From Gemmataceae bacterium (GTDB lineage Bacteria; Planctomycetota; Planctomycetia; Gemmatales; Gemmataceae): a DNA stretch of 64,000 nt. Position 1 is the first letter of the stretch, and each line of letters begins with the position of its first letter. Location of the stretch: contig JAKEET010000147.1 in assembly GCA_022616435.1 (NCBI GenBank), positions 1-64,000 of the forward strand. Direction: 5' to 3'. The notes under the pieces are model-generated. The model saw only the letters and a list, made by a program, of their open reading frames with translations. It was not told the DNA's origin and did not search any database. Both the position numbers and the translations under genes were made by a program. This document shows, in pieces, positions 1 to 64,000 of this stretch.

Positions 1-706
1 CGAGCTGTACGGCAAGGTCACCGGCTGTACGCGCGGCAAGGGCGGGTCGATGCACCTGATCGCGCCGGCGGCCGGCATGATGGGCGCCTCCGCGGTGGTC
101 GGCACCACGATCCCGAACGCGGTCGGCTACGCCTACGCCGTCAAGCAACGGCGCCGCAACGCCATCGTCGCCTGCTTCTTCGGCGACGGCGCCACGGAAG
201 AAGGCGTGTTCAGCGAGAGCCTGAACTTCGCGGTCCTCAAGAGGCTGCCGATCCTGTTCGTCTGCGAGAACAACCAGTACGCCATTCACACGCACCAGCG
301 GCAGCGGCAAGGCAATCCGGACATCTGCGCCCGCGCCCGCGCCTTCGGCCTGCCCACGGCACGCATCGACGACAACGATGTGCTCGCCCTGTTCGAGCGC
401 AGCCGCGAGGTCGTCGCCAAGATTCGCTCGGGTTTCGGGCCGTGGCTTCTCGAAGCGATGACGTACCGCTGGACCGAGCACGTCGGCCCCGGCGAGGATT
501 TTTCCCTCGGCTACCGCAGCGCCGCCGAGGCCCGGCCCTGGCGCGACAACGATCAGGTGCGGCGCCTGGCCGACATGCTCGATCCGGTCGAGCGCGAACG
601 GATCGAGGATGACGTGGAAGCGGAGATCGCCGACGCGTTTACCTTCGCCGAAGAGAGTGCGTTTCCCGAAGCCGAAGACCTGTACGCGGACGTGTTCAAG
701 GAGTGA
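1..706 (+). CDS. TPP-dependent dehydrogenase E1 component, alpha subunit (5' end outside window)
   Basis: This is the C-terminal 234 residues of an E1 alpha subunit. The frame is open from base 2, so the gene starts upstream of the window. Family E1 alpha subunits bind thiamine pyrophosphate and Mg and decarboxylate a 2-oxo acid together with E1 beta. Visible signatures are the GK-TG-GKGGSMH stretch at the edge and the TPP/Mg motif GDGATEEGVFSESLNFA, followed by an intact C-terminal helical region. About one third of a typical 320-340 residue subunit is missing. E1 beta follows immediately, but no E2 lipoyl acyltransferase or E3 is present, so a classical pyruvate dehydrogenase complex is not indicated. 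The substrate is unknown; a role in transferring a small acyl/aldehyde unit onto a sugar is an inference from the neighbours. Confidence 0.9.
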   Translation, partial: ELYGKVTGCTRGKGGSMHLIAPAAGMMGASAVVGTTIPNAVGYAYAVKQRRRNAIVACFFGDGATEEGVFSESLNFAVLKRLPILFVCENNQYAIHTHQRQRQGNPDICARARAFGLPTARIDDNDVLALFERSREVVAKIRSGFGPWLLEAMTYRWTEHVGPGEDFSLGYRSAAEARPWRDNDQVRRLADMLDPVERERIEDDVEAEIADAFTFAEESAFPEAEDLYADVFKE

Positions 707-708
707 AC

Positions 709-771
709 GCCGCTTGCGGCTTAGCGTTCGAGTCTTCGCTTGGGCGTCGCGAACGCCAAGCCGCAAGCGGC
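709..771. repeat. Palindromic intergenic element (CCGCTTGCGGC family)
   Basis: Two 22-base arms (709-730 and 750-771) are inverted copies with one mismatch. The element starts 3 bases after the E1 alpha stop codon. Single half-copies of the same arm occur at 14882-14900 and 36034-36051. Confidence 0.85.
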
Positions 772-787
772 AGTCGAGGATCGCTCG

Positions 788-1876
788 ATGAGGCGCGGAC
801 TCAAGATCGCCGGATCGCGTCGCGCGGCGCCAGCGCGCGCGCTGTCCTATGTCGATGCCATCCGCGAAGCCGCCGACCAGGAGATGGCCCGCGACCCGGC
901 CGTCCTCGTCTTCGGCCTCGATGTGGACGATCCGAAGGCGATCCAGGGAACGACGCGCGGGCTGCTCGACCGATACGGTCCCGAGCGCGTGTTCGGCACG
1001 CCGCTGTCGGAAGACGCCATGACCGGGGTGGCCGTCGGCATGGCGCTCGCCGGCTTGCGGCCGATCCACGTGCACATCCGCATGGACTTCCTGATGCTGG
1101 CGATGAACCAGCTGGTCAACGTCGCCGCCAAGAGCCGGTACATGTACGGCGGCGCCGTGTGCTTGCCGCTCGTCGTGCGTTCCATGATCGGCAAGAGCTG
1201 GGGCCAGGGCGCTCAACATTCGCAGGGCCTGTACAGCATGTTCATGCACGTGCCGGGGCTGAAGGTGGTTGCGCCGTCGACGCCCTTCGACGCCAAGGGA
1301 TGTCTGATCGAGGCGATCCGCGACGACAACCCGGTGCTGTATGTCGAGCATCGGCTGTTGCACTACCAGCACGGTCCGGTTCCCGCGGCGAGCTACACCG
1401 TGCGGCCCGGCAAGGCGCGCATCGCGGTCGCCGGCGGCGACGTCACGCTGGTCGGCATCTCGGCGATGCAGGTCGAATGCCTCGCGGCGCAGCGGTACCT
1501 GCACGACATTGGCATCGCGGCGGAGGTGATCGATCCGATCTGGCTCAGCCCGCTCGATGCCGGCACGATTGCCGAATCGGTGGAGAAGACCGGGCGGCTG
1601 ATCGTCGTGGATAACGGCTGGACGATGTGCGGGGCCGGCGCCGAGATCGTGGCCCAGGTTGCCGAGCGCTTGATGGGCGTGCGCGACCTGCGCGTACAAA
1701 GGATGGGCTTCGCGCCGACGACGTGCCCGACGACGCCGGCCCTGGAGGCGCTCTACTATCCCAACGCCCGCACCATCGCAGCCGCCGCGCGCGATCTCGT
1801 CGAGGGCGCCAAGACCGGCTGGCTTCCCGAAGAGAATCCGGAGTTCGCGAACACCGAATTCAAAGGGCCCTTTTGA
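788..1876 (+). CDS. TPP-dependent dehydrogenase E1 component, beta subunit
   Basis: A 362-residue E1 beta subunit with an N-terminal transketolase pyrimidine-binding domain (roughly residues 15-190; SEDAMTGVAVGMALAGLRPI is the family core) and a C-terminal transketolase domain (roughly 205-330; VDNGWTMCGAGAEI). It pairs with the E1 alpha subunit upstream to form the TPP active site. An in-frame ATG at 740 would put the start inside the palindromic element at 709-771 and add an atypical leader, so the ATG at 788 is preferred. Its TGA overlaps the ATG of the next gene (TGATG), which implies translational coupling to the DegT-fold gene. With no E2 nearby it probably acts as a stand-alone carboligase or decarboxylase; that is inference. 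Confidence 0.88.
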   Translation: MRRGLKIAGSRRAAPARALSYVDAIREAADQEMARDPAVLVFGLDVDDPKAIQGTTRGLLDRYGPERVFGTPLSEDAMTGVAVGMALAGLRPIHVHIRMDFLMLAMNQLVNVAAKSRYMYGGAVCLPLVVRSMIGKSWGQGAQHSQGLYSMFMHVPGLKVVAPSTPFDAKGCLIEAIRDDNPVLYVEHRLLHYQHGPVPAASYTVRPGKARIAVAGGDVTLVGISAMQVECLAAQRYLHDIGIAAEVIDPIWLSPLDAGTIAESVEKTGRLIVVDNGWTMCGAGAEIVAQVAERLMGVRDLRVQRMGFAPTTCPTTPALEALYYPNARTIAAAARDLVEGAKTGWLPEENPEFANTEFKGPF

Positions 1877-3138
1877 TGACCGCGCAGGAACTCGTAGGAC
1901 AGGACTCCGCTCCTGTCCGGCCGGAACAGGGACAGGACCGGAGTCCTGTCCTACGCTGGCCGCTGATGCAGAACAACATCACGCGCGCCGACCTCGACGC
2001 CGTGATCGCGTATCTGCGCCAGGACGATCCCGTCCTCACGCAATCGCACAACGTCCGCGCCTTCGAGCAAGCCTGGTCGGATTGGGTCGGCGTCCGTCAC
2101 AGCGTGTTCGTCAACTCCGGCTCGTCGGCGAATCTACTAACGATGGCGGCGCTGCGCGAGCTGCACGGTCCGGGCGAAGTCATCGTGCCGACGATCACGT
2201 GGGTGTCGGACGTCGCCGCGGTGCTGCACTGCGGCCTGACGCCGGTGTTCGTGGACATCGATCCGCGCACGCTCGGCATGGACAACGACGAGGTGCTCCG
2301 CAAGATCACGCCGCGGACGCGCGCCGTCTTCCTGACGCACGTCCTGGGCTACAACGCGCTCACCCAACAGCTGCTCGACGAGCTGCGCGACCGCAAGATT
2401 CCGCTGATCGAGGATGTCTGCGAAGCCCACGGGGCCACGTTCGCCGGCCGGCGGCTCGGCTCGTTCGGCCTGGCGTCGAACTTTTCGTTCTACTACGCCC
2501 ATCACCTGAGCACCATTGAAGGCGGCATGGTGTGCACCAACGACGCCGACCTGTACGAAACGGTGCGGCTCTTGCGCTCGCACGGCATGGTCCGCGAGCT
2601 CGATTCGGAGAGCCGCAAGCGCGAATTCTGGGACGAGTACCCCGATCTCAATCCCGACTTCATCTTCGCCCTGCCGGCCTACAACGTGCGCAGCAGCGAG
2701 ATCAACGCCATCCTCGGCCTGTCGCAGCTCAAGCGGCTGGACGAAACGATCGAGCGCCGCAACGAGAACCTGCGGCTGTTTCTGAACAATCTCGACCCGG
2801 ACGCGTACCGGACCGATTTCGCACTCGAAGGCTCGAGCAACTACGCGTTCACGCTGATCCTGCGCCGGCCCGATGAAGCGCTGATGCAGCGCGTCATGGC
2901 GGCGCTGCGGCAACTCGGCGTCGAGTTCCGCCGCGGCACGTCGGGCGGCGGCAACCAGGTCCGGCAGCCGTACCTGCGCCGGCTGCTCGGCGACGACGCC
3001 TGGCGCGACTTCCCACGGGCCGATCACGTACACTTCTTCGGCATGTACATCGGCAACTACCCGGCGCTGGAGCGCGCCAAGATTCTGCGATTGTGCGCGG
3101 TGTTGAACGAACTTGTCCATCCTTCGGAGATCATTTAG
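1876..3138 (+). CDS. DegT/DnrJ/EryC1/StrS-fold PLP enzyme, sugar 3-dehydrase-like (catalytic Lys replaced by His)
   Basis: A 420-residue PLP-dependent sugar aminotransferase-fold protein. The family cofactor region is clear (VNSGSSANL; EDVCEAHGA; SFYYAHHLSTIEGGM). In aminotransferases of this family the Schiff-base lysine follows SFYxx. Here that position is His209, as in the dehydrases ColD and RfbH, which use PLP or PMP to remove the sugar 3-hydroxyl. A 3,6-dideoxysugar-forming dehydrase is therefore more likely than an aminotransferase. The start overlaps the E1 beta stop (TGATG). Residues 6-27 or so are encoded by a palindromic element in frame; an alternative start is ATG 1966 (MQNNITRADL), but the family-like RWPLMQNNI begins just before it. 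The stop codon lies inside the next palindromic element. Confidence 0.88.
   Translation: MTAQELVGQDSAPVRPEQGQDRSPVLRWPLMQNNITRADLDAVIAYLRQDDPVLTQSHNVRAFEQAWSDWVGVRHSVFVNSGSSANLLTMAALRELHGPGEVIVPTITWVSDVAAVLHCGLTPVFVDIDPRTLGMDNDEVLRKITPRTRAVFLTHVLGYNALTQQLLDELRDRKIPLIEDVCEAHGATFAGRRLGSFGLASNFSFYYAHHLSTIEGGMVCTNDADLYETVRLLRSHGMVRELDSESRKREFWDEYPDLNPDFIFALPAYNVRSSEINAILGLSQLKRLDETIERRNENLRLFLNNLDPDAYRTDFALEGSSNYAFTLILRRPDEALMQRVMAALRQLGVEFRRGTSGGGNQVRQPYLRRLLGDDAWRDFPRADHVHFFGMYIGNYPALERAKILRLCAVLNELVHPSEII
1893..1955. repeat. Palindromic element (GTAGGACAGGACTCC family) inside the coding sequence
   Basis: Perfect 17-base inverted arms at 1893-1909 and 1939-1955. The same sequence lies intergenically at 33641-33747 and a diverged copy at 15361-15433. 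Here it is read through in frame near the N-terminus of the DegT-fold gene. Confidence 0.85.
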
Positions 3139-3224
3139 CCGGCGAGCTTGCTCGCCGCGGCCGCGCGGAAGCGCGCTCGTTCTCGGACGCGCGACGCGTC
3201 CGCGCCGAGCAAGCTCGGCGGCTA
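3136..3224. repeat. Palindromic element overlapping a stop codon (CGAGCTTGCTCG family)
   Basis: Inverted 19-base arms at 3136-3154 and 3206-3224 with one mismatch. The TAG stop of the upstream gene is the first three bases of the left arm, and the right arm ends 28 bases before the radical SAM start. Confidence 0.85.
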
Positions 3225-3252
3225 AATGACCGCTGACCGTTGGGTTCATTCC

Positions 3253-4761
3253 ATGAAACTCGACATCCTGTTCATCAATCCCGCCAGCCGGACGCAGGCG
3301 TACCAGTCGCTGGGCGCCGACCTGGCGGCGATCGAGAACCCGGTCTGGGCCGGCCTGTTGGCGAGTTTCTGCCGCCGGCGCGGGCTGAGCGTCGACATCC
3401 TCGACGCCGAGGTGGACCAGTTGGGGCCGCAACAGGTCGCGGAGCGGGTGCGCGACGTCGATCCGGTGCTGACGGCGGTCGTCGTCTACGGCCATCAGCC
3501 GTCGGCGTCGACGCAGAACATGACGGCGGCAGGACAGGTGTGCTCGGCCATCAAGCGCGACGACCCTAGTCGAAAAGTGATCCTGATCGGCGGCCACGTG
3601 GCGGCGCTGCCCGAACGCAGCTTGCGCGAGGAAGACGCCGACTTCGTCGCCGGCGGCGAGGGCCTGCACACGCTCGTCGAACTGGTCGCCGCGCTGAAAG
3701 CCTCCTCGCCGCACTACGAGCATGTTTCCGGATTGTGGCATCGCGACGATGCCGGCATTCGCTCGACGCCCGACCGTCCACTCGTCGCCAACCTGGACGA
3801 AGACATTCCCGATCAGGCGTGGGACTTGCTCCCCATGGCGCGTTACCGCGCCCACAACTGGCACTGCCTCGACGGCCGGCCGCGCCAGCCCTACGCCGCC
3901 ATCTACACGACGCTTGGCTGTCCGTATCACTGCTCGTTCTGCTGCATCCAGGCGCCCTTCCGGACCGGCGAGCGGGCGGCGGGTTTGCGCGAATCATCCA
4001 ACAGCTACCGCTACTGGTCGCCGGACCACGTCGTGCGGCAGATCGATCTGCTCGTGAACCGCTACGGCATCCGCAACATCAAGATCGCTGACGAGATGTT
4101 CGTGCTCAACCGGAAGCACGTGCTCGGCATCTGCGAACGGTTGATCGAACGGAAGTACGACCTCAACATCTGGGCGTACGCCCGCATCGACACGGTCAAG
4201 GACGGCATGCTCGACCAGCTGCGGGCCGCCGGTTTCACGTGGCTGGCGCTGGGCATCGAGGCGGGCTCGGAGCGCGTCCGGGCCGACGTGGACAAGCGCT
4301 TCCATCAGGACCAGGTGTTCGAGGTGGTGCAGAAGATCCGGGCGGCCGGGATCAACGTGATCGGCAACTACATCTTCGGGTTGCCGGAGGACGATCTGGA
4401 ATCGATGCAGGCGACGCTCGACCTCGCCGTCGAATTGAATTGCGAGTTCGCGAACTTCTATTCCGCGATGGCCTATCCCGGCTCGCCGCTATATGCCCAG
4501 GCGGTGCGCGAGGGCGCAGCGTTGCCGAAGGCCTGGAGCGGCTACTCGCAGCACTCGCGCGATTGCCTGCCGCTGCCGACGAAGCATCTGCCGGCGCGCG
4601 AGGTGCTGCGGTTTCGCGACGAGGCGTTTCAGCGGTATTTCACGAACCTGCGCTATCTGGAGATGGTCGAGCGCCGGTTCGGCCCGGCGATGGCCGAACA
4701 TGTCCGGGCGATGACCCGCCGCACGTTGCCGCGCGACCTAAACTCAGATAGCCGTGCGTGA
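3253..4761 (+). CDS. B12-binding-type radical SAM protein
   Basis: A 502-residue protein of the cobalamin-binding radical SAM type. The N-terminal half (about 1-190) has the Rossmann-like layout of the B12-binding domain (KLDILFINPAS; ILIGGHVAALPE; VAGGEG), but no clear DxHxxG His ligand was seen, so cobalamin use is uncertain. The radical SAM core follows with the CxxxCxxC cluster motif at C223, C227 and C230 (CPYHCSFC) and a GIEAGSE strand. Family members perform methylations, cyclisations or ring chemistry on lipids, tetrapyrroles, sugars and natural products. An alternative start is ATG 3226, nine codons upstream. It follows the DegT-fold gene by about 115 bases, so it may belong to the same pathway. 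The TGA stop abuts another palindromic element. Confidence 0.85.
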   Translation: MKLDILFINPASRTQAYQSLGADLAAIENPVWAGLLASFCRRRGLSVDILDAEVDQLGPQQVAERVRDVDPVLTAVVVYGHQPSASTQNMTAAGQVCSAIKRDDPSRKVILIGGHVAALPERSLREEDADFVAGGEGLHTLVELVAALKASSPHYEHVSGLWHRDDAGIRSTPDRPLVANLDEDIPDQAWDLLPMARYRAHNWHCLDGRPRQPYAAIYTTLGCPYHCSFCCIQAPFRTGERAAGLRESSNSYRYWSPDHVVRQIDLLVNRYGIRNIKIADEMFVLNRKHVLGICERLIERKYDLNIWAYARIDTVKDGMLDQLRAAGFTWLALGIEAGSERVRADVDKRFHQDQVFEVVQKIRAAGINVIGNYIFGLPEDDLESMQATLDLAVELNCEFANFYSAMAYPGSPLYAQAVREGAALPKAWSGYSQHSRDCLPLPTKHLPAREVLRFRDEAFQRYFTNLRYLEMVERRFGPAMAEHVRAMTRRTLPRDLNSDSRA

Positions 4762-4763
4762 TT

Positions 4764-4837
4764 CCACTGCACCAACCCGAAGCGTAAGCGAGGGAGCAGG
4801 CGAAACCCCTCGCTTACGCTTCGGGTTAGTGCAGTGG
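4764..4837. repeat. Palindromic element (ACCAACCCGAAGCGTAAGCG family), copy 1
   Basis: Nearly perfect 31-base arms at 4764-4794 and 4807-4837. Other copies are at 27571-27666, 30681-30832 and 55281-55410. It begins 2 bases after the radical SAM stop codon and could fold as a strong hairpin in both orientations. Confidence 0.9.
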
Positions 4838-4856
4838 AGCATGTGGGTATGGGTTC

Positions 4857-4898
4857 ACCCCGTTTGGCACAGTCGCGTCGGGCGTGCGCTAAACGGGT
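4857..4898. repeat. Small palindromic element (GGCGTGCGCTAAACGGGT family)
   Basis: CCCGTTT and AAACGGG arms flank a GC-rich centre. The right part (GGCGTGCGCTAAACGGGT) recurs at 24542-24559. It lies just beyond the 3' end of the minus-strand gene ending at 4911. Confidence 0.6.
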
Positions 4899-4910
4899 CG
4901 CTGGCCCACA

Positions 4911-5378
4911 TCAGTTGTTGGGCTTCAACTCCCAGAATTGCCGCAACGCGTCAGCCGTGGCGCGGTAGATGCGCCGCTCTTTCGGCACGAACGGATGAAA
5001 TTGTATCGGCGGCAACATTGTCACTTCATAGGTCGTGTCGTTGGCTTGTTGTCGCACCGTGAGCGGGAGCAGGTACTCGTTGGCGCCGGACCAGCCCTGC
5101 GCTGCGCCGACGTCCGCGAGGTCTTCGAGCACCAATTCCCGGCCTTCGAGCTGTTGGTCGTCAGTGGCCGGCCACAGCACCTTGGCCACTTGCACGCGCG
5201 GGTCCGGGCCGCCGTCGCGATCGCTGATCGTCGCGAGGATGCACAGGTTCGACACCAGGATTTGCGGCCGGGACAGGATAACCGCGTCGCGCGTCATGGC
5301 GACGAGGTAGGCGAGATAGCCGAGCCAGCCGACCAGCAGCAACGCCGCCACCGCGATGCGCGCCTTGGGAAACGTCAT
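4911..5378 (-). CDS. Hypothetical membrane-anchored protein
   Basis: A 155-residue protein with one N-terminal membrane segment (about residues 8-30, hydrophobic AVAALLLVGWLGYLAYLVAM) and a soluble C-terminal part predicted outside the cytoplasm. I do not recognise the family. The start was set at ATG 5378, just after the stop of the Minf_1886 gene, because the longer open frame (to 5543) runs antiparallel through that gene in an implausible frame. It is the last of three close minus-strand genes (RicT-like, Minf_1886, this one), so it is probably co-transcribed with them. Confidence 0.7.
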   Translation of the reverse strand: MTFPKARIAVAALLLVGWLGYLAYLVAMTRDAVILSRPQILVSNLCILATISDRDGGPDPRVQVAKVLWPATDDQQLEGRELVLEDLADVGAAQGWSGANEYLLPLTVRQQANDTTYEVTMLPPIQFHPFVPKERRIYRATADALRQFWELKPNN

Positions 5379-5380
5379 GT

Positions 5381-5785
5381 TTACCGGGCCTCGTCGAGTT
5401 GGATGCGGTAATCGAGCGCCTGCTCGAAGTCGTACACGTCGCGGAAATCGTCCACGCTGTCGTCGTCGTTCTTGCTCATCAGGCCGGCGTCGATCAGGTT
5501 GAAGACGATGTTGCCGAAGTCGCCGGTCGCGTGGATGCCCCACATGGCGAAGACGGTGCGGGCCATCAACCCGAACTCGGCCAGCGCCAGCTCGCGGACC
5601 CCTTGCAGCAGCTCGCGCCCCGACACGTGCAGCCGCGGATCGCCGGCGACCGACTCGAGCGTGCGTCCGCGGCCGAGCATCTTTTGCGTGTGCTGCAGGG
5701 CGCGGTCGATGAATTCATAGGCCTCGTAAGCGTAGCGCGGATCGCGCCCCACCACGTCCGCGAGCTTGGTGTCGTAGAAGCTCAT
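5381..5785 (-). CDS. Minf_1886 family protein
   Basis: A 134-residue soluble protein that matches the small Minf_1886 family common in Planctomycetes and Verrucomicrobia. Recognisable stretches are FYDTKLADVVGRDPRYAYEA at the N-terminus, HVSGRELLQGVRELALAEFG in the middle and IVFNLIDAGLMSKNDDDS near the end. Function is unknown in the family. The gene starts one base after the stop of the RicT-like gene and ends two bases before the next start, so the three genes form a tight operon. Confidence 0.85.
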   Translation of the reverse strand: MSFYDTKLADVVGRDPRYAYEAYEFIDRALQHTQKMLGRGRTLESVAGDPRLHVSGRELLQGVRELALAEFGLMARTVFAMWGIHATGDFGNIVFNLIDAGLMSKNDDDSVDDFRDVYDFEQALDYRIQLDEAR

Positions 5786-5786
5786 G

Positions 5787-6647
5787 TCACTCGTCTTCCT
5801 GGTTCCGCTGGTCGCGCGGGCCTTTCTGGGCGGGTTCGTTCTTCTTGATCTCCGACAGGATCTCGTCCACGCCGATCGGCAAGCGGCGGCCGTCCTCGAA
5901 TTCCACCAGCACCTTGCGGGCCAGGATTTCCTGGGCCAGCACCCGGCCGCGGCCCTTCGCCGTGACGATGTGCGTCCCCGGCTGCGGCAGCTCGCGCTGG
6001 AATTCCTCGTACACGTCGTGCTCGAACCGCAGGCAGCACTTCAGCCGGCCGCACCGGCCCGAGATCTTCGACGGGTCGAGCGTCGACTTCTGCAGCTTGG
6101 CCATGCGCATCGACACCGGCGGCATGACGGCCATGTGTGTGTTGCAGCACACCGGCTTGCCGCAGTCGCCGTAGTCGGCCAAGAGCTTGGCCTCGTCGCG
6201 GACGCCGATCTGCCGCATCTCGATGCGCGTGCGGTACTCGCGGGCCAGATCCTTGACGAGCTCGCGGAAATCGACGCGCTTCTCGGCCAGGAAATAGAAG
6301 ATGACGCGCTCGCCGCCGAACAGGTGCTCGACGTCGATCAGGTCCATCTGCAGGCGGCGCTCGTTGATGAACTCCTTGCAGCGGTGGAACTCGACTTCTT
6401 CCTTCTCGCGGACCCGGTCCACCTCGGCCAGGTCGTCCTGGGTCAAGGCCCGCACGATCTGGCCGTGAGTGGGCTCGGCCAGGTAGTTGACGGCTTGCGG
6501 CGTCGATTCGCACAGCACCTCGCCGATCTCCAGGCCGCGCTCGGTGCGTACGACCACTTCCTGCCCGCGCGCGTAGACCAGCTCCGGCGGGTTCGACTCG
6601 AACTCGCCGAGCAAGCGCATGACGCCGTGGCGGATGATGCGTTTCAT
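5787..6647 (-). CDS. PSP1 domain protein, RicT (YaaT)-like
   Basis: A 286-residue PSP1 C-terminal-domain protein. The family cysteine pattern is present: DCGKPVCC and SGRCGRLKCCLRFE, the residues that in Bacillus RicT bind an iron-sulfur cluster within the RicAFT complex, which affects RNase Y-dependent mRNA processing. RicA and RicF are not in this window, and most planctomycetes carry only the T subunit, so the exact job here is not known. ATG 6647 gives the family start MKRIIRHGVMRL; the longer frame to 6848 encodes an 8-base tandem repeat and was rejected. It leads the operon with the Minf_1886 gene. Confidence 0.87.
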   Translation of the reverse strand: MKRIIRHGVMRLLGEFESNPPELVYARGQEVVVRTERGLEIGEVLCESTPQAVNYLAEPTHGQIVRALTQDDLAEVDRVREKEEVEFHRCKEFINERRLQMDLIDVEHLFGGERVIFYFLAEKRVDFRELVKDLAREYRTRIEMRQIGVRDEAKLLADYGDCGKPVCCNTHMAVMPPVSMRMAKLQKSTLDPSKISGRCGRLKCCLRFEHDVYEEFQRELPQPGTHIVTAKGRGRVLAQEILARKVLVEFEDGRRLPIGVDEILSEIKKNEPAQKGPRDQRNQEDE

Positions 6648-6700
6648 CGAGTACCCATTGTAAAGGATGCGTAGGGAAAGGGAAAGGCGACTGATCCCTG

Positions 6701-6740
6701 GACTCTGGGACTCTGGGACTCTGGGACTCTGGGACTCTGG
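6701..6740. repeat. 8-base tandem repeat, five units (GACTCTGG)
   Basis: Five perfect consecutive GACTCTGG units lie 54-93 bases upstream of the RicT-like start codon, in its likely promoter or leader region. Such a tract could vary in copy number. Confidence 0.9.
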
Positions 6741-6894
6741 GAGGTTCAACCATGGTCGTGCGCCGCCCACGCTACTGCGGCGCTCGAGCATGGGCAATTC
6801 CGCAAGGGCCATGTTCTTGTGGCATCCCCCGGACCGCGCTGCTATCATCGTGAATCATGGGGGATCGAGAACATGTGCGACGGGGATCACGAAT

Positions 6895-7278
6895 ATGGAC
6901 CGCGACATGAAAACCTGCCAGAAAGCCGCTGCCAGATGCTTGGAGAAGTTTGGGCAAGTGGTCGAACGGCTTGTCAAGCAAGCCGACAACGAAATGGCCA
7001 AAGCAATCGCGAAAACGATCGCGAAAGCGCGCGACGCGATCGGAAAACAGTTTAACGAAGCCCTTGCCGAACTCCGCAAAGTGCTCGAGGCGATTCAGAC
7101 ACCAACGTGGTTGGACGAGAGAGAATTCGTAGAACTTCACGCGTGGCTCGAGCAGTTTGTCGACTACAAGCTCGACCCTCTCAGGAAATACATGTCGATT
7201 GACTCAAAAACGGAAATCGCCGGCAAATCGAGAAAAATGGTCGTTACCGCGCGCTGGAAATGGAAGCAGCACACTTGA
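6895..7278 (+). CDS. Hypothetical helical protein (orphan, lower GC)
   Basis: A 127-residue protein rich in Ala, Lys and Glu that is likely all-helical (KKxxE-type heptads across residues 20-75, such as VERLVKQADNEMAKAIAKTI). No family is recognised. Candidate starts are ATG 6895 (MDRDMKTC) or ATG 6907. Base composition is visibly less GC-rich than neighbouring genes and third positions are less biased, which fits a recently acquired or lineage-specific gene. It stands alone between the divergent RicT operon and the lipoprotein gene. Support is moderate, since it rests on the open frame and sensible composition only. Confidence 0.5.
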   Translation: MDRDMKTCQKAAARCLEKFGQVVERLVKQADNEMAKAIAKTIAKARDAIGKQFNEALAELRKVLEAIQTPTWLDEREFVELHAWLEQFVDYKLDPLRKYMSIDSKTEIAGKSRKMVVTARWKWKQHT

Positions 7279-7540
7279 TGGGATGATCGCGTTGACCATC
7301 CGCAATCTGGCATCCGCAATTCGAAATGTTCCACTTGCAATCTTCCGGGAATCGGGGACAATACACTCAAACCTACCTTTTTGATTGCCGACGCCGCAAT
7401 CCGCTTCCTTACCCCCCTGCTCAATCGGCTTGACTCACTCGACCGTCGCGGTAACCATGAATAGTGTGGCTATTGCCCGATTCTCGAGAATCGTCTCCAC
7501 GTTCGGAGGCTGCAGGCCTTCGAAAGCTCGCAGGGTGAGT

Positions 7541-8611
7541 ATGCGCCGAATTCCGCTCGCGTTGCTCGCGGTTTCTGTCCTCCCTCTGGCAGGCTGTCAG
7601 GAGGAGGAGAAGATCGTCCATTATCGCGTGCCGCGCCTCGAGACCTTCCCCACACAGCATGAGGGCGGGGCGAAGGCGGGCGTCCGCGGCAAGGTGCGCT
7701 TTCTCGCCGCGATCGTGCCGGACCGGGGCGAACTGTGGTTCTTCAAGCTGGTTGGACCGGAGGCGGCGGTGACGCCGCTGGCCGAGCCGTTCGAAGCGTT
7801 CATGAAGACGGTTCGCCTGACCGGCAAGGAGCCGCCGATCGCGTGGGACTTGCCCAAGGATTGGGAGCAGGCGCCGGGGAACCAGTTCCGATATGCGACG
7901 CTCAAGATGAAGAGCGAAGGCGAGGAACTGGAACTCACCGTGTCCAAGTTCGGCGGCACGGTGCTGGCCAACGTCAATCGCTGGCGCGAGCAGATCGGGC
8001 TGAAACACATCGAGCTGAAGCAGCTTCCCGACGAGACGAAAACCCTGGACGTGGCCGGCGTCAAGATCACGCTGGTGAACATGGTCGGCGAGCAAGTCGC
8101 GGCGGCGCCGCCGCGATTCGGCAAGAAGCTCGACCTGGGCCAGCCGAAGATCCCAGGGGCCGCGCCCGGCAAGGCCCCGGACTTCACCGTGCAGACGCCG
8201 GCCGGCTGGCAGGAACAGGTCCCGGCCTCGGCGATCACGGCGAAACAATACCAGGCGGCCCCGAACGTCCAGGTGACGATCACCGCCCTGGGCGGCGACG
8301 GCGGCGGCATTGCCAGGAACGTCAACCGCTGGCGGACGGAGCAGTTGAAGCTGCCGGCGGCGGGCGACAAGGAATTGATCAGCCTGTCCAGCATCCTCGA
8401 TCTGGGGACCAAGAAAGCGCTGTACGTGGACATGGAGAACCCGCGCGAGACCGGCAAGCCGCGCATCCTGGCGATCGTCATCGCCCACCCGGACATCGCC
8501 CGGCCGGAGACGACATTCTTCCTGAAGATGATGGGCCCGAGCGACCGCGTGGCGAGCCAGCAGGCGAGCTTCGAGGCGCTGGCGAAGTCGTTTCGGATTG
8601 AAGGGAAGTAG
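7541..8611 (+). CDS. Lipoprotein upstream of cytochrome c assembly genes
   Basis: A 356-residue predicted lipoprotein. The N-terminus MRRIPLALLAVSVLPLAGC is a lipoprotein signal with a lipobox and Cys19. The body has two similar halves: WDLPKDWEQAPG...NVNRWREQIGL (about 100-165) and FTVQTPAGWQEQVPA...NVNRWRTEQLKL (about 210-270), suggesting an internal duplication. I do not know its function. The start at ATG 7541 was chosen for the signal peptide; the open frame reaches back to 7385 without coding character. It ends 4 bases before ResB, so it probably belongs to the System II cytochrome c maturation operon and may be an accessory factor. Confidence 0.75.
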   Translation: MRRIPLALLAVSVLPLAGCQEEEKIVHYRVPRLETFPTQHEGGAKAGVRGKVRFLAAIVPDRGELWFFKLVGPEAAVTPLAEPFEAFMKTVRLTGKEPPIAWDLPKDWEQAPGNQFRYATLKMKSEGEELELTVSKFGGTVLANVNRWREQIGLKHIELKQLPDETKTLDVAGVKITLVNMVGEQVAAAPPRFGKKLDLGQPKIPGAAPGKAPDFTVQTPAGWQEQVPASAITAKQYQAAPNVQVTITALGGDGGGIARNVNRWRTEQLKLPAAGDKELISLSSILDLGTKKALYVDMENPRETGKPRILAIVIAHPDIARPETTFFLKMMGPSDRVASQQASFEALAKSFRIEGK

Positions 8612-8615
8612 ACTC

Positions 8616-9929
8616 ATGGACAACACCGCCATCCAATCCGACGGCACGGCGGCGCGGCCGGTCGCGCCGACCGCGATCCAGACAAAGGCGCCCTACCCTG
8701 CCGTCCACGCCAATGGCGCGCCGGCGCCGCTGGTGTCGCTGGCGCCGGGTTCGGTCTTGAGGCAGGTGCTGGAGCCGATCGCGTCGCTGCGGTTGACCGT
8801 GGCCTTGTTCGCCCTGTCGCTCGTCCTGGTCTTCTACGGCACGTGGGCGCAGGTCGATGAAGGAATCTGGTACGTCGTCAGCAAGTACTTCCGCAGCTTG
8901 TGGGTGTGGATCCCGCTCGACGTGATCCTGTTCCATTCGATCGATGAAAGCCCGTTCTTGATCCCGTTTCCCGGCGGCTGGCTCCTGGGGGGCTTGCTCT
9001 TGACCAACCTGCTGGCCGCCCATGCCCTGCGGTTCAAGATGACCTGGCAGCGCTCCGGCATCTTCGTGCTGCACGCCGGGTTGATCGTGATGATGCTCGG
9101 CGAATTCTTCACGGGGCTGACGGCGACGGAAGGGATCATGTCGATCGTCGAAGGCCAATCCAGCAATTACGTCGAGAACTACCACAAGGCGGAGCTGGCG
9201 GTCGTCAACATCGCCGACCCGAAATGGGACGACACGGTCGCCATCCCGAATGAGGTGCTGCGCCGCGGCCTGGTCAGCCATCCCAACCTGCCCTTCGATA
9301 TTGAGCTGGTCAAGTACATGCTCAATTCGGTGAGCGAGGACCCCGATCCCGCCCAGAAGAGCCTGGCGACCGCCGGCTTTGGCTTGGACGCCGCCGTCAC
9401 GGAAATCCCGGTCTTCTCCGGCGCCGACCCGAACCAGAAGTTCGATCATCCCGCGGCGTACATCACCCTCAAGGACAAGCAGACCGGCAAGGCCATCGAC
9501 ACCTACCTGGTCCGCTTCGACTGGAAGCCGCAGAAGCTCAGCGTCGACGGCCAGACGTATGAGATCGCGCTGCGGCCGACGCGTTCCTACCGCGATTTCA
9601 GCGTCCACCTGGACAAGGCGACGTTCAAGGTCCATCCGCGCACCAAGAAGGCCAAGGATTACTCCAGCTACGTGCGGATCATGGACGAGGGTGGCAAGGA
9701 AGTGCGCTCGGCCCGCATCTTCATGAACCATCCGCTCTATTTCAACGGCGAGACGTACTTTCAGTCGAGCATGGCCGTCGACGCCCGGCCGCTCGTGACC
9801 GGCCTGCAAGTGGTGTACAACTGGGCCTGGCCCATGCCGTACATCTCGTGCGTCATGGTCGCGATGGGGATGCTGCTCCACTTCGGCATGAACCTATGGA
9901 CGTTCCTCCAGCGGAGGATCATGACATGA
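8616..9929 (+). CDS. resB: Cytochrome c biogenesis protein ResB-like
   Basis: A 437-residue protein with hydrophobic segments near residues 60-80, 110-140 and 150-170, a large periplasmic domain, and a last membrane segment near 400-425. This is the ResB/Ccs1 layout. In System II, ResB and CcsA together deliver and attach haem to apocytochromes c on the outer face of the membrane. Family-like stretches are LEPIASLRLTVALFALSLVL near the start and SYVRIMDEGGKEVRSARIFM, NHPLYFNGETYFQSS towards the end. ATG 8616 (MDNTAIQ) follows the lipoprotein gene. The stop overlaps the CcsA start (ATGA), so the two are translationally coupled. Confidence 0.88.
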   Translation: MDNTAIQSDGTAARPVAPTAIQTKAPYPAVHANGAPAPLVSLAPGSVLRQVLEPIASLRLTVALFALSLVLVFYGTWAQVDEGIWYVVSKYFRSLWVWIPLDVILFHSIDESPFLIPFPGGWLLGGLLLTNLLAAHALRFKMTWQRSGIFVLHAGLIVMMLGEFFTGLTATEGIMSIVEGQSSNYVENYHKAELAVVNIADPKWDDTVAIPNEVLRRGLVSHPNLPFDIELVKYMLNSVSEDPDPAQKSLATAGFGLDAAVTEIPVFSGADPNQKFDHPAAYITLKDKQTGKAIDTYLVRFDWKPQKLSVDGQTYEIALRPTRSYRDFSVHLDKATFKVHPRTKKAKDYSSYVRIMDEGGKEVRSARIFMNHPLYFNGETYFQSSMAVDARPLVTGLQVVYNWAWPMPYISCVMVAMGMLLHFGMNLWTFLQRRIMT

Positions 9930-11743
9930 ACAAGTCCGTGAACTGGGCGCCCTGGGCCGCGGTGGCCGTCGCCATCCTGTACCTGGCGGTCAAAACAATC
10001 CAGCCCGGCGAGGCCGACGGCGAATTCCGCTGGTCGGAGGCCGCGAGGCTGCCGGTCCAGGACGAGGGCCGCGTGCAGCCGTTGGATACGTTCGCCAGGG
10101 TCAAGCTCTTGCAGCTCAGCCATCGCCAGGGCCTGACCCATGGAAAGTGGGAACAGGACCCGGACCTGCCCGACAAGGACATCCTCAAGGACCCGGTGCG
10201 CATTTCCCCGACGCAATGGGCCGTGCAGGCGATGTTCATCTCGGCCCGCGAGGACAAGGAGCTGCTCAATTACCGCATCTTCCGCATCGACAACGAGCAG
10301 CTGGTGGACGCGTTGAAGCTGCCGATGCGGCCGGGGAGCTGGCGCTACTCGTTCAACGAATTCGCCGAGAAGGACGAGTTCAACAAGCTTGTCGATCGGC
10401 TCGTGGAGCAGAAAGGGCCGAAGAAGGACGACGTGTTCGAGAACAAGGTGGCCGAGCTGTGGGAGCAGTTCGTCGTCTTCATGAAGTTGACGCGTCTGGA
10501 AGTCGGCCTGGTGCCGCCCGAAGGCGTGCGGCATCCGGATGTGCCGTGGCTGTCGCTGACCTCCGCCGCGCAACTGGGCGGGGAGAATCGCGTCCTCGAC
10601 TTCTATCGCGCGATGGTGACCGCCTACGCCAACAACAAGCCGGCCGAGTTCAACGAAGCGGTCGAGGAATATCAAAAGTACCTGCAGAAGAACCGGCCCA
10701 GCGACTACCATTCGGCCCGGCTCGAAGCGTTCTTCAATCATTTCGAGCCGTTCTACCAGTGCACCATCCTGTACGGCCTGATCTTCCTGATCGGGTGCGC
10801 GTCGTGGCTGGTCTGGGGCCCGCAGCTTCGCAGCGTGGCCGTGGCCCTGACCATCCTGACCGTCCTGGTGCACACCTGGGCCCTGATCATGCGCATTTAC
10901 ATCACGGGCCGGCCGCCGGTGATCAACCTGTATTCCACCGGCATCTTCATCGGCTGGGGCTGCGTGCTGATCGGGATGTTCCTGGAATGGCTTCTCAAGA
11001 ACGGCATGGGCATCGTCGTGGGCGCCGTCTGCGGCCTGCTCACCTTGATCATCGCCCACAACCTGGTTTCGGGCGACACCATGGGCGTCCTGGAAGCGGT
11101 GCTCGACACCAACTTCTGGCTGGCGACGCACGTGATCGCCATCAACTTTGGCTACACGGCGGTCTTCGTGGCCGGGTTCCTGGGGATCATGTACATCGGC
11201 GCCGGCGTGCTGACGTCGATTCAGAATTACCTCGGCGTCAACAACCCGCCGCAGCGCATGGACGCGTTCCGCGACCTGGCGAAGATGATCTACGGCGTCA
11301 CCTGCTTCGCGGTGCTGTTGAGCTTCGTGGGCACCGTGCTGGGCGGCATCTGGGCGGACGAATCGTGGGGCCGATTCTGGGGCTGGGACCCGAAGGAAAA
11401 CGGCGCGCTCATGATCGTGATCTGGACGGCGCTGGTGCTGCACGCCCGCTGGGGGGGCATCGTCAAGGCCCGTGGGCTGGCCAACCTCGCCATCTTCGGC
11501 AACTGCGTCACCGCCTGGTCGTGGTTCGGCACCAACCTGCTCGGCGTGGGCCTGCACTCGTACGGCTTCATGAAGGGAGCGATGTTCTGGCTCTTGGTGT
11601 TCGTGCTCTCGCAGCTCGTCATCATCGGCATCGGCTGCCTGCCGTTGAGCGCGTGGGCGACCGCGGCGCGGCCGACGCCCCCGGCCGGCAACGAACCGGC
11701 CCCCAAATCTTCGGCGCGCGCGTCCCTGGCGGCGCCGGCGTGA
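9926..11743 (+). CDS. ccsA: Cytochrome c biogenesis protein CcsA
   Basis: A 605-residue CcsA/CcmF-superfamily membrane protein. The haem-handling WWD-type motif is visible as WGRFWGWDPKENGALM in the C-terminal third, within about eight membrane helices (residues 280-580). An N-terminal anchor (about 8-25) and a soluble region of about 230 residues precede the core; this extended N-terminus is seen in planctomycete versions. Function in System II is haem export and ligation with ResB. The start overlaps the ResB stop. The nearby small c-type cytochrome at 14928 is a plausible client. Confidence 0.9.
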   Translation: MNKSVNWAPWAAVAVAILYLAVKTIQPGEADGEFRWSEAARLPVQDEGRVQPLDTFARVKLLQLSHRQGLTHGKWEQDPDLPDKDILKDPVRISPTQWAVQAMFISAREDKELLNYRIFRIDNEQLVDALKLPMRPGSWRYSFNEFAEKDEFNKLVDRLVEQKGPKKDDVFENKVAELWEQFVVFMKLTRLEVGLVPPEGVRHPDVPWLSLTSAAQLGGENRVLDFYRAMVTAYANNKPAEFNEAVEEYQKYLQKNRPSDYHSARLEAFFNHFEPFYQCTILYGLIFLIGCASWLVWGPQLRSVAVALTILTVLVHTWALIMRIYITGRPPVINLYSTGIFIGWGCVLIGMFLEWLLKNGMGIVVGAVCGLLTLIIAHNLVSGDTMGVLEAVLDTNFWLATHVIAINFGYTAVFVAGFLGIMYIGAGVLTSIQNYLGVNNPPQRMDAFRDLAKMIYGVTCFAVLLSFVGTVLGGIWADESWGRFWGWDPKENGALMIVIWTALVLHARWGGIVKARGLANLAIFGNCVTAWSWFGTNLLGVGLHSYGFMKGAMFWLLVFVLSQLVIIGIGCLPLSAWATAARPTPPAGNEPAPKSSARASLAAPA

Positions 11744-11830
11744 TATGATGAAGTGTGGATAAGAGCGTCAACCCGGCGCGCCGGCGACGAGGACCTCGCC
11801 CGCGCGTCGCGTTTATTGGCATCGACCCCA

Positions 11831-12718
11831 ATGCCCATATCCCTCAAGTGCACCTGCGGCGCGCGTCTGGACATCGACGACAAGTTCGCGGGACAGACCA
11901 TTCCCTGTCCGGATTGCAACAAGCCCCTCGTGGCCGAGCCGGCGCCGCCCCCCGCACAGCCGGCCACCAGCACCAGCGGGCTCGCGGTGCTCAGCCTGCT
12001 CCTGGCCTTGATCGGCGCCTTCACCGTGGTCGGCACCCTGGCGGCCATCGCCTGCGGGGCTGTCGCGTATCGCCGGGTCACGCGGCGCGGCAGCACGGTC
12101 GGCGGCGCGCGCCTGGCCCAGGCCGGCATGATCCTTGGGGCCGGGTTCACCGTCATCGCCATCGCCGCCTACGCGTCGGCCGGCCTGTTCGGGATCGACA
12201 GCGTGCTGCGGCAGTACGTGTGGAGGGGGAAACTGCAATATCCGGAGTCGCTCACCGTCACCAAGTCGCGCGGTTTCGATGACCCGTACGGCATCGATCG
12301 GCCGGCGGCGGCGTGGGGCGTCGTCCACGGCCAGACCGAAAACGACATGCTGATGCTCGTCAATCCGCGCGAGGACGCGTACATCCTTTGGCTTTCGGAC
12401 ACCCTCGGCCAGGACGACGAGGACGCCGACAGCCTGCGAGCGCGGGCCCTGTCGGTGTTCCGGTCGTCGAACCTGGCCAAGATGATCGGCCGCATGCCGG
12501 ACATGCAATCGGATTCGTCCAAGGAACGGGGCATTGACGACGCGCGGTTCGAGTTCGACACGGTGCTGGGCGGGATTCCGCGAACGTTCGTGTTTCGCCT
12601 GGAGCAGCGCCATCGGCACCTGAACGTGCTCATCGGCGGCGCCCGCACCCACGACTTCGAACGCCTCAAGGAGCAATTCGACGCGGCGCTGGGAAGCTTC
12701 AAGCAGGAGGGGTTCTGA
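11831..12718 (+). CDS. Zn-ribbon membrane protein (DUF4190-like)
   Basis: A 295-residue protein beginning with a zinc-ribbon (CTCGARLDIDDKFAGQTIPC-PDC, cysteines at about 7, 9, 27 and 30), then a Pro/Ala linker, two membrane helices with the DUF4190-type pattern (LAVLSLLLALIGAFTVVG; GMILGAGFTVIAIAAY; residues about 54-120) and a C-terminal soluble domain. Function is unknown; the layout is common in planctomycetes. The chosen start is ATG 11831 because the zinc ribbon starts there. Its TGA overlaps the ATG of the next gene (TGATG), so it is coupled with the second Zn-ribbon gene. Confidence 0.75.
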   Translation: MPISLKCTCGARLDIDDKFAGQTIPCPDCNKPLVAEPAPPPAQPATSTSGLAVLSLLLALIGAFTVVGTLAAIACGAVAYRRVTRRGSTVGGARLAQAGMILGAGFTVIAIAAYASAGLFGIDSVLRQYVWRGKLQYPESLTVTKSRGFDDPYGIDRPAAAWGVVHGQTENDMLMLVNPREDAYILWLSDTLGQDDEDADSLRARALSVFRSSNLAKMIGRMPDMQSDSSKERGIDDARFEFDTVLGGIPRTFVFRLEQRHRHLNVLIGGARTHDFERLKEQFDAALGSFKQEGF

Positions 12719-13446
12719 TGATCTGGTTCGCCTGCCCGAAGTGCCGGAAAGTGCATGGCCGGCCGGACAACGCCGGCGGGGCCATGATCTTCTGCGACTG
12801 CGGCCAGGGGCTGACCGTGCCGTGGGAGAGCACGGCGGCGGAGCCGTCGGCCGCGCCGGCCGTGGTCGTGCCGCCGGCCGGACGCGAGTCGGCCGGACGC
12901 GGCGAGCCGCTGTCGTTCGGCGGGGCGCCGGAGAAGCCCATGCCGGTCGAGCCGTTGCCGCCGGTGCGGGCCAGCCGGCGGCGGGCGCGCTACGAGCACG
13001 ATCCGAACGTGTGCTTGAACCATGAGACGCGGCCCAAGCAAAAGGTGTGCGTCGAGTGCGGCATGTCGTTTTGCGACGATTGCGTGGTGACGTTCCGCGG
13101 CCAGGCGCTGTGCGGGCCTTGCAAGAACTACGAAGCCAGGCTGCTGCAGCAGCCGCCGCGGACCTCGGGGCTGGCGCTGGCGAGCGTGCTGATGGCGCTG
13201 GCCGCGGGGCCGTTGATGTTCTGCTTGCTGTCGGTGGGGGCGTCGCGCGGCTTCGTATTGTTGACGTTGTTCGCGCTGGCGCCGCAGGTGATGGCGTTCC
13301 TGGCGGGATTGTTCGCGCTGCGCCGGGCCCAGGCCGATCCGCGCGTCGGCGGTCAGCCGCTGGCGATCACGGGAATCGTGACCGCGTCGTTCACCGCGGT
13401 GCTGACGATGGTGCTGACGCTGTATGCGCCGCGGGTGGGGGCGTGA
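12718..13446 (+). CDS. Zn-ribbon / B-box-like membrane protein
   Basis: A 242-residue protein with three parts. The N-terminal zinc ribbon is CPKCRKVH...CDCG. The middle Cys/His-rich module is CLNHETRPKQKVCVECG-MSFCDDC...CGPC (about 99-138), similar to a B-box. The C-terminal part has three to four membrane helices (about 150-240). The middle and C-terminal parts resemble the protein at 13526, so the two are probably duplicates. Function is unknown. The start overlaps the previous stop. Confidence 0.75.
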   Translation: MIWFACPKCRKVHGRPDNAGGAMIFCDCGQGLTVPWESTAAEPSAAPAVVVPPAGRESAGRGEPLSFGGAPEKPMPVEPLPPVRASRRRARYEHDPNVCLNHETRPKQKVCVECGMSFCDDCVVTFRGQALCGPCKNYEARLLQQPPRTSGLALASVLMALAAGPLMFCLLSVGASRGFVLLTLFALAPQVMAFLAGLFALRRAQADPRVGGQPLAITGIVTASFTAVLTMVLTLYAPRVGA

Positions 13447-13463
13447 TTCTCCACGGCGGAACA

Positions 13464-13492
13464 CCCCCAGGAATCGCTGCGCTCATCCTGGG
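13464..13492. repeat. Short palindromic element (CCCAGGA...TCCTGGG)
   Basis: CCCAGGA and TCCTGGG arms surround TCGCTGCGCTCA. The same sequence, inverted, recurs at 37929-37956. It sits between two Zn-ribbon membrane protein genes. Confidence 0.7.
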
Positions 13493-13525
13493 ACTTGGCG
13501 CGTTTCTTGCGAATTCCGCTACGGG

Positions 13526-14119
13526 ATGGACGATCTCATGGTCGAATGCCGTCATTGCCGGGGTTACTTTCGGGCGCAGCCGGAGAAGATCGGCGCCCGC
13601 TGCCCCAAGTGCCGGATGCCGCTGTTCGAGCGGCCCGACAAGCAGACGCCGGGCGCCGACCTGGGCGCGTGCGCGACCCATCCGGGCGTGCTGGCGGTGC
13701 TGGCGTGCCAGCGCTGCGGCAAGAACGTGTGCGCCGCGTGCCGGACCAAGTGGCACGGCGAGCAGCTCTGTCCCAGCTGCGTGGAACTGTCGCTGAGCCG
13801 CGCCGAGCCCAACCCGCGCGAGCTGCGCAAGCAGGGCGGCCGGGCGGTGTGGAGTCTGACGCTCGCCATCCTCGGCGTCCTGGTGGCGCTGCTGGCGTTG
13901 ACGATTCTCGTCACGCGCGGCCAGACCGCGTCGGTCGCCTGGCCGATCATCTTCAGCTTGCTGAGCCTGGTCCCGGCGTTGTTCGCGATCGGCCAGGGCT
14001 GCCCGGTGCTGCTGTCGCGCGGCCCCAGCTTTCGCGTGGCCGCGTCGGGGATCATCCTGGCGGGTTCGCACCTCGGCTTGCTGCTGGGGGTGTTTCTGCT
14101 GAACGTGTGGCATAATTAG
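13526..14119 (+). CDS. Zn-ribbon / B-box-like membrane protein, paralogue
   Basis: A 197-residue protein. It has an N-terminal zinc ribbon (CRHCRGYF...CPKC), then a Cys/His-rich module (CATHPGVLAVLACQRCGKNV, CAACRTKWHGEQLCPSC) and about three membrane helices from residue 110 to the end. The order of modules and the RTKWHGEQLCPSC stretch parallel the preceding gene, which supports tandem duplication. Starts at ATG 13526 or ATG 13538 both fit; the longer frame upstream crosses a palindromic element. Function is unknown. Confidence 0.72.
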   Translation: MDDLMVECRHCRGYFRAQPEKIGARCPKCRMPLFERPDKQTPGADLGACATHPGVLAVLACQRCGKNVCAACRTKWHGEQLCPSCVELSLSRAEPNPRELRKQGGRAVWSLTLAILGVLVALLALTILVTRGQTASVAWPIIFSLLSLVPALFAIGQGCPVLLSRGPSFRVAASGIILAGSHLGLLLGVFLLNVWHN

Positions 14120-14238
14120 CCCGTCCTTTTTTGAATACCCCCCCTTCCCGGCCGCGTCTAAGGGTGGTAGATCATACCGTGCAGACGGTCCGCAAATTGT
14201 CTGCGCGGAGATGACGAGGTGTTTTTTCTTTTGACCTA

Positions 14239-14245
14239 GGAGGTA
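14239..14245 (+). promoter_or_regulatory. Strong Shine-Dalgarno site
   Basis: AGGAGGT lies about 6-12 bases before the ATG at 14251. Such a full match is unusual among the genes of this window, most of which have weak or no ribosome sites. Confidence 0.8.
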
Positions 14246-14250
14246 GGTAC

Positions 14251-14784
14251 ATGTACAAGCGTGTTCCTGTGGGAGCATGTGCGCTGGCGGCGTTCGCGAT
14301 GAGCGCCGCGCTGGCGGGCGATGCTCTCAAGTCGGGCCCGCAGCCCGGCAAGAACATTCCCGGCCCGTTCCATCCGACGAACGTGACCGGGGCCCAGGCC
14401 GGCAAGAAGCATTGCTTGGTCTGACAGTACGGCGGCAGCGCAGTCGCAATGGTCTTTTCTCGTACGACCAGCGACGCCTTGACCAGTTTGGTCAAGAAGC
14501 TCGACAAGACGCAGGTCAACAGCTTTGTCGTTTTCCTCAGCGACGACGAAGAGCTTGAGGGCAAGTTGAAGACGTTGGCCGAAAAGGCCGGCATCAAGAA
14601 GACCGTCTTGGCCATCGACAATGTGGCGGGCCCCAAGGCGTACAACGTCGCCAAGGACGCCGAAGTGACCGTCGTGTTCTACAACGCACGCAAGGTTGAG
14701 GCCAACCACGCTTTCAAGAAGGGCGAGTTCAACGCGAAGGCCATCGAGGCCGTCATGGCGGATCTGCCCAAGATCCAGAAGTAA
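14251..14784 (+). CDS. Secreted thioredoxin-like protein with in-frame UGA at CxxU: candidate selenoprotein
   Basis: A 177-residue open frame interrupted only by one TGA (14422-14424). It has a signal peptide (MYKRVPVGACALAAFAMSAA, cleavage near LAGDA), the leader GPQPGKNIPGPFHP, then H54-C55-L56-V57-UGA58-Q-Y-G-G, and a thioredoxin-like C-terminal half (SFVVFLSDDEELEGKL; VLAIDNVAGPKAYNV; VTVVFYNARKVEANHAF). The UGA falls exactly where a redox CxxC second cysteine would be. The frame, composition and similarity to secreted planctomycete proteins run on undisturbed on both sides. A strong AGGAGGT ribosome site at about 14239 precedes the ATG, and an intrinsic terminator follows. A small stem-loop downstream of the UGA (14432-14436 with 14443-14447, 6-base loop) is a candidate SECIS. 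The alternative is a single-base nonsense mutation of a Cys codon. Confidence 0.72.
14432..14447 (+). promoter_or_regulatory. Candidate SECIS-like stem-loop after the UGA
   Basis: GCGGC (14432-14436) can pair with GTCGC (14443-14447, one G-U pair) around the loop AGCGCA, beginning 7 bases after the UGA. Outer pairing GTACG (14427-14431) with CGTAC (14461-14465) is also possible. The spacing is shorter than usual for bacterial elements, so this is tentative. Confidence 0.3.
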
Positions 14785-14813
14785 TCCGGTTCATCGCGGA
14801 CCATGAACGACAG

Positions 14814-14846
14814 GCGCTGCCGAGGCTGCTCGGCGGCGCTTTTTTT
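14814..14846 (+). terminator. Rho-independent terminator
   Basis: An 11-base-pair GC-rich stem (14814-14824 with 14829-14839, one G-U pair), a 4-base loop and a run of seven T. It is 30 bases after the stop of the candidate selenoprotein gene and separates it from the downstream cytochrome gene. Confidence 0.9.
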
Positions 14847-14881
14847 GTTGCCCGGCGCGGCGCCGTCGCGCAGAATACCAA

Positions 14882-14900
14882 CGCCGCTTGCGGCTTAGCG
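14882..14900. repeat. Half-copy of the CCGCTTGCGGC palindromic element
   Basis: Matches the left arm of the element at 709-730 over 19 bases, with no partner arm nearby. It lies between the terminator and the cytochrome c gene. Confidence 0.7.
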
Positions 14901-14927
14901 TCCGCTGGTCCACCGGGGGAGAGAATC

Positions 14928-15353
14928 ATGAAGCGATGGGCGATCATCACCGCGATCATGGTCGCGCTCGCCGCCGCCGCCGCCGCGGCCGTGCGCGCTC
15001 AACAAGGTTCCTTCGACAAGCTGTCGGCGGCCGACCGCCAGGCTTTTCAAGAGCGCTTCGCCAAGGACATCTGGCCGCTGCTGCAGCGCAACGGCAAGAA
15101 CGGCTGCGTCGGCTGTCATTCCGGCAAGATCGTGTCGGCGCTGCATTTGACCGGCCAGGTGGAGAGAGATTTCCCGATGCTGCTGCGCGAGGGCTTCTTC
15201 ATCCCCGACGACGCCGGCAGCTTGTTGGGCCGCATTACGGACAAAGACCCGGAGCGGCGCATGCCGCGCAGCAAGGTCGGGCTCTGGACCGACGCCGAAA
15301 CGAAGCTGCTCGCCCAATTCGTGGCGGACTTGGACAAGAAGCAGCGGAATTGA
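14928..15353 (+). CDS. Small periplasmic c-type cytochrome
   Basis: A 141-residue exported protein. It has an N-terminal signal with an alanine run (MKRWAIITAIMVALAAAAAA) and a single haem-binding motif CVGCH (C60, C63, H64), so it should be matured by the ResB/CcsA system encoded just upstream. The rest (WPLLQRNGKNG before the motif; RITDKDPERRMPR and the closing helix LLAQFVADLDKK) resembles the short cytochrome modules that planctomycetes often fuse to DUF1549/DUF1553 proteins, here as a separate gene. Met in RRMPR is a plausible distal ligand. Role in electron transfer is inferred. Confidence 0.82.
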   Translation: MKRWAIITAIMVALAAAAAAAVRAQQGSFDKLSAADRQAFQERFAKDIWPLLQRNGKNGCVGCHSGKIVSALHLTGQVERDFPMLLREGFFIPDDAGSLLGRITDKDPERRMPRSKVGLWTDAETKLLAQFVADLDKKQRN

Positions 15354-15360
15354 CTGTCCA

Positions 15361-15433
15361 CGTAGGTTAGAACTCCGATTCTGACCGGACGCAATTCGCC
15401 ATCCCACGGACAGAAGCGGAGTTCTATCCCACG
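15361..15433. repeat. Palindromic element (diverged GTAGGACAGGACTCC family) between converging genes
   Basis: Twenty-seven-base arms (15361-15387 and 15407-15433) match with four mismatches. The arm core GATAGAACTCCGCTTCTGTCC-like sequence is a diverged form of the element at 1893 and 33641. It fills the gap between two convergent stop codons (15353 and 15435), where it could terminate both transcripts. Confidence 0.8.
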
Positions 15434-15434
15434 G

Positions 15435-16634
15435 TCACGCCAGGTCGCGATCTTCAAACAAGATCAACCCGAACAGCAGGGCGACCGCGGTGTACGTGAG
15501 ACCATACAGGGCCACGTGCGCCGTGTAGGCGGCGTAGCTATCCAGCGGCAGCGGCACGTCGCGGATGACTGCGGTCCCCACGTCGAACAGGTCGAGTCCC
15601 GGCAACACCACGTCGAACAGCTGGGCCATGAACGAAACCAGCACGTTGCCGCCCGCGGACACTTCCTTCATGATCGACGTCAAATGCCCCAGGAAGTAGA
15701 GCACCAGGCACGCGGTGACATTGACCACCATCGGCACGCGCGTGGCCAGCGCGACCGCCGCCGCCACCAGCACCATCACCTGGCAGAAACCGATGATCAG
15801 CCCCGGCATGGTCTCACCGGCGTCGTTGACCCAGAAGCCGATGCCTTTGAGCAGATCGGCGTTCAGGCTCTGGGGAAAGACGCGGTCGGCCCCCTCCAGG
15901 ACCCACGCCGGATCGGGCGGCGGCTCGACGCCGAACCCCGGGTCCCAGGTGTTCTTGAAGAGCACGATCCAGATGAGCAGCCAGCCGAGCAGCGCCGTCA
16001 TGGCGGCGGTCGCCCCGGCGATGCCGACGAACTTGCCCAGCAAGAACTGCCGCCGCGAGATCGGCTTGCTCATCAGCGTCACGGCGGTGCGGCCCTCGAT
16101 CTCATCGTGCACCGACATGCTCGCCACCATGACGCCGAACAGGGCCGGAAACAGCATCGCGAAGGCGTAGCACAGCTCCTTGACCATCTTGGCGTCCTCG
16201 CCGAACGTGAAGTACGGCACCACCGGCGCCACCGCCATCATGAAGCTCGCCGCCAGCAGCAACAGCCAGAACATCGGTTGCCGCAAGCCTTCGCGGAAGG
16301 CGGCGAAGGCGACTGCGGCCCCCTTGGGCCAGATGGTCAAGAGCAGCGCCAGGGCGCCGACGAACAAGTCGGCGCCGAGCTGCAGATGGAGAACGGAGGC
16401 GTAGAACCGGCCCCAGCGACGGAGGGTGGTCGGATCGCCGCTGTCGTGCAGGAAATACGCGGCGACCAGGCCGAGGCCCACCGCGATGCCGGCGCCCTGA
16501 AGCCAGAACATCGGCTCGCGAAACCGCTGGCGGCTCCGCGTGCCCAGGGCGTACAGCCACGGCAGCACGGCCAATCCCTGCACGGCAACGAGGACCGTGC
16601 AAAAGCTGAACATGCCGAGGAAGGTTTCGCTCAT
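15435..16634 (-). CDS. ABC-2 type transporter permease
   Basis: A 399-residue integral membrane protein with about eight hydrophobic segments. The central stretch (FALFGVMVASMSVHDEIEGR-like, then TAVTLMSKPISRRQFLLGKF) is typical of ABC-2 permeases, in which EGRTxxxLLSKPxSRxxxLxGK follows a membrane helix. Substrate unknown. The cognate ATPase is not adjacent. The start at ATG 16634 (MSETFLGMF) was preferred to one 23 codons further upstream that would overlap the acylphosphatase end. It is third in a minus-strand group after NAD kinase and acylphosphatase. Confidence 0.78.
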   Translation of the reverse strand: MSETFLGMFSFCTVLVAVQGLAVLPWLYALGTRSRQRFREPMFWLQGAGIAVGLGLVAAYFLHDSGDPTTLRRWGRFYASVLHLQLGADLFVGALALLLTIWPKGAAVAFAAFREGLRQPMFWLLLLAASFMMAVAPVVPYFTFGEDAKMVKELCYAFAMLFPALFGVMVASMSVHDEIEGRTAVTLMSKPISRRQFLLGKFVGIAGATAAMTALLGWLLIWIVLFKNTWDPGFGVEPPPDPAWVLEGADRVFPQSLNADLLKGIGFWVNDAGETMPGLIIGFCQVMVLVAAAVALATRVPMVVNVTACLVLYFLGHLTSIMKEVSAGGNVLVSFMAQLFDVVLPGLDLFDVGTAVIRDVPLPLDSYAAYTAHVALYGLTYTAVALLFGLILFEDRDLA

Positions 16635-16677
16635 GAAATGGTCTGCATCCTTTTCCCGTGTCCCTTGTCGAGCAGCG

Positions 16678-16947
16678 TCACACCCGGATGTCGAACGATG
16701 CAAAGCCCGCGGCCGCCATGTCCCGCACTTCCTGGGTTTCGATGTAACCCGTCATGCGCCGGGCCAGCGCCTCCAGAAAGCGGTCCACTTCGGCCGCATC
16801 TCCCTCGGCGACCAGCTCCACGCGGCCGTCCGGCAAGTTCTTCACGTAACCGCCGACCGCAAAGCGCTGGGCCACGCCATGGGCGGTGTAGCGAAAGCCC
16901 ACCCCCTGGACACGGCCCTGATACAACACCCGCTTGGCGACGGTCAT
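16678..16947 (-). CDS. acyP: Acylphosphatase
   Basis: An 89-residue protein of normal acylphosphatase length. The phosphate-binding loop GRVQGVGFRYTA (about residues 11-22, catalytic Arg19) and the paired GYVKNLPDGRVELVAEGD with the catalytic Asn are both present. The family hydrolyses acyl phosphates such as acetyl phosphate and 1,3-bisphosphoglycerate in the cytoplasm. It lies between NAD kinase and the ABC permease in the same direction. Confidence 0.92.
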   Translation of the reverse strand: MTVAKRVLYQGRVQGVGFRYTAHGVAQRFAVGGYVKNLPDGRVELVAEGDAAEVDRFLEALARRMTGYIETQEVRDMAAAGFASFDIRV

Positions 16948-16990
16948 GGGCGTTGGTCCGCACGACTACATATCTACGCGGCCGGGGCGG

Positions 16991-17830
16991 TCACGGTTCG
17001 CCGCGGAAGCTCGGCGGCAGGCCCCAGCGGAGCTTGTCCCGCAAGGTTTGATAATAGCTGCGGCCCGGCACCTTGACCAAGCCGAACGACACAGGCGCCT
17101 TGCGAATGACGACCTGCCGGCCGACGCCGAGCGGCACCGACTCCTGCCCGTCGACGACGACCATGGCCTCCTTGGCGTCGCCCAGGCGCACGGTGTAGAC
17201 CTTGTCCGCGGATTCGACGATGGGCCGGTAGGTCAACGTGTGGGCGCAGATCGGCGTGATCACAAAGGCCGGCAGCTCCTGGGCGAGGATGGGCCCGCCG
17301 GCCGACAGGTTGTGGGCGGTGGAGCCGATCGGCGAGCTGATGATCAGGCCGTCGCCGCTGAAGCGGGCCACGGGGACGCCGTCGACCTCCAGCTCCAGGT
17401 CGAGGATGGGAAACGGCGGCATGGTGTGGACGGCGACTTCGTTCAGCCCCAGGAACGTCTGTTGGCCGTGCTGATGGTGGACGAGGCACTCGAACATCAA
17501 ATGGTGGGTGACGCGATAGTGGCCGCGCGCCACCTCCAGGAAGCAGGCCTGGAAGTCCTCGGGGTGAATGTCGGCGAGGAAGCCCAGCCGGCCGAGGTTG
17601 ACGCCCAGGACCGGGACCTGGCGGTAACCCATCTGCCGGGCGGCGCGGAGGATGGCGCCGTCGCCGCCGAAGACCAGGGCGATGTCGGCGGCCTCGACCT
17701 TGGTCAAGTCGCTTTCCTGGCGCAGGTCCACGGCAAGCACGCTGGCCTGGGACTGGAGCCAGGGGAGCCAGCGTTCGACCTCCTCGCGCACGCCGGGGCG
17801 CTGCGCGTTGCCTAGGACGAGGATGTTCAC
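16991..17830 (-). CDS. nadK: NAD kinase
   Basis: A 279-residue NAD kinase, which phosphorylates NAD to NADP in the cytoplasm. The catalytic GGDG motif (VFGGDGAILRA, about residues 54-64), the LGRLGFLAD segment, the GLNEV strand and the glycine-rich SGDGLIISSPIGSTAHNLSA loop are all present. GTG at 17830 is the preferred start because it is preceded on the minus strand by GAGGAG and begins NILVLGNAQRP; the longer frame to 17878 runs into a tandem repeat. It leads a group with acylphosphatase. Confidence 0.93.
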   Translation of the reverse strand: MNILVLGNAQRPGVREEVERWLPWLQSQASVLAVDLRQESDLTKVEAADIALVFGGDGAILRAARQMGYRQVPVLGVNLGRLGFLADIHPEDFQACFLEVARGHYRVTHHLMFECLVHHQHGQQTFLGLNEVAVHTMPPFPILDLELEVDGVPVARFSGDGLIISSPIGSTAHNLSAGGPILAQELPAFVITPICAHTLTYRPIVESADKVYTVRLGDAKEAMVVVDGQESVPLGVGRQVVIRKAPVSFGLVKVPGRSYYQTLRDKLRWGLPPSFRGEP

Positions 17831-17866
17831 CGCGGCTCCTCGGATCGGGCGAGCCAGGGTCGGGTG

Positions 17867-17922
17867 AGCCAGGGTCAACCAGCCAGGGTCAACCAGCCAG
17901 GGTCAACCAGCCAGGGTCAACC
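17867..17922. repeat. 14-base tandem repeat upstream of nadK (AGCCAGGGTCAACC x4)
   Basis: Four perfect consecutive 14-base units, flanked by two degenerate units (about 17852-17866 and 17923-17932). The tract starts 37 bases upstream of the GTG start of NAD kinase. It has no spacers, so it is not a CRISPR array. Confidence 0.92.
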
Positions 17923-17978
17923 AGCCAGGCTCGACACGATTCAGTTTAGCCGCGGCAGCGGATGCGAAAAGGCGTGTC

Positions 17979-18299
17979 TTACTCAACCTTGATGGGATAG
18001 CTGACCATCCGAAGCTCGATTTGCTTGAGCCGTTTTCGCCATTTCTCTTGAAAACTCTTGAGCCACTTCCGGTTTCGGCTGGTATCTGCGACGTCCACAA
18101 TGAGGCGCGTGGAAATGTCTCGATAAACCTTGGTTTGAAATCGCCAGCGACCTTCCAGTCGGTGCCGTTCGAAACTAACCGCCCCGAACCGTTCGATAAT
18201 CTCATTGAGTGCTTCGCCCAGCCACGCGTTTGGGACGGCCGTGCCGTCGTTGAACCGACGCGGCAGCAGCAGTTCGTAGCGCCGCCACTTGCTTGTCAT
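17979..18299 (-). CDS. Conserved hypothetical protein (MTSKWRRYELLLP-type)
   Basis: A 106-residue soluble protein starting MTSKWRRYELLLPRRFNDGT, with a FGAVSFERHRLEGRWRFQ beta segment, VYRDISTRLIVDVADT and a C-terminal helix ending in YPIKVE. The pattern (a small protein that begins with KWRRYELLLPxRFNDG) is conserved in many phyla but has no assigned function as far as I know. The first 98 bases overlap the preceding small gene in another frame. No signal peptide is visible. Confidence 0.7.
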   Translation of the reverse strand: MTSKWRRYELLLPRRFNDGTAVPNAWLGEALNEIIERFGAVSFERHRLEGRWRFQTKVYRDISTRLIVDVADTSRNRKWLKSFQEKWRKRLKQIELRMVSYPIKVE

Positions 18300-18468
18300 T
18301 GGCTTTGCCCCGCACCGTGAACACAAAATTCTGCTCGGCCAATGCTGCCAAAGCGTCTTCAGGCACGATATGCTCGCCGGATTTCAGGACCGTGCCTGAG
18401 AAGCGGCCCAAGAGGAATCCCAGAGCCTCTTTCTGCGTTTGCCGATCGGGAAAGGTGATGATGACCAT
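18202..18468 (-). CDS. Hypothetical small protein, overlapping its downstream neighbour
   Basis: An 88-residue protein starting MVIITFPDRQTQKEALGFLL, with a conserved-looking GRFSGTVLKSGEHIVPEDAL and a basic C-terminal tail. On the minus strand GGGAGGAG lies just before the ATG at 18468, a good ribosome site. Its last 98 bases overlap the start of the MTSKWRRYELLLP gene. The tail (from about residue 70) is Arg-rich and may be a poorly conserved extension produced by loss of an earlier stop. Function unknown; the two genes look like a functional pair. Confidence 0.62.
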   Translation of the reverse strand: MVIITFPDRQTQKEALGFLLGRFSGTVLKSGEHIVPEDALAALAEQNFVFTVRGKANDKQVAALRTAAAASVQRRHGRPKRVAGRSTQ

Positions 18469-18525
18469 GCTGCTCCTCCCACGACCGATTGTAGCCGACT
18501 TGCCAACCGCGTGCATCGTCGAAAC

Positions 18526-19608
18526 TCATTCCTGCCCGTTCTTCATCTTGCGGAACGGGTGCTCGATCGACATGTACGCGACTACGCCGATGTCGGGGGT
18601 GTCGCGCGTCAGGCCGACCGGCACGGCCACGCCCAGCACCCATTCCATCGGATCCTGGATCACGGCGAAGCGCACGCCCGGGCTGATCAGGACCTGCGTG
18701 GAGGAGACACGCGAGCCAAGCTCGTCGATGTCCTCGCTCCACACCGCCAACGCTTCCACGAAGAAATGCAGGTCGGCCTTGGGCTTCCAGAAGGCGCTCA
18801 CGCCCAGGTTGGCGGCGCGCAGGTCGTGCTCCGGCGACAGGGTTTCAAACCCGAGCACCAGGGGCACGACGCCCGCGGTCGGCACCGATACGTCCGGGGT
18901 GTACGTGAAGCCGGCGTTGAAGTGGTAGTCAAACTTCTCGGCATAACGGCTGATCGGCAGGTTGAACTGGTAGCCGACCTCGCCGGTCCCACTGCCGAGC
19001 CGCTTGTCGCCGGTCGGGAGGATCAGGCTGGCCCGCGGCGAGCACCACAGGAAATCGTCGTTGGCCAGGAGCTGATAGCGGTAGTTGATGAACGTATCGC
19101 CGACGTCGCCCTGCTGCGACGCCGCGCCGAAATCGGGGTCCTCGAACGCGGTCAGGTACTGGGCGGTGAAAGAGAACTGGTGCTTCTGCGATCCGACGGG
19201 CAATTCCATGGTGTACGACATCGCGAAGTCACGCGTGTGCGCCTGATCGGCCCGGTCCCAGAACTGGAACCAGTTGAAGACGTGCTGCACGATGCCCGGC
19301 TCCTGGTTCGACGCCTCTTCCACGAAGATGGCGTTGTCGCGGATGTGCTGGGGACCGTTGTCGTTGGCCCCATTGCCGTTGGCTCCGTTGCCGTTCCCAT
19401 TCGCCCCGTTGAGGGCGGCATCCAGCTCCGGAACGCGCGACGGGTGGATGTCCTCGCAAGCCGCCGCGTCGCCGCGGATGGCGGCCGTGAGGGTTGAGAC
19501 GCAGCTAGAACCGCAGCTGCTGTCCACGCACATGGCGCCGTTCCATGCCGCGCAACCCAGGCACGGGAGGAAGGCGAGGCAAGCAAACCAGTGAATCGGG
19601 CGGCGCAT
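18526..19608 (-). CDS. Lipoprotein, outer-membrane channel/transporter-like beta-barrel
   Basis: A 360-residue protein with a lipoprotein-like N-terminus (MRRPIHWFACLAFLPCLGC, Cys19), a low-complexity Gly-Asn tract (residues about 68-86, NGANGNGNGANGNG), then beta-rich alternating sequence such as SYTMELPVGSQKHQFSFTAQ, QFNLPISRYAEKFDYHFNAG and a C-terminal strand region. This resembles the family annotated as transporter or phenol-degradation MetA-like barrels. It diverges from the metal-uptake operon, so the shared 200-base region could control both. Function is inferred only from the barrel-like pattern. Confidence 0.65.
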   Translation of the reverse strand: MRRPIHWFACLAFLPCLGCAAWNGAMCVDSSCGSSCVSTLTAAIRGDAAACEDIHPSRVPELDAALNGANGNGNGANGNGANDNGPQHIRDNAIFVEEASNQEPGIVQHVFNWFQFWDRADQAHTRDFAMSYTMELPVGSQKHQFSFTAQYLTAFEDPDFGAASQQGDVGDTFINYRYQLLANDDFLWCSPRASLILPTGDKRLGSGTGEVGYQFNLPISRYAEKFDYHFNAGFTYTPDVSVPTAGVVPLVLGFETLSPEHDLRAANLGVSAFWKPKADLHFFVEALAVWSEDIDELGSRVSSTQVLISPGVRFAVIQDPMEWVLGVAVPVGLTRDTPDIGVVAYMSIEHPFRKMKNGQE

Positions 19609-19713
19609 GTGCCATCTCCACCGTAAGTTATCCCAACCTTGACGAAAGCGGCGACCTTGCCGACGTTGTCGTATGTATCGGCAATTCCGCCGGCACTTCT
19701 TGTAAGAACCGGA

Positions 19714-19727
19714 TTAGATGCGTCTAA
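19714..19727. promoter_or_regulatory. Candidate metalloregulator operator 1
   Basis: TTAGATGCGTCTAA has palindromic TTAGA/TCTAA arms. It matches the second site at 19781-19794 over WTAGRTKCGYCTAA. The dyad form resembles sites of DtxR/MntR-type regulators, and such a domain is encoded in the last gene of the operon. Confidence 0.5.
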
Positions 19728-19766
19728 ATCGAAAAATCGGCATTGACGGGCCGAGAATTTAGTTAT

Positions 19767-19801
19767 ACCTTATTCTAGATATAGGTTCGCCTAAATAAGG
19801 T
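19767..19801. promoter_or_regulatory. Candidate operator 2, nested palindrome before the metal-uptake operon
   Basis: The inner site ATAGGTTCGCCTAA (19781-19794, TAGG/CCTA arms) is enclosed by perfect 8-base inverted repeats ACCTTATT (19767-19774) and AATAAGGT (19794-19801). It ends 6 bases before the ATG of the solute-binding protein gene, in an AT-rich stretch that stands out from this GC-rich genome. Confidence 0.55.
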
Positions 19802-19807
19802 GCTCCG

Positions 19808-20761
19808 ATGAGAATGACGTACTGCCTTTGCGTTCTTGGTCTCAGTCTCACCCTTCTCGGCTGCAGCTCCAATGACAAACATGAAACCGGACCAAAAGCC
19901 CTGACCGTGCCGAAGAAGCACCAGGGTTCCTACCCCATCAAGGCGGTCGGCACCACGGGGATGGTCGCGGACCTGGTGCGCAACGTGGGCGGCGAGCACG
20001 TGGAGGTGCACCAGCTGCTCGGCGCCGACATCGATCCGCACGTCTACAAGCCGACCGACAAGGACACGAGCCGCCTGGCCGGCGCCGACATCATTTTCTA
20101 CTCGGGGCTGCACCTCGAAGGGAAGATGAGCGAGATGTTCGAACGCATGGCCAGCAAGAACGCGTGCATCGGCGTGGCCGACTTGCTGGATCGCAAGCTG
20201 CTCGCCAAGGACGAGGAGAACGCCTGGGACCCGCACATCTGGTTCGACGTGGCCTTGTGGTCGAAGGCCGCCGGCGTGGTCGGCGAGGCGCTGGCGCTGT
20301 ACGACCCGGCCAACGCAACGACGTACAAGGCCAACCTGGCGCGGTATCAGAAGGAACTCGACGACTTGCACGGGTTCGTCGAGCGGCGCATCGCCGAGAT
20401 CCCGGAGAAGCACCGGGTGCTGATCACATCGCACGACGCGTTCCGATACTTCGGCCGCGCCTACAAGATCGAGGTCCACGGCATCCAGGGCATCAGCACG
20501 GACGTGGAGGCCAGCGTCGCCGACATCACCCGGCTGGTCAACTTCATCGTCGAACGCAAGGTCAGGGCGGTGTTCGTGGAGACGAGCGTGAATCCACGCA
20601 ACATGGATGCGCTCATCGAAGGCTGCGCCAAGAAAGGCCACCAGGTGGCGCGCGGCGGCACGCTGTTCTCCGACGCGATGGGGGAGGAAGGGACGCCGGA
20701 AGGCACTTACGCCGGCATGATCCGGCACAATGTGAATACGGTGGTGACTGCGCTGAAGTGA
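19808..20761 (+). CDS. Mn/Fe ABC transporter substrate-binding lipoprotein (TroA/YtgA/MntA type)
   Basis: A 317-residue cluster A-I metal-binding lipoprotein (lipobox LLGCS, Cys near residue 19). The four expected metal ligands are present in order: H78 (DIDPHVYKP), H143 (DPHIWFD), E258 (VFVETSVNP) and D289 (FSDAMG). His-His-Glu-Asp is the ligand set of Mn/Fe binders such as PsaA, while Zn binders (ZnuA, TroA) use a third His, and the His-rich loop of ZnuA is absent. It should capture Mn(II) or Fe(II) outside the cytoplasmic membrane and pass it to the permeases encoded downstream. It leads a four-gene operon and lies behind two candidate operators. Confidence 0.9.
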   Translation: MRMTYCLCVLGLSLTLLGCSSNDKHETGPKALTVPKKHQGSYPIKAVGTTGMVADLVRNVGGEHVEVHQLLGADIDPHVYKPTDKDTSRLAGADIIFYSGLHLEGKMSEMFERMASKNACIGVADLLDRKLLAKDEENAWDPHIWFDVALWSKAAGVVGEALALYDPANATTYKANLARYQKELDDLHGFVERRIAEIPEKHRVLITSHDAFRYFGRAYKIEVHGIQGISTDVEASVADITRLVNFIVERKVRAVFVETSVNPRNMDALIEGCAKKGHQVARGGTLFSDAMGEEGTPEGTYAGMIRHNVNTVVTALK

Positions 20762-20770
20762 TCGGGCCCG

Positions 20771-20799
20771 ATGGGACCTTTAGGACCCATGGGACTCAT
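20771..20799. repeat. GGGAC-rich short repeat before the ATPase gene
   Basis: ATGGGACC, TAGGACCCATGGGACTCAT: clustered GGGACC/GGACCC and ATGGGAC motifs with partial inverted symmetry. An in-frame ATG at 20771 lies here, but the ABC ATPase more likely starts at 20819. Confidence 0.4.
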
Positions 20800-20818
20800 A
20801 CGACCGATTGGTTTTCTC

Positions 20819-21586
20819 ATGCCTCCACCGATCCTCGATGTTCACGACGTCACGGTCGCCTACCACCGTAAGCCGGTGCTGTGGGACGTCGATCTGACCG
20901 TGACCAAGCCGAGCCTGGTGGGCATCGTCGGCCCCAACGGCGCCGGCAAGAGCACGCTCATCAAGGCCATCCTTGGCCTGGTCCCCCTGGTCAGCGGTTC
21001 GGTGCACGTGTTCGGCCAGCCGGTCAGCCAGGAACGGCGGCGGATCGGTTACGTGCCGCAGCGCGAGAGCGTCGATTGGGACTTTCCGGTCAACGTGCTC
21101 GACGTGGTGCTGATGGGGACCTACGGCCGGCTCGGCTGGTTCCGGCGGCCCGGCGCCAGGGAAAAAGCCTGGGCCCACGAATGCCTGGCCGAGGTCGGCA
21201 TGGCCGACCTGGCCCGGCAGCAGATCGGCCAGCTCTCCGGCGGCCAGCAGCAACGCACCTTCCTGGCCCGCGCTCTGGCCCAGCAAGCCGACCTCTACTT
21301 CATGGACGAGCCGTTCGCCGGCGTGGACGCCGCCACCGAGCGGGCCATCGCCACGCTCTTGCGGCAACTGCGCCGCGACGGCAAGACCCTGTTCGTCGTC
21401 CACCACGACCTGCGCACCGTCCCGAGCTACTTCGATCACGTGATTCTCCTCAACGTCCGCCTGGTCGCCAGCGGACCGACGCCGCTGGTGTTCACCGAGG
21501 ACAACCTCCGCAAGACCTACGGCGGCCGTCTCGCCATCCTGGAGACCATGGGCCAGGCGCTCAGCCAGGAGGAGCGGACCGCATGA
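20819..21586 (+). CDS. Mn/Fe ABC transporter ATP-binding protein (TroB/YtgB type)
   Basis: A 255-residue ABC ATPase with Walker [10 protein letters not shown] (about residues 38-46), Q-loop [11 protein letters not shown] (the VDWDFP signature of the metal-uptake subfamily), signature LSGGQ, Walker B LYFMDEPF and the H-loop VVHHD. It energises uptake of Mn or Fe through the two permeases. ATG 20819 ([11 protein letters not shown]) is preferred over 20771, which would read through a repeat. Its stop overlaps the permease start (ATGA). Confidence 0.93.
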
Positions 21587-22497
21587 TCATCGGCATGATG
21601 TTCGGGCTGGAGTACAACGAAGCGTTGGTGCTGTACGGCGCCAGCCTGCTCGGGGCGGCGGCGGGCGTCATCGGCTGCTTCGCGGTGCTGCGGGGGCGGG
21701 CCCTCACCGGCGACGCGCTGGCCCATGCCGCCTTGCCGGGCTTGTGCGTGGCGTTCCTCTGGTACGGCGCCCTGAGCATGCCGGCCCTCCTTGCCGGCGC
21801 GGCCGTTTCCGGCGTGCTCGGCATCGGCGTCATCACCGCCCTCAGGCGCTGGACGCGCATCAAGGAAGACGCCGCCATCGCCATCGTGCTCAGCGTGTTC
21901 ACCGGCGCCGGCGTCGTCCTGCTCAGCGTGATTCAGAATCAGCGGGCCAGCGGCCAGGCCGGGCTGCAGGGCTTCATCTTCGGATCCACCGCCAGCATGA
22001 ACTTCCAGGACGTGATGCTGATCACCGGCCTGGCGCTCGTGGCCCTGATGGTCGTGACCGCCGCGTTCAAGGAATTCAAGCTGGTCAGCTTCGACGCCGC
22101 CTTTGCCCGCGCCCAGGGCTGGCCGGCCTTCGCGATCGACTTCACCCTCATGCTGCTGATCGTCGTCGCGATCGTCATCGGTCTGCCCGCCGCCGGCGTG
22201 CTGCTCATGGCGGCCTTGCTGGTGGTCCCCGGCGCCGCCGCCCGGTTCTGGACCGATCGCCTGCACGTGATGCTGATCCTGGCCGGCCTGTTCGGCGCGG
22301 CGGCGGGCCTGACGGGCGCCGGCGTGACCATCACCATCGCCATCCCGACCGGCCCCGTGATCATCCTGGCGGCCGCGACGATCTTCGTGATCTCCATGCT
22401 GTTCGCCCCGCGCCGCGGCTTGATCGCCCGCCAGCGCGAGGACCGGCAGTTGCGGCAGCGGTTGACGTTGCCCAACGTAGTGACTGGTGAGTCGTGA
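21583..22497 (+). CDS. Metal ABC transporter permease, first subunit
   Basis: A 304-residue permease of the zinc/manganese ABC-3 family with about eight membrane helices. Family features are [20 protein letters not shown] at the start, [16 protein letters not shown] (cytoplasmic coupling loop) and the late helix [20 protein letters not shown]. It forms the membrane channel together with the second permease. The start overlaps the ATPase stop (ATGA) and its stop overlaps the next start (GTGA), so the operon is translationally coupled. Confidence 0.92.
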
Positions 22498-23795
22498 CCG
22501 AAGCCGACGCCTACCGAATTGTCTGGACCATCGTCGTCGGATCGCTGGGCGCGACGGCGTGTGCGCTCCTGGGCTGTTTCCTGATCCTCAAACGTCTCAG
22601 CATGCTCGGCGACGCCATCAGTCACGGCGTGCTCCCCGGCATCGCCCTCGCGGTGCTCGTGAGCGGCCAGGTCGGCGGCGTCGCCATGATCATCGGGGCC
22701 ATGCTGTTCGGGGTCCTCACGGTCGTGCTCACCGAATGGCTGAGCACGGCGGGCAATGTGAGCGAGGACGCCAGCCTGGGCGTGGTGTTCACCAGCCTGT
22801 TTGCCGCCGGGGTCGTGATCATCGCGGTGTTCCTGCCCCGCGCGCACATCGACACCGACTGCGTCCTGTACGGCAACTTCACGAACGTGCCGCTGGACAC
22901 CTTCACCTGGTCGGACAGCGCCACGGGAATCTGGAGCGAGATCCCGCGGGCGGCGCCGCCGATGCTCGCGTCGCTGGCCCTGACCGTCGGCTTCATCGCG
23001 CTCTTCTGGAAAGAGCTGAAGCTGGCTGCCTTCGACGCCGCTCTGGCGTCGGCGATGGGCTTCTCGGCCGCCCTGCTCCATTACCTGTTCGTCGCCCTCG
23101 TGGCCGCGTGCTCGGTCACCACGTTCGAGGCGATGGGTTCGATCCTCGTCCTGGCGATGCTGGTCGTGCCGCCGGCCACGGCGCACCTTCTCACCGATCG
23201 GCTGTGGGCGATGCTCGTCTGGGCGGCGGGGCTGGCGGTCAGCTCCGCGACGTTCGGCTACGCGCTCGCTTCCCAGTGGGTGTTCAACACCAACGTCGCC
23301 GGCATGATCGCGACCGTCGCCGGCACTCAGTTCGCCCTGGCCGTGGTGCTGGCGCCGCGGCACGGCATCCTCGTCCGCTTCCTGCGGCAGTGGCGGCTGG
23401 CGCTGCGGATCGCCGGCGAAGAAATCCTGGGCAGCCTCTATCGCCACGAGGAAGCCGGCCGGGTCGGCGCCGCCGTATCGCTCCACGAACACCGCCTGTC
23501 ACCCTGGATCGTGGCGCTGGCCTTCGCTCGATTGCGGCGTCGCGGCTGGATCGAACGGCTCAACGGCGGCTGGCGCTTGACGGCCGCGGGCAAGCACGAA
23601 GCCCTGTCGGTGGTCCGCTCGCATCGTCTCTGGGAAACATTCCTGGGCAAGGAGTTTGAATTGCCGATCGACCACCTGCACGCGCCGGCGGCGCGGATGG
23701 AGCACTTCATCGGTCCGCAGATGCAGGAAGAGCTGGCCGCGCAACTTCAAGAGCCGCACCTCGATCCGCACGGCAAGCAGATCCCGTCGCCGTGA
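22494..23795 (+). CDS. Metal ABC transporter permease fused to a DtxR/MntR-type regulator (YtgCR-like)
   Basis: A 433-residue fusion. Residues 1-290 are an ABC-3 metal permease (LGCFLILKRLSMLGDAISHG; VLAMLVVPPATAHLLTDR; about eight helices). Residues about 308-433 are a metalloregulator: a winged-helix part (HRLSPWIVALAFARLRRRGW, WRLTAAGKHEA) and the metal-binding dimerisation part HRLWETFLGKEF...HAPAARMEHF...DPHGKQIP. His377, Glu381, His396, Glu403 and His404 have exactly the spacing of DtxR His79, Glu83, His98, Glu105 and His106; Ala400 replaces Cys102. No SH3-like third domain is present. Chlamydial YtgCR has the same fusion and is cleaved to a free repressor of its own operon. The GTG start overlaps the previous stop. 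A palindromic element follows the stop. Confidence 0.9.
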   Translation: MTEADAYRIVWTIVVGSLGATACALLGCFLILKRLSMLGDAISHGVLPGIALAVLVSGQVGGVAMIIGAMLFGVLTVVLTEWLSTAGNVSEDASLGVVFTSLFAAGVVIIAVFLPRAHIDTDCVLYGNFTNVPLDTFTWSDSATGIWSEIPRAAPPMLASLALTVGFIALFWKELKLAAFDAALASAMGFSAALLHYLFVALVAACSVTTFEAMGSILVLAMLVVPPATAHLLTDRLWAMLVWAAGLAVSSATFGYALASQWVFNTNVAGMIATVAGTQFALAVVLAPRHGILVRFLRQWRLALRIAGEEILGSLYRHEEAGRVGAAVSLHEHRLSPWIVALAFARLRRRGWIERLNGGWRLTAAGKHEALSVVRSHRLWETFLGKEFELPIDHLHAPAARMEHFIGPQMQEELAAQLQEPHLDPHGKQIPSP

Positions 23796-23800
23796 AGTTT

Positions 23801-23850
23801 GTCGCCTTTCGCTCCGCGAAAGAGCGCCCTTGCGCGGAGCGAAAGGCGAC
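23801..23850. repeat. Palindromic element (GTCGCCTTTCGCTCCGCG family), copy 1
   Basis: Perfect 18-base arms at 23801-23818 and 23833-23850, starting 6 bases after the permease-regulator stop. Other copies are at 26476-26533 and 28757-28824. Confidence 0.9.
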
Positions 23851-24010
23851 AATAGGCCAATGCGTGAACTCCGATTGAAGTTGGTGAGACTGAGTATCAA
23901 TCTTAACCTATTGACATTTATAGATTTACGTCGATTCATCTCTTGAAATCCACGGCCCGCTACCGTAGCATAAATCCCGTACCGTCCTCACCATCTTCAG
24001 GAGGTTCGCG

Positions 24011-24499
24011 ATGAAGGGCCAGCCACAAGTCATCGACGCGCTCAACGCCGCCTTGACCATCGAGCTGACGGCGATCAACCAGTATTTCTGCCAGGCCAAG
24101 ATGTGCAAGAACTGGGGATTCAACAAGCTCGCCGCCAAGCACTACGAAGAATCGATGGGCGAGATGAAGCACGCGGAGAAGCTCATCGACCGCATCCTGT
24201 TCTTAGAGGGCGTGCCCGAAATCGCCCGCTACGACGTGATCCGCGTCGGCACCAACGTGAAGGAGCAGTTCGAGAACGACCTGCAACTGGAGATGAAGGG
24301 CGTCAAGGCCTACAACGACGCCATCGGGTTGTTCTCGCAATTGAAGGACAACGGCTCGCGCGAGCTCATCGAGCCGATCCTGGTCGAGTCGGAAGAACAC
24401 GTCGACTGGCTGGAGACGCAACTCGGCTTGATCCAGATGGTGGGACTGGAGAATTATCTCCAGGAGCAGATGGGCGAGCAGCCGGGCGGCAACCATTGA
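24011..24499 (+). CDS. bfr: Bacterioferritin
   Basis: A 162-residue bacterioferritin, which oxidises and stores iron in a 24-subunit shell. The di-iron ligands are visible at the usual positions: Glu18, Glu51, His54, and later Glu (LQLEMKG), Glu and His (VESEEHVDW). Met52, the haem ligand of bacterioferritins, is conserved. GGAGGT lies 5-10 bases before the ATG at 24011. The gene follows the metal-uptake operon in the same direction behind an AT-rich leader, so iron uptake and storage are adjacent; shared regulation is inferred only. Confidence 0.95.
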   Translation: MKGQPQVIDALNAALTIELTAINQYFCQAKMCKNWGFNKLAAKHYEESMGEMKHAEKLIDRILFLEGVPEIARYDVIRVGTNVKEQFENDLQLEMKGVKAYNDAIGLFSQLKDNGSRELIEPILVESEEHVDWLETQLGLIQMVGLENYLQEQMGEQPGGNH

Positions 24500-24526
24500 G
24501 TCGGACGAACAGGATGGACCCGATGG

Positions 24527-24560
24527 GCGCACGCCAGATCCGGCGTGCGCTAAACGGGTG
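24527..24560. repeat. Small palindromic element (GGCGTGCGCTAAACGGGT family), copy 2
   Basis: GCGCACGCC and GGCGTGCGC arms (24527-24535 and 24542-24550) followed by TAAACGGGT, as at 4880-4898. It is between the 3' ends of converging bacterioferritin and the MnmE-like gene. Confidence 0.65.
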
Positions 24561-24571
24561 CAAGCCTTTGA

Positions 24572-25735
24572 TCAACATTGCGGATGCAACGTCGCGTCAA
24601 GCGCTTGCAGCCGCGCCGCTGCATCACCGTCGTCATGGTTTCGAAGCGCCGCGGCGATCGCCTCGACGGCGACACACATGTCTTCCGCATACGGCACGGC
24701 TTCAGCCGGCGCCGGCGCCTCGGGGACGAGGCGATTGACAATGCGTTGACATAGCTCCGCCAATCCCGTTGAAGTCTTCGCCGACACACGTGCCGCACCG
24801 GGCATCGTGTCCCAGTCCCACGCGGCCGGCAGATCGATCTTGTTGATCACGTCAATCCGCCCGTCCGGCTGGCCGTCGCCGAACGATGGTTGCGTGGACC
24901 CATCGACCATCCACATGCACAAGTCGGCGGACGCCATCGCGGCGGCGGCGCGATCCACGCCCGCCTGCTCTAACACATCGCCTGACGTCCGCAGCCCGGC
25001 GGTGTCGGCCAGCTCGATCGGCCAGCCGTCGAGCGCGATCGCCGTGGTGACCACGTCGCGGGTAGTGCCGGGCGTCGGCGCGACCACGCTGCGGGCATAC
25101 CCAGCCAGCGCATTGCTCAAGCTGCTCTTGCCGACGTTCGGCGCGCCCGCCAGCACCACCCGCCACGGCCGGGTCAAATGCCGGCCGACGCCGGCCAGCG
25201 CGTGCAGCCGTTCGAGACGGCGCTTGACGGCGGCGCGGTCGCCGTTCTGCCACGCGGCACAGCATTCGCCGATGACTTTGGCAAACGCGCCGTGCCATTG
25301 ATCGAGGGCAATGGCGGCGGTGCGCACGGTCGGCGCATCCACCAGAACTTCCTGGGCCGCGACCTGCCATGCCGGTCGATGCTGGCTTTCGAACCCGGGC
25401 CATGGAACCACGTCCACGCCGCGGGCCGCGAATTGCTCCTGCAGCATGCGGACGACCTCGACGCCGCCGTGGCAGTGCAGCTCCAGCCATGGAATCGGTT
25501 CCGCTTGTTTGACGAGCAACACCGCCTGATCGGCGCCCCCCGCGGCGCGGTCGCCGAGCCAGCCGAGCGTGACTTTCCCCGGCGTCGGCTGCTCCGGGAG
25601 CTGGTCGCCGCGATTTCTCCGGAACAGTTCGCGCGTGACGGACCACGCCCGCGGCCCGCGGACCGCGAGCGTGGCGATGGCCCCCTGCCCCGCCGGCGTC
25701 AGACAGGCAAGCAATGTGGACTGGTCGGTTGTCAT
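24572..25735 (-). CDS. MnmE/TrmE-like GTPase (divergent paralogue)
   Basis: A 387-residue protein with the MnmE layout. The N-terminal TrmE-N-like domain (about 1-115) contains GQGAIATLAVRGPRAW and ELHCHGG. The G domain (about 190-345) has G1 GAPNVGKSS, G2 TPGTTRD, G3 DTAGL, G4 NKID and G5 SAKTS. MnmE works with MnmG in modifying wobble uridine of tRNA. Canonical MnmE is about 450 residues and ends in a C(I/L)GK motif carrying the catalytic Cys; here the protein ends LHPQC with no such motif, and the central helical domain is short. It may therefore be a paralogue with another role. Its start overlaps the coaX stop (ATGA). Confidence 0.75.
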   Translation of the reverse strand: MTTDQSTLLACLTPAGQGAIATLAVRGPRAWSVTRELFRRNRGDQLPEQPTPGKVTLGWLGDRAAGGADQAVLLVKQAEPIPWLELHCHGGVEVVRMLQEQFAARGVDVVPWPGFESQHRPAWQVAAQEVLVDAPTVRTAAIALDQWHGAFAKVIGECCAAWQNGDRAAVKRRLERLHALAGVGRHLTRPWRVVLAGAPNVGKSSLSNALAGYARSVVAPTPGTTRDVVTTAIALDGWPIELADTAGLRTSGDVLEQAGVDRAAAAMASADLCMWMVDGSTQPSFGDGQPDGRIDVINKIDLPAAWDWDTMPGAARVSAKTSTGLAELCQRIVNRLVPEAPAPAEAVPYAEDMCVAVEAIAAALRNHDDGDAAARLQALDATLHPQC

Positions 25736-26457
25736 TGGACGCTTCGTCGGATGCCTTCCAGCGTCATTTCAGGCCAGACGCGCATCGGCCGCGAAGTCAA
25801 GTGCGGTGCAATCAGCGCCGCGTCGCCGCCGCTGACAAAAACCAAGGACCACGACAGCGGCGGCGCCAGGCGCTCGATGCCGCCGACCACGGCCTGCACG
25901 ATGCCGCTGCGCAATGCGTCTTCGGTGTTCTTCGCGGGAAACGTTGTCGCCCGAAAGTCGTCGATGACGGGGAGCAAAGCCGTGTGGTCGTGCAACGACT
26001 TGGCCATGAGCCGCAGTCCGGGAAAGATCGCGCCGCCCTGAAACGTGCCGGAAGCATCGACGTAATCGACCGTCACCGCGGTCCCAGCATCGACGATGAA
26101 CGCTCCGGCCTCCGCGGAACGCTCAGTATTCACGGCGACTGCATTCAGCAGCCGGTCGAGGCCGACCTTCTCCGGGAATTCGACGTCAATCCGCAACGGC
26201 AATTGAAGATGAGAGTTAATCACCACGGTCTTCTGTCCCGCACCGGCGAGCCAATCGCACAGGCGGTCTCGTTGCTTTGGCTGCACGCCGCTCACGGCCC
26301 AGATCGAGCCGGGTGTAATCTGCCAGGTCGTCATCTGCCGGCGCCATTCGGCGTCATCGTCGTGAGCCAGCGACGTCATGTCGGTCACGCGGTCAAGGGC
26401 GCAGCGCCCCCACTTGATGCGCGTGTTGCCCACGTCAACGACCACGGCCGGCTTCAT
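25732..26457 (-). CDS. coaX: Type III pantothenate kinase
   Basis: A 241-residue CoaX, the first enzyme of coenzyme A synthesis. Family motifs are the N-terminal phosphate loop DVGNTRIKWG (about 8-17), GLDRLLNAVA (about 98-107) and DAGTAVTVDYVD (about 122-133). It sits between ObgE and the MnmE-like GTPase, in the same direction, with a 4-base overlap to the latter. Confidence 0.93.
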   Translation of the reverse strand: MKPAVVVDVGNTRIKWGRCALDRVTDMTSLAHDDDAEWRRQMTTWQITPGSIWAVSGVQPKQRDRLCDWLAGAGQKTVVINSHLQLPLRIDVEFPEKVGLDRLLNAVAVNTERSAEAGAFIVDAGTAVTVDYVDASGTFQGGAIFPGLRLMAKSLHDHTALLPVIDDFRATTFPAKNTEDALRSGIVQAVVGGIERLAPPLSWSLVFVSGGDAALIAPHLTSRPMRVWPEMTLEGIRRSVQ

Positions 26458-26475
26458 GACGTCTCACCCAAGTAG

Positions 26476-26533
26476 GTCGCCTTTCGCTCCGCGAAAGTGC
26501 GCTCTTTCGCTCTTTCGCGGAGCGAAAGGCGAC
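26476..26533. repeat. Palindromic element (GTCGCCTTTCGCTCCGCG family), copy 2
   Basis: Perfect 22-base arms at 26476-26497 and 26512-26533. It ends 3 bases from the ObgE stop codon, between obgE and coaX. Confidence 0.9.
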
Positions 26534-26535
26534 AC

Positions 26536-27537
26536 TCAGACAGGTTCGGCCACCGCGCGCAGCTTCTCGGCGACTTGGCCGACCAGCGTCGCCAGTCCCT
26601 GGCCGGTGACCGCCGAGATCGCCAGCACCTCGCGGCCGATCTCATCGTCCAGCCGCCGGCGCACGTCCTCGCTGCCGGTCAGCTCGCTCTTGCTCACCGC
26701 CACGATCTCGGGCTTGGCCGCCAGGTCGCGGCCGTGCAGCTCCAGCTCGCGCCGGACCGTCCGGTAATTGGCGAGCGGGTCGCTGCCGTCGGCGGGGAGC
26801 GGCTCCACCAGGTGCACGATGACCCGCGTCCGCTCGACGTGGCGCAGGAACTCGTGGCCCAGCCCGACCCCCGCGTGCGCGCCTTCGATGAGGCCGGGCA
26901 AATCGGCGAGGACGAAGCTGCGATCGTGGCCGACGTGGACGATGCCGAGGTGGGGATGCTTGGTGGTGAACGGATAGTCGGCGATTTCCGGATGGGCCTG
27001 CGACAGCCGGCTCAAGAGCGTCGATTTGCCGGCGTTGGGCAGGCCGACCAGCCCGGCGTCGGCGATCACCTTCAATTCCAGGATCAGCCAGCGCTCCTCG
27101 CCCTTCTCGCCCGGCTCGGTTTCGCGCGGCGTGCGATTGGTGGGGCTGGCGAAGTAGCGGTTCCCCCTCCCGCCGCGGCCGCCCTTGGCGACGACCACTT
27201 CGTCGCCGTCGGCGGCCAGGTCGCGGAGCACGTGGCCGCGCTCGCGGTCGTAGACGATGGTCCCCGGCGGCACGAGCACGACGAGATCCGCGCCCGCCTT
27301 GCCGTAACAGTTGGATGTGCCGCCGCGCTCGCCGCTCTCGGCCTTCCAGAATTTGCGATTGACGAGCGGGGCCAGGCTATCGGCGTCGGTGTCGGCGCGG
27401 AGGATGACATGGCCGCCGTTGCCGCCGTCGCCGCCGTCGGGTCCGCCCTTGGGGACGTATTTTTCGCGGCGAAAGCTGAGGCAGCCGCGGCCGCCGTCGC
27501 CGCCCTTGACGAAGATCTCCACGCGATCCACGAACAT
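26536..27537 (-). CDS. obgE: GTPase ObgE (CgtA)
   Basis: A 333-residue Obg GTPase associated with late 50S ribosome assembly and stress signalling. The glycine-rich Obg fold (GGDGGRGCLSFRREKYVPKG; GGPDGGDGGNGGHV) occupies about residues 1-158. The G domain follows with G1 GLPNAGKST, the Obg-type DLPGL and SKSEL near the G4 position. ATG 27537 gives the family start MFVDRVEIFVKGG; the longer frame upstream reads through a palindromic element and was rejected. Confidence 0.94.
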   Translation of the reverse strand: MFVDRVEIFVKGGDGGRGCLSFRREKYVPKGGPDGGDGGNGGHVILRADTDADSLAPLVNRKFWKAESGERGGTSNCYGKAGADLVVLVPPGTIVYDRERGHVLRDLAADGDEVVVAKGGRGGRGNRYFASPTNRTPRETEPGEKGEERWLILELKVIADAGLVGLPNAGKSTLLSRLSQAHPEIADYPFTTKHPHLGIVHVGHDRSFVLADLPGLIEGAHAGVGLGHEFLRHVERTRVIVHLVEPLPADGSDPLANYRTVRRELELHGRDLAAKPEIVAVSKSELTGSEDVRRRLDDEIGREVLAISAVTGQGLATLVGQVAEKLRAVAEPV

Positions 27538-27570
27538 GCGGGCGTTCCTCTTCCTTTTTTCTATATAGCG

Positions 27571-27666
27571 GTGCGTGATTTCGCTGTGCACCAACCCACG
27601 CGTCAGCGAGGGGAGCAGGCGAAATCCCTCGCTTACGCTTCGGGTTGGTGGAGTGGAACCACGCAC
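27571..27666. repeat. Palindromic element (ACCAACCCGAAGCGTAAGCG family), copy 2
   Basis: Outer arms GTGCGTGATT...and...CCACGCAC with inner arms CACCAACCC and GGGTTGGTG. It ends 3 bases from the stop of the flippase-like gene and lies in the leader of obgE. Confidence 0.85.
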
Positions 27667-27668
27667 GC

Positions 27669-28739
27669 TCATTGTAGGGTCTCGCCTTGCTTGGCGGGTT
27701 CGGCGGCGACGATCGACGCCGTCGGATGGGTGGCTTTCATGCGGAGGTAGACGATATAACCGACCATGGCGATGGCCCACATCACCACGCGCTGCACCAG
27801 CGACGCCAGGGCGCCCGCCACGAATGCAAAACCGATCAGCTCGTAGAGACCGCCGAAGCCGATCTCGCCGCCGCCCACGCCGTTCGGGGTCGGGAAGAAC
27901 GCTTGAAACGTCATGCCCGCCGGCACGATCACGAAGTGGGCCGCCAGCGACGGCAGCTCAGCCGGCGGCGTCATCACCTGCGCCGAGAAATAGAAGGTGA
28001 ACACGAAACCCGCGTGGCTGGCGATCGACAGGAGCAGCGCCAGCATCACCGCCGGCGTCCGACGCCGGTACAGCCAGGCCGCTCGCCACAACTCGGCCGT
28101 CGACAGGCCGACCTTCGGAATCCGCTCGAGCCGGCCGGCCATGTCATCGGCCCACCGCGGCGACACAGCCCCCATGACGAACCAGAAGGCCAGGCTGCCC
28201 AGCGCAATGCCGGCGGCCGTGAGCAGGATGCCGCGCACGGCGGTCTGGGCCGGCGGGGTCAACGATGCGGCGCCGACGTTGGTCAGGTTCAGCACCGATC
28301 CGAGCAAGGTGATCAGCCAGATCAAGCCGCACAGCCCCACGACGCGGTCAAACAGGATCGTGGCGATGGCGACCGTGCGCCGGCTTTGCTCGCGCGCCAG
28401 GAACGCGGCCTTGATGATGTCGCCGCCGATCGAGCCCGGCAGGAAGGTGTTCCAGTAGAGGCCGATCGAGCCCAGGCGCAGGGCGCTGCCCATGGTGAAC
28501 GGCAGGTCCTGGGCCCGCACCAGCAGGCGCCAACGCACGAACGAAATCAGGATGCTGGCGGTGCAACAGGCGAACGCCACCGCGGCCGCCATCCCGTTGA
28601 TAGGCCGTTCCAGCGCGGCCGCCAGGCCGATCTCCTGGCCGTCCGCGGATTGGTCGTGCCAGTGCCAGGCGATGATGCCCGCGAGCAAGCCAAAACCCAC
28701 GCCGTATTTGAGGGCGATGATCAGCGCCTGTTTTTTCAC
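27669..28739 (-). CDS. Flippase-like membrane protein (LPG synthase TM / UPF0104 family)
   Basis: A 356-residue protein with about eight membrane helices in the pattern of the lysylphosphatidylglycerol synthase transmembrane region (AglD/UPF0104). Typical stretches are FVRWRLLVRAQDLPFTMGSA, WNTFLPGSIGGDIIKAAFLA and FFPTPNGVGGGEIGFGGLYE. Family members are thought to flip or move lipids or lipid-linked sugars. No catalytic MprF domain is attached. The start is GTG at 28739 (GTGAAAAAACAGG). It may be linked to the glycan genes on the other side of the tRNA, but nothing in the sequence proves this. Confidence 0.8.
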   Translation of the reverse strand: MKKQALIIALKYGVGFGLLAGIIAWHWHDQSADGQEIGLAAALERPINGMAAAVAFACCTASILISFVRWRLLVRAQDLPFTMGSALRLGSIGLYWNTFLPGSIGGDIIKAAFLAREQSRRTVAIATILFDRVVGLCGLIWLITLLGSVLNLTNVGAASLTPPAQTAVRGILLTAAGIALGSLAFWFVMGAVSPRWADDMAGRLERIPKVGLSTAELWRAAWLYRRRTPAVMLALLLSIASHAGFVFTFYFSAQVMTPPAELPSLAAHFVIVPAGMTFQAFFPTPNGVGGGEIGFGGLYELIGFAFVAGALASLVQRVVMWAIAMVGYIVYLRMKATHPTASIVAAEPAKQGETLQ

Positions 28740-28756
28740 GATGTCCCGTCCCGTGA

Positions 28757-28824
28757 GTAGTCGCCTTTCGAGTAGTCGCCTTTCGCTCCGCTAAAGAGCG
28801 CTCTTTCGCGGAGCGAAAGGCGAC
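28757..28824. repeat. Palindromic element (GTCGCCTTTCGCTCCGCG family), copy 3, partly duplicated
   Basis: Arms at 28775-28796 and 28803-28824. The left end has a short tandem copy (GTAGTCGCCTTTCG twice). It lies upstream of the flippase-like gene and the tRNA promoter. Confidence 0.85.
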
Positions 28825-28853
28825 AAACCGACCGCTGCCGTCCCGTGGCACAA

Positions 28854-28880
28854 TTGACAGCGTTCCCAACGAGTTATAAT
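28854..28880 (+). promoter_or_regulatory. Sigma-70-type promoter of tRNA-Ala
   Basis: Perfect TTGACA (28854-28859) and TATAAT (28875-28880) hexamers separated by 15 bases; transcription should start near 28887, a few bases before the tRNA. Confidence 0.85.
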
Positions 28881-28892
28881 GTAAGCATCTGC

Positions 28893-28965
28893 GGGGCCGT
28901 GGCGCAACTGGGAGCGCGCCAGAATGGCATTCTGGAGGTTACGGGTTCGATCCCCGTCGGCTCCA
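28893..28965 (+). tRNA. tRNA-Ala (anticodon GGC)
   Basis: A 73-base cloverleaf. The acceptor arms GGGGCCG and CGGCTCC contain the G3-U70 pair that marks alanine tRNAs. The anticodon arm CCAGA-ATGGCAT-TCTGG gives anticodon GGC, which reads GCC. The T arm has GGTTCGATC. The CCA end is not encoded. A perfect -35/-10 promoter precedes it. Confidence 0.96.
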
Positions 28966-28980
28966 CTTCAAGTACGGCGA

Positions 28981-29047
28981 GCGAGCCGCGTCAGCGGCCG
29001 GATTCCGCGGTATGCCGGAAATCGGCCGCTGACGTGGCCTCGGCTCC
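28981..29047. repeat. Palindromic element after the tRNA (CGTCAGCGGCCG family)
   Basis: Twelve-base perfect arms (28989-29000 and 29023-29034) within a longer imperfect dyad with GATTCCG/CGGAAATC in the centre. It could act as the tRNA terminator. Confidence 0.75.
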
Positions 29048-29107
29048 CCATATTTGACTTCATTTCTCGCATGACCTACTCTCCTAAGAGCAGTTCGCGA
29101 GATCTCC

Positions 29108-29851
29108 ATGTTTGAACGAACGTTCAGTTTTTGGCGCCGATGGGTGGGTCACCCCGAGTCCGCCAGCGCCGTCACCGCCACCGCCGTTGCCGACAGCCCC
29201 GCGGACGAGCGCCGCTTCTGGGTGCGCTATCCGGCCGACCTGAAGACGAGCGTTCAGCTGGGCCATTCCGGGCAGCCGTTCACCGCGCCCGCGCAGCTTC
29301 GCGACATTTCTCAGGGGGGCGCCAACTTCGTGCTCGATCGGGAAATCCAGGCCGGCTGCCTCGTGAACTTGGAATTGCCCCTGGGCCGCGACGGCGCCAT
29401 GCACACCGTGCTGGCCTGCATCGTCCGCGCCACCGCGGAAGCCGATGGCCGGTGGGCGCTGGGCTGCGTGTTTTCGCGCGAGCTGACCGACGACGAGCTT
29501 TCGGGCTTCGGGGCGCGGCGCGTGCGGCACGACGATCCCGCCGAGCAGCGCGTGTGGATGCGCTTCAACTGCAACCTCACGGCCAGGTTCCAGAAAATCG
29601 ACGATCCGAACGCACCGGTCGAAAGCGCCCGGGTCCTGAACCTGTCGGCCAGCGGGGTCGGCTTGCTCGTCGATCATTTCGTGGACGCCGGCACGCTGTT
29701 GACCATCGATCTCACGGGGAAGGACGGCCGGGCGACGCGCACCATCCTGGCCTGCGTCGTGCACGTCAACCAGCAGAGCGCCGGGGCCTGGGCGCTGGGG
29801 TGCAACTTCATCCGCGAGCTGACCGACGAGGACCTGCAAGCCTTGATTTGA
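29108..29851 (+). CDS. Tandem PilZ domain protein
   Basis: A 247-residue protein with two PilZ-like domains. Domain 1 (about 35-130) has RFWVR and RDISQGGANF; domain 2 (about 145-245) has RVWMR and LNLSASGVGL. RxxxR and [D/N]xSxxG are the c-di-GMP-binding motifs of PilZ. Both halves end with the same WALGCxFxRELTD, so the gene arose by internal duplication. It probably binds c-di-GMP in the cytoplasm and controls surface or motility functions; no partner is encoded next to it except another PilZ gene. Confidence 0.82.
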   Translation: MFERTFSFWRRWVGHPESASAVTATAVADSPADERRFWVRYPADLKTSVQLGHSGQPFTAPAQLRDISQGGANFVLDREIQAGCLVNLELPLGRDGAMHTVLACIVRATAEADGRWALGCVFSRELTDDELSGFGARRVRHDDPAEQRVWMRFNCNLTARFQKIDDPNAPVESARVLNLSASGVGLLVDHFVDAGTLLTIDLTGKDGRATRTILACVVHVNQQSAGAWALGCNFIRELTDEDLQALI

Positions 29852-29919
29852 CGATTTGACATCCGCCATTTCTTGACCTACGCTTGCCGCGGAAGAGAAC
29901 CGGAACAGAGGCACGTCCA

Positions 29920-30267
29920 ATGACGCGGCTTCCCTTGGAAGAGGCCCAGCGGTTGGCGCGCTCCAATCACCGCGCCACAGTACGCTACCGATGCGCTCCG
30001 GCGACCAGCGGCAAGGTCTTCCTGGCTGACGACCAGGAGCTGCGGCGCGCCTGGGTGATGAACCTTTCCAAACAGGGGATTGGCGTGCTCCTGCCGCGCC
30101 CTGTCCCCGTCGGCGCCTATCTCACCATCCAGATGCGCGCGAGCCAGGGGGCGGTCAGCATGACCGGGCACGTCGTCCACGCCACTCTGCACGGCCAGGG
30201 CGAATGGTTGATCGGTTGCGAGTTCATGCAGCCTCTCAACGACGACGAGCTGGAAGAACTCCTCTAA
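29920..30267 (+). CDS. Single PilZ domain protein
   Basis: A 115-residue PilZ-like protein. The N-terminal basic region SNHRATVRYRC carries the RxxxR-like motif and NLSKQGIGVLLPR the second motif. It ends EWLIGCEFMQPLNDDELEEL, the same closing pattern as the tandem PilZ protein upstream (GCxF...LxDxEL), so the two genes are relatives. It likely senses c-di-GMP; the target is not known. Confidence 0.78.
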   Translation: MTRLPLEEAQRLARSNHRATVRYRCAPATSGKVFLADDQELRRAWVMNLSKQGIGVLLPRPVPVGAYLTIQMRASQGAVSMTGHVVHATLHGQGEWLIGCEFMQPLNDDELEELL

Positions 30268-30314
30268 CGCGTGTCCGGGGCTGAAGTCTTCGGAAGCCCC
30301 GGCAGCCCCGATCC

Positions 30315-30614
30315 TCAGCCCTCGAAATCAAACACCAGCACCTTCTCGACCAGGGGCAGAAACTTCGCCTTCACCGCTTCGTGATCGGGATGCACGAGGT
30401 ACTGATCGCGGGCCGCCGCGTCGGCGAACGTCATCACGAAGCCGTGCGTGAAGCCCTGGTTCAACCCCTCCGGACTGGAATTGAGCCCGTAGCGATAGCC
30501 CTGCATGCCGGGGAGCTTGGCCTTGAGCGCCCAAAGCGCGTCGAACAGCGCCGGCGCCTGGCCGTCGTGCCCGGGCTTGAACGTGACCAAAACGACGTGG
30601 TGAACCTGGCTCAT
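30315..30614 (-). CDS. Dabb family (stress-responsive alpha/beta barrel) protein
   Basis: A 99-residue ferredoxin-like dimeric alpha/beta barrel protein. MSQVHHVVLVTFKPG at the N-terminus, GFTHGFVMTFADAAARDQYL and HPDHEAVKAKF...VLVFDFEG at the C-terminus are typical of the Dabb domain. Family members occur in stress responses and some are small enzymes; no substrate can be assigned. The start is ATG 30614. Confidence 0.88.
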   Translation of the reverse strand: MSQVHHVVLVTFKPGHDGQAPALFDALWALKAKLPGMQGYRYGLNSSPEGLNQGFTHGFVMTFADAAARDQYLVHPDHEAVKAKFLPLVEKVLVFDFEG

Positions 30615-30680
30615 GGGTGAACTCCGCTCGGCAAGGATGGGGGCAATGTATGACCTCTCGTTCGCCCGGAACACCATGTA

Positions 30681-30832
30681 GCCGTGCGCAATTCCGCCGC
30701 ACCAACCCGAAGCGTAAGCGAGGGCCTGCTCCCCTCGCTTGTAAGCGAGGGCCTGCTCCCCTCGCTTGTAAGCGAGGGATTTCGCCTGCTCCCCTCGCTT
30801 ACGCTTCGGGTTGGTGCCGGGAATCACGCACG
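30681..30832. repeat. Palindromic element (ACCAACCCGAAGCGTAAGCG family), copy 3, internally expanded
   Basis: Outer arms (30684-30724 and 30791-30831) match the family. The centre contains two perfect 27-base direct repeats (30724-30750 and 30751-30777), each holding a CTCGCTT/AAGCGAG hairpin. It ends 5 bases from the stop of the glycosyltransferase at 30837. Confidence 0.9.
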
Positions 30833-30836
30833 CTCA

Positions 30837-31757
30837 TTAGACGCGTTGAACGACCCGTCGCGCCAGCGCCCGCGCCAGCCCGCGCCAGCCCTTCGTCCGG
30901 GCGCAGTCCCGCACCCGCTGCCAGAGCGACGGTTTCAGCTCCCACGGCTCGACGATGCCGCCAGGCGTCAGGACCTTCTGCCGGTCCGGCGTCCGCAGCA
31001 GCAGCGAATCCTGAACGCCCTCGAGCCGCCGCCGCCAGCGCTGGGAAACCTCGGTCCGGCCGTGAATGCGGGCCTTCATCCGTAACGCGATCGCCTGGCG
31101 CTGGTCGAGCAATTGCTCGAACCGCGGTGCGTCCACGGCCAGGATCTCCGGATCGGAGAAATATTGCCGCAAGCCGGCCGGGTTCTCGACATAGTTGGCG
31201 TGCTCGAACACGATGCTGGGAGCGTAGACGATGCGCCGTTCACCGAGGACGCCGAGCAGGTTGAAACAATCCTCGATGTGATCGTCGATGCGATAGCGGA
31301 TGTAGTCGCGCGGACAGATGCCGCCGGCCAGCTCGCAGAAGGTTCGCGACACCACCGGAAAGGTGCACAGGCGATTCTGGAAGACGAGGTCGTTGACGTG
31401 GACCAGGACCAGGTCGTCCGCGAACGCGGCGAAGCATCGGCGGATCGCATCGTCCCAGCCCGGCGTCCGCGCCGTCACGTCGTCATTGAGCAGCATCAGG
31501 TATTGGCCGCGGGCCGCCTCGTAGCCGGCCATGTTCAAATGGCCCATCGTTTGTCCCGGCGCCGCCACCACGTGCCGGAGGGCCAGCCGCGGCTCGGCCG
31601 TCGCCAGGCTCTCCGGATCGTCCGCATCGACGACCAGGATGACTTCGAGCGCCTCGCGGCGCGCGGCGGTCTCCGCCAGGCTGGCGAGCAAGCGCCGCAG
31701 CAATTCGGGCCGCCGCCGCGTCGGCACGATCAACGACATCAATGCGGGCTCGTTCAT
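30837..31757 (-). CDS. Glycosyltransferase family 2-like protein
   Basis: A 306-residue GT-A-fold glycosyltransferase. It has an N-terminal LMSLIVPTRRRPELLRRLL, VILVVDADDPESL and the metal-binding motif YLMLLNDDVTARTPGW (about 90-105). Such enzymes add sugars from nucleotide donors to glycans in the cytoplasm. The C-terminal third, rich in Arg (WRRRLEGVQ, KGWRGLARALARRV), is variable. The start is ATG 31757 (MNEPALMSL). It diverges from the epimerase gene, with a palindromic element between them. Confidence 0.82.
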   Translation of the reverse strand: MNEPALMSLIVPTRRRPELLRRLLASLAETAARREALEVILVVDADDPESLATAEPRLALRHVVAAPGQTMGHLNMAGYEAARGQYLMLLNDDVTARTPGWDDAIRRCFAAFADDLVLVHVNDLVFQNRLCTFPVVSRTFCELAGGICPRDYIRYRIDDHIEDCFNLLGVLGERRIVYAPSIVFEHANYVENPAGLRQYFSDPEILAVDAPRFEQLLDQRQAIALRMKARIHGRTEVSQRWRRRLEGVQDSLLLRTPDRQKVLTPGGIVEPWELKPSLWQRVRDCARTKGWRGLARALARRVVQRV

Positions 31758-31859
31758 CGCCCGGCATTGTCCCGCCCCCCGCCCTTCCCGGTCAACCCGA
31801 ACTTCCATTGACCGGATCGGCGGTTTTCGAACAAAATGCCGGGCGCGCAGGAATGTCAC

Positions 31860-31933
31860 GGCGAGCGGCGCGGCGTAAGCCCGACGTGGAACACTCCCCG
31901 CACACACGTCGGGCTCACGCCGCGACGCTCGCC
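31860..31933. repeat. Palindromic element (GGCGAGCGTCGCGGCGT family), copy 1
   Basis: Arms 31860-31888 and 31905-31933 are inverted copies with few mismatches (GCGGCGTAAGCCCGACGTG / CACGTCGGGCTCACGCCGC). Further copies are at 39864-39936 and 48640-48714. It lies between two divergent glycan genes. Confidence 0.88.
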
Positions 31934-31964
31934 ATCGCCAACGCGTCACCAAGGAAGGGTCGCC

Positions 31965-32906
31965 ATGCGCGTGCTCGTCACCGGCGGACTCGGCTATCTC
32001 GGCAGCATCCTGTGCGAGCACCTGCTCGACGCCGGCCACCACGTCCTTGCCGCCGACAACTTGATGTACGGCCAGGGCCAGCAAGGCCTGTTTCACCTCT
32101 GCGCCAATCCCCGCTTCGAATTCGCCAAGGGCGACGTCCGCGATGTGGCCTTTCTGCGCTCTGTGCTCCGCGACCGCGACGCTGTCATCCACCTGGCCGC
32201 CATCGTCGGCGCCGCGGCCTGCGACCGCGATCCATTCCTGGCGACGAGCGTCAACCTGCACGCGGTCCAATCGCTCCTGAAGCTGCGCGGCCGCCAGCAG
32301 CTCGTGATCTATCCGAACACCAACAGCGGCTACGGCATCACCTCGGGCGCCGAACATTGCACCGAGGACAGCCCCCTGCAGCCGATCTCGCTCTACGGCC
32401 GCACCAAGGTGGAAGCGGAGCGCGCCGTCCTCGATGAGCCCCACACGATCGCGCTGCGGCTGGCGACGGTGTTCGGCATGTCGCCGCGGATGCGGCTCGA
32501 TCTGCTCGTGAATCACTTTGTGTACGCCGCGTTCAAGGACCGCTACCTGGTGATCTTCGAAAAGGACTTCAAGCGGAATTTCGTCCACGTGCGCGACGTG
32601 GCCGACTGCATGCTGCATTGTCTGTCAAACGCCGAGGCGATGGCGGGCCGGCCGTACAACGTCGGCCTCGACGCGGCCAACCTGTCCAAGGAAGAGCTGG
32701 CCCTGAAGGTCAAGCGGTACGTGCCGAGCTTCTACATCCACTTCGCCCCGATCGGCCACGACCCGGACAAGCGCAACTACATCGTGTCGAATCAGCGGCT
32801 GCGGGATGCCGGCTTCGCGGCCCGGCGGTCGCTGGATCAGGGGATTCAGGAACTGCTGAAGGGCTACGCCATGGAAGGCCTGGCCCCGTATCGAAACGCC
32901 GGATAG
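31965..32906 (+). CDS. NAD-dependent sugar epimerase/dehydratase
   Basis: A 313-residue extended SDR enzyme. The N-terminal nucleotide loop is MRVLVTGGLGYLGS and the catalytic YxxxK is SLYGRTKVEAE (about 140-150), with Thr/Ser in NTNSGYG. The C-terminal part binds the nucleotide sugar (FKRNFVHVRDVA). It probably epimerises or dehydrates an NDP-sugar; the exact substrate is not evident. The next gene, a sugar nucleotidyltransferase, begins 10 bases after the stop, so the two form a sugar-activation unit. Confidence 0.88.
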   Translation: MRVLVTGGLGYLGSILCEHLLDAGHHVLAADNLMYGQGQQGLFHLCANPRFEFAKGDVRDVAFLRSVLRDRDAVIHLAAIVGAAACDRDPFLATSVNLHAVQSLLKLRGRQQLVIYPNTNSGYGITSGAEHCTEDSPLQPISLYGRTKVEAERAVLDEPHTIALRLATVFGMSPRMRLDLLVNHFVYAAFKDRYLVIFEKDFKRNFVHVRDVADCMLHCLSNAEAMAGRPYNVGLDAANLSKEELALKVKRYVPSFYIHFAPIGHDPDKRNYIVSNQRLRDAGFAARRSLDQGIQELLKGYAMEGLAPYRNAG

Positions 32907-32915
32907 GTGCGAGCT

Positions 32916-33647
32916 ATGAAACTGATCGCCGGCCGATTGCCACAGAGGATTTCCGACATTCCGGCCCTGATCCTGGCCGGCGGCCTGGGAACGCGCCTGC
33001 GGGACGCCGTTCCGCAGGGGCAGAAGGTCCTGGCGCCGGTGCGGCAGCGGCCGTTTCTCACACGGTTGCTCGATCAACTATCGGCCGCGGGGGTCCGCCG
33101 CGCCATCCTGTTGACCGGCCACCGAGCGGAGGACGTGCGGCAAGCCTTCGGCGCGCAGTATGGTTCGCTGCGTCTGGAATACTCCCGCGAGAGTTCACCG
33201 CTGGGAACAGCGGGCGCTGTCCGCCAGGCGCTGAACCTGGTCGCGAAGCCGACCATGCTGGTGTTGAACGGCGACTCGTACTGCAACGTCGATCTGCAAG
33301 CGTTCTTCGAGTTTCATCGCGGCCGCCGGGCCGATGTGAGCCTGGCCATCGTACGGGTCGCCGACGCCGGCCGCTACGGGCAGGTGCGCTTCGACGCCCA
33401 GGACCGCATCACGAATTTTGTCGAGAAGACCGGCACGACGGCCGCCGGCTGGATCAGCGCCGGGATCTATCTGATTCAGCGCGAATTGTTGCTGGGAGTT
33501 CCGAAAGGCCAAGCGCAATCGCTGGAGCGTGAGTGGCTGCCGCGCTGGACGGCGTCGAAGACCGTGGCCGGCTTCCGCTGCCCGGGCCCGTTCCTCGACA
33601 TCGGCACGCCGGAATCGTACGCGGCGGCCCAGGACATGTTCACGTAG
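32916..33647 (+). CDS. Sugar-1-phosphate nucleotidyltransferase
   Basis: A 243-residue nucleotidyltransferase. The signature ALILAGGLGTRLRDAVP (about 16-32), LLTGHRAEDV, the metal motif LVLNGDSYCNVD and the closing CPGPFLDIGTPESY identify the NTP-transferase family. The general pattern recalls heptose/mannose-1-phosphate guanylyltransferases such as HddC. ATG 32916 is preferred; GTG 32907 is three codons upstream. The TAG stop is provided by the palindromic element that follows, so the gene end has been shaped by it. Confidence 0.86.
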   Translation: MKLIAGRLPQRISDIPALILAGGLGTRLRDAVPQGQKVLAPVRQRPFLTRLLDQLSAAGVRRAILLTGHRAEDVRQAFGAQYGSLRLEYSRESSPLGTAGAVRQALNLVAKPTMLVLNGDSYCNVDLQAFFEFHRGRRADVSLAIVRVADAGRYGQVRFDAQDRITNFVEKTGTTAAGWISAGIYLIQRELLLGVPKGQAQSLEREWLPRWTASKTVAGFRCPGPFLDIGTPESYAAAQDMFT

Positions 33648-33747
33648 GACAGGACTCCGCTCCTGTTCACGTAGGACAGGACTCCGCTCCTGTCCGGCCT
33701 GCAAGGAAACGCGTCCGGCTGGACAGGAGCGGAGTCCTGTCCTACGT
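33641..33747. repeat. Palindromic element (GTAGGACAGGACTCC family), with duplicated left arm
   Basis: The left arm CACGTAGGACAGGACTCCGC occurs twice in tandem (33641-33666 and 33667-33695) and its inverse at 33715-33747. The stop codon of the nucleotidyltransferase (33645-33647) lies in the first arm. Same family as the in-frame copy at 1893-1955. Confidence 0.9.
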
Positions 33748-33767
33748 AAGGCCTCCTCGGAGTTCAC

Positions 33768-35015
33768 GTGTCGCAGCCTCAACCTGAGTTCGTGTGCCGC
33801 CATCCCAAGCCCGGCTGCAAGCTGAGCGTCATTCTCATTGACTGGCGGGTGCGCGAGAGCTTCCACAGCCTGCACTATCTCAATCGCCAAACGCTGCCCC
33901 GCGACCAGTACGAATTGATCTGGCTGGAGTTCTACCGTCACCAGCCTGCTGCGCTGCGCGGCCTGGCGGCTCGCAATCCTGGAACGCTCGACCAGTGGCT
34001 CAGCGCGGGCTATCCGGACGACTGCCTGTACCACAAGCACCGGCTGTACAACCTGGGCCTGCTGCTGGCCCACGGCGAACACGTCGTCATCTGCGATTCC
34101 GACGCGATCTTCACGCCGAACTTCCTGGCGAGAATCGTCGCCCATTTCGAGCAGTCGCCGCGCAGCGTCCTGCACCTCGACCAGGTTCGCAACGTCCGCC
34201 GCCGGTTCTACCCGTTTTGCTACCCGAGCATCGCCGAGGTGCTGGGCCGCGGCGTGCGCAACTGGCGCGGCCACACGACGGCGGGGCTCTTGCCGGAAGC
34301 GGACATGATCCACGCGTGCAACTACGGCGCCTGCATGGCGGCGCCGCGGCAAGCTCTCATGGACCTCGGCGGCGCCGATGAGAGTCTCGGCTACCTGGGC
34401 TACATCTGCGGGCCGTATGAGATGACGTTTCGCCTCGGCCATCACGGCCTGGCGGAGCACTGGCTACGGGATGAATTCCTCTACCACGCCTGGCACCCCA
34501 ACGCCAGCGGCGGCAACGTCGAGTATCACGGCCCGCATGACGGGGCTTACGTCGCCCTGGACGCCCTGGAAGCGCGCGCCCTGGGCCGGGTGCTGCCGCT
34601 GGTGGAGAACCCTTGGATTCAGCGTTCGCGGCTCGGCCACGCTGTCAGCAGCGATGACCTTCTGCAATCGCTGGCGCAAACGCCGGAACCCGCGTGGCAG
34701 CGCGACGCGGTGCTCGCGCCGGCGCCGCGGATCGCGTGGATCGAGCGTGATTTCGAAGGATTCAACGTGTTCTACGACGGCCGGCGCTTCCACGGCATTC
34801 GGCGCGCTCACGGCGTGTTCGATCCGGCGCGGAAGAACACCTACCAGCCGCGGCTCCACGCCAGGACCGCCCACCGGGTGCGGCAACTGATCCGCTACTA
34901 CAACCGCCTGCCCAAGGACTTCTGGGGCAAGTTCTGGGCGGAACCGCTCTACAAGCTGCCGCTGCGCGTGTGCCAGAAGATGGGCCGCGAATTGGCCCGG
35001 CTTGTCGAGGCCTGA
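33768..35015 (+). CDS. Glycosyltransferase-like protein (GT-A fold)
   Basis: A 415-residue protein with GT-A features: CKLSVILIDWRVRESFHSLH near the start, HKHRLYNLGLLLAHGEHVVI and the acceptor/metal motif ICDSDAIFTPNFL (about 108-120). The region after residue 300 is variable, and the C-terminal helix (PKDFWGKFWAEPLYKLPLRV) is basic and may lie on the membrane surface. GTG at 33768 is the start supported by the frame. It precedes another glycosyltransferase by 17 bases. Confidence 0.75.
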   Translation: MSQPQPEFVCRHPKPGCKLSVILIDWRVRESFHSLHYLNRQTLPRDQYELIWLEFYRHQPAALRGLAARNPGTLDQWLSAGYPDDCLYHKHRLYNLGLLLAHGEHVVICDSDAIFTPNFLARIVAHFEQSPRSVLHLDQVRNVRRRFYPFCYPSIAEVLGRGVRNWRGHTTAGLLPEADMIHACNYGACMAAPRQALMDLGGADESLGYLGYICGPYEMTFRLGHHGLAEHWLRDEFLYHAWHPNASGGNVEYHGPHDGAYVALDALEARALGRVLPLVENPWIQRSRLGHAVSSDDLLQSLAQTPEPAWQRDAVLAPAPRIAWIERDFEGFNVFYDGRRFHGIRRAHGVFDPARKNTYQPRLHARTAHRVRQLIRYYNRLPKDFWGKFWAEPLYKLPLRVCQKMGRELARLVEA

Positions 35016-35032
35016 ACGGACACGAGCGATCG

Positions 35033-36031
35033 ATGAACAACGACATCATCCTGGATGGCCGCCGGGGCTTCGAAGACTCAGCCCCGGCCACGCCGCCAAC
35101 GGGGTTTCACGAGTTGGTTCACGCGCTGAATCAGCGTTGCCGGGCGGAGTTCGACCGGGCCGAACGGTTGCAGGCGGAGCTGGATGACATCAAGGAGTCG
35201 CGCGCCTGGATCATCTTCCAATGGTTGCGGTCTCTGCGGCGCTGGTTGGGGTCGTCGGCGCTGGGAGCTCCCGCAAGTCCACCAGGATCCCGAGGCGCCG
35301 CTCGCCTCGCGGCACCTACCGAAGTCGGCGTCTCCACGCCGTTGCCGAAAGTCAGCATCCTGATTCCGTTCAAGGACCAGCTTGGACTGCTCCGCAACTG
35401 TCTGCGCAGCCTGCGCCGCGGCGCCTACCGACGTCTGGAAATCGTCTTGCTCGACAACGGCAGCACCGCGCCCGACATGCTGCGCTACCTGGAGTGCATG
35501 AAGCGCCGCCGCGGCTTTCGCGTCGTGGACTGTCCGGGCGACTTCAACTTCGCGCGCATCTGCAACCTCGGTAGCCGGCAGGCGAGCGGCAGCTATCTGT
35601 TGTTCCTCAACAACGATGTCGAAGTGCTCACGCCGGAATGGCTGGAGCGGATGCTGGCCCTGGCCGAGAACCCGCGGGTCGGAGTCGTCGGCAGCACCCT
35701 GCTCTACCCCGACGGCACGATTCAGCATGCGGGGATCGAGCAGCTCTCGAACGGCCTGTGGCGGCATGCGTATCGCGGCTCGACGCCCGACAGCGCCGGC
35801 GCGGATTTCCTTCAGGTCCGCTGCGTTCCGGCCGTGACGGCGGCCTGCCTGCTGATGCGCCGCGATCGCTTCTTCGAGTTGGGCGGCTTCGACGAGCGCT
35901 ATCCGGTCACCCACAATGACGTGGACCTGTGCCGCCGTGTCCGCGAACGCGGCTGGCTGGTCGTGGTGACCCCGCACGCGCGGCTGATGCATTTCGAATC
36001 GTTGAGCCGGGGGTACTCTAGACAACGGTAG
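35033..36031 (+). CDS. Glycosyltransferase family 2, apparently truncated at the C-terminus
   Basis: A 332-residue GT2 protein. After an N-terminal linker (about 1-100) it has LPKVSILIPFKDQLGLLRNC, EIVLLDNGST, the metal-binding SYLLFLNNDVEVLTPEW and the catalytic-base region RYPVTHNDVDLCRR. The sequence stops at HFESLSRGYSRQR. In related enzymes the H-E-S-x-S-R-G segment is followed by a further helical stretch of 40 or more residues, so the C-terminus looks cut short. A half-copy of a palindromic element starts 3 bases after the stop. The start is ATG 35033 rather than 34970. Confidence 0.82.
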   Translation: MNNDIILDGRRGFEDSAPATPPTGFHELVHALNQRCRAEFDRAERLQAELDDIKESRAWIIFQWLRSLRRWLGSSALGAPASPPGSRGAARLAAPTEVGVSTPLPKVSILIPFKDQLGLLRNCLRSLRRGAYRRLEIVLLDNGSTAPDMLRYLECMKRRRGFRVVDCPGDFNFARICNLGSRQASGSYLLFLNNDVEVLTPEWLERMLALAENPRVGVVGSTLLYPDGTIQHAGIEQLSNGLWRHAYRGSTPDSAGADFLQVRCVPAVTAACLLMRRDRFFELGGFDERYPVTHNDVDLCRRVRERGWLVVVTPHARLMHFESLSRGYSRQR

Positions 36032-36033
36032 AT

Positions 36034-36051
36034 GCCGCTTGCGGCTTGGCG
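36034..36051. repeat. Half-copy of the CCGCTTGCGGC palindromic element
   Basis: GCCGCTTGCGGCTTGGCG matches the arm at 754-771 (reverse complement). It lies 3 bases after the stop of the truncated glycosyltransferase gene, between convergent genes. Confidence 0.65.
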
Positions 36052-36073
36052 CTCGCCGACAGCCGCGGCGGGT

Positions 36074-37873
36074 TCATCCCCGCAGCGCCTGATTCACGGC
36101 CGCGTCCAGGTGCAGGACATTCTCCGGCAGCCGCCGCAGCACCAGTTGCAGGCGTTCGTACGCCGACCCGCCCGTCGCCGGCCAGTGGATGAGCCACTCG
36201 GCCAGCGGGCCGGAGAGGTGTTGCGTCACCAGGGTTTGCTGGCGGCGGCGGACCTGTTCGCGCTGGGCGTCCACGTACTGCTTGCCCAGCAGCTCGATCA
36301 AGTGATTGGCGACCGAGGCCGCCAGCGGGACCAGCACCAGGTTGAGCCAGATGACGGCGCCCGCCGAGGCGACCGTGGCGACGGCCCCGATGATCGCGCC
36401 GGCCTCGACGCTGAGTTTGGCTCCCCGCAGCGTGTTCAGGGCGATCGGGTTCTTCTCGATGTGCTCGTAAATCGCGCGGGCGGTGCACTCCACCTCGTCG
36501 GTCATCGACGTGTGAAACTTCCCCAGGCTCTGCTCGAAGCGGTCGCGAATCTGGTCGGCCAGGCCCGCCGCCGCGAACCCGCGGCTGATGTGTTGCCACA
36601 GCGGATGCTGTCCCGCCTTGCGGGCCGCCTCCTTGCGCAACAGATCGATCCAGCCCGCCAAGGCGCTCTCCAGCACCGGCCGCTCCGGCAGCGGCGGCGC
36701 TTCCGGACGTTGCAGGGCCTTGTTGAACAGGTTCCGCATCCAGCGATACGGCGTCTGGATCACGTTCAGCGCCCCGCTGACAAACCGGCCCACGCCCGGC
36801 AACTCCAGCAGCTCGAGCAGCCGCACCAGGGCCTCGTCGAAGCGCCGCAGCCGGTCGGTGCTCAAGAATTCATGGCGGTAGCGATTGTCGAACTCGGACT
36901 GGCCCTCGTGAACGATGCGTTGCCAGCTGGCGAGGGCTTCGAGGTCCTGCCGCGCCACGCCGAGCAACACTTGCTCGCCGGACTTCAAGAACGCGATGGC
37001 TGAGGCGACCGACCGTTGCCGCGACGCGGTCGCCGGCTCGCCCAGGACGCTGACCTGGTTGACGAGCGGGATCCGCCAGGCGTTGGCCAGCCGCAATGGA
37101 TCGCTCAGTTGCTCGTGGCTGAGATGCGGAATCGCCAGGCAGGCGACGGCGCTGCCGGGCATGTTCGCCAGGACCGCTTGCTGAAAGTGCTGCAACAGCG
37201 CCGGGGCGTCATGTTCCTTCATCTTCACCAGGCACACGACGACCGCCTTGCCGGCGTGCAAGAGCGTCCGCAGGTACTCGGTCGGCACGGCGTCGTTGTA
37301 GCGCTCGTCGGAGGCCACGTACACGATGACGTCGGCCAGGCCCGCCACTTCCAGCAGCCGCGGGACATAGTTGGTCGCCGCCCAGGTGGTCATGTCGGGG
37401 CAATCCCAGACCACGAACTTGTCGAGCAGGTTGATGACGTCGGCGGGCGGAGTGAGCCGCCGGACCTGATAGACGTCTTCGTCAAGGCTCGCCGATTGCG
37501 GCTGCCCCAGGCGTTTCATCGGGCCGAGGAAGCCGACCTGGGCGGGCCAGGCCAGGGCGCCGTCGGCCTTGGCGTAGGCGACCGGATGACGCGTGAAGCC
37601 TGCTTGCGGATTGCTCTCGGCTTCCATCGAGCCGATGAGGAAGTTGGCGATGGTGCTCTTGCCCGCGCCGGCGCCGCCGACAACCGCGACGTGGAGCGGC
37701 GCCGCCGGCTGGCCTTCGAGAAACGGGCCGATGACGTTGCGTACCAGCGCCGCCGCCAGCCGGATCGCGCCCGCGTGCAGGGCCGCGTCGGGCTGAGTCC
37801 GCGCATGCTGTTCCAGCCAGGCCAGATCCTCCGCCGTCTGCTGAATCAACGCGCGCTGGGCCGCTTCGTCCAT
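36074..37873 (-). CDS. Dynamin-like/large GTPase with membrane segment
   Basis: A 599-residue P-loop GTPase. G1 is VVGGAGAGKSTIANFLIG (about 65-82), G3 is DCPDMTT (about 159-165) and the G4 position reads VCLVKMKEHD. A helical region follows, with a hydrophobic stretch of about 40 residues near 470-510 (AGAIIGAVATVASAGAVIWL) that should insert into a membrane. This is the layout of bacterial dynamin-like proteins, which remodel membranes, but no specific family is certain. The NKxD specificity motif is non-canonical, so guanine specificity is unproven. Confidence 0.7.
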   Translation of the reverse strand: MDEAAQRALIQQTAEDLAWLEQHARTQPDAALHAGAIRLAAALVRNVIGPFLEGQPAAPLHVAVVGGAGAGKSTIANFLIGSMEAESNPQAGFTRHPVAYAKADGALAWPAQVGFLGPMKRLGQPQSASLDEDVYQVRRLTPPADVINLLDKFVVWDCPDMTTWAATNYVPRLLEVAGLADVIVYVASDERYNDAVPTEYLRTLLHAGKAVVVCLVKMKEHDAPALLQHFQQAVLANMPGSAVACLAIPHLSHEQLSDPLRLANAWRIPLVNQVSVLGEPATASRQRSVASAIAFLKSGEQVLLGVARQDLEALASWQRIVHEGQSEFDNRYRHEFLSTDRLRRFDEALVRLLELLELPGVGRFVSGALNVIQTPYRWMRNLFNKALQRPEAPPLPERPVLESALAGWIDLLRKEAARKAGQHPLWQHISRGFAAAGLADQIRDRFEQSLGKFHTSMTDEVECTARAIYEHIEKNPIALNTLRGAKLSVEAGAIIGAVATVASAGAVIWLNLVLVPLAASVANHLIELLGKQYVDAQREQVRRRQQTLVTQHLSGPLAEWLIHWPATGGSAYERLQLVLRRLPENVLHLDAAVNQALRG

Positions 37874-38459
37874 GCTGCTCCTTTGGTGTCGTGAGTGGTG
37901 AGTCGTGAGTGGTGAGTGGCATGCAAGCCCCAGGATGAGCGCAGCGATTCCTGGGGGTTCAACCCCCGCGAAATCGCTGCGCTCTCACGACTCACCCCTC
38001 ACTACTCACCACTCACTACTCTACGGCGCAAGCAATGAGACTCGCAAGACTTGCATTGGCCTTCGCGACGGCGACCCGAAACGCACCGAGCGAGCCGCCG
38101 GCGTCCGGGGGAACGCAGGCGCTCGCTCGGGAGGGGAAAAAGGGCTCCGGCGGCGTCAACGCAATGGACCGCTGGATAGCCGGCGTCGGCGATCACGGCC
38201 GGCGGCCAGCGGTGCGGGGTCGCAATCGGGTGCCGGAGCCCAGGCTGGTAGCCCTCGCGCTCCGCGAGAGGTTGGCGACTTGCCCCACGCAGCGGCCGCA
38301 ACGCCATGGTGTCCGGCCGGTGCTAACTCCGTTTATCGGGTGCGGCCGGCGGTCACTTGAGAGCCGGCCGCCAGCGGCGGCGCGGAACCAGGGACGACCA
38401 ATCGCCCGGACCGCGCCGGCCGTTACAATCGCCCGCTTCGTGTTTAGTTCTCTCGAGTA
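37874..38459. other. 586-base intergenic region, no gene supported
   Basis: The region carries a compound palindromic element at 37886-38023 and otherwise GC-rich sequence with short inverted motifs (GAGCGAGCC, GCCGGCCGCCAGC). Open frames across it have no recognisable domain, show Arg/Ala/Gly-rich composition, and run through the repeats. I see no promoter-like hexamers that stand out. Confidence 0.6.
37886..38023. repeat. Compound palindromic element (GTGAGTGGTGAGT arms around CCCAGGATGAGC motif)
   Basis: GTGAGT-type tandem arms at about 37886-37919 and their inverse at about 37986-38023 enclose a copy of CCCAGGATGAGCGCAGCGAT (as at 13464-13492, inverted) and a second partial copy. It looks like one element family inserted within another. 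Confidence 0.75.
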
Positions 38460-39374
38460 TCAGATAGGCGGCGAATTCCCTACGAACGTTTTCCCGCGAC
38501 GCGACGCCGCAGGCTTGGCGTCATGCAGCAGACCGCGAAGCGTCGCCAGGTTCACGGGATCCATGTCCTCGCCGTTGGGTCCTTCCTTGGGAGTTTCCAG
38601 AACCATCGGGTGGGCGCGGAACCGAGGATCGTTCAACAGCAGGCGAAACGGCTCAAGTCCCAGGCAGCCCTGCCCGATGTGGGCGTGCCGATCGACCCGG
38701 CTGCCGAGCGGCTTCTGACTGTCGTTCAGATGGAACGCCCGCAACTTGCTCAGGCCGACGACGCGGTCGAATTCCATCATGGTCGCCTTGTACGCGGCCG
38801 GCGGGGCAAGCGGATAGCCGGCGGCAAAGACGTGACAGGTGTCGAGACAGACGCCGAGCCGGTCGGGGTCCTTGACCCGGTCGAGGATGCCCGCAAGGTC
38901 TTCGAAGCGATGTCCCAGGCTGCTGCCCTGGCCGGCGGTGGTCTCGAGCAGCACCATCACCCGGCACTTCCGGCAGCGGCGGTGGGTTTCGTCGAGCGCC
39001 CTGGCGACGCGCCGCAGGCCGGCGGCGCGATCGCCGTCGGTCGGCGTGCCGGGGTGGACCACCAGGTATGCCAGGCCAAGCGCCTCGGCCCGCTGCGTCT
39101 CGACGACGAACGCCTCCACCGAGCGGCGATACAGCTCCGGCTGGGGCGAAGCAAGATTGATCAGGTAGGCGGCGTGGGCCATGGGCAGCCGCAGCTTGAA
39201 CTCCGCCAGCTTCTCTCGAAACAGGGCGATCTCGTCCGCGGTCAGCGGCTTGCCGGCCCACTGGTTGTTGTTCTTGGTGAAGATCTGCACGGTCGCGCAA
39301 CCGTTGTGATGAGCGGTGATCAGGGCGTTGTGATAGCCGCCGGCGATGGAGTTGTGAGCGCCAAGGAGTGGCAT
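38460..39374 (-). CDS. nfo: Endonuclease IV (AP endonuclease)
   Basis: A 304-residue EndoIV family protein that cleaves DNA at abasic sites. The family zinc-ligand segments are present: GAHNSIAGG and FTKNNNQW at the start, LVVHPGTPT, LLETTAGQG, CLDTCHVFAAGY, FHLNDSQKPLGSRVDRHAHI and LETPKEG. Length is normal, about 280-300. It converges on nothing and stands next to a small membrane-protein gene in the other direction. Confidence 0.94.
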   Translation of the reverse strand: MPLLGAHNSIAGGYHNALITAHHNGCATVQIFTKNNNQWAGKPLTADEIALFREKLAEFKLRLPMAHAAYLINLASPQPELYRRSVEAFVVETQRAEALGLAYLVVHPGTPTDGDRAAGLRRVARALDETHRRCRKCRVMVLLETTAGQGSSLGHRFEDLAGILDRVKDPDRLGVCLDTCHVFAAGYPLAPPAAYKATMMEFDRVVGLSKLRAFHLNDSQKPLGSRVDRHAHIGQGCLGLEPFRLLLNDPRFRAHPMVLETPKEGPNGEDMDPVNLATLRGLLHDAKPAASRRGKTFVGNSPPI

Positions 39375-39437
39375 GCGGATTAGTGTAGGGCTCCGCCGTT
39401 CGTTGACGCCAACCGTGGAGATCGCTAATGTCTCTCC

Positions 39438-39860
39438 ATGCTCTTCATGACCATCCTGGACACGCTGCGGGAATTGCTTTCGAACCTGGGCGACCTCGCC
39501 TATCAGTTGGCGGCGCTCGCCTGGCAGCACATCTTGCTGATCCTGTGGGTGATCTGGTGGCTGTGGGGCGTCAACTGGCAGCGGGCCTGGCCGGTGCTCC
39601 GGCAGGGCGCCTGGGCGCCCTTGATCTTGCTCATGGCGGCCAGCGCTCTCGTCTGGTCGCGCATCGCGCCGGCGAGCTGCGATTGCCTGGCGATCGTCAC
39701 CATTCCCAATTTCTGGTGGCAGCTCGGCTACGTCGGCATGCTGGTCGCGCTGATGTTCTTCTGCGGCTGGCTGCAGGGCGTCTTCCACTGGGCGCCGGCC
39801 GACGTCAACCTCGATCCGCCGGCACACGGGCACGATGATCACCACGAGCCTCACCACTGA
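39438..39860 (+). CDS. Hypothetical small membrane protein with His-rich tail
   Basis: A 140-residue protein with about three hydrophobic segments (residues about 25-45, 55-75, 85-110; ILLILWVIWWLWGVNW and WWQLGYVGMLVALMFFCGWL) and a C-terminal tail PPAHGHDDHHEPHH that could bind a metal ion. Family unknown to me, though similar small proteins occur in planctomycetes. The start may be ATG 39438 or ATG 39447. A palindromic element begins 4 bases after the stop codon. Confidence 0.65.
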   Translation: MLFMTILDTLRELLSNLGDLAYQLAALAWQHILLILWVIWWLWGVNWQRAWPVLRQGAWAPLILLMAASALVWSRIAPASCDCLAIVTIPNFWWQLGYVGMLVALMFFCGWLQGVFHWAPADVNLDPPAHGHDDHHEPHH

Positions 39861-39863
39861 GCC

Positions 39864-39936
39864 GGCAAGCGTCGCGGCGTGAGCCCGACGTGTTTGCCGG
39901 GCATGTCCACGTCGGGCTTACGCCGCGACGTTCGCC
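39864..39936. repeat. Palindromic element (GGCGAGCGTCGCGGCGT family), copy 2
   Basis: Arms GCGTCGCGGCGTGAGCCCGA and its inverse near 39907-39936 match copies at 31860 and 48640. It separates the convergent gene ends at 39860 and 39958. Confidence 0.88.
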
Positions 39937-39957
39937 GTTTCGCGCCGCTCGCCGGCG

Positions 39958-41007
39958 CTAGCGCAGCCCGAACGTGTCCTTCAGAAACGTCTGACTCTCA
40001 TCCCACGCGTCCGTCGCTTTCGCGAAATCGACCGGGAACGCTCGTGCCGTCCGCGCCGGCTGCATGACGGCCGGCAGCTCGGCCTTCACCTGGGGATTGA
40101 GCGGGATCTGCCGGCTCTGGCCCTCGGCCAGCATGGCTTCGACTTCCGGACTCAGCAAATAGTCGATCAGCTTCTTGGCCCCGTCCGGGTTGGGGCAGTC
40201 CTTGATGAACGCCACCGTGTTGGGAATGAACAGCGTCCCCTGGCCGCTGCCGGCCGCCGCGTCGGCGTCGAGGAAGATCATGGTCACCGGCCGGCCCTGG
40301 TCGATCTCGGCGAGCGCGTCGTCGGTGTCGGTGAGGCCGAGGTCGAACTGGCCGACGCCGACGCCGGCCGCCACCTGCTTGTTGCCGGCGACGATCTGCA
40401 CGTCGTTGGCCCGCAAGCGCTCGAAGAACGTCCGCGCCTGGTCCGGCCCCCACGCCTGGAACAGGCAGGCGGCGTGCGTCGCGGTCGTGCCGAACAGCGG
40501 CTTGGCCATGGCGAGCCGTCCCTTCCATTCCGGCTTGACGAGGTCGCGCAAGCTCGTCGGCGTCTGCTCGGGGCTCACTGTCGTGGTATTGACCACCAGC
40601 ACCCGCGCCCGCGCCGCGAAGGCGGTCCAGGTGTGGTCGGCGGCCTTGAACTGAGCGGGGTAAGGGAGGGCGGACGGGCTTTGGTACGGGGCGTACACAC
40701 CCTGGCGCTCGAGGCGGATCGTCGCCAGGATTTCGTTGTTCCAGTGGACGTCGCAGCGCGGCCGGCTCGCTTCGCGGACCAGGTCGTCGTACAGGCCCAC
40801 CGATTTGTTGGCCTCGGTGTCGTAACGCTTGTCCACGCGCAGGCCGGTGCGCTTGGTGAACTCCGCCAGGATCGGCTCGGCGAACTTGCGATCGTGGGCG
40901 CAATAGACCACGACCCGCGGCCCGCCCCAGGTGAAGATCAGGGGCACGCCGATCAGTACGACGATCACCACGCCCAGGATCAGGGCGCGGGTGCGATGGC
41001 GGGTCAT
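39958..41007 (-). CDS. Extracellular solute-binding protein, Fe(III)/family 1 type (orphan)
   Basis: A 349-residue periplasmic binding protein anchored by an N-terminal helix (TRALILGVVIVVLIGVPLIF). Family stretches are VVVYCAHDRKFAEPILAEF, GLRVDKRYDTEANKSVGLYD, DVHWNNEILATI and GLTDTDDALAEIDQGRPVTM. Such proteins bind Fe(III) or small oxyanions, but no permease or ATPase is next to it, so the ligand is open. Its start overlaps the stop of the REC-HATPase gene upstream (ATGA), an unexpected pairing. Confidence 0.82.
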   Translation of the reverse strand: MTRHRTRALILGVVIVVLIGVPLIFTWGGPRVVVYCAHDRKFAEPILAEFTKRTGLRVDKRYDTEANKSVGLYDDLVREASRPRCDVHWNNEILATIRLERQGVYAPYQSPSALPYPAQFKAADHTWTAFAARARVLVVNTTTVSPEQTPTSLRDLVKPEWKGRLAMAKPLFGTTATHAACLFQAWGPDQARTFFERLRANDVQIVAGNKQVAAGVGVGQFDLGLTDTDDALAEIDQGRPVTMIFLDADAAAGSGQGTLFIPNTVAFIKDCPNPDGAKKLIDYLLSPEVEAMLAEGQSRQIPLNPQVKAELPAVMQPARTARAFPVDFAKATDAWDESQTFLKDTFGLR

Positions 41008-41873
41008 TTCGCGGCGGCGCCGTCGTCGGGATTGAGGTGGGCCTTGGCCGGGAAGTACTTGACGAGCTGCACCTCGTTGCCGCGCTCGTTGTACGACAGC
41101 TCATCGACCAGGCCGCGCGACATCAGGATGCCGAAGCCGCCTTCGCGCAGGCCCAGCGTCTCGCGGACCATCATGTGGCCGATCGGGTCTTCCGGGTTGG
41201 CGGCGTGGGGCAGGTTGGTCGGGTTGAAGCCGGGGCCGGTGTCCTTGATGGTGATCGTGATCTTCTGCGGGTCGATGCGGTAGTCGACGGTGACCACGCG
41301 GTGGGCCTGCTTCTGGTGGCCCCATTCGATGGCGTTGGTGCCCAGCTCGCGGACCGCGGTGGTCAGCTGCTTCACCTGCTGCTGGTTGAGGCCGCTGAAC
41401 AGGAACAGCGAGCCGAGCAGGTGATTCAGCTCGTCGAGGTACTGGGTGTCGGACAGGAGCTTGAACTGGATCTCCCCTTCGGTGCCGTTGCGCTGGAGGT
41501 CGTCGAGCCAGGCGAGGGCGTCTTGGATGGCCTTGTGCAGCTCGTCGGCGGCGAACGGCTTGGTGACGTAGCGATTGGCGCCGACCTGCAATCCCTTGAT
41601 CCGCTCTTCCTGGCCCGACAGGGCGGTGACCATGATCACCGGGATCAGGTTGGTTTCGCGGTCGAGCTTCAGCGTCTCGCAAATCGTGAAGCCGTCGGCG
41701 TCGGGGAGCATCAGGTCGAGCAGGATGACCGTCGGCTGATGCTGCTGGACCCAGCCCACCACCGACTTGCCTTCATGGAGGAGGGTGGGCTCGAAGCCCC
41801 AGCGGCGCAGGTGCTCGCCCAGGAGCTGGGCCAGTTCCTGTTCATCTTCCACCACGAGCGCTTTGCGAACCAT
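41004..41873 (-). CDS. Response regulator receiver-HATPase (anti-sigma-like) fusion
   Basis: A 289-residue fusion. Residues 1-125 are a REC domain (VVEDEQELAQLLGEHL; phospho-acceptor Asp53 in LLDLMLP; Thr and Lys in VTALSG and YVTKPF). Residues about 150-280 are a GHKL ATPase of the RsbW/anti-sigma kinase type (N-box AVRELGTNAIEWGHQ; DTGPGFNP; GGFGILMSRG). No histidine phosphotransfer domain is present, so it is unlikely to be a sensor kinase; regulation of a sigma-factor network by phosphorylation of the REC domain is the likely logic. It is translationally coupled to a solute-binding protein gene (ATGA). Confidence 0.85.
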   Translation of the reverse strand: MVRKALVVEDEQELAQLLGEHLRRWGFEPTLLHEGKSVVGWVQQHQPTVILLDLMLPDADGFTICETLKLDRETNLIPVIMVTALSGQEERIKGLQVGANRYVTKPFAADELHKAIQDALAWLDDLQRNGTEGEIQFKLLSDTQYLDELNHLLGSLFLFSGLNQQQVKQLTTAVRELGTNAIEWGHQKQAHRVVTVDYRIDPQKITITIKDTGPGFNPTNLPHAANPEDPIGHMMVRETLGLREGGFGILMSRGLVDELSYNERGNEVQLVKYFPAKAHLNPDDGAAAK

Positions 41874-41956
41874 GGCTGCCTCCTCGGGCAGGGGACTGGG
41901 GCAGATTCCGGTATTGTTCCATTCGACCCCGCGGCGGTCAAGAGGCTGCTCGAATT

Positions 41957-42050
41957 GGTTGGTGGTTCGTGGTTGGTGGTTCGTGGTTGGTGGTTCGTCG
42001 GAGTGGTGATCGCGCCGGGCTCCAACCACCAACCACGAACCACCAACCAC
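41957..42050. repeat. Palindromic element of 14-base units (GGTTGGTGGTTCGT)
   Basis: Three perfect tandem units at 41957-41998 and their inverse (CCAACCACCAACCACGAACC) at about 42022-42050. The right end overlaps the stop codon of the ABC ATPase gene (42050-42052). Confidence 0.88.
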
Positions 42051-42811
42051 TACCCGGCCATCAGCGCATTCAAGGTGGCCATGAAGCCGGGGTTCGGCGC
42101 CTGGCCGATCTTGGGCGCGTCGTTGCGCTGGTCGGATTCGACGTGGCCGTCGCGGAGGCGGACCACGCGCTTGGCCCAGGCGGCGATGTCGTTCTCGTGG
42201 GTCACCATGATGATCGTCTTGCCCGCCTCGTTGAGCTTGGTCAGCATCGTCATGATCTCCTCGCTGGTGTGCGAGTCGAGGTTGCCGGTCGGCTCGTCGG
42301 CGAGGATCACGTGCGGATCGTTGACCAGGGCGCGGGCGATGGCGACGCGCTGCTGCTGACCGCCGGAAAGCTGCATGGGCCGGTGGTCGACGCGGTTGCC
42401 GAGCCCGACCAGGTCGGCGAGGCGCATGCAGCGTTGCCGCGAGGCCTCGTCGATGCGCCGGTCCTGGTACATGAGCGGCACGCCGATGTTCTCGACCACC
42501 GTGTACTGCGGCAGCAGGTTGTACGACTGAAAGATGAAGCCCAGGTAGCGGCTGCGGATCTCCGAAAGCTGATCGTCGTCCATCTCGGAGACGTCTTCGT
42601 CGTCGAGGTAGTAGTGGCCGCGCGTGGGCCGGTCGAGGCAGCCGAGCAGGTTGAGGAGCGTGGACTTGCCGGAGCCGGACGGGCCCATGAGGGCGACGAA
42701 ATCGCCTGGCTGGACGGCGAGCGACACGCCGTCCAGGGCGCGGACGGTGGCCGCTTCGAGGAAGTAGTGCTTGACCAGGTCGACGACGCGGACGATGTGA
42801 CGCATGCCCAT
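42050..42811 (-). CDS. ABC transporter ATP-binding protein (MacB/LolD-like)
   Basis: A 253-residue ABC ATPase of the MacB/LolD type: Walker A GPSGSGKST, the Q-loop FIFQSYNLLPQYTV, signature LSGGQQQR, Walker B VILADEPTGNLD, and H-loop THEND. It follows the adaptor and TolC-like genes, so it should drive an efflux or secretion pump. The permease that would join it is not encoded in the window. The start is ATG 42811 or ATG 42805. The stop codon touches a palindromic element. Confidence 0.9.
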   Translation of the reverse strand: MGMRHIVRVVDLVKHYFLEAATVRALDGVSLAVQPGDFVALMGPSGSGKSTLLNLLGCLDRPTRGHYYLDDEDVSEMDDDQLSEIRSRYLGFIFQSYNLLPQYTVVENIGVPLMYQDRRIDEASRQRCMRLADLVGLGNRVDHRPMQLSGGQQQRVAIARALVNDPHVILADEPTGNLDSHTSEEIMTMLTKLNEAGKTIIMVTHENDIAAWAKRVVRLRDGHVESDQRNDAPKIGQAPNPGFMATLNALMAG

Positions 42812-42832
42812 GTTGAATGGTAGGACGCCTGT

Positions 42833-42882
42833 GGCTTGCCGTTTCGCGTTCGCAAGATCCTGCGAGGGCCAAACGGCAAGCC
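42833..42882. repeat. Small palindromic element (GGCTTGCCGTTT arms)
   Basis: Perfect 12-base arms GGCTTGCCGTTT (42833-42844) and AAACGGCAAGCC (42871-42882). It sits 8 bases beyond the stop codon of the adaptor gene, between it and the ABC ATPase start. Confidence 0.75.
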
Positions 42883-42889
42883 GCGGGGT

Positions 42890-45025
42890 TTACGACTTCT
42901 TTTCTAAGTCGGCGCCTTCGGGACGGTTGAATTGCTTGCCGGCGCCGGGGATGTTGGGCCGCCCGCCCGGATTGAAACCACCCGGTCCCCCCGGCGCTCC
43001 GCCCGGCGGCACGCCGTCGGGCGGCATGCCGCCGCCCTTCTTCTTGCCGCCCCACTTCTTGGCGGCCCCGCCGCCGGCGCCGCCGCCGTCCACGTCGGGC
43101 CCGCCCGCGCCGCGGCGCGTGGCCGGGGTGCCCGCCTTCATGCCGCTCTTCTCGTCCAGCAGCGGCCGCGGATTCAGCGCCACCGTGTCGCCTTCTTCCA
43201 GGCCTTCCTTCACTTCCACCTTGTTGTCGTTGCTGCGGCCGACGACGATGTCGCGCTCCTTGGGCTGGCCGTCCTCCAGCACGTAGCACTTGCGCTTGGC
43301 CCCCATGGCGATCGAGCCGACCACCGACTGGATCGGGATCGTCAAGACTTCCTCGGTGCTTTCCTCGGCGAGGATCGTGACCTGGGCGCTCATGCCCGGC
43401 TTCAGGTTCATGACGGATCCGTCGATGGAAACGACGGTCTGATAGAGCTTGACGTCGGAGGAGAAGAAGCTTTCCTGGGAGTTCACCGTGGCCACGGTTT
43501 TCACCCGGCCCTGGAACTGCTTGCTCGGATAGGCGTCCACGCGGATCTTGACGCGCTGGCCGGGATACAGGACCTCGAAGTCCTTGTCGCGAAACTCGTG
43601 GCGGACGTCGTTGACGGCCACCACGTTCGCGACCGCGTCCAGCAGAGGCCGGCCGGCGGAGAACCCGGCCTGGAGAATCGTCGTGTACCCGGTGGGCCGC
43701 AGCACCTCGCCCTTGACGCGCGACACCATGGCCTCATGGACCTTGGCGTTGACCTGCATGCGCGACAGGTTGGGGATCTGCATCAGCTTCTGCCCTTCCT
43801 TGACCGGCTCGCCGATGTTGATCGACGATTGCTGGCTGCCGCTGCCCCACTTGCTCGCCTCGGACATGTAGTAGACCACCAGGCCGGTCTGGGCCGCGTA
43901 CAGGACGCACTTGGAGATCTCGTCGTCGATCTCGAGCTTGCGGCTGTGCTCTTGCTTGTAGATGTCTTCCTTCGAGTTCATGTCGGAGATGTCGGCGTTC
44001 ATCTTCGAGCGCGCCTGGGTCTCGGTGCGCTCCAGGGCGCGCTCGGCTTCCTTGACCTTGCTCCACAGCTCGGTCACCTTCTGCTCGACGGTGAACCTCT
44101 TGAAGATGTCCATCTCGCCCATCACCTTGTTCAGGGCGATCTCGGCGCTCTGGAGCCGGGACTTGTCGGATTCGGCCTGGCTGCGGCTCAACAGGCCGTT
44201 GTTCGCCATGCGCTGCGACCACGACGCCCGATCGAGCCACTGTTCCTTGTTCGAACGCTCGATCTCGATGCGTCCCTTGATATCGCTCACGGTCTGGAAG
44301 ATCTCGCTGCCCGCGCTGTCGGGGTTGTCCCGTTTCTGCTTCGTGAGTGCCGCTTCCAGATCATGGGCCAGATACTTCGAGAGCACGAGCCGTTCCTTGA
44401 TGGGCATCACTTTCGGGGCAATGTCGTCCCCCAGGAACTTGCGCAGCTCGATCTGCGCCAGCAGCAGATCGGTCATGGCCTTCTGGATGTCGCTGTCGTT
44501 CTGGCTCTTGGTGATCACGCACTTTTCCTTGGCGGCCACCCAGTCGTTGGACGCCTTGTTGACGTCGATGATCTGTTCCTTCAATTCCTCTTGCAGGGCC
44601 GAATCATCCAGCTCGATCAGCTTCTGGCCCTTCTGCACCTCGGCGCCGTTCTCGATGACCCATTTGATCGTGGTGGCGGTGTTCTTGCGCCCCTGCTTGA
44701 CGCGGCAGACGACGTCGCTGTTTTCGGCCGATTCCAGGGCGCCGCGCTCGACAATGTGGAGCTCGAGCGGTTCGCGCTTGACAACCCAGACCGGACCGTT
44801 GAAGGGCTTGGCCACGGCGCCGACGAAGTAATAGGCGGCGGCGGCCACGGCGCCCCCCGCCACGAGCAAGACGCTCAAGACCGTGACCCAGGGACGGCGG
44901 CGGCGCACCGGCCGCCGCGGCGTTCGTTCCTCCGGCCGCAGCGCGCCGTTGGGCGAGCCGTTGCCCGAATCGCCGTTGGGGTTCGGGGACAGGCTGGTGA
45001 TCAGGGGTTCGGTGTGAGTACTCAT
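42890..45025 (-). CDS. Efflux pump periplasmic adaptor (HlyD/MacA-like), long coiled-coil version
   Basis: A 711-residue membrane-fusion protein. It has an N-terminal cytoplasmic tail rich in Arg and Pro, one membrane helix (about 44-68), a lipoyl/barrel-sandwich region, a long helical hairpin (about 130-400) far longer than usual MacA, a beta-barrel section (VKIRVDAYPSKQFQGRVKTV) and a Gly/Pro-rich tail (GGPDVDGGGAGGGAAKK) ending in a basic DLEKKS. Such adaptors bridge an inner-membrane ABC unit and a TolC-like channel. The start (ATG 45025) is inside the end of the TolC-like frame. The stop is 8 bases from a palindrome. Confidence 0.82.
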   Translation of the reverse strand: MSTHTEPLITSLSPNPNGDSGNGSPNGALRPEERTPRRPVRRRRPWVTVLSVLLVAGGAVAAAAYYFVGAVAKPFNGPVWVVKREPLELHIVERGALESAENSDVVCRVKQGRKNTATTIKWVIENGAEVQKGQKLIELDDSALQEELKEQIIDVNKASNDWVAAKEKCVITKSQNDSDIQKAMTDLLLAQIELRKFLGDDIAPKVMPIKERLVLSKYLAHDLEAALTKQKRDNPDSAGSEIFQTVSDIKGRIEIERSNKEQWLDRASWSQRMANNGLLSRSQAESDKSRLQSAEIALNKVMGEMDIFKRFTVEQKVTELWSKVKEAERALERTETQARSKMNADISDMNSKEDIYKQEHSRKLEIDDEISKCVLYAAQTGLVVYYMSEASKWGSGSQQSSINIGEPVKEGQKLMQIPNLSRMQVNAKVHEAMVSRVKGEVLRPTGYTTILQAGFSAGRPLLDAVANVVAVNDVRHEFRDKDFEVLYPGQRVKIRVDAYPSKQFQGRVKTVATVNSQESFFSSDVKLYQTVVSIDGSVMNLKPGMSAQVTILAEESTEEVLTIPIQSVVGSIAMGAKRKCYVLEDGQPKERDIVVGRSNDNKVEVKEGLEEGDTVALNPRPLLDEKSGMKAGTPATRRGAGGPDVDGGGAGGGAAKKWGGKKKGGGMPPDGVPPGGAPGGPGGFNPGGRPNIPGAGKQFNRPEGADLEKKS

Positions 45026-47588
45026 CGATCCAAACTCCTCGAGAATCCAGGGGCATCATCTCGAGATCGACGTACAACTGCTGGCGGGCCACCTGGTATT
45101 GAATCCAGGTGTTCAGGAGGTCGCGTTGTCCATTGGCCAGGGCGCTGTAGGTGCGGAGCAGGTTTTCGGTGAGCGCGGCCGCCTCCGCCGCCGTCGGCAC
45201 CCGGGCGCCGCCGCCGCCGGCCGGCTGCTGCGGCGCCACCACGTTCTCCGCCGCACCTTCCACGTTCTGAAACTGCAGCTCCACCGACAGTTTCTGAATC
45301 TCGTAGTTGCGAGCCAGCACCTGCAGTTGCCGCACTTCCGCACGAAGCTGCGCCGCCACCTGGTCCTCGGCCGCCATCAGCGCTCGCCGCGCCCTCTGGT
45401 ACTCGATCAGCGCCGCCCGATAGGTGTTGCGTTCGGCCAGGCGCACCAGCGGCAGCTCCGCGTTGAAGAACAACTCATGGCGGGTCCGCGACGCCGTGAA
45501 CGCCAGCGGCTTGGCTTCGCCGGGGGGGGTAGTGCTATCCATATGATACCCAATATCGAAGGCGCCAAGCAAGGAATTTGCGGAAACGGCCACTTGCCGC
45601 CAGGCATCGACCACCTGGGCACGGGCGTTCATCAGGTCCAACCGGTTCGTGAGGGCCGTGCTCACCGCCACGTCCAGCGACTCTTCCAGGTCCGCCTTGG
45701 TCAAGTCGATTCCTTCAATCGGCACCCCGGCGAGGGCCGGCCACTGCAACGTCAGCGACTGCAGCCGCTCGTTGCGCGCTTCGGACAGCACATTGACAAT
45801 GCCGATGCGCACGATGCGGTAGAGCTGGGCGTGCAGGTCCTGCTGCTGCTGCGGCGTCGGCGCCTTCTTCCACGGCTGGGACTCGTAACGCCGCAGAGCG
45901 TGTTCCAACCCGCCCAGGGCCAGCTCGGCATTGACGTCGGCGAGCGCCTTCTGCTCCTCGGGGGTCAGCGCTTGCCCCTTCGCCTGGCGTTGGGCGCGGA
46001 GGTCGAACAGCTTGCGGCGGGCAGCCGCCAGCTGATCCAGCTTGTCCGTCAGGCTTTTCTCGTCGAGCTGCGGCGCCTTCCAGCGGTTCCAGCGCTCGTC
46101 GATGGTCGCGCGAAAGCGTTCGGCGCCCTCGACGAACGGCGAATCCGTGAAAAGCTTGAAGGCGCGTTCGCGCAACTGGCCGGCTTCAGCCACCACCTCG
46201 TATCGATCCAGGGTCTTGGACAACGCCTCGGACTGCTTGAGGACCAGCTCGTAGCGGTCGTACTGGTCGAGGAGGACGCGGACGAGGCTTGTGTCCAGCT
46301 CCAGGGGGACGGGGGGCGGCACGCCGAGCTGAAGCTTGAAGCGATCCAGGGCGTCGCCGTAGGCCTGCCGCAGCTGCAAGACGCGCGTCTGCCCACTGAG
46401 CAATTCGAGCTGCACCTCGTCCACCTGGAGCTTCGACACCTGGTCGCCCTCTTCCAGCACCCGATAGAGCTTGAGGGAGCTTTCGAGGCGGCGCACGTTG
46501 TCTTCCTCGATCTTGACTTCGAGCTGTCGTTGCACCGTGGACAGATAGCCCTCCGACGGGGCCGCCCCGGCCGCGCCGGTCAACGCCCCGCCGGCGGTGA
46601 TGTACTGGTAGTACTCCTTGCGGAACCGCGCGTAGCCGCGAATCTCGTACAACAGATCGCGCTCGGCCTGCGTGAGCGGCTCCAGCGTGACGGCCCGGCC
46701 GCCCCCCTGCAACAGCGGCTGCACCAGGTCGAGATTGATGGTGGAGATGCTGATGTCCTTGGCCGTGCCGCCCAGCTCCAGCACCGTGCGGTTGGCGAAG
46801 TCGAACATGAGCAGGGCGCCGGTCGAGAACAGCTTGGTGAAGCCGGCGTTGCCGTTGAGCCGCCAGCGATGGCCGGCGTCGGACAGGTCGCGGCCGGCCC
46901 AGGCGCGAAACGCCTCGCCGGTGGCGAAGTATTGATACGCGAAGCTGAAACGCTCGAACGTCACCGGCAGCGCGACGAGATAGAGGTTTTCACGCTTGGT
47001 TTGATACTCCCGGCTGTTGATCAGCCCCAGCTCGACCGCCTGCTCGAGCGTGAGCAGGTACGGCTGTTGCCGCAGCACCCCTTGGCGCAACGTGCGCGGC
47101 TGCGGCAGCAACTCCCCGGCGCCGTCGGCGCCGTATGCCGGCGCTTTCGGCAATGGCGCCTCGGGCTCGCTCGCCGTGCCGGCCGCCGCCGCAACCCCGC
47201 GATTGTGCGCGTCCCAGGCCGCCAGCAGCTCCAGGTAGCCGGTTCCTTCGAAGCGGTCGATGCCGCCGCGATGCGGCGGCTTCTGCGGATTCGGCGAGAG
47301 CATGCTTGCCGCCGGGTCGTCGGGCGGCATCGGCGGGCGATCCGGGTTGCTGGGGTCGGCAAAGCGGGCGCGCGGATCGGGGTAAACGTGGTAGTTCTCG
47401 ATTTTCCACTCGAGCACGACGTCCTTTTCGGCGAGCACCTCGTCGACTTCGCGGTCGGCGGCGCTGCGGAAGAACCGCCGCGTGCAGCCGAGCGTGCCCA
47501 AGAGCGTGGCGCAGAGCAAGCACAAGGTCAGCATCACCACGGCATTGCGGCCGAGGCGTCGCCACGTGCTGTGTCCGGATGGCATCAT
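44604..47588 (-). CDS. TolC-like outer membrane efflux protein, C-terminus overlapping the adaptor gene
   Basis: A 994-codon frame whose first 855 residues are a convincing outer-membrane efflux protein: lipoprotein-type signal (MLTLCLLCATLLGTLGC), two OEP-like helical repeats (LDRFKLQLGVPPPVPLELDT; ALTNRLDLMNARAQVVDAWR) and a late QYQVARQQLYVDLEMMPLDS. After WIDE the frame continues through the N-terminal part of the adaptor gene in another reading frame, giving a 422-base overlap of Arg/Gly-rich text that looks like a shadow. A TGA overlapping the adaptor ATG (45024-45022) is present in a different frame, so a natural or sequencing frameshift may have removed the true end. It forms an export set with the adaptor and ABC ATPase. 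Confidence 0.72.
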   Translation of the reverse strand: MMPSGHSTWRRLGRNAVVMLTLCLLCATLLGTLGCTRRFFRSAADREVDEVLAEKDVVLEWKIENYHVYPDPRARFADPSNPDRPPMPPDDPAASMLSPNPQKPPHRGGIDRFEGTGYLELLAAWDAHNRGVAAAAGTASEPEAPLPKAPAYGADGAGELLPQPRTLRQGVLRQQPYLLTLEQAVELGLINSREYQTKRENLYLVALPVTFERFSFAYQYFATGEAFRAWAGRDLSDAGHRWRLNGNAGFTKLFSTGALLMFDFANRTVLELGGTAKDISISTINLDLVQPLLQGGGRAVTLEPLTQAERDLLYEIRGYARFRKEYYQYITAGGALTGAAGAAPSEGYLSTVQRQLEVKIEEDNVRRLESSLKLYRVLEEGDQVSKLQVDEVQLELLSGQTRVLQLRQAYGDALDRFKLQLGVPPPVPLELDTSLVRVLLDQYDRYELVLKQSEALSKTLDRYEVVAEAGQLRERAFKLFTDSPFVEGAERFRATIDERWNRWKAPQLDEKSLTDKLDQLAAARRKLFDLRAQRQAKGQALTPEEQKALADVNAELALGGLEHALRRYESQPWKKAPTPQQQQDLHAQLYRIVRIGIVNVLSEARNERLQSLTLQWPALAGVPIEGIDLTKADLEESLDVAVSTALTNRLDLMNARAQVVDAWRQVAVSANSLLGAFDIGYHMDSTTPPGEAKPLAFTASRTRHELFFNAELPLVRLAERNTYRAALIEYQRARRALMAAEDQVAAQLRAEVRQLQVLARNYEIQKLSVELQFQNVEGAAENVVAPQQPAGGGGARVPTAAEAAALTENLLRTYSALANGQRDLLNTWIQYQVARQQLYVDLEMMPLDSRGVWIDEYSHRTPDHQPVPEPQRRFGQRLAQRRAAAGGTNAAAAGAPPPSLGHGLERLARGGGRRGRRRLLLRRRRGQALQRSGLGCQARTARAPHCRARRPGIGRKQRRRLPRQAGAQEHRHHDQMGHRERRRGAEGPEADRAG

Positions 47589-47743
47589 GCGGGGGCGGTC
47601 CTGGGAGGCAGAAAATCCCGTAAATCCGTTATCGGCGGCAAAGTCTCGCCAACTTCACAAACAAGAAAAATGATCTGGGAGTCCATCGTCAAATATGGTG
47701 AAATGCTGGTTCGTGCAACCTGGTCAATCTGGAGCATTCAACG

Positions 47744-48640
47744 ATGCCGCAAGTCACCGCGACCGCCACCTGGCCATTCGGACAAATTGCCGTTCGCGCG
47801 GCCGTGCCGCTGCTGCGGCAAGGACAAGCGGCCCTCGATGCCGCTTTGGCGGGCGCGCAGGCGGTTGAAGACGATCCGGCGGTCCGCTCGGTCGGCTACG
47901 GCGGCATCGCCAACAGCATCGGCACGGTGTCGCTCGACGCCTGCGTGATGGACGGCCGCACGCTCAACTGCGGCGGCGTCGCCGCGGTCGAGAATGTTCG
48001 CCACGTCGCGGCGCTGGCCAGGCGGGTGATGGAACGGACGCCCCACATCTTGCTGGCCGGCGAGGGCGCCCGGTTGTTCGCGGTGCAGCAGGGCTTTCCG
48101 CTCGACACGCTGCACACGCCGGAAGCGGTGGCGCAGTGGCACAAGGAGCGCCCCAAGCCGCCGCCGCGGCCCGGGCCTGCTCAGGACAGGGGACACGACA
48201 CGGTCACGGTGCTGGCGCTCGATCAGAAGGGTTCGCTCGGCGGCGTGTGCACCACCTCGGGACTGTCGTACAAGCTCCCCGGCCGCGTCGGCGATTCGCC
48301 GCTGATCGGCGCCGGTCTCTACGTCGATGACGCGGCCGGCGCCGCCGGCGCCACCGGTGTCGGCGAGGAGATCATCCGCATCGGCGGCAGTTTCTTCGTG
48401 GTCGAGCAGATGCGGGCGGGCCGTTCACCGCAGGAAGCCTGTGAGCTCGCGGTGCGCAAGGTCAACTCGGTGGCGGTGCGGCGCGGCGTCCATCCGGCGC
48501 GGGTCGCGTTCCTGGCGCTGGACGTGAAGGGCCGCCTCGGGGCGGCGTGTACGACGGGGACCAATTTCCAGTACGCCGTGAACCGCGACGCCGACGTGGA
48601 GCTGCGGAAGGCGCCCGAAATCGCCGTGAACGCGCGGTAG
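47744..48640 (+). CDS. Isoaspartyl peptidase / L-asparaginase family (Ntn hydrolase)
   Basis: A 298-residue Ntn hydrolase of the asparaginase-2/glycosylasparaginase family. The precursor is cleaved before the catalytic Thr153 in RGHDTVTVLALD, giving alpha and beta subunits. Downstream GVCTTSGLSYKLPGRVGDSP and GAGLYVDDAAGAAGATGVGE contain the substrate-binding loops. The enzyme hydrolyses isoaspartyl peptides or Asn/Gln derivatives. GGAGCATT before ATG 47744 is a weak ribosome site. The stop codon touches a palindromic element. Confidence 0.9.
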   Translation: MPQVTATATWPFGQIAVRAAVPLLRQGQAALDAALAGAQAVEDDPAVRSVGYGGIANSIGTVSLDACVMDGRTLNCGGVAAVENVRHVAALARRVMERTPHILLAGEGARLFAVQQGFPLDTLHTPEAVAQWHKERPKPPPRPGPAQDRGHDTVTVLALDQKGSLGGVCTTSGLSYKLPGRVGDSPLIGAGLYVDDAAGAAGATGVGEEIIRIGGSFFVVEQMRAGRSPQEACELAVRKVNSVAVRRGVHPARVAFLALDVKGRLGAACTTGTNFQYAVNRDADVELRKAPEIAVNAR

Positions 48641-48714
48641 GCGAGCGTCGAGCCGTAAGGCCGACGTGACTGCGGCGGAGGCGGCCACGTCGCGCTGACG
48701 CCGCGACGCTCGCC
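48640..48714. repeat. Palindromic element (GGCGAGCGTCGCGGCGT family), copy 3
   Basis: Arms at 48640-48668 and 48685-48714; a third partial arm CGCGACGCTCGCC is at 48724-48736. The asparaginase stop codon (48638-48640) overlaps the first base. Confidence 0.85.
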
Positions 48715-48839
48715 ATGCGCCACCGCGACGCTCGCCATCCACGATCAGCGTTCCCTTTTCGTTATATCCTTCCCCCCTCCCGTGCCGTACACTCAGGGCG
48801 AACCCATCACGTCCTCGATCCTGCCTGGGAGATTACATC

Positions 48840-51800
48840 ATGGCGGCGCCGCCGGCCCTGTCCCGCATGTGCCCGATTTGCGATCAACCGCTCGACAGCG
48901 ACGCGAAACAATGTCCCAACTGCGGCGCCGGCGACGACTGGGTCGAGCTTGCCGAGGGCTACGCCTTCGTGCAGCGCCGGTTCCAGGACTGGCACGACGC
49001 CGGCCGCATCACCACCGTCCAGTGGGGCCGGCTGCAGGACCACTATCAGAAGGGTCGCGAACACATCCACGCGGCGGTTCGCCAGGGCCAGCCGGTGCTG
49101 ACGGGCGTCGGTCTGCCCCCCAGGAACCAGTGCTGGAGCTGCCGGGAGTACGCCGACCCGGGCGAGCCGCGCTGTCCGGAGTGCGGCGTCATCCTGCAGA
49201 GTCCGGGCGTGCGCTCGCTCCGCTACTGGAAGCTGCTGCAGCGCGAAGTCCAGCAACATCAGGAGGCGGGCCGGCTGTCGCTGGTGCAGGCCCATGAGTT
49301 CGACGCCGAAGTCCGCGAACGCATGGCCGCCCTGCGCGGGCGGCTGGAGCTGGATCGGGTGCGGCCCACCGCCGGCGCAAGGCCGCCCAAGGTCGCCTTG
49401 CCGCGGCGGTCGCTCATGGAAATCCTGCTCGATCCGCGGAGCACGCAATGGCTGCTCGCCTCGGGCGGCGCGTTGCTGGTGCTGGGCCTGATCATCTGGC
49501 TCACCAGCCTGGGCGTCTTCAAGAACCCGGAAGTCGTCGCCGGCGCCATGGGCCTGGGCAACGGCGTGCTCCTGGCCGGCGGTTTCGCGCTCATCCGCTT
49601 CACCCGCTATCAGGTCGCGGGCCGGGCCCTGACGCTGCTGGCGTGCCTGATCATGCCGCTCAACCTGTGGTTCTACCACGCGCACGAGCTGGTCACGCTC
49701 GAGGGAAACCTGTGGGTGGCGGGGCTGGTGTGTTGCGTCATCTACGCGGCCGCGGCCATGGTGCTGCGCGACGAGATGTTCGTGTACGTCCTCTGCGGCG
49801 GCATCGCGCTGACCGGGCTATTGCTGCTCGCCAACCTCGGCCGCTTCGAAGAAATCCTGGCGCCGTCGGCGCTGCTGGTCATCCTGGGCCTGCTCGCCCT
49901 GCACCTGGAGCGTGCGTTCCCCGAGATCGACAGCCCGTTCTCGCGCCAGCGCTTCGGCATGGCGTTCTACTGGTCGGCCCAGGCCCTCCTGGGTTCCGGC
50001 TTGCTGCTGCTCCTGGGCGCGCAGCTCTTCGGCTGGCTCCCGTTCTGGCGGGAAATGCGCATCGCCCGCCCGGCGGTGGTCGATCACGCGAACCTGCCCT
50101 GGACCATCCTGCTGAGCCTGGCGGGCACCTACGCCTTCGTCTGGTCTGACCTGGTCGTGCGGCGGATCGGCGTCTACCTGTACCTGGCCGCGTTCGCCCT
50201 GTTGTGGACCGAAGTGCAGGTCCTGGCGCTGCTCAAGGTCTCCGATTCCGAGCCGATCGTCCTCATGTCGCTGGCGCTGACCGCGCTGGCCGTCAACGTG
50301 ATGCACGCCACCATCGGCAAGGACCTGTCCGCCACCCGCGCGGTGCCGCCGCTGGGGCTGTCGCTCAGCCTGGTGCCGGTCGTCTTCGGCGTGCTGCTGC
50401 ACTTCCGGGCGACCAACCCGATCTTGCGGCAGGCCTGGCCGTTCACCATCGACGCCTTCTATATCGCCGCCATGGTGGTGACGGCGCTGTCGTGCCGGAC
50501 CGGAGCGTATCTATATCGCCGCACGATGCCGGCGATCTCGTTCGCCTACTTCTTCGCGACCGCGGCGGCCACCCTCGTGGTCGCGGCCGGCGCCGCCTGG
50601 GTCCTCAACCTGGTCCCGGGCGAGTCCTACGTGCCGTGGGCCAAGCAAGCGCCGCTCGTGATGCTCGTGCCGCTGGCCTACTTGATCGCGGCCCGGCTCT
50701 ATCGCGGCCATTCGCCGGAGCAGCCGCTCATCTGGGTCGCCCACGCCAGCACCGTGTTGATGCTCGTGTGCAGCCTGTTCGGCGCCCTGCGGCACACGCC
50801 CGGGATGATCCGGGCCATCGAAGGCGATCCGGTCAATCTGCTCTACGCCCTGTTCTGTGCCGAGGCGGCCCTGTTCTACGGCCTGGCCGCGTCGTTCCAC
50901 AAGCAAGGCTGGAACGTGTACCTGGCGACGCTGCTCGGTTGCGGCGCCCTCTGGCAGCTCTTGATCTACTGGAACACGCCGCATGAGTACTACACGTTGA
51001 TCTTCGCCGCCACCGGCATCGTGATGCTCGTCGCCTACCGCATGTCGATGCTCGAGTACGCCACCAACTGGTCCGGCCTGGCGACGGCCGCGTTCCAATC
51101 GGCCAACGGTCTCCTGTCGCTCGGCTTCCTCTCCGGCGTGCTGGTCACGCTCAGCCGGCTGGCGATGTCGGAAGCGCAACTGGCCCAGCTCGCCGGCGGC
51201 GCCGACCTGTGGCGGCAGCCGGTCCGCATGATGATCTTCATCCTGATCCTGCTGGGCATCCTCGGACTGGTCGCCTGCCTGCTCGTCCAGCATTCCGGCT
51301 GGCGGCGCTTCTACCTCGTGGTCGCCATCGGCAACGCGCTCCTGGTCGTGGCCTGCTTCCACAAGATGAGCCTGCTGTCGCCGTGGCAAAAACTCGAAAT
51401 CTTCAGCGCCATCATCGGGCTGGTCTTGCTCGTCATCGGCCACGTCGGCTGGTACCGCGAGAACGAGCGCGAAAACGACCTGGTCAGCTTCTGCCTCCTC
51501 GTCGGCAGTTTGCTGACGACGATGGCGCTCATCATCGCGGTCATCGTGCATCGCTTCAGCCTTGGCGAGGTGTCGGCACTCGACGAGCTGGGCCTGATCG
51601 TGATCGGCGTGGGACTGCTCGGCACGGGGATCGTGTGCCGGCTCAAGACGACGACGCTCGTCGGCGGGATTGCGTTGGGCGCCTATCTGTTGATCGTGAT
51701 CATCGGCCTGCACCGGTTCCTGGATCAATCGGTGATCGTCGGCATCTACCTGACCGCGGGCGGCGGCCTCTTGTTCGCGACGGGATTGGTGCTCAGCGTG

Positions 51801-51878
51801 TACCGCGACCGGCTCCTGGCGTTGCCGGAAAAGATCAAGCGCCGCGAGGGCATCTTCAAGGTGCTGAGCTGGCGGTGA
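48840..51878 (+). CDS. Large multi-TM protein with two N-terminal zinc ribbons (DUF2157-like)
   Basis: A 1012-residue protein. Two zinc ribbons lie at the N-terminus: CPICDQPLDSDAKQCPNCG (about 11-29) and CWSCREYADPGEPRCPECG (about 98-116). They are separated by a helical region of the WHDAGRITTVQWGRLQDHYQ type. From about residue 195 to 995 there are more than twenty hydrophobic segments, typical of the large DUF2157-like planctomycete membrane proteins. No catalytic motif is visible and function is unknown. Start ATG 48840 follows GGGAGATT. It is alone between the asparaginase gene and the convergent kinase. Confidence 0.75.
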   Translation: MAAPPALSRMCPICDQPLDSDAKQCPNCGAGDDWVELAEGYAFVQRRFQDWHDAGRITTVQWGRLQDHYQKGREHIHAAVRQGQPVLTGVGLPPRNQCWSCREYADPGEPRCPECGVILQSPGVRSLRYWKLLQREVQQHQEAGRLSLVQAHEFDAEVRERMAALRGRLELDRVRPTAGARPPKVALPRRSLMEILLDPRSTQWLLASGGALLVLGLIIWLTSLGVFKNPEVVAGAMGLGNGVLLAGGFALIRFTRYQVAGRALTLLACLIMPLNLWFYHAHELVTLEGNLWVAGLVCCVIYAAAAMVLRDEMFVYVLCGGIALTGLLLLANLGRFEEILAPSALLVILGLLALHLERAFPEIDSPFSRQRFGMAFYWSAQALLGSGLLLLLGAQLFGWLPFWREMRIARPAVVDHANLPWTILLSLAGTYAFVWSDLVVRRIGVYLYLAAFALLWTEVQVLALLKVSDSEPIVLMSLALTALAVNVMHATIGKDLSATRAVPPLGLSLSLVPVVFGVLLHFRATNPILRQAWPFTIDAFYIAAMVVTALSCRTGAYLYRRTMPAISFAYFFATAAATLVVAAGAAWVLNLVPGESYVPWAKQAPLVMLVPLAYLIAARLYRGHSPEQPLIWVAHASTVLMLVCSLFGALRHTPGMIRAIEGDPVNLLYALFCAEAALFYGLAASFHKQGWNVYLATLLGCGALWQLLIYWNTPHEYYTLIFAATGIVMLVAYRMSMLEYATNWSGLATAAFQSANGLLSLGFLSGVLVTLSRLAMSEAQLAQLAGGADLWRQPVRMMIFILILLGILGLVACLLVQHSGWRRFYLVVAIGNALLVVACFHKMSLLSPWQKLEIFSAIIGLVLLVIGHVGWYRENERENDLVSFCLLVGSLLTTMALIIAVIVHRFSLGEVSALDELGLIVIGVGLLGTGIVCRLKTTTLVGGIALGAYLLIVIIGLHRFLDQSVIVGIYLTAGGGLLFATGLVLSVYRDRLLALPEKIKRREGIFKVLSWR

Positions 51879-51944
51879 CCGCCGCGTGTGCAATGTTTGA
51901 ACCGCAGAGTCCGCCGAGGCCGCAGAGAGGAAGCACAGAGAGAA

Positions 51945-53549
51945 TCACGGCAACGAGCGCCGTTCGTAGTAGCGGCTCAACGCGCGGACCCGGCGGACCT
52001 GGTACGTGACGACGAAGCCCAGCACCGCCAGGCTTACCTCGAACATCAGGTTCTTGTGGGCGTCGATGATGCTGTGCCACTCGAAGCCAACGAGCACGGC
52101 GTACGAGATCATGGACATGATGGTCGTGAACCACACCAGCGCATCGCGGAACCACAGGCCCGACGCGGCGATCAAGAGCGGATAGCCGATCACCAGCGGC
52201 GTGGCGATGGCGTCGTCGAAGTACAGCAGCGAGGAGAAAAACACCACGTCGAGCCAGGCCCAGATGAACTTCATCCGCTCCGACAGCTCCGGACGATTCA
52301 GGAGCACCTGGCAGCCATACGAACACGCGATCCAGGCGACGAGCGTCCCCATGATCTTCAGGTGGAAATCGAGGGGCACGTCGACGGAGAGCTGGTAGGC
52401 GCCCTGGGCGATGAGCGTGCAGCCGCCCAGGGTGACCAGGTGCGCGATCAGGGCCGGCTCGCGCCGGGCCCAGCGGGCCAGGCGTTGGCCGATGGACGCC
52501 GGCCGGGCTTCGATGGCGTCGCCCTGGAGAAAACGTTGCAGGTCGCGGGCCAGCGCCGCCGCCGAGGGATAGCGCCGCGCCGGGTCTTTCTCCAGGCAGC
52601 GCAGGCAGATCAATTCGAGGTCGGCGGGGACCGCGTGGTTGAGCTGCCGCGGCGGCGCCGGCTCGCTTTCCAACACGTGCACCAGCGTGTCCAGCGGCGT
52701 CGCCTCGTGAAACGGCGGCCGCCCGGTCAGTGTTTCGTACAGGATGGCGCCCAGGCTGTAGACGTCGCTGAGCGGGCCGACCAGCGCGGACTTGGCGGCC
52801 TGCTCCGGCGACATGTAGCTGGGCGTGCCGACGATGACGCCGGTGCTGGTCCGCTGCGTGTCGCCGGCCATCATCTTGACCAGTCCGAAATCGGTGACGA
52901 ACGGCCGGCTTTCCTCATCGAGCAGGATGTTCGACGGCTTGAGATCGCGGTGGATGACGCCGTGCTGGTGGAGATGGGCGACCGCCTGCGCGACGGCGAG
53001 CACCAGGTGGGCGGCTTGCTCCGGGGCGAGCGGGCCGTGGCGGAGTTGCCGGGCCAGGCTCGGGCCGCCGATGTATTGCATGGCGAAGTACGGCTGGCCG
53101 AGGATTTCGCCGACTTCGTAGATCGAGACGATGTTGGGGTGTTGCAGCCGGGCGGCGAAGCGGGCCTCGTCGCGGAAGCGGGCGCGATGCTCGTCGGTCG
53201 CCAGTTGTCCCGACAGGATCATCTTGAGGGCGACGGTGCGGTCGAGGTCCTTTTGCCGGGCCTTGTAGACGATCCCCATGCCGCCGCGGCCCAGCTCGCA
53301 CTCGATCTCGTAGTTGTCGAGGATGGGCAGGTTCCGCGCGACGGGCGCGGCCGGCCCGGTCTGGGCAATGGTGGGAATGTCGTCCTCGTCCTTGGCGGCG
53401 AGTTCGTCGAGGTCATCGAGACACGCCAGCGCGCCCGCCAATTCCGGATGGTCGGCCAGCAGGTGCTCGCGCGACGACGGCCGGCCGGCCTGCACGTCGT
53501 GCAAGTAGCTATCGAGGGCGGCGACGGTTTTCTCGTCAGCGGGGTCCAT
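51945..53549 (-). CDS. Serine/threonine protein kinase with C-terminal membrane helices
   Basis: A 534-residue PknB-type kinase. The kinase domain covers about residues 78-345: Gly-rich ELGRGGMGIVYKAR, VALKMI, HRDLKPSN, TDFGLVKM and the APE-like SYMSPEQAA. The N-terminal 75 residues are an acidic helical region (SSREHLLADHPELAGALAC). About six hydrophobic helices occupy residues 370-520. Planctomycete kinases of this form often control, or are controlled with, the ECF sigma factor encoded next to them. Its start lies 14 bases inside the sigma gene end. Confidence 0.92.
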   Translation of the reverse strand: MDPADEKTVAALDSYLHDVQAGRPSSREHLLADHPELAGALACLDDLDELAAKDEDDIPTIAQTGPAAPVARNLPILDNYEIECELGRGGMGIVYKARQKDLDRTVALKMILSGQLATDEHRARFRDEARFAARLQHPNIVSIYEVGEILGQPYFAMQYIGGPSLARQLRHGPLAPEQAAHLVLAVAQAVAHLHQHGVIHRDLKPSNILLDEESRPFVTDFGLVKMMAGDTQRTSTGVIVGTPSYMSPEQAAKSALVGPLSDVYSLGAILYETLTGRPPFHEATPLDTLVHVLESEPAPPRQLNHAVPADLELICLRCLEKDPARRYPSAAALARDLQRFLQGDAIEARPASIGQRLARWARREPALIAHLVTLGGCTLIAQGAYQLSVDVPLDFHLKIMGTLVAWIACSYGCQVLLNRPELSERMKFIWAWLDVVFFSSLLYFDDAIATPLVIGYPLLIAASGLWFRDALVWFTTIMSMISYAVLVGFEWHSIIDAHKNLMFEVSLAVLGFVVTYQVRRVRALSRYYERRSLP

Positions 53550-54177
53550 GACGGTTCACTGCCAGCGCCTGCGATGCATTGGTCAAATCTGCCAGAATCT
53601 GCTGCAGTTGATTGAGCGCCCGCAGCCACAGCATCTGCACCGCCGGCCGCGACCGGCCCATGCGCTCCGCCACGTCCTGGAACGGCAACCGCTGCAGGTT
53701 GCGGAGGTTGATCACTTCCTGATAGTCGGCCGGCAACTGGGCGACGGCGTCCGCGACCAGCAACGCCCGCTCCTTGCGCAAGAGCGCCTGGCTGGGGGAT
53801 TCGCCGTTGTCTGCCGGCTCCGGCCGCGGGGCCATGCTCGAATCGCCCGGCCCGATCGGCACCTCCCGCTTGGCCGCGCGCTTGCCGGTCGTTTGCCAGT
53901 GGCGGATGAAGTTGGCGGCGTTGTGGGCGAGGATGCGTTTGAGCCAGGCGAGCCATTCGGCCTCGGTGCCGCCGCGAAAGTTGCGGAAGTCGCGATAGGC
54001 CTCGAGCAGCGTTTGCTGGACCAGGTCCGACGCATCCACCTTCGCCTGCAGCCGCTTTTCGATGTGCGCCCGCGCGATGACCGCCAGGTAGTTGCGGCAC
54101 TGCCCGAACAACCGGTCCAGCTCCGCCGGCTCCGCGCGGGCGCGCTGCAGCAAGTCGGTGATTGACAGCTCGTCCAT
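53536..54177 (-). CDS. ECF-type sigma factor
   Basis: A 213-residue sigma-70 family protein. Region 2 is the helix set DLVQQTLLEAYRDFRNFRGG (about 53-72) with WLAWLKRILAHNAANFIRHW; region 4 is VINLRNLQRLPFQDVAERMG, RSRPAVQMLWLRALNQL. This is the planctomycete ECF group frequently encoded with a PknB-type kinase, as here (kinase start overlaps the end by 14 bases). ATG 54177 (MDELSITDLLQRA) is preferred to ATG 54195, which would overlap the neighbouring gene. Confidence 0.88.
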   Translation of the reverse strand: MDELSITDLLQRARAEPAELDRLFGQCRNYLAVIARAHIEKRLQAKVDASDLVQQTLLEAYRDFRNFRGGTEAEWLAWLKRILAHNAANFIRHWQTTGKRAAKREVPIGPGDSSMAPRPEPADNGESPSQALLRKERALLVADAVAQLPADYQEVINLRNLQRLPFQDVAERMGRSRPAVQMLWLRALNQLQQILADLTNASQALAVNRHGPR

Positions 54178-54179
54178 AT

Positions 54180-55187
54180 TCACATGTGGATGCATATCTT
54201 CCCGAAGTGGGCGGCGCTCTCCATGTACTTCAGCGCTTCCCGCGCCTCGGCAAAGGCGAACGACTTATCCACGACCGGTTTCAGCTTGGCCAGGCCGAAG
54301 GCGCGGTTCATGGCCTCGAACATGGCCCGGCTGCCGACGAAGATCCCCTGGACGCGGACGTTCTTCATCAAGACCGGCACTGGATTGACCTGGCCGACGC
54401 CCGCGAGTACGCCGATGAGGCTGATCGTGCCGGCGGTGCGGACCGCCTTGAGCGACTGGCCGAGGGTGCCCGCGCCGCCGACTTCGATAACCTGATCGAC
54501 GCCGGCGCCGCCGGTCAGCTCGCGGACCTTGTCGCCCCATTCCGGCGTGTCCTTGTAGTTGATGCCGTCGGACGCGCCCATGTGCAGCACGCGGGCCAGC
54601 TTGTCGGCCTTGCTCGACGTCGCGATCACCCGCGCGCCGTGCAGCCTGGCGATTTGCAGGGCGAACAGCGACACGCCGCCCGTCCCCTGAATCAGCACGG
54701 TATCGCCGGCCTTGAGACTGCTGGATGAAACCAGCGCGTTCCAGGCCGTCACCGCCGCGCACGGAAGGGTGGCCGCTTCAACGTCGCTGAGATGCGCCGG
54801 CACGGGCACGACGCCGTCCTCGTGGAGCACCACCTGCTCGGCCAGCATACCCAGCTGGCCGCCGCCCAGCGCCGATTTTCCCTTGGCGTCGTCGAGCGGA
54901 CCGTCGAGCCAGCGCTGCAGGAAACAGCCGGCCACGCGGTCGCCGGCCTTGACGCGGGTCACGCCGTCGCCGACCGCCGCCACTGTGCCGACGCCGTCGG
55001 AGAACGGCGTGAACGGCAAGCGAATCTTGGGATTGTATTGCCCTTTGACCACCATCAGGTCGCGATAGTTCAGCGACCACGCGGACAGTTTCATCAGCAC
55101 CTGGCCCGGCCCGGCCTTGGGTTCCGGCCGATCGACCAGGGTCAGCGACTCGATGCCGAAGCCGCCTTGCACTTCCCAGGCTTTCAT
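54180..55187 (-). CDS. Zinc-type alcohol dehydrogenase / quinone oxidoreductase family (MDR)
   Basis: A 335-residue medium-chain dehydrogenase. The GroES-like N-terminal part has YRDLMVVKGQYNPKI and GTVAAVGDGVTRVKAGDRVA. The nucleotide-binding part has the motif TVLIQGTGGVSLFALQIARL (about 168-187) and SSKADKLARVLHMGASDGIN. Classical catalytic Cys/His Zn ligands are not clear, so quinone-oxidoreductase-like (zinc-free) chemistry is possible. It is followed 3 bases later by the sigma gene start on the same strand. Confidence 0.88.
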   Translation of the reverse strand: MKAWEVQGGFGIESLTLVDRPEPKAGPGQVLMKLSAWSLNYRDLMVVKGQYNPKIRLPFTPFSDGVGTVAAVGDGVTRVKAGDRVAGCFLQRWLDGPLDDAKGKSALGGGQLGMLAEQVVLHEDGVVPVPAHLSDVEAATLPCAAVTAWNALVSSSSLKAGDTVLIQGTGGVSLFALQIARLHGARVIATSSKADKLARVLHMGASDGINYKDTPEWGDKVRELTGGAGVDQVIEVGGAGTLGQSLKAVRTAGTISLIGVLAGVGQVNPVPVLMKNVRVQGIFVGSRAMFEAMNRAFGLAKLKPVVDKSFAFAEAREALKYMESAAHFGKICIHM

Positions 55188-55280
55188 GTTGTGATATCCT
55201 CTACGATTCGTCTCCACAGTATCATAGGCCATCGACAGTAGGTCCGGCGAGCCGAGCCGGACCTGTGGGTGGTCCACGAT

Positions 55281-55410
55281 GAGCGTGTGTGATCGCTGCA
55301 CCAACCCGAAGCACCAACCCGAAGCGTAAGCGAGGGGAGCAGGCGAAATCCCTCGCTGACGCTGGCGAAATCCCTCGCTGACGCTTCGGGTTGGTGCCAT
55401 GCGCACGGCT
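55281..55410. repeat. Palindromic element (ACCAACCCGAAGCGTAAGCG family), copy 4, internally duplicated
   Basis: CACCAACCCGAAG is present twice on the left and GCGAAATCCCTCGCTGACGCT twice on the right. Outer pieces ATGAGCGTGTGTGATC match the ends of the other copies. It lies between the divergent starts of the dehydrogenase and dioxygenase genes. Confidence 0.85.
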
Positions 55411-55424
55411 ACAAGGAGCAGCAT

Positions 55425-56144
55425 ATGGCAATCTCGCGGCGTGACTTCGTGAAGTGGGGCGGCATCGGGTTCGCGACGGCCGGCGCCGGCGAATTGCTGT
55501 TGCCGGCGTACGCGGCGCCCACCGAGGCCAGCGGCACGCTCGGCGCCTATGCGGCCGTGGTGCAGCAGGATCCTCCGCCGGTCGCGCCGCCGCCCGCCCA
55601 ACCGGCCAACTGGACCGCGACGGAGCCGAACATCCTCGGCCCGTACCATCGGCCACGGGCGCCGTATCGGGCCAAGATCACGCCGCCGCTGGCGGCGGGC
55701 ACGGTGCTGCTGATCAAGGGGAGGGTGTGGGGACTCGACACGCGGCGGCCGTTGGCGGGCGTGGTCATCGACATCTGGCAAGCCGACTCGCGGGGCCGTT
55801 ACGACAACGACGATCCGCAGCGACCGCCGGTTGCGGACGTGTTCGTCAACCGCGCCCGCCTGATCACCGATGAGAATGGCCTGTATGAATACGAAACCAT
55901 CCACCCGGGCGCCTACCAGATCGGGGCCAACACCTGGCGGCCGCCGCACATCCATTATTTGGTTCGTCACACGGGATACCGTGAGCTGATCACGCAACTG
56001 TACTTCCGAGGCGATCCGCACCAGCGCACCGATCCGTGGATCAGGGAATCGCTGACGATCGCGCTGCGCGAAGAGCGCGCCGGGCAGACGCCCTACAAGA
56101 CGGGGACGTTCGACATCATCCTGGCGGCGGCGCCGCGGCGCTGA
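55425..56144 (+). CDS. Intradiol ring-cleavage dioxygenase, Tat-exported
   Basis: A 239-residue dioxygenase of the protocatechuate/catechol intradiol family. The N-terminal SRRDFVKWGG is a twin-arginine export signal. Predicted Fe(III) ligands are Tyr in ADSRGRYDN, a second Tyr in LYEYETIHPGAY, and the two His of PPHIHYLV. The family opens catechol-type rings between the hydroxyls. Exported versions are common in soil and marine planctomycetes. AAGGAG lies before the ATG at 55425. It diverges from the MDR dehydrogenase. Confidence 0.9.
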   Translation: MAISRRDFVKWGGIGFATAGAGELLLPAYAAPTEASGTLGAYAAVVQQDPPPVAPPPAQPANWTATEPNILGPYHRPRAPYRAKITPPLAAGTVLLIKGRVWGLDTRRPLAGVVIDIWQADSRGRYDNDDPQRPPVADVFVNRARLITDENGLYEYETIHPGAYQIGANTWRPPHIHYLVRHTGYRELITQLYFRGDPHQRTDPWIRESLTIALREERAGQTPYKTGTFDIILAAAPRR

Positions 56145-56226
56145 AATGCAAGCTCGTTGACTGTTTCGCGCGCGCAGCGAACATTCCGAACCGTCGCTGT
56201 GAGCGCGAAACGCAAGCCCATGGTTC

Positions 56227-58728
56227 TCAGTCGTTGGCTGACTCCTCAGCTTCGTGAAATAGCAGCGGCTGAATCTGCCGCGGCAGGATGCTGGTCTTGC
56301 GTCGTCGCGGCGTGGGCAGCTCCCGGTCGAGGTGGTGCGTTTCCAGCTCGTGCAGCACTTGCTTGGCCCGTTCCAGAACTTCCCCGGGCACGCCCGCCAG
56401 CCGGGCCACGTGGATGCCGTAGCTCTTGTCGGCGCTCCCCGGCGCGATCTTGTGCAGGAACACGATGTCGTCCTGCCATTCACGAACCAGTACGTTGCAG
56501 TTGCGCAGGTTCGGCAGCGTTTCCGCCAGCTGGGCCAGCTCGTGGTAGTGCGTCGCGAACAACGCGCGGCAGCCCACCTGGTGGTGCAGGTACTCGGTGA
56601 GCGCCCACGCCAGCGACACGCCGTCGTAGGTGCTGGTGCCGCGGCCGATCTCATCAAGGATCACCAGGCTGCGGTTCGTGGCGTTGTTGAGGATGTTGGC
56701 CGCCTCGGTCATCTCCACCATGAACGTGCTCTGGCCGCGGTTCAGCTCGTCGCTGGCGCCGACGCGCGTGAAGATGCGATCGGCGATGCCCACCAGCGCT
56801 TCCTGGGCCGGCACGAAGCTCCCCATATGGGCCATCAGGGTCAACAGCGCCACCTGGCGAATGAACGTGCTCTTGCCCGACATGTTCGGTCCGGTGATCA
56901 GCCACAGGTTGCCGTCGGCCGGATCGAGCCGCACGTCGTTGGGCACGAAGGTCCCCGGAGGCAGCGTCTGATCGAGCACCGGATGCCGGCCGTCCTTGAC
57001 GATCAGCACCGGGTCGTCGCGCAGCGCCGGCCGGACGTACTGCCGCGCCACCGCCAGCTCGGCCAGTCCGGCCAGCACGTCGAGATGGGCGAGGACCTCG
57101 CCGGTGCGCACCAGCCGCTCCGTTTCGGCGGCGATCTGGTCGCGCAGCGCCAGGAACAGCTCGTACTCGCGCTGCTGGCCCTTCTCCTCGGCGGACAGCA
57201 CTTTCTCCTCGTACTCCTTCAGCTCGGGCGTGATGTAGCGCTCGGCGTTCTTGAGCGTCTGCTTCCGCTGATAGTCGGCCGGGATCTTGGCCGCGTGGGT
57301 GTGCGTGATCTCGATGTAGTAGCCGAAGACCTTGTTGAAGCCGACCTTGAGAGAGCCGATGCCGGTGCGGGCGATTTCCTGGGCCTGGAAGCGCGCGATC
57401 CATTCCTTGCCGCCGCGGGCGATCTGGCGGAGCTCGTCGAGGTCGGGGTTGTAGCCGGGGCGGATCAGGCCGCCTTCGCGCGGGCTGAGAGGAAGCTCGT
57501 CGTTGAGCGCCGCGTCGAGGGTGGCCCGCAGCTCGACGCACAACTCCAGGGCCTTTTCCAGGTCTTGCAGCATGGCGGAGCGCCGCGCCGTGATCTTGGC
57601 CTTCACGTGCGGCAGCGCCCGCAGCGTACGGCCGATGGCGCCGAGGTCGCGCGGCGACGCCCGGCCGGTGCTGACCCGCGCCGTCAGCCGCTGCAGGTCG
57701 TGGACGTCGGTCAGGGCCTTGCGCAAATCGTCGCGCAGCGTGGTTTCTTTCGCCAGCTCCTCGACGGCGTCGAGACGGGCTTCCAGGCGGGCGCGATGGG
57801 TCAACGGCGCCAGCAGCCATTCCTGCAAGAGCCGCGCCCCCATGCCGGTGACGGTGCGGTCGATGGCGGCCAGGAGCGATCCTTGCCGCTCGCCCTCGCG
57901 GAGCGTGCGCGTCAATTCGAGGCTGCGGCGGGTGACGTCGTCGAGCTGCAAAACCTGGCTGCCGACGTAGGGCTGCAGCTTCCGCAGGTGTCCCAGCTCC
58001 GTCTTGAGCATTTCCTGGGCGTACAGGAGCAGGGCGCCCGCGGCGGCCAGGCACGGCTGCTGATCGTCGAAGCCGAAGCCGGACAGCGTGCGCACGTGGA
58101 AATGTTGCTCGAGCGCGGCCCGCGCCGACGCCGCGTCGAAGTTCCAATCGGGCCGGGACGACAGCGCCGGCGCGGCGGGGAGCCGTTGCAGCAATGCGGA
58201 AACGGCTTGGACGTCCTTCTCCGGGCACAGACACTCCGCGGGCGCCAACCGCGCCAGCTCATCGAGCAGCCGCCCCGCCGCGACGTCGGCCGCCTGAAAC
58301 AGTCCCGTCGATAGTTCCACCCAGGCCACGCCGAAGCTGGTCGTGCCGACCGGCGCGAGCGCGACCAGGTGGTTGTTCTGACGCGGATCGAGCAGGTTGT
58401 CCTCGGTGATGGTTCCCGGCGTCACGACGCGGGTCACCTCGCGCCGGACCAGGCCCTTGGCCTGCGCCGGGTCCTCGACCTGGTCGCACACGGCGACCCG
58501 GTGTCCCGAACGGAGCAGCTTCTGCAAGTAGTTTTCGAGCTGATGGTGCGGAAAGCCGGCCATCGCGATGTTCTTGTCGCGGCTCGTCAACGTCAGGCCG
58601 AGAAGCTTCGCGGCCGTCTCCGCGTCCTTGTCGAACAGCTCGTAAAAGTCCCCCATGCGGAACAAGAGCAGCATGCCGGGGTGGCGCTGCTTGGCCTCCC
58701 AGTACTGCTGCATCATGGGGGTGGACAT
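56227..58728 (-). CDS. mutS: DNA mismatch repair protein MutS
   Basis: An 833-residue MutS1. It has the mismatch-recognition N-terminus (LFRMGDFYELF with the Phe of the FxE-type region), connector, lever and clamp (QTLKNAERYITPELKEYEEK), and an ATPase with Walker A GPNMSGKSTFIRQVAL, Walker B SLVILDEIGRGTSTYDG and the family H-loop FATHYHEL. The enzyme recognises mismatches and recruits MutL; MutL is not in this window. Starts at ATG 58728. Confidence 0.95.
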   Translation of the reverse strand: MSTPMMQQYWEAKQRHPGMLLLFRMGDFYELFDKDAETAAKLLGLTLTSRDKNIAMAGFPHHQLENYLQKLLRSGHRVAVCDQVEDPAQAKGLVRREVTRVVTPGTITEDNLLDPRQNNHLVALAPVGTTSFGVAWVELSTGLFQAADVAAGRLLDELARLAPAECLCPEKDVQAVSALLQRLPAAPALSSRPDWNFDAASARAALEQHFHVRTLSGFGFDDQQPCLAAAGALLLYAQEMLKTELGHLRKLQPYVGSQVLQLDDVTRRSLELTRTLREGERQGSLLAAIDRTVTGMGARLLQEWLLAPLTHRARLEARLDAVEELAKETTLRDDLRKALTDVHDLQRLTARVSTGRASPRDLGAIGRTLRALPHVKAKITARRSAMLQDLEKALELCVELRATLDAALNDELPLSPREGGLIRPGYNPDLDELRQIARGGKEWIARFQAQEIARTGIGSLKVGFNKVFGYYIEITHTHAAKIPADYQRKQTLKNAERYITPELKEYEEKVLSAEEKGQQREYELFLALRDQIAAETERLVRTGEVLAHLDVLAGLAELAVARQYVRPALRDDPVLIVKDGRHPVLDQTLPPGTFVPNDVRLDPADGNLWLITGPNMSGKSTFIRQVALLTLMAHMGSFVPAQEALVGIADRIFTRVGASDELNRGQSTFMVEMTEAANILNNATNRSLVILDEIGRGTSTYDGVSLAWALTEYLHHQVGCRALFATHYHELAQLAETLPNLRNCNVLVREWQDDIVFLHKIAPGSADKSYGIHVARLAGVPGEVLERAKQVLHELETHHLDRELPTPRRRKTSILPRQIQPLLFHEAEESAND

Positions 58729-58821
58729 GGGTTCCGCTCGGCGGTGCGCGATCGCTAGGGAGTATGATTCACTGCATCAGAATGTGCCAGGATGCGCGGA
58801 ATTGCAAGGGGAGAGGCGCGA

Positions 58822-59247
58822 TCACTTTTTCCCGTTGGCGCCGGGGCGGGCCTTGCTCATCGTCACGCGATTGCCGGGCGGGTGATAGGTCACGTCCGAC
58901 ATGTAATGGCGCATCAGCAACAGGCCGCGGCCGCTGGCGCGCTCCAGGTTTTCATCGGCCAGGGGATTGGCCACCTGGGAAGGATTGAAGCCGGGCCCCT
59001 CGTCGGCAACCAGGATGTCGACCCGGTCGTGGTGCATCAGCACCTGGACGTGGACTTTCTTGCCGCGGTCCTCACGGTTGCCGTGCTTGATGGCGTTGAC
59101 GAGCGCTTCTTCAAGGGCGAGCCGGATGCCGAAGATGTCGCGGTCGCCGAACTGATGCGAGCGCAGATGGTCCGTGATCTCGTCCTGGATGCGGGGGACT
59201 TGCTCGAGATCGCTGGCGATGCTCAACTCCAATCGGCCATTCTGCAT
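58822..59247 (-). CDS. Anti-sigma regulatory factor (RsbW-type GHKL ATPase)
   Basis: A 141-residue GHKL ATPase domain protein: N-box IRLALEEALVNAIKHGN, G1 DEGPGFNP, and G2 GRGLLLMRHYMSDV. Such proteins act as anti-sigma factors or kinases that phosphorylate STAS antagonists. Start options are ATG 59247 (MQNGRLELSIASDL, preferred), 59274 and 59298. The STAS gene lies just upstream on the same strand, so the two form the usual switch pair. Confidence 0.86.
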   Translation of the reverse strand: MQNGRLELSIASDLEQVPRIQDEITDHLRSHQFGDRDIFGIRLALEEALVNAIKHGNREDRGKKVHVQVLMHHDRVDILVADEGPGFNPSQVANPLADENLERASGRGLLLMRHYMSDVTYHPPGNRVTMSKARPGANGKK

Positions 59248-59310
59248 AAGACCATCCTGGCGCCCGTTGCGCATGAAACGCGTGGCGAGGTGCGACACTG
59301 GGTAGAAGGG

Positions 59311-59676
59311 CTAATCGAACGCCTGCAACGCCGTCTGTTCGTCTTTCTGGATGTTGAACAGTTTGTTGAGCTTGGTGATTTCGAAGACTTCGTAGATCTG
59401 CGGATCGATGTTGCACAGGATCAGCTTGCCGCTGGAGCCGTTGACTTTCTTGTTCAGGGTGATGAACTTGCCGAGGGCGGCGCTGGACAGGTATTCGACG
59501 TTGCGGAAGTTCAAGAGGATTTTCTTGCGTCCCAGCTCGTCAACGAGGCTGAACAGCTGTTCGCCGATGACCTGGATGTTCTGCTCGTCGAGGATTTTCT
59601 TATCGGTGAAATTGACGACGGCGACGTCGCCGATGTCCTCCACCTCCAAGCGTCGCCGGCGCGGTTGGGTTGACAT
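59311..59676 (-). CDS. Anti-sigma factor antagonist (STAS domain)
   Basis: A 121-residue STAS domain protein. The phosphorylatable Ser is in VEYLSSAALGKF (Ser64 or Ser65) and the rest (DVAVVNFTDKKILDEQNI; LCNIDPQIYEVFEITKLNKL) follows the SpoIIAA fold. Unphosphorylated antagonists bind the partner ATPase (next gene) to free a sigma factor. The paired REC-HATPase fusion at 41004 may compete for the same kind of target. Confidence 0.9.
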   Translation of the reverse strand: MSTQPRRRRLEVEDIGDVAVVNFTDKKILDEQNIQVIGEQLFSLVDELGRKKILLNFRNVEYLSSAALGKFITLNKKVNGSSGKLILCNIDPQIYEVFEITKLNKLFNIQKDEQTALQAFD

Positions 59677-59881
59677 GGATGCTTGCTCCCAAGGTCCGGC
59701 ACACGGCGGATGGCTGCGCGGCGCGCCGGGACCATGTAGAGCATGTTAATTTTCGGGCTGGGTTTGTCAAGCTATTTCCGCGAAACGGCCCGTCCTTGCC
59801 GCCGATTCCTGCCAGAAGGGGTGGTACAATCCTCTCCCCCACCGCCACGGATGGGCATGGGGGAGAGGTGAAGGCGGGGTT

Positions 59882-60358
59882 TCAAGACGAGCCTGCCGCC
59901 GCCACGGCCGGCGGAGTCTTGGGGACCGGACGACGCGTCTCCAGGGGGTCCTTGTGAAATCGCCAGGTCGTTAGCGGGTCTTCCGCGAAAACATCGAGGA
60001 CGTACCACGCCAGCTCGTCCCCCGACTGAAACGGAACCAGGGCCAGGCCCTGGACCGGATCAAGCAGGAAAACGTCCTGGCGCATCATCTCTTCCAGGGC
60101 GCTTTCGAACTTGTCCTCGGATTGCCGGACGTCGCTCAGGGTCTCTTCGAGCGCGATCATGTCGCGACGGGTCGGCTTGCGAACATCGTGCAGACGCTTG
60201 GCAGCGAGCTGACGGCTTTGCAGTTCCAGCCAGTGTTCACGAAGCGAGTTCGTGAGCGAGCGGAGGTACGGCAAGGCCTTGACCGCGTCGGCGTACGTCC
60301 ACAGGCGAATCGCCCGCAGCGTGCCGCGTTTGGTCCGACGGCCACGACGACGTTTCAT
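59882..60358 (-). CDS. Hypothetical protein, DUF2203-like
   Basis: A 158-residue soluble protein with a very basic start (MKRRRGRRTKRGTLRA) and the heptad-rich pattern of DUF2203: LWTYADAVKALPYLRSLTNS, LREHWLELQ, EETLSDVRQSEDKFESALEE and WYVLDVFAEDPLTTWRFHKD. Function is unknown. The similarity to DUF2203 is by overall layout and is only moderate. Confidence 0.6.
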   Translation of the reverse strand: MKRRRGRRTKRGTLRAIRLWTYADAVKALPYLRSLTNSLREHWLELQSRQLAAKRLHDVRKPTRRDMIALEETLSDVRQSEDKFESALEEMMRQDVFLLDPVQGLALVPFQSGDELAWYVLDVFAEDPLTTWRFHKDPLETRRPVPKTPPAVAAAGSS

Positions 60359-60531
60359 GACTGCCTCCTCTCTCGGGAAGGTGTCGGGAAAGGCCCGCTT
60401 GTCCTTCCTGATATCATTTTAGAGGGGGGAAGTGGCAAAAAGATTCCAAAGCGCCGGAAACGGCGCGATTTTCGCAGGTTGTTGGGCTGCGGTTGCCATG
60501 AACTTCGTGAATTTCAACGCAAGGTGCCAAT

Positions 60532-61374
60532 ATGTTCCCAGCCTTGAAACTAGGTCGCCTCTTTGACATTCCGGTGCAGATCCATTGGACCTTCTGGCTG
60601 CTCCCCTTGTGGGTGGTGCTGACCCAGGGCGGCCAGGCGCCGATCGCGATCCAGTTGCTCTTGCTGGCCGCGATTTTCGGCTGCATCGTCCTGCACGAGC
60701 TGGGCCACGCCCTGGCGGCGCGGATGTACGGCATCCGCACGCGCAACATCACGCTGTACCCGATCGGCGGCGTCGCCAGCCTGGAACGCATCAGTGAAAA
60801 ACCCGCCGAAGAGCTCGTGATCGCGGCGGCCGGCCCGGCCGTCAACGTGGCGATCGCCCTCGGACTCGGCGCGGGGATGGCCGTGGCCAGCGCCGTCGCG
60901 CCCGCAGCCTTCGTCCGCAGCGCCGGCGAAGGGTTCTTGTCGTGGCTGATCGTGGCCAACCTGCTCCTGGTCGCCTTCAACTTGATCCCGGCCTTCCCGC
61001 TCGACGGCGGCCGCATGTTTCGCGCGCTCCTGGGTTTCTTCACCAGCTACGTCAAGGCGACGCGCATCGCCGTGTACGCCGGCGCGGTCCTGACCGCGAT
61101 CCTGCTCGGGGCGGTGATCTTGTTCTTCCCGCAATTCGCGACGCCGTTCCTCATCGTCATCGCGGTCTTCGTGTTTTTCGCCGGGCAGCAAGAGCTGGCC
61201 ATGCTGGAATACCGCGAACGCATGCGCCAGGCCGCCGACCCGTTCGCCGGTCCCGTGCGGTTCACACTGAACGACATGCCGCCCTGGGTGCAGCCGCCGG
61301 TCACGCCGCCGGTCACGGTCCACGTGTGGGACCCACGCACCGGGGAGTGGGTGCGGCAGGAACAGCGGATGTAG
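60532..61374 (+). CDS. Site-2 protease family (M50) membrane metalloprotease
   Basis: A 280-residue intramembrane protease. The zinc motif HELGH (about residues 55-59) and the third ligand region NLIPAFPLDGGR (about 147-158) identify M50. About six hydrophobic helices are present and the C-terminal tail is Pro-rich (PPWVQPPVTPPVTVHVWDP), with no CBS domain. Members cleave membrane-bound regulators. GTGCCAAT precedes ATG 60532, so there is no clear ribosome site. It is transcribed away from the DUF2203-like gene. Confidence 0.88.
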   Translation: MFPALKLGRLFDIPVQIHWTFWLLPLWVVLTQGGQAPIAIQLLLLAAIFGCIVLHELGHALAARMYGIRTRNITLYPIGGVASLERISEKPAEELVIAAAGPAVNVAIALGLGAGMAVASAVAPAAFVRSAGEGFLSWLIVANLLLVAFNLIPAFPLDGGRMFRALLGFFTSYVKATRIAVYAGAVLTAILLGAVILFFPQFATPFLIVIAVFVFFAGQQELAMLEYRERMRQAADPFAGPVRFTLNDMPPWVQPPVTPPVTVHVWDPRTGEWVRQEQRM

Positions 61375-61392
61375 GGTTCGCTGCGTCGCCCG

Positions 61393-61498
61393 CGTTTAGC
61401 CCCGGTTCGAAGAACCGGGGGCGGACAGAATCCCGCGCGCAGGATGCATACTTTGCCGATGTCGCGACCGCCCCGGTTCTTCGAACCGGGGCTAAACG
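61393..61498. repeat. Palindromic element (TTTAGCCCCGGTTCGAAGAA family)
   Basis: Perfect 28-base arms at 61393-61420 and 61471-61498. It is 19 bases after the site-2 protease stop codon, in a 275-base gap before mlaE. Confidence 0.92.
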
Positions 61499-61649
61499 AA
61501 ACGACGATGACAATCGCGCCGCCTCGACGATGTTTTCACAAGGCGCGTTGATCGGACGGATTGAAGGTGCGGATTCTTGCCGCCGATGACAGATGATGGC
61601 TCATCCTTGTCCGCGCAGCTTGACCGCGCACCGTTGACGGAGCGACTCG

Positions 61650-62492
61650 ATGGCCACGGCAGGCGCCGCCAGACCCGGCTTGGTCGCCGCCCTGGGCGAG
61701 CTCGGCGTCCATGCCGTGACGCTCGTGGGCGACTTCGCGCTGTTCGCCGCGCGCGCCTTCGCCTGGCTGGCCCGGCGCCGGCCGGCGCCGGGCACCCTGC
61801 TCCCCAGCTTCTACCTCGTCGGCGTCCGCAGCGTCCCGGTCATCGCCGTCACCGGCACCTTCATCGGCATGGTCATGGCCGTGCAGATGTTCAGCCAGTT
61901 CAACATCATGGGGCTGGCGACCCGGCTCGGGTCGATGATCAACATCACCGTGGTCCGCGAGCTCGGCCCGGTGCTGGCCGCGACCATGCTGGCCGGCCGC
62001 GTCGGCAGCGCCATGGCCGCCGAGCTCGCCACCATGAAAGTGACCGAGCAGCTCGACGCCCTCGCCTGCCTGGGAGCGCATCCGATCCATCATCTCGTCG
62101 TCCCCAGGCTGCTGGCCTGCACCCTGCTCATCCCGCTGCTGACGATCCTGGCCGATTTCATGGGCATCATGGGCGGCGCCCTGATTTGCACCCGCATCTA
62201 CGGCGTCGAAGCCCACTTCTACTGGCAGCACGCCCAGAGCTACGTGACCATGTGGGATGTGTCGATGGGCCTGACCAAATCGGTGTTCTTCGGCATGGCC
62301 ATCGCCCTCATCAGCTGCCATCGCGGCATGAACAGCCAGGCGGGGGCCGAGGGCGTGGGGCGGGCGGCGACCGAATCGTTCGTGGCTTCGTTCATCGCCA
62401 TCCTCGTGCTCGACTTTTTCCTGGGGATGTTCTTGATCAACCTCCACGACTACTTCCTGGCCCCCGGCCAGACGCGTTCCCTGGTGCACTAA
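61650..62492 (+). CDS. mlaE: Lipid ABC transporter permease MlaE
   Basis: A 280-residue MlaE/YrbE permease. Typical stretches are VIAVTGTFIGMVMAVQMFSQ, VRELGPVLAATMLAGRVGSA and ELATMKVTEQLDAL (the coupling helix), with about five membrane helices. It moves phospholipids between membranes with MlaF (ATPase) and MlaD (MCE protein), encoded next. Start ATG 61650 (MATAGAARPG). Confidence 0.93.
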   Translation: MATAGAARPGLVAALGELGVHAVTLVGDFALFAARAFAWLARRRPAPGTLLPSFYLVGVRSVPVIAVTGTFIGMVMAVQMFSQFNIMGLATRLGSMINITVVRELGPVLAATMLAGRVGSAMAAELATMKVTEQLDALACLGAHPIHHLVVPRLLACTLLIPLLTILADFMGIMGGALICTRIYGVEAHFYWQHAQSYVTMWDVSMGLTKSVFFGMAIALISCHRGMNSQAGAEGVGRAATESFVASFIAILVLDFFLGMFLINLHDYFLAPGQTRSLVH

Positions 62493-62495
62493 GCC

Positions 62496-62592
62496 ATCCA
62501 AAAAGGGGTCTGACCCCTTGTGGAAGGTGTGCTGACGTGGCAAACCACGCTGATCTGCGAAACTCTTTAGGGGGTCAGACCCCTTTTCGGAT
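62496..62592. repeat. Palindromic element (AAAAAGGGGTCTGACCCC family)
   Basis: ATCCAAAAAGGGGTCTGACC and its inverse GGGGTCAGACCCCTTTTCGGAT at 62571-62592; also each arm is itself a small GGGGTC/GACCCC hairpin. It lies between mlaE and mlaF, splitting the operon, and starts 4 bases after the mlaE stop. Confidence 0.92.
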
Positions 62593-62602
62593 AGGCTCTA
62601 AC

Positions 62603-63406
62603 GTGTCGCTCGCCATCCCAGAGACGCCGCTGATTGCCTTGGACAACGTGAGCATCACGTTCGGCGCCCACCGCGTGCTCGCCGACCTCACGCTGGCCAT
62701 TCCCAAGGGGCAGACGGTCGCCGTCGTCGGCGAAAGCGGCTGCGGCAAGACCGTGCTGCTCAAGCTCATGATCGGCCTGATCAAGCCGACCGCCGGCCGC
62801 ATCCTGTTCGACGGCCGCAATCTGGCCGAGCTGCACGACGGCGAGCTGACCCGGCAGCGGCTGCGGTTCGGCTTTCTGTTCCAGGGCGCGGCGCTGTTCG
62901 ACAGCTTGACCGTCTACGACAACGTGGCGTTCGGCCTCCGCGAGCAGCGCCGCCTGGCCGAGTCGGAAATCGACCGCATCGTCCGCGGCCGGCTGCAGGA
63001 AGTCGGCCTGCCCGACGACATCGACCGCAAGAAGCCGGCCGAGCTGTCCGGCGGCATGAAGAAGCGCGTCGGCCTGGCGCGGGCGCTGGCGCTGGACCCC
63101 GAGGTGATGCTCTACGACGAGCCGACCACCGGCCTCGATCCGATCATGAGCGACGTGATCAACGAGCTGATCGTGCAGACGCGGCACAAGCACCCGGTGA
63201 CGAGCGTGGTGGTGACGCACGACCTGAAGACGGTCAACAAGGTCGCCGACCGCGTGGTGATGCTGTATCCACTGGCGCGGCTGGGGCCCGCGGACGCCCA
63301 GATCCTGTACGACGGCCCGCCGGCCGGTTGCGGCGCCGCCCCGGACCCGCGCGTGCGGCAGTTCGTGGCCGGCGAAGCGCGCGAACGCTTGCGTGAGGCT
63401 TTGTAG
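62603..63406 (+). CDS. mlaF: Lipid ABC transporter ATP-binding protein MlaF
   Basis: A 267-residue ABC ATPase: Walker A GESGCGKTVLLK, Q-loop GFLFQGAALFDSLTVYDNV (typical MlaF), signature ELSGGMKKR, Walker B VMLYDEPTTGLD. GTG at 62603 is the start (GTGTCGCTCGCC); the longer frame reads back through the palindrome and mlaE in a shadow frame. It follows mlaE and precedes mlaD by 17 bases. Confidence 0.93.
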   Translation: MSLAIPETPLIALDNVSITFGAHRVLADLTLAIPKGQTVAVVGESGCGKTVLLKLMIGLIKPTAGRILFDGRNLAELHDGELTRQRLRFGFLFQGAALFDSLTVYDNVAFGLREQRRLAESEIDRIVRGRLQEVGLPDDIDRKKPAELSGGMKKRVGLARALALDPEVMLYDEPTTGLDPIMSDVINELIVQTRHKHPVTSVVVTHDLKTVNKVADRVVMLYPLARLGPADAQILYDGPPAGCGAAPDPRVRQFVAGEARERLREAL

Positions 63407-63423
63407 CCCCTTGAGGTTCGACC

Positions 63424-64000
63424 ATGAACGATCAGGCCATTCGTTTCCGGCTCGGCGTCTTCGTGCTGCTGGCGCTGATCCTGCTGGCCGTGCTGATCCT
63501 GATGTTTGGCGGCTTGCCGGGGTATTTCAAGCAAACCGCCGGCTACACCGTCGTGTTCGACAACGCGCCGGGGATCGGCGCCGGCACGCCCGTGAAGCGC
63601 TCGAGCGTGCGCATCGGCGAGGTGCGTTCCGTCGAGCTGGATGCCGAGAGCGGCAAGGTCAACGTCGTCATTCACATCGAGGCGCGCCATCCGCTGCGCA
63701 AGTCGGACCGGCCCACGATCGTGCAAGCCCTGCTCGGCGGCGATTCCTCGATCGCGCTGCTGCCGCCGGAAGGGCCGCGGCCCAAGGACGACGAGCGTCT
63801 GCCGCCGGGGGCCGTTCTCGACGGTTACGTGCAGGTCGACGCCGCCGTGCTGTTGCAGCGGACCACCGAGTTGATGCCGCAAGCCCAGGAGGCGCTCGTC
63901 GAGATTCGCAAGGCCTTCCAGCGTTTGGAGCGGGCCCGGCCCGACATCGAGGACATGTTCCGCGACTTCCGCGACTTGACCCGCGCCGCCCGCGAGGCGG
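63424..64000 (+). CDS. mlaD: MCE family lipid-binding protein MlaD (3' end outside window)
   Basis: The first 192 residues of an MCE protein. It has an N-terminal membrane helix (RLGVFVLLALILLAVLILMF) and one MCE domain: YTVVFDNAPGIGAGTPVKRS, VRIGEVRSVELD, VVIHIEARHPLRKSDRP and LLGGDSSIALL. After the MCE domain a helical region begins (ALVEIRKAFQRLERARPDIE), which continues beyond the window. It anchors the lipid carrier part of the Mla system. ATG 63424 starts 17 bases after mlaF. Confidence 0.9.
   Translation, partial: MNDQAIRFRLGVFVLLALILLAVLILMFGGLPGYFKQTAGYTVVFDNAPGIGAGTPVKRSSVRIGEVRSVELDAESGKVNVVIHIEARHPLRKSDRPTIVQALLGGDSSIALLPPEGPRPKDDERLPPGAVLDGYVQVDAAVLLQRTTELMPQAQEALVEIRKAFQRLERARPDIEDMFRDFRDLTRAAREA

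Follow-up and report, generated by a model that had tools for sequence, protein, structure and literature searches.

The gene at positions 14251-14784 of the analyzed window (the whole stretch of DNA, 64 kb of a 6.4-Mb MAG that is 79% complete) is very probably a selenoprotein gene, in which UGA is decoded as selenocysteine through SelB recruited by a downstream RNA hairpin, H2, with another hairpin, H1, serving as a spacer, and the product is an exported redox protein. In the proposed mechanism, the ribosome would read the UGA codon as selenocysteine while the apical hairpin H2 recruits SelB carrying Sec-tRNA(Sec); by folding up about 33 nt of the intervening mRNA, H1 would bring H2 within a workable distance of the ribosome. 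The SelB contact with H2 is inferred, and incorporation of selenium into the protein remains unproven. The features of the locus are listed in the Table.

Table. Features of the proposed selenoprotein gene and its surroundings (positions in the window)
Feature	Positions	Strand	Basis or details
Shine-Dalgarno AGGAGG	14240-14245	+	direct sequence reading, before ATG
Proposed selenoprotein gene, 177 residues with UGA = Sec, CLVU	14251-14784	+	homologues, model, fold matches, dN/dS
Predicted N-terminal signal peptide region, approximately residues 1-23	14251-14320	+	pattern MYKRVPVGACALAAFAMSAALAGD; inference
CxxU motif C55-L-V-U58	14413-14424	+	translation; first Cys invariant in alignment A1
UGA codon read as selenocysteine (proposed)	14422-14424	+	homologue codon column TGA/TGC/TGT
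H1 hairpin	14443-14475	+	lower stem 14443-14447/14471-14475
H1 upper stem and loop	14450-14454/14466-14470; loop 14455-14465	+	sequence variable, structure conserved
H2 hairpin, proposed SelB-binding SECIS hairpin	14478-14496	+	stem 14478-14484/14490-14496; loop AGUUU 14485-14489
Intrinsic terminator, 13-bp hairpin then T run	14812-14841	+	

The reading frame has the form M...CLV-TGA-QYGG...K-TAA and contains exactly one internal stop, which direct reading places at the fourth position of a CxxC motif, as had been stated in an earlier note made from the sequence alone. Standard ORF calling splits the gene, listing in this frame just one ORF of 111 residues, which begins downstream of the TGA. 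The full Shine-Dalgarno sequence and intrinsic terminator reported in that note are both present, and its view that the locus is not decaying DNA agrees with dN/dS values of 0.04-0.28 downstream of the TGA in the pairs tested; as judged from these comparisons, the C-terminal half of the protein is under purifying selection.

Homologues were found in at least 105 of the 119 genomes (among the matches listed), the matched relatives including records named Gemmataceae and Zavarzinella formosa, which identifies the host as a planctomycete. A first scan of genome contigs with the single protein had given no match. The alignment of homologues that the earlier note had proposed yielded only TGA or Cys codons in the UGA column (56 TGA, 40 TGC and 1 TGT among 97 homologues, with no third kind), a pattern far beyond chance, and no further in-frame stop was seen in these sequences. 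The TGA-containing homologues come from many genera, and TGA is also found at this column in further lineages of the phylum. The Cys-containing secreted planctomycete homologues mentioned in the note do exist; other members of the same planctomycete family carry Cys at the proposed Sec position. In the tree the members group by Sec and Cys type, with 6 label changes versus 31 in shuffles.

Several members deviate from the general pattern. One TGT (Cys) member retains a perfect H2 (L118, G109:C2), probably a relic of a recent Sec-to-Cys reversion. One family member has Arg at the Sec column (CLVR, L193), and two distant TGA members (CPVU KYGPRPAV, L245 and L246) lack H2 at its usual place. The host genome itself encodes a second TGA family member, with CPVU and an exact H2 (L004, G000:C180:44420-44962).

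The host MAG encodes most of the selenocysteine machinery. The genome search proposed earlier recovered selA, selB and selC: a tRNA-Sec with anticodon UCA (72.9 bits), SelA, and SelB with EF-Tu, SelB-barrel and winged-helix domains. It did not recover selD, for which the best match in this 79% complete MAG is below the cut-off; this selD-like match (L026) reads, by inspection, as a thiamine-phosphate kinase (ThiL-like). Since selD over the cut-off is present in 81 of the 119 genomes searched, its absence here is most simply explained by incompleteness. Among the matches listed, 47 of the 48 genomes that carry a TGA homologue also have tRNA-Sec or selD, and only Cys forms occur in 26 of the 27 genomes having homologues but neither tRNA-Sec nor selD. 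These counts are descriptive, as the species are related and many genomes are incomplete; to incompleteness we also attribute the lack of a strong tRNA-Sec match in 10 genomes with a TGA homologue. One TGA family member has a tRNA-Sec gene immediately upstream of it (locus L086, G075:C5:90415-91161).

The stability of hairpin windows was compared with codon-randomised controls (z), in TGA and Cys genes separately. Unusual stability is seen at two places in TGA genes but not in Cys genes, H1 (approximately +18 to +54, the hairpin itself at about +20 to +54) and H2; in the H2 window (+54 to +78) the mean z is -2.84 in TGA genes versus -0.12 in Cys genes. H2 occupies +56 to +74, reads CUUGACC-AGUUU-GGUCAAG in this gene and is near-invariant (CUUGACC-AGUYU-GGUCAAG) across TGA genes; the second position of its loop is an invariant G (alignments A2 and A5), and the base after it is U or G. 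In the 6.4-Mb host genome the H2 consensus has exactly two occurrences, at the two TGA homologues. Taken together, H1 and H2 have 90.9% of cells paired, with double-sided changes at 10 of 17 pairs; this was reached in none of 500 shuffles, and all slid controls were far lower. RNAalifold alone retrieves only H2, as H1 shifts in register from one sequence to another. The hairpin at 14432-14447, suggested earlier as a SECIS candidate, does exist, but it lacks conservation and is not the SECIS: in TGA genes the region +3 to +39 shows no excess stability.

As H1 and H2 were discovered on the initial sequences, an out-of-sample set of 16 TGA members from other planctomycete lineages was collected by profile search. 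All 16 share the TGA column and the placement of H2, with 100% of H2 cells paired and double-sided changes; the stem variants include UUCACC/GGUGAA, CUUGGCC/GGCCAAG and CUGAUC/GAUCAG. The mean z is -2.72 for H1 and -3.05 for H2, and both hairpins beat the codon-randomised controls in every sequence. That this tandem organization is a phylum-wide planctomycete SECIS, in which SelB binds a near-invariant hairpin some 60 nt from the UGA that is made functional by an obligatory, sequence-variable spacer hairpin, is reasonably likely, though less certain than the selenoprotein assignment itself. The probable role of H1, that of a folded spacer, is an inference.

A third candidate selenoprotein of the host genome (L125:1233-1790, G000:C87 near 29522) is a secreted AhpC/TSA peroxiredoxin with an in-frame TGA that places U at the peroxidatic Cys position. 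Its TGA is followed by a two-mismatch match to H2, UUGAGC-AGUUU-GCUCAA, in which the two stem changes compensate each other. The hairpin comes 34 nt after the TGA, with its loop at a spacing of 37 nt, and there is no evident H1. Sec-containing peroxiredoxins are already known (PMC13188914).

The codon column, the machinery genes and the covarying hairpins lend strong support to the earlier proposal that UGA encodes selenocysteine in a secreted, thioredoxin-like protein with a CxxU motif, and other explanations have to be weighed against these observations. The simplest of them, a C-to-A nonsense mutation of a TGC codon giving a pseudogene, or a sequencing error, draws on the single base separating TGA from TGC, and one homologue has the look expected of such an event (L073, a TGA member deep in the Cys clade and without H2). 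For the gene studied here it is refuted by the conservation of the TGA and the hairpins: the same column holds TGA in homologues from many genera and further lineages of the phylum, the downstream half is selectively maintained, and the hairpin system is tied to TGA, leaving this explanation a practically negligible chance. It is also very improbable that a suppressor or reassigned tRNA inserts a different amino acid at the UGA, or that this codon is a regulated stop yielding a 57-residue peptide with leaky readthrough. The absence of proteomics and the missing selD leave some room for this, but TGA is the ordinary terminator of homologous genes (e.g. L002 in the host genome, and L029), the alternative residue in the 97 homologues is always Cys, selA, selB and selC are present, and H2 has a SECIS-type loop.

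The division of labour between the hairpins is a separate question within the selenoprotein reading. H1 could be the SelB-binding SECIS and H2 an accessory or pausing structure, which is compatible with the position of the H1 loop, some 30-34 nt past the UGA and within the published limits of 16-37 nt. Still, the loop and sequence of H1 vary and mostly lack a G at loop positions 1 and 2, while H2 is near-invariant and has a G[U/G] loop; moreover, an H2-like hairpin serves the peroxiredoxin gene without H1, and the TGA-containing selD genes of relatives have hairpins with comparable GGUYC-type loops at canonical spacing. We consider this assignment unlikely, and prefer H2 as the hairpin recruiting SelB.

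As for the protein, no Pfam model, no NCBIfam model over the curated cut-off and no PHROGs family matches it, and no relative emerged when plasmid, PHROGs, solved-structure and Pfam sequences were searched. The predicted structure (mean pLDDT 87.9) is confident past the signal peptide region, which forms its low-confidence start. The fold search gave 219 PDB matches at E <= 0.001, and the 50 listed are of the thioredoxin-like, peroxiredoxin, deiodinase or Sco type; the product is thus predicted to have a thioredoxin-like fold. Once exported, it could take part in extracytoplasmic thiol redox chemistry or in peroxide defence, with C-x-x-U working as a selenenylsulfide/selenol-thiol redox couple. 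A role in thiol redox reactions outside the cytoplasm is likely, with both export and the redox substrate being inferred. ResB-like and cytochrome c assembly (CcsA-type) genes lie upstream (8616-11743), and a gene for a CxxCH protein just downstream (14928-15353). This context was considered as a guide to function and rejected: no neighbour recurs at 79 homologous loci, whose flanks spanned at most 1.5-4 kb, and with no conservation of the neighbours among the relatives examined, gene context gives no function.

Within the open literature searched, both the secreted redox selenoprotein family and its SECIS architecture, as a variant, are apparently new. The family is not recognisable in the 2026 table of prokaryotic selenoproteins, and planctomycetes are not mentioned in the main text of three papers on prokaryotic selenoproteins (PMC13188914, PMC12013277, PMC5029168). 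A planctomycete genome paper reports sec genes and selenoproteins, and its main text, to which our comparison is limited, names other families (PMC4807772). Identity with the family GOS_A (PMC2398784), for which there is no sequence to compare, cannot be excluded. The finding adds a selenoprotein family that ordinary annotation truncates at UGA, in a phylum not mentioned by the 2026 review of prokaryotic selenoproteins. Moreover, a natural SECIS outside the spacing rule used by search programs means that such genes may be missed systematically. The reach of SelB from the UGA and the use of an intervening hairpin as a spacer become testable.

Compared with known proteins, the product resembles TlpA/ResA-type oxidoreductases and peroxiredoxins (4nmu, 1su9, 1psq, 3drn) in fold, with a TM-score of about 0.5-0.6 by query length, but has only 11-20% identity to these structures. 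In canonical Trx/TlpA proteins CxxC directly follows the first core strand, whereas here CxxU (55-58) precedes the strand 65-70 of the predicted secondary structure, the one expected ahead of a canonical CxxC; CxxU may, by this inference from secondary structure only, occupy a non-canonical place in the fold. The CxxU thioredoxin-like selenoproteins (SelW-like, Trx7/PDZ NF041199; PMC13188914, Table 1) share with it CxxU, the predicted fold and the existence of Cys homologues, but the product studied here is over the cut-off of no NCBIfam or Pfam model.

The bSECIS model requires a G at one of the first two positions of the loop, then G or U (PMC13188914, Fig. 2), and, for most elements, 16-37 nt between UGA and the apical loop (PMC13188914). 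H2 is similar in having a 7-bp stem, a loop of the form N1-G-[U/G]-N-N2 and a location in the coding region downstream of UGA, but differs in that its loop begins after a 60-nt spacing (14425-14484), outside the range, with the second conserved hairpin occupying the gap. The rules are thus split between the hairpins, H2 passing the loop rule and failing the spacing, and H1 passing the spacing and mostly failing the loop rule. The SECIS of E. coli fdhF is a single hairpin close to the UGA with the loop GGUCU; the same loop is found in several members of the family described here, which differ from fdhF in having tandem hairpins instead of a single one.
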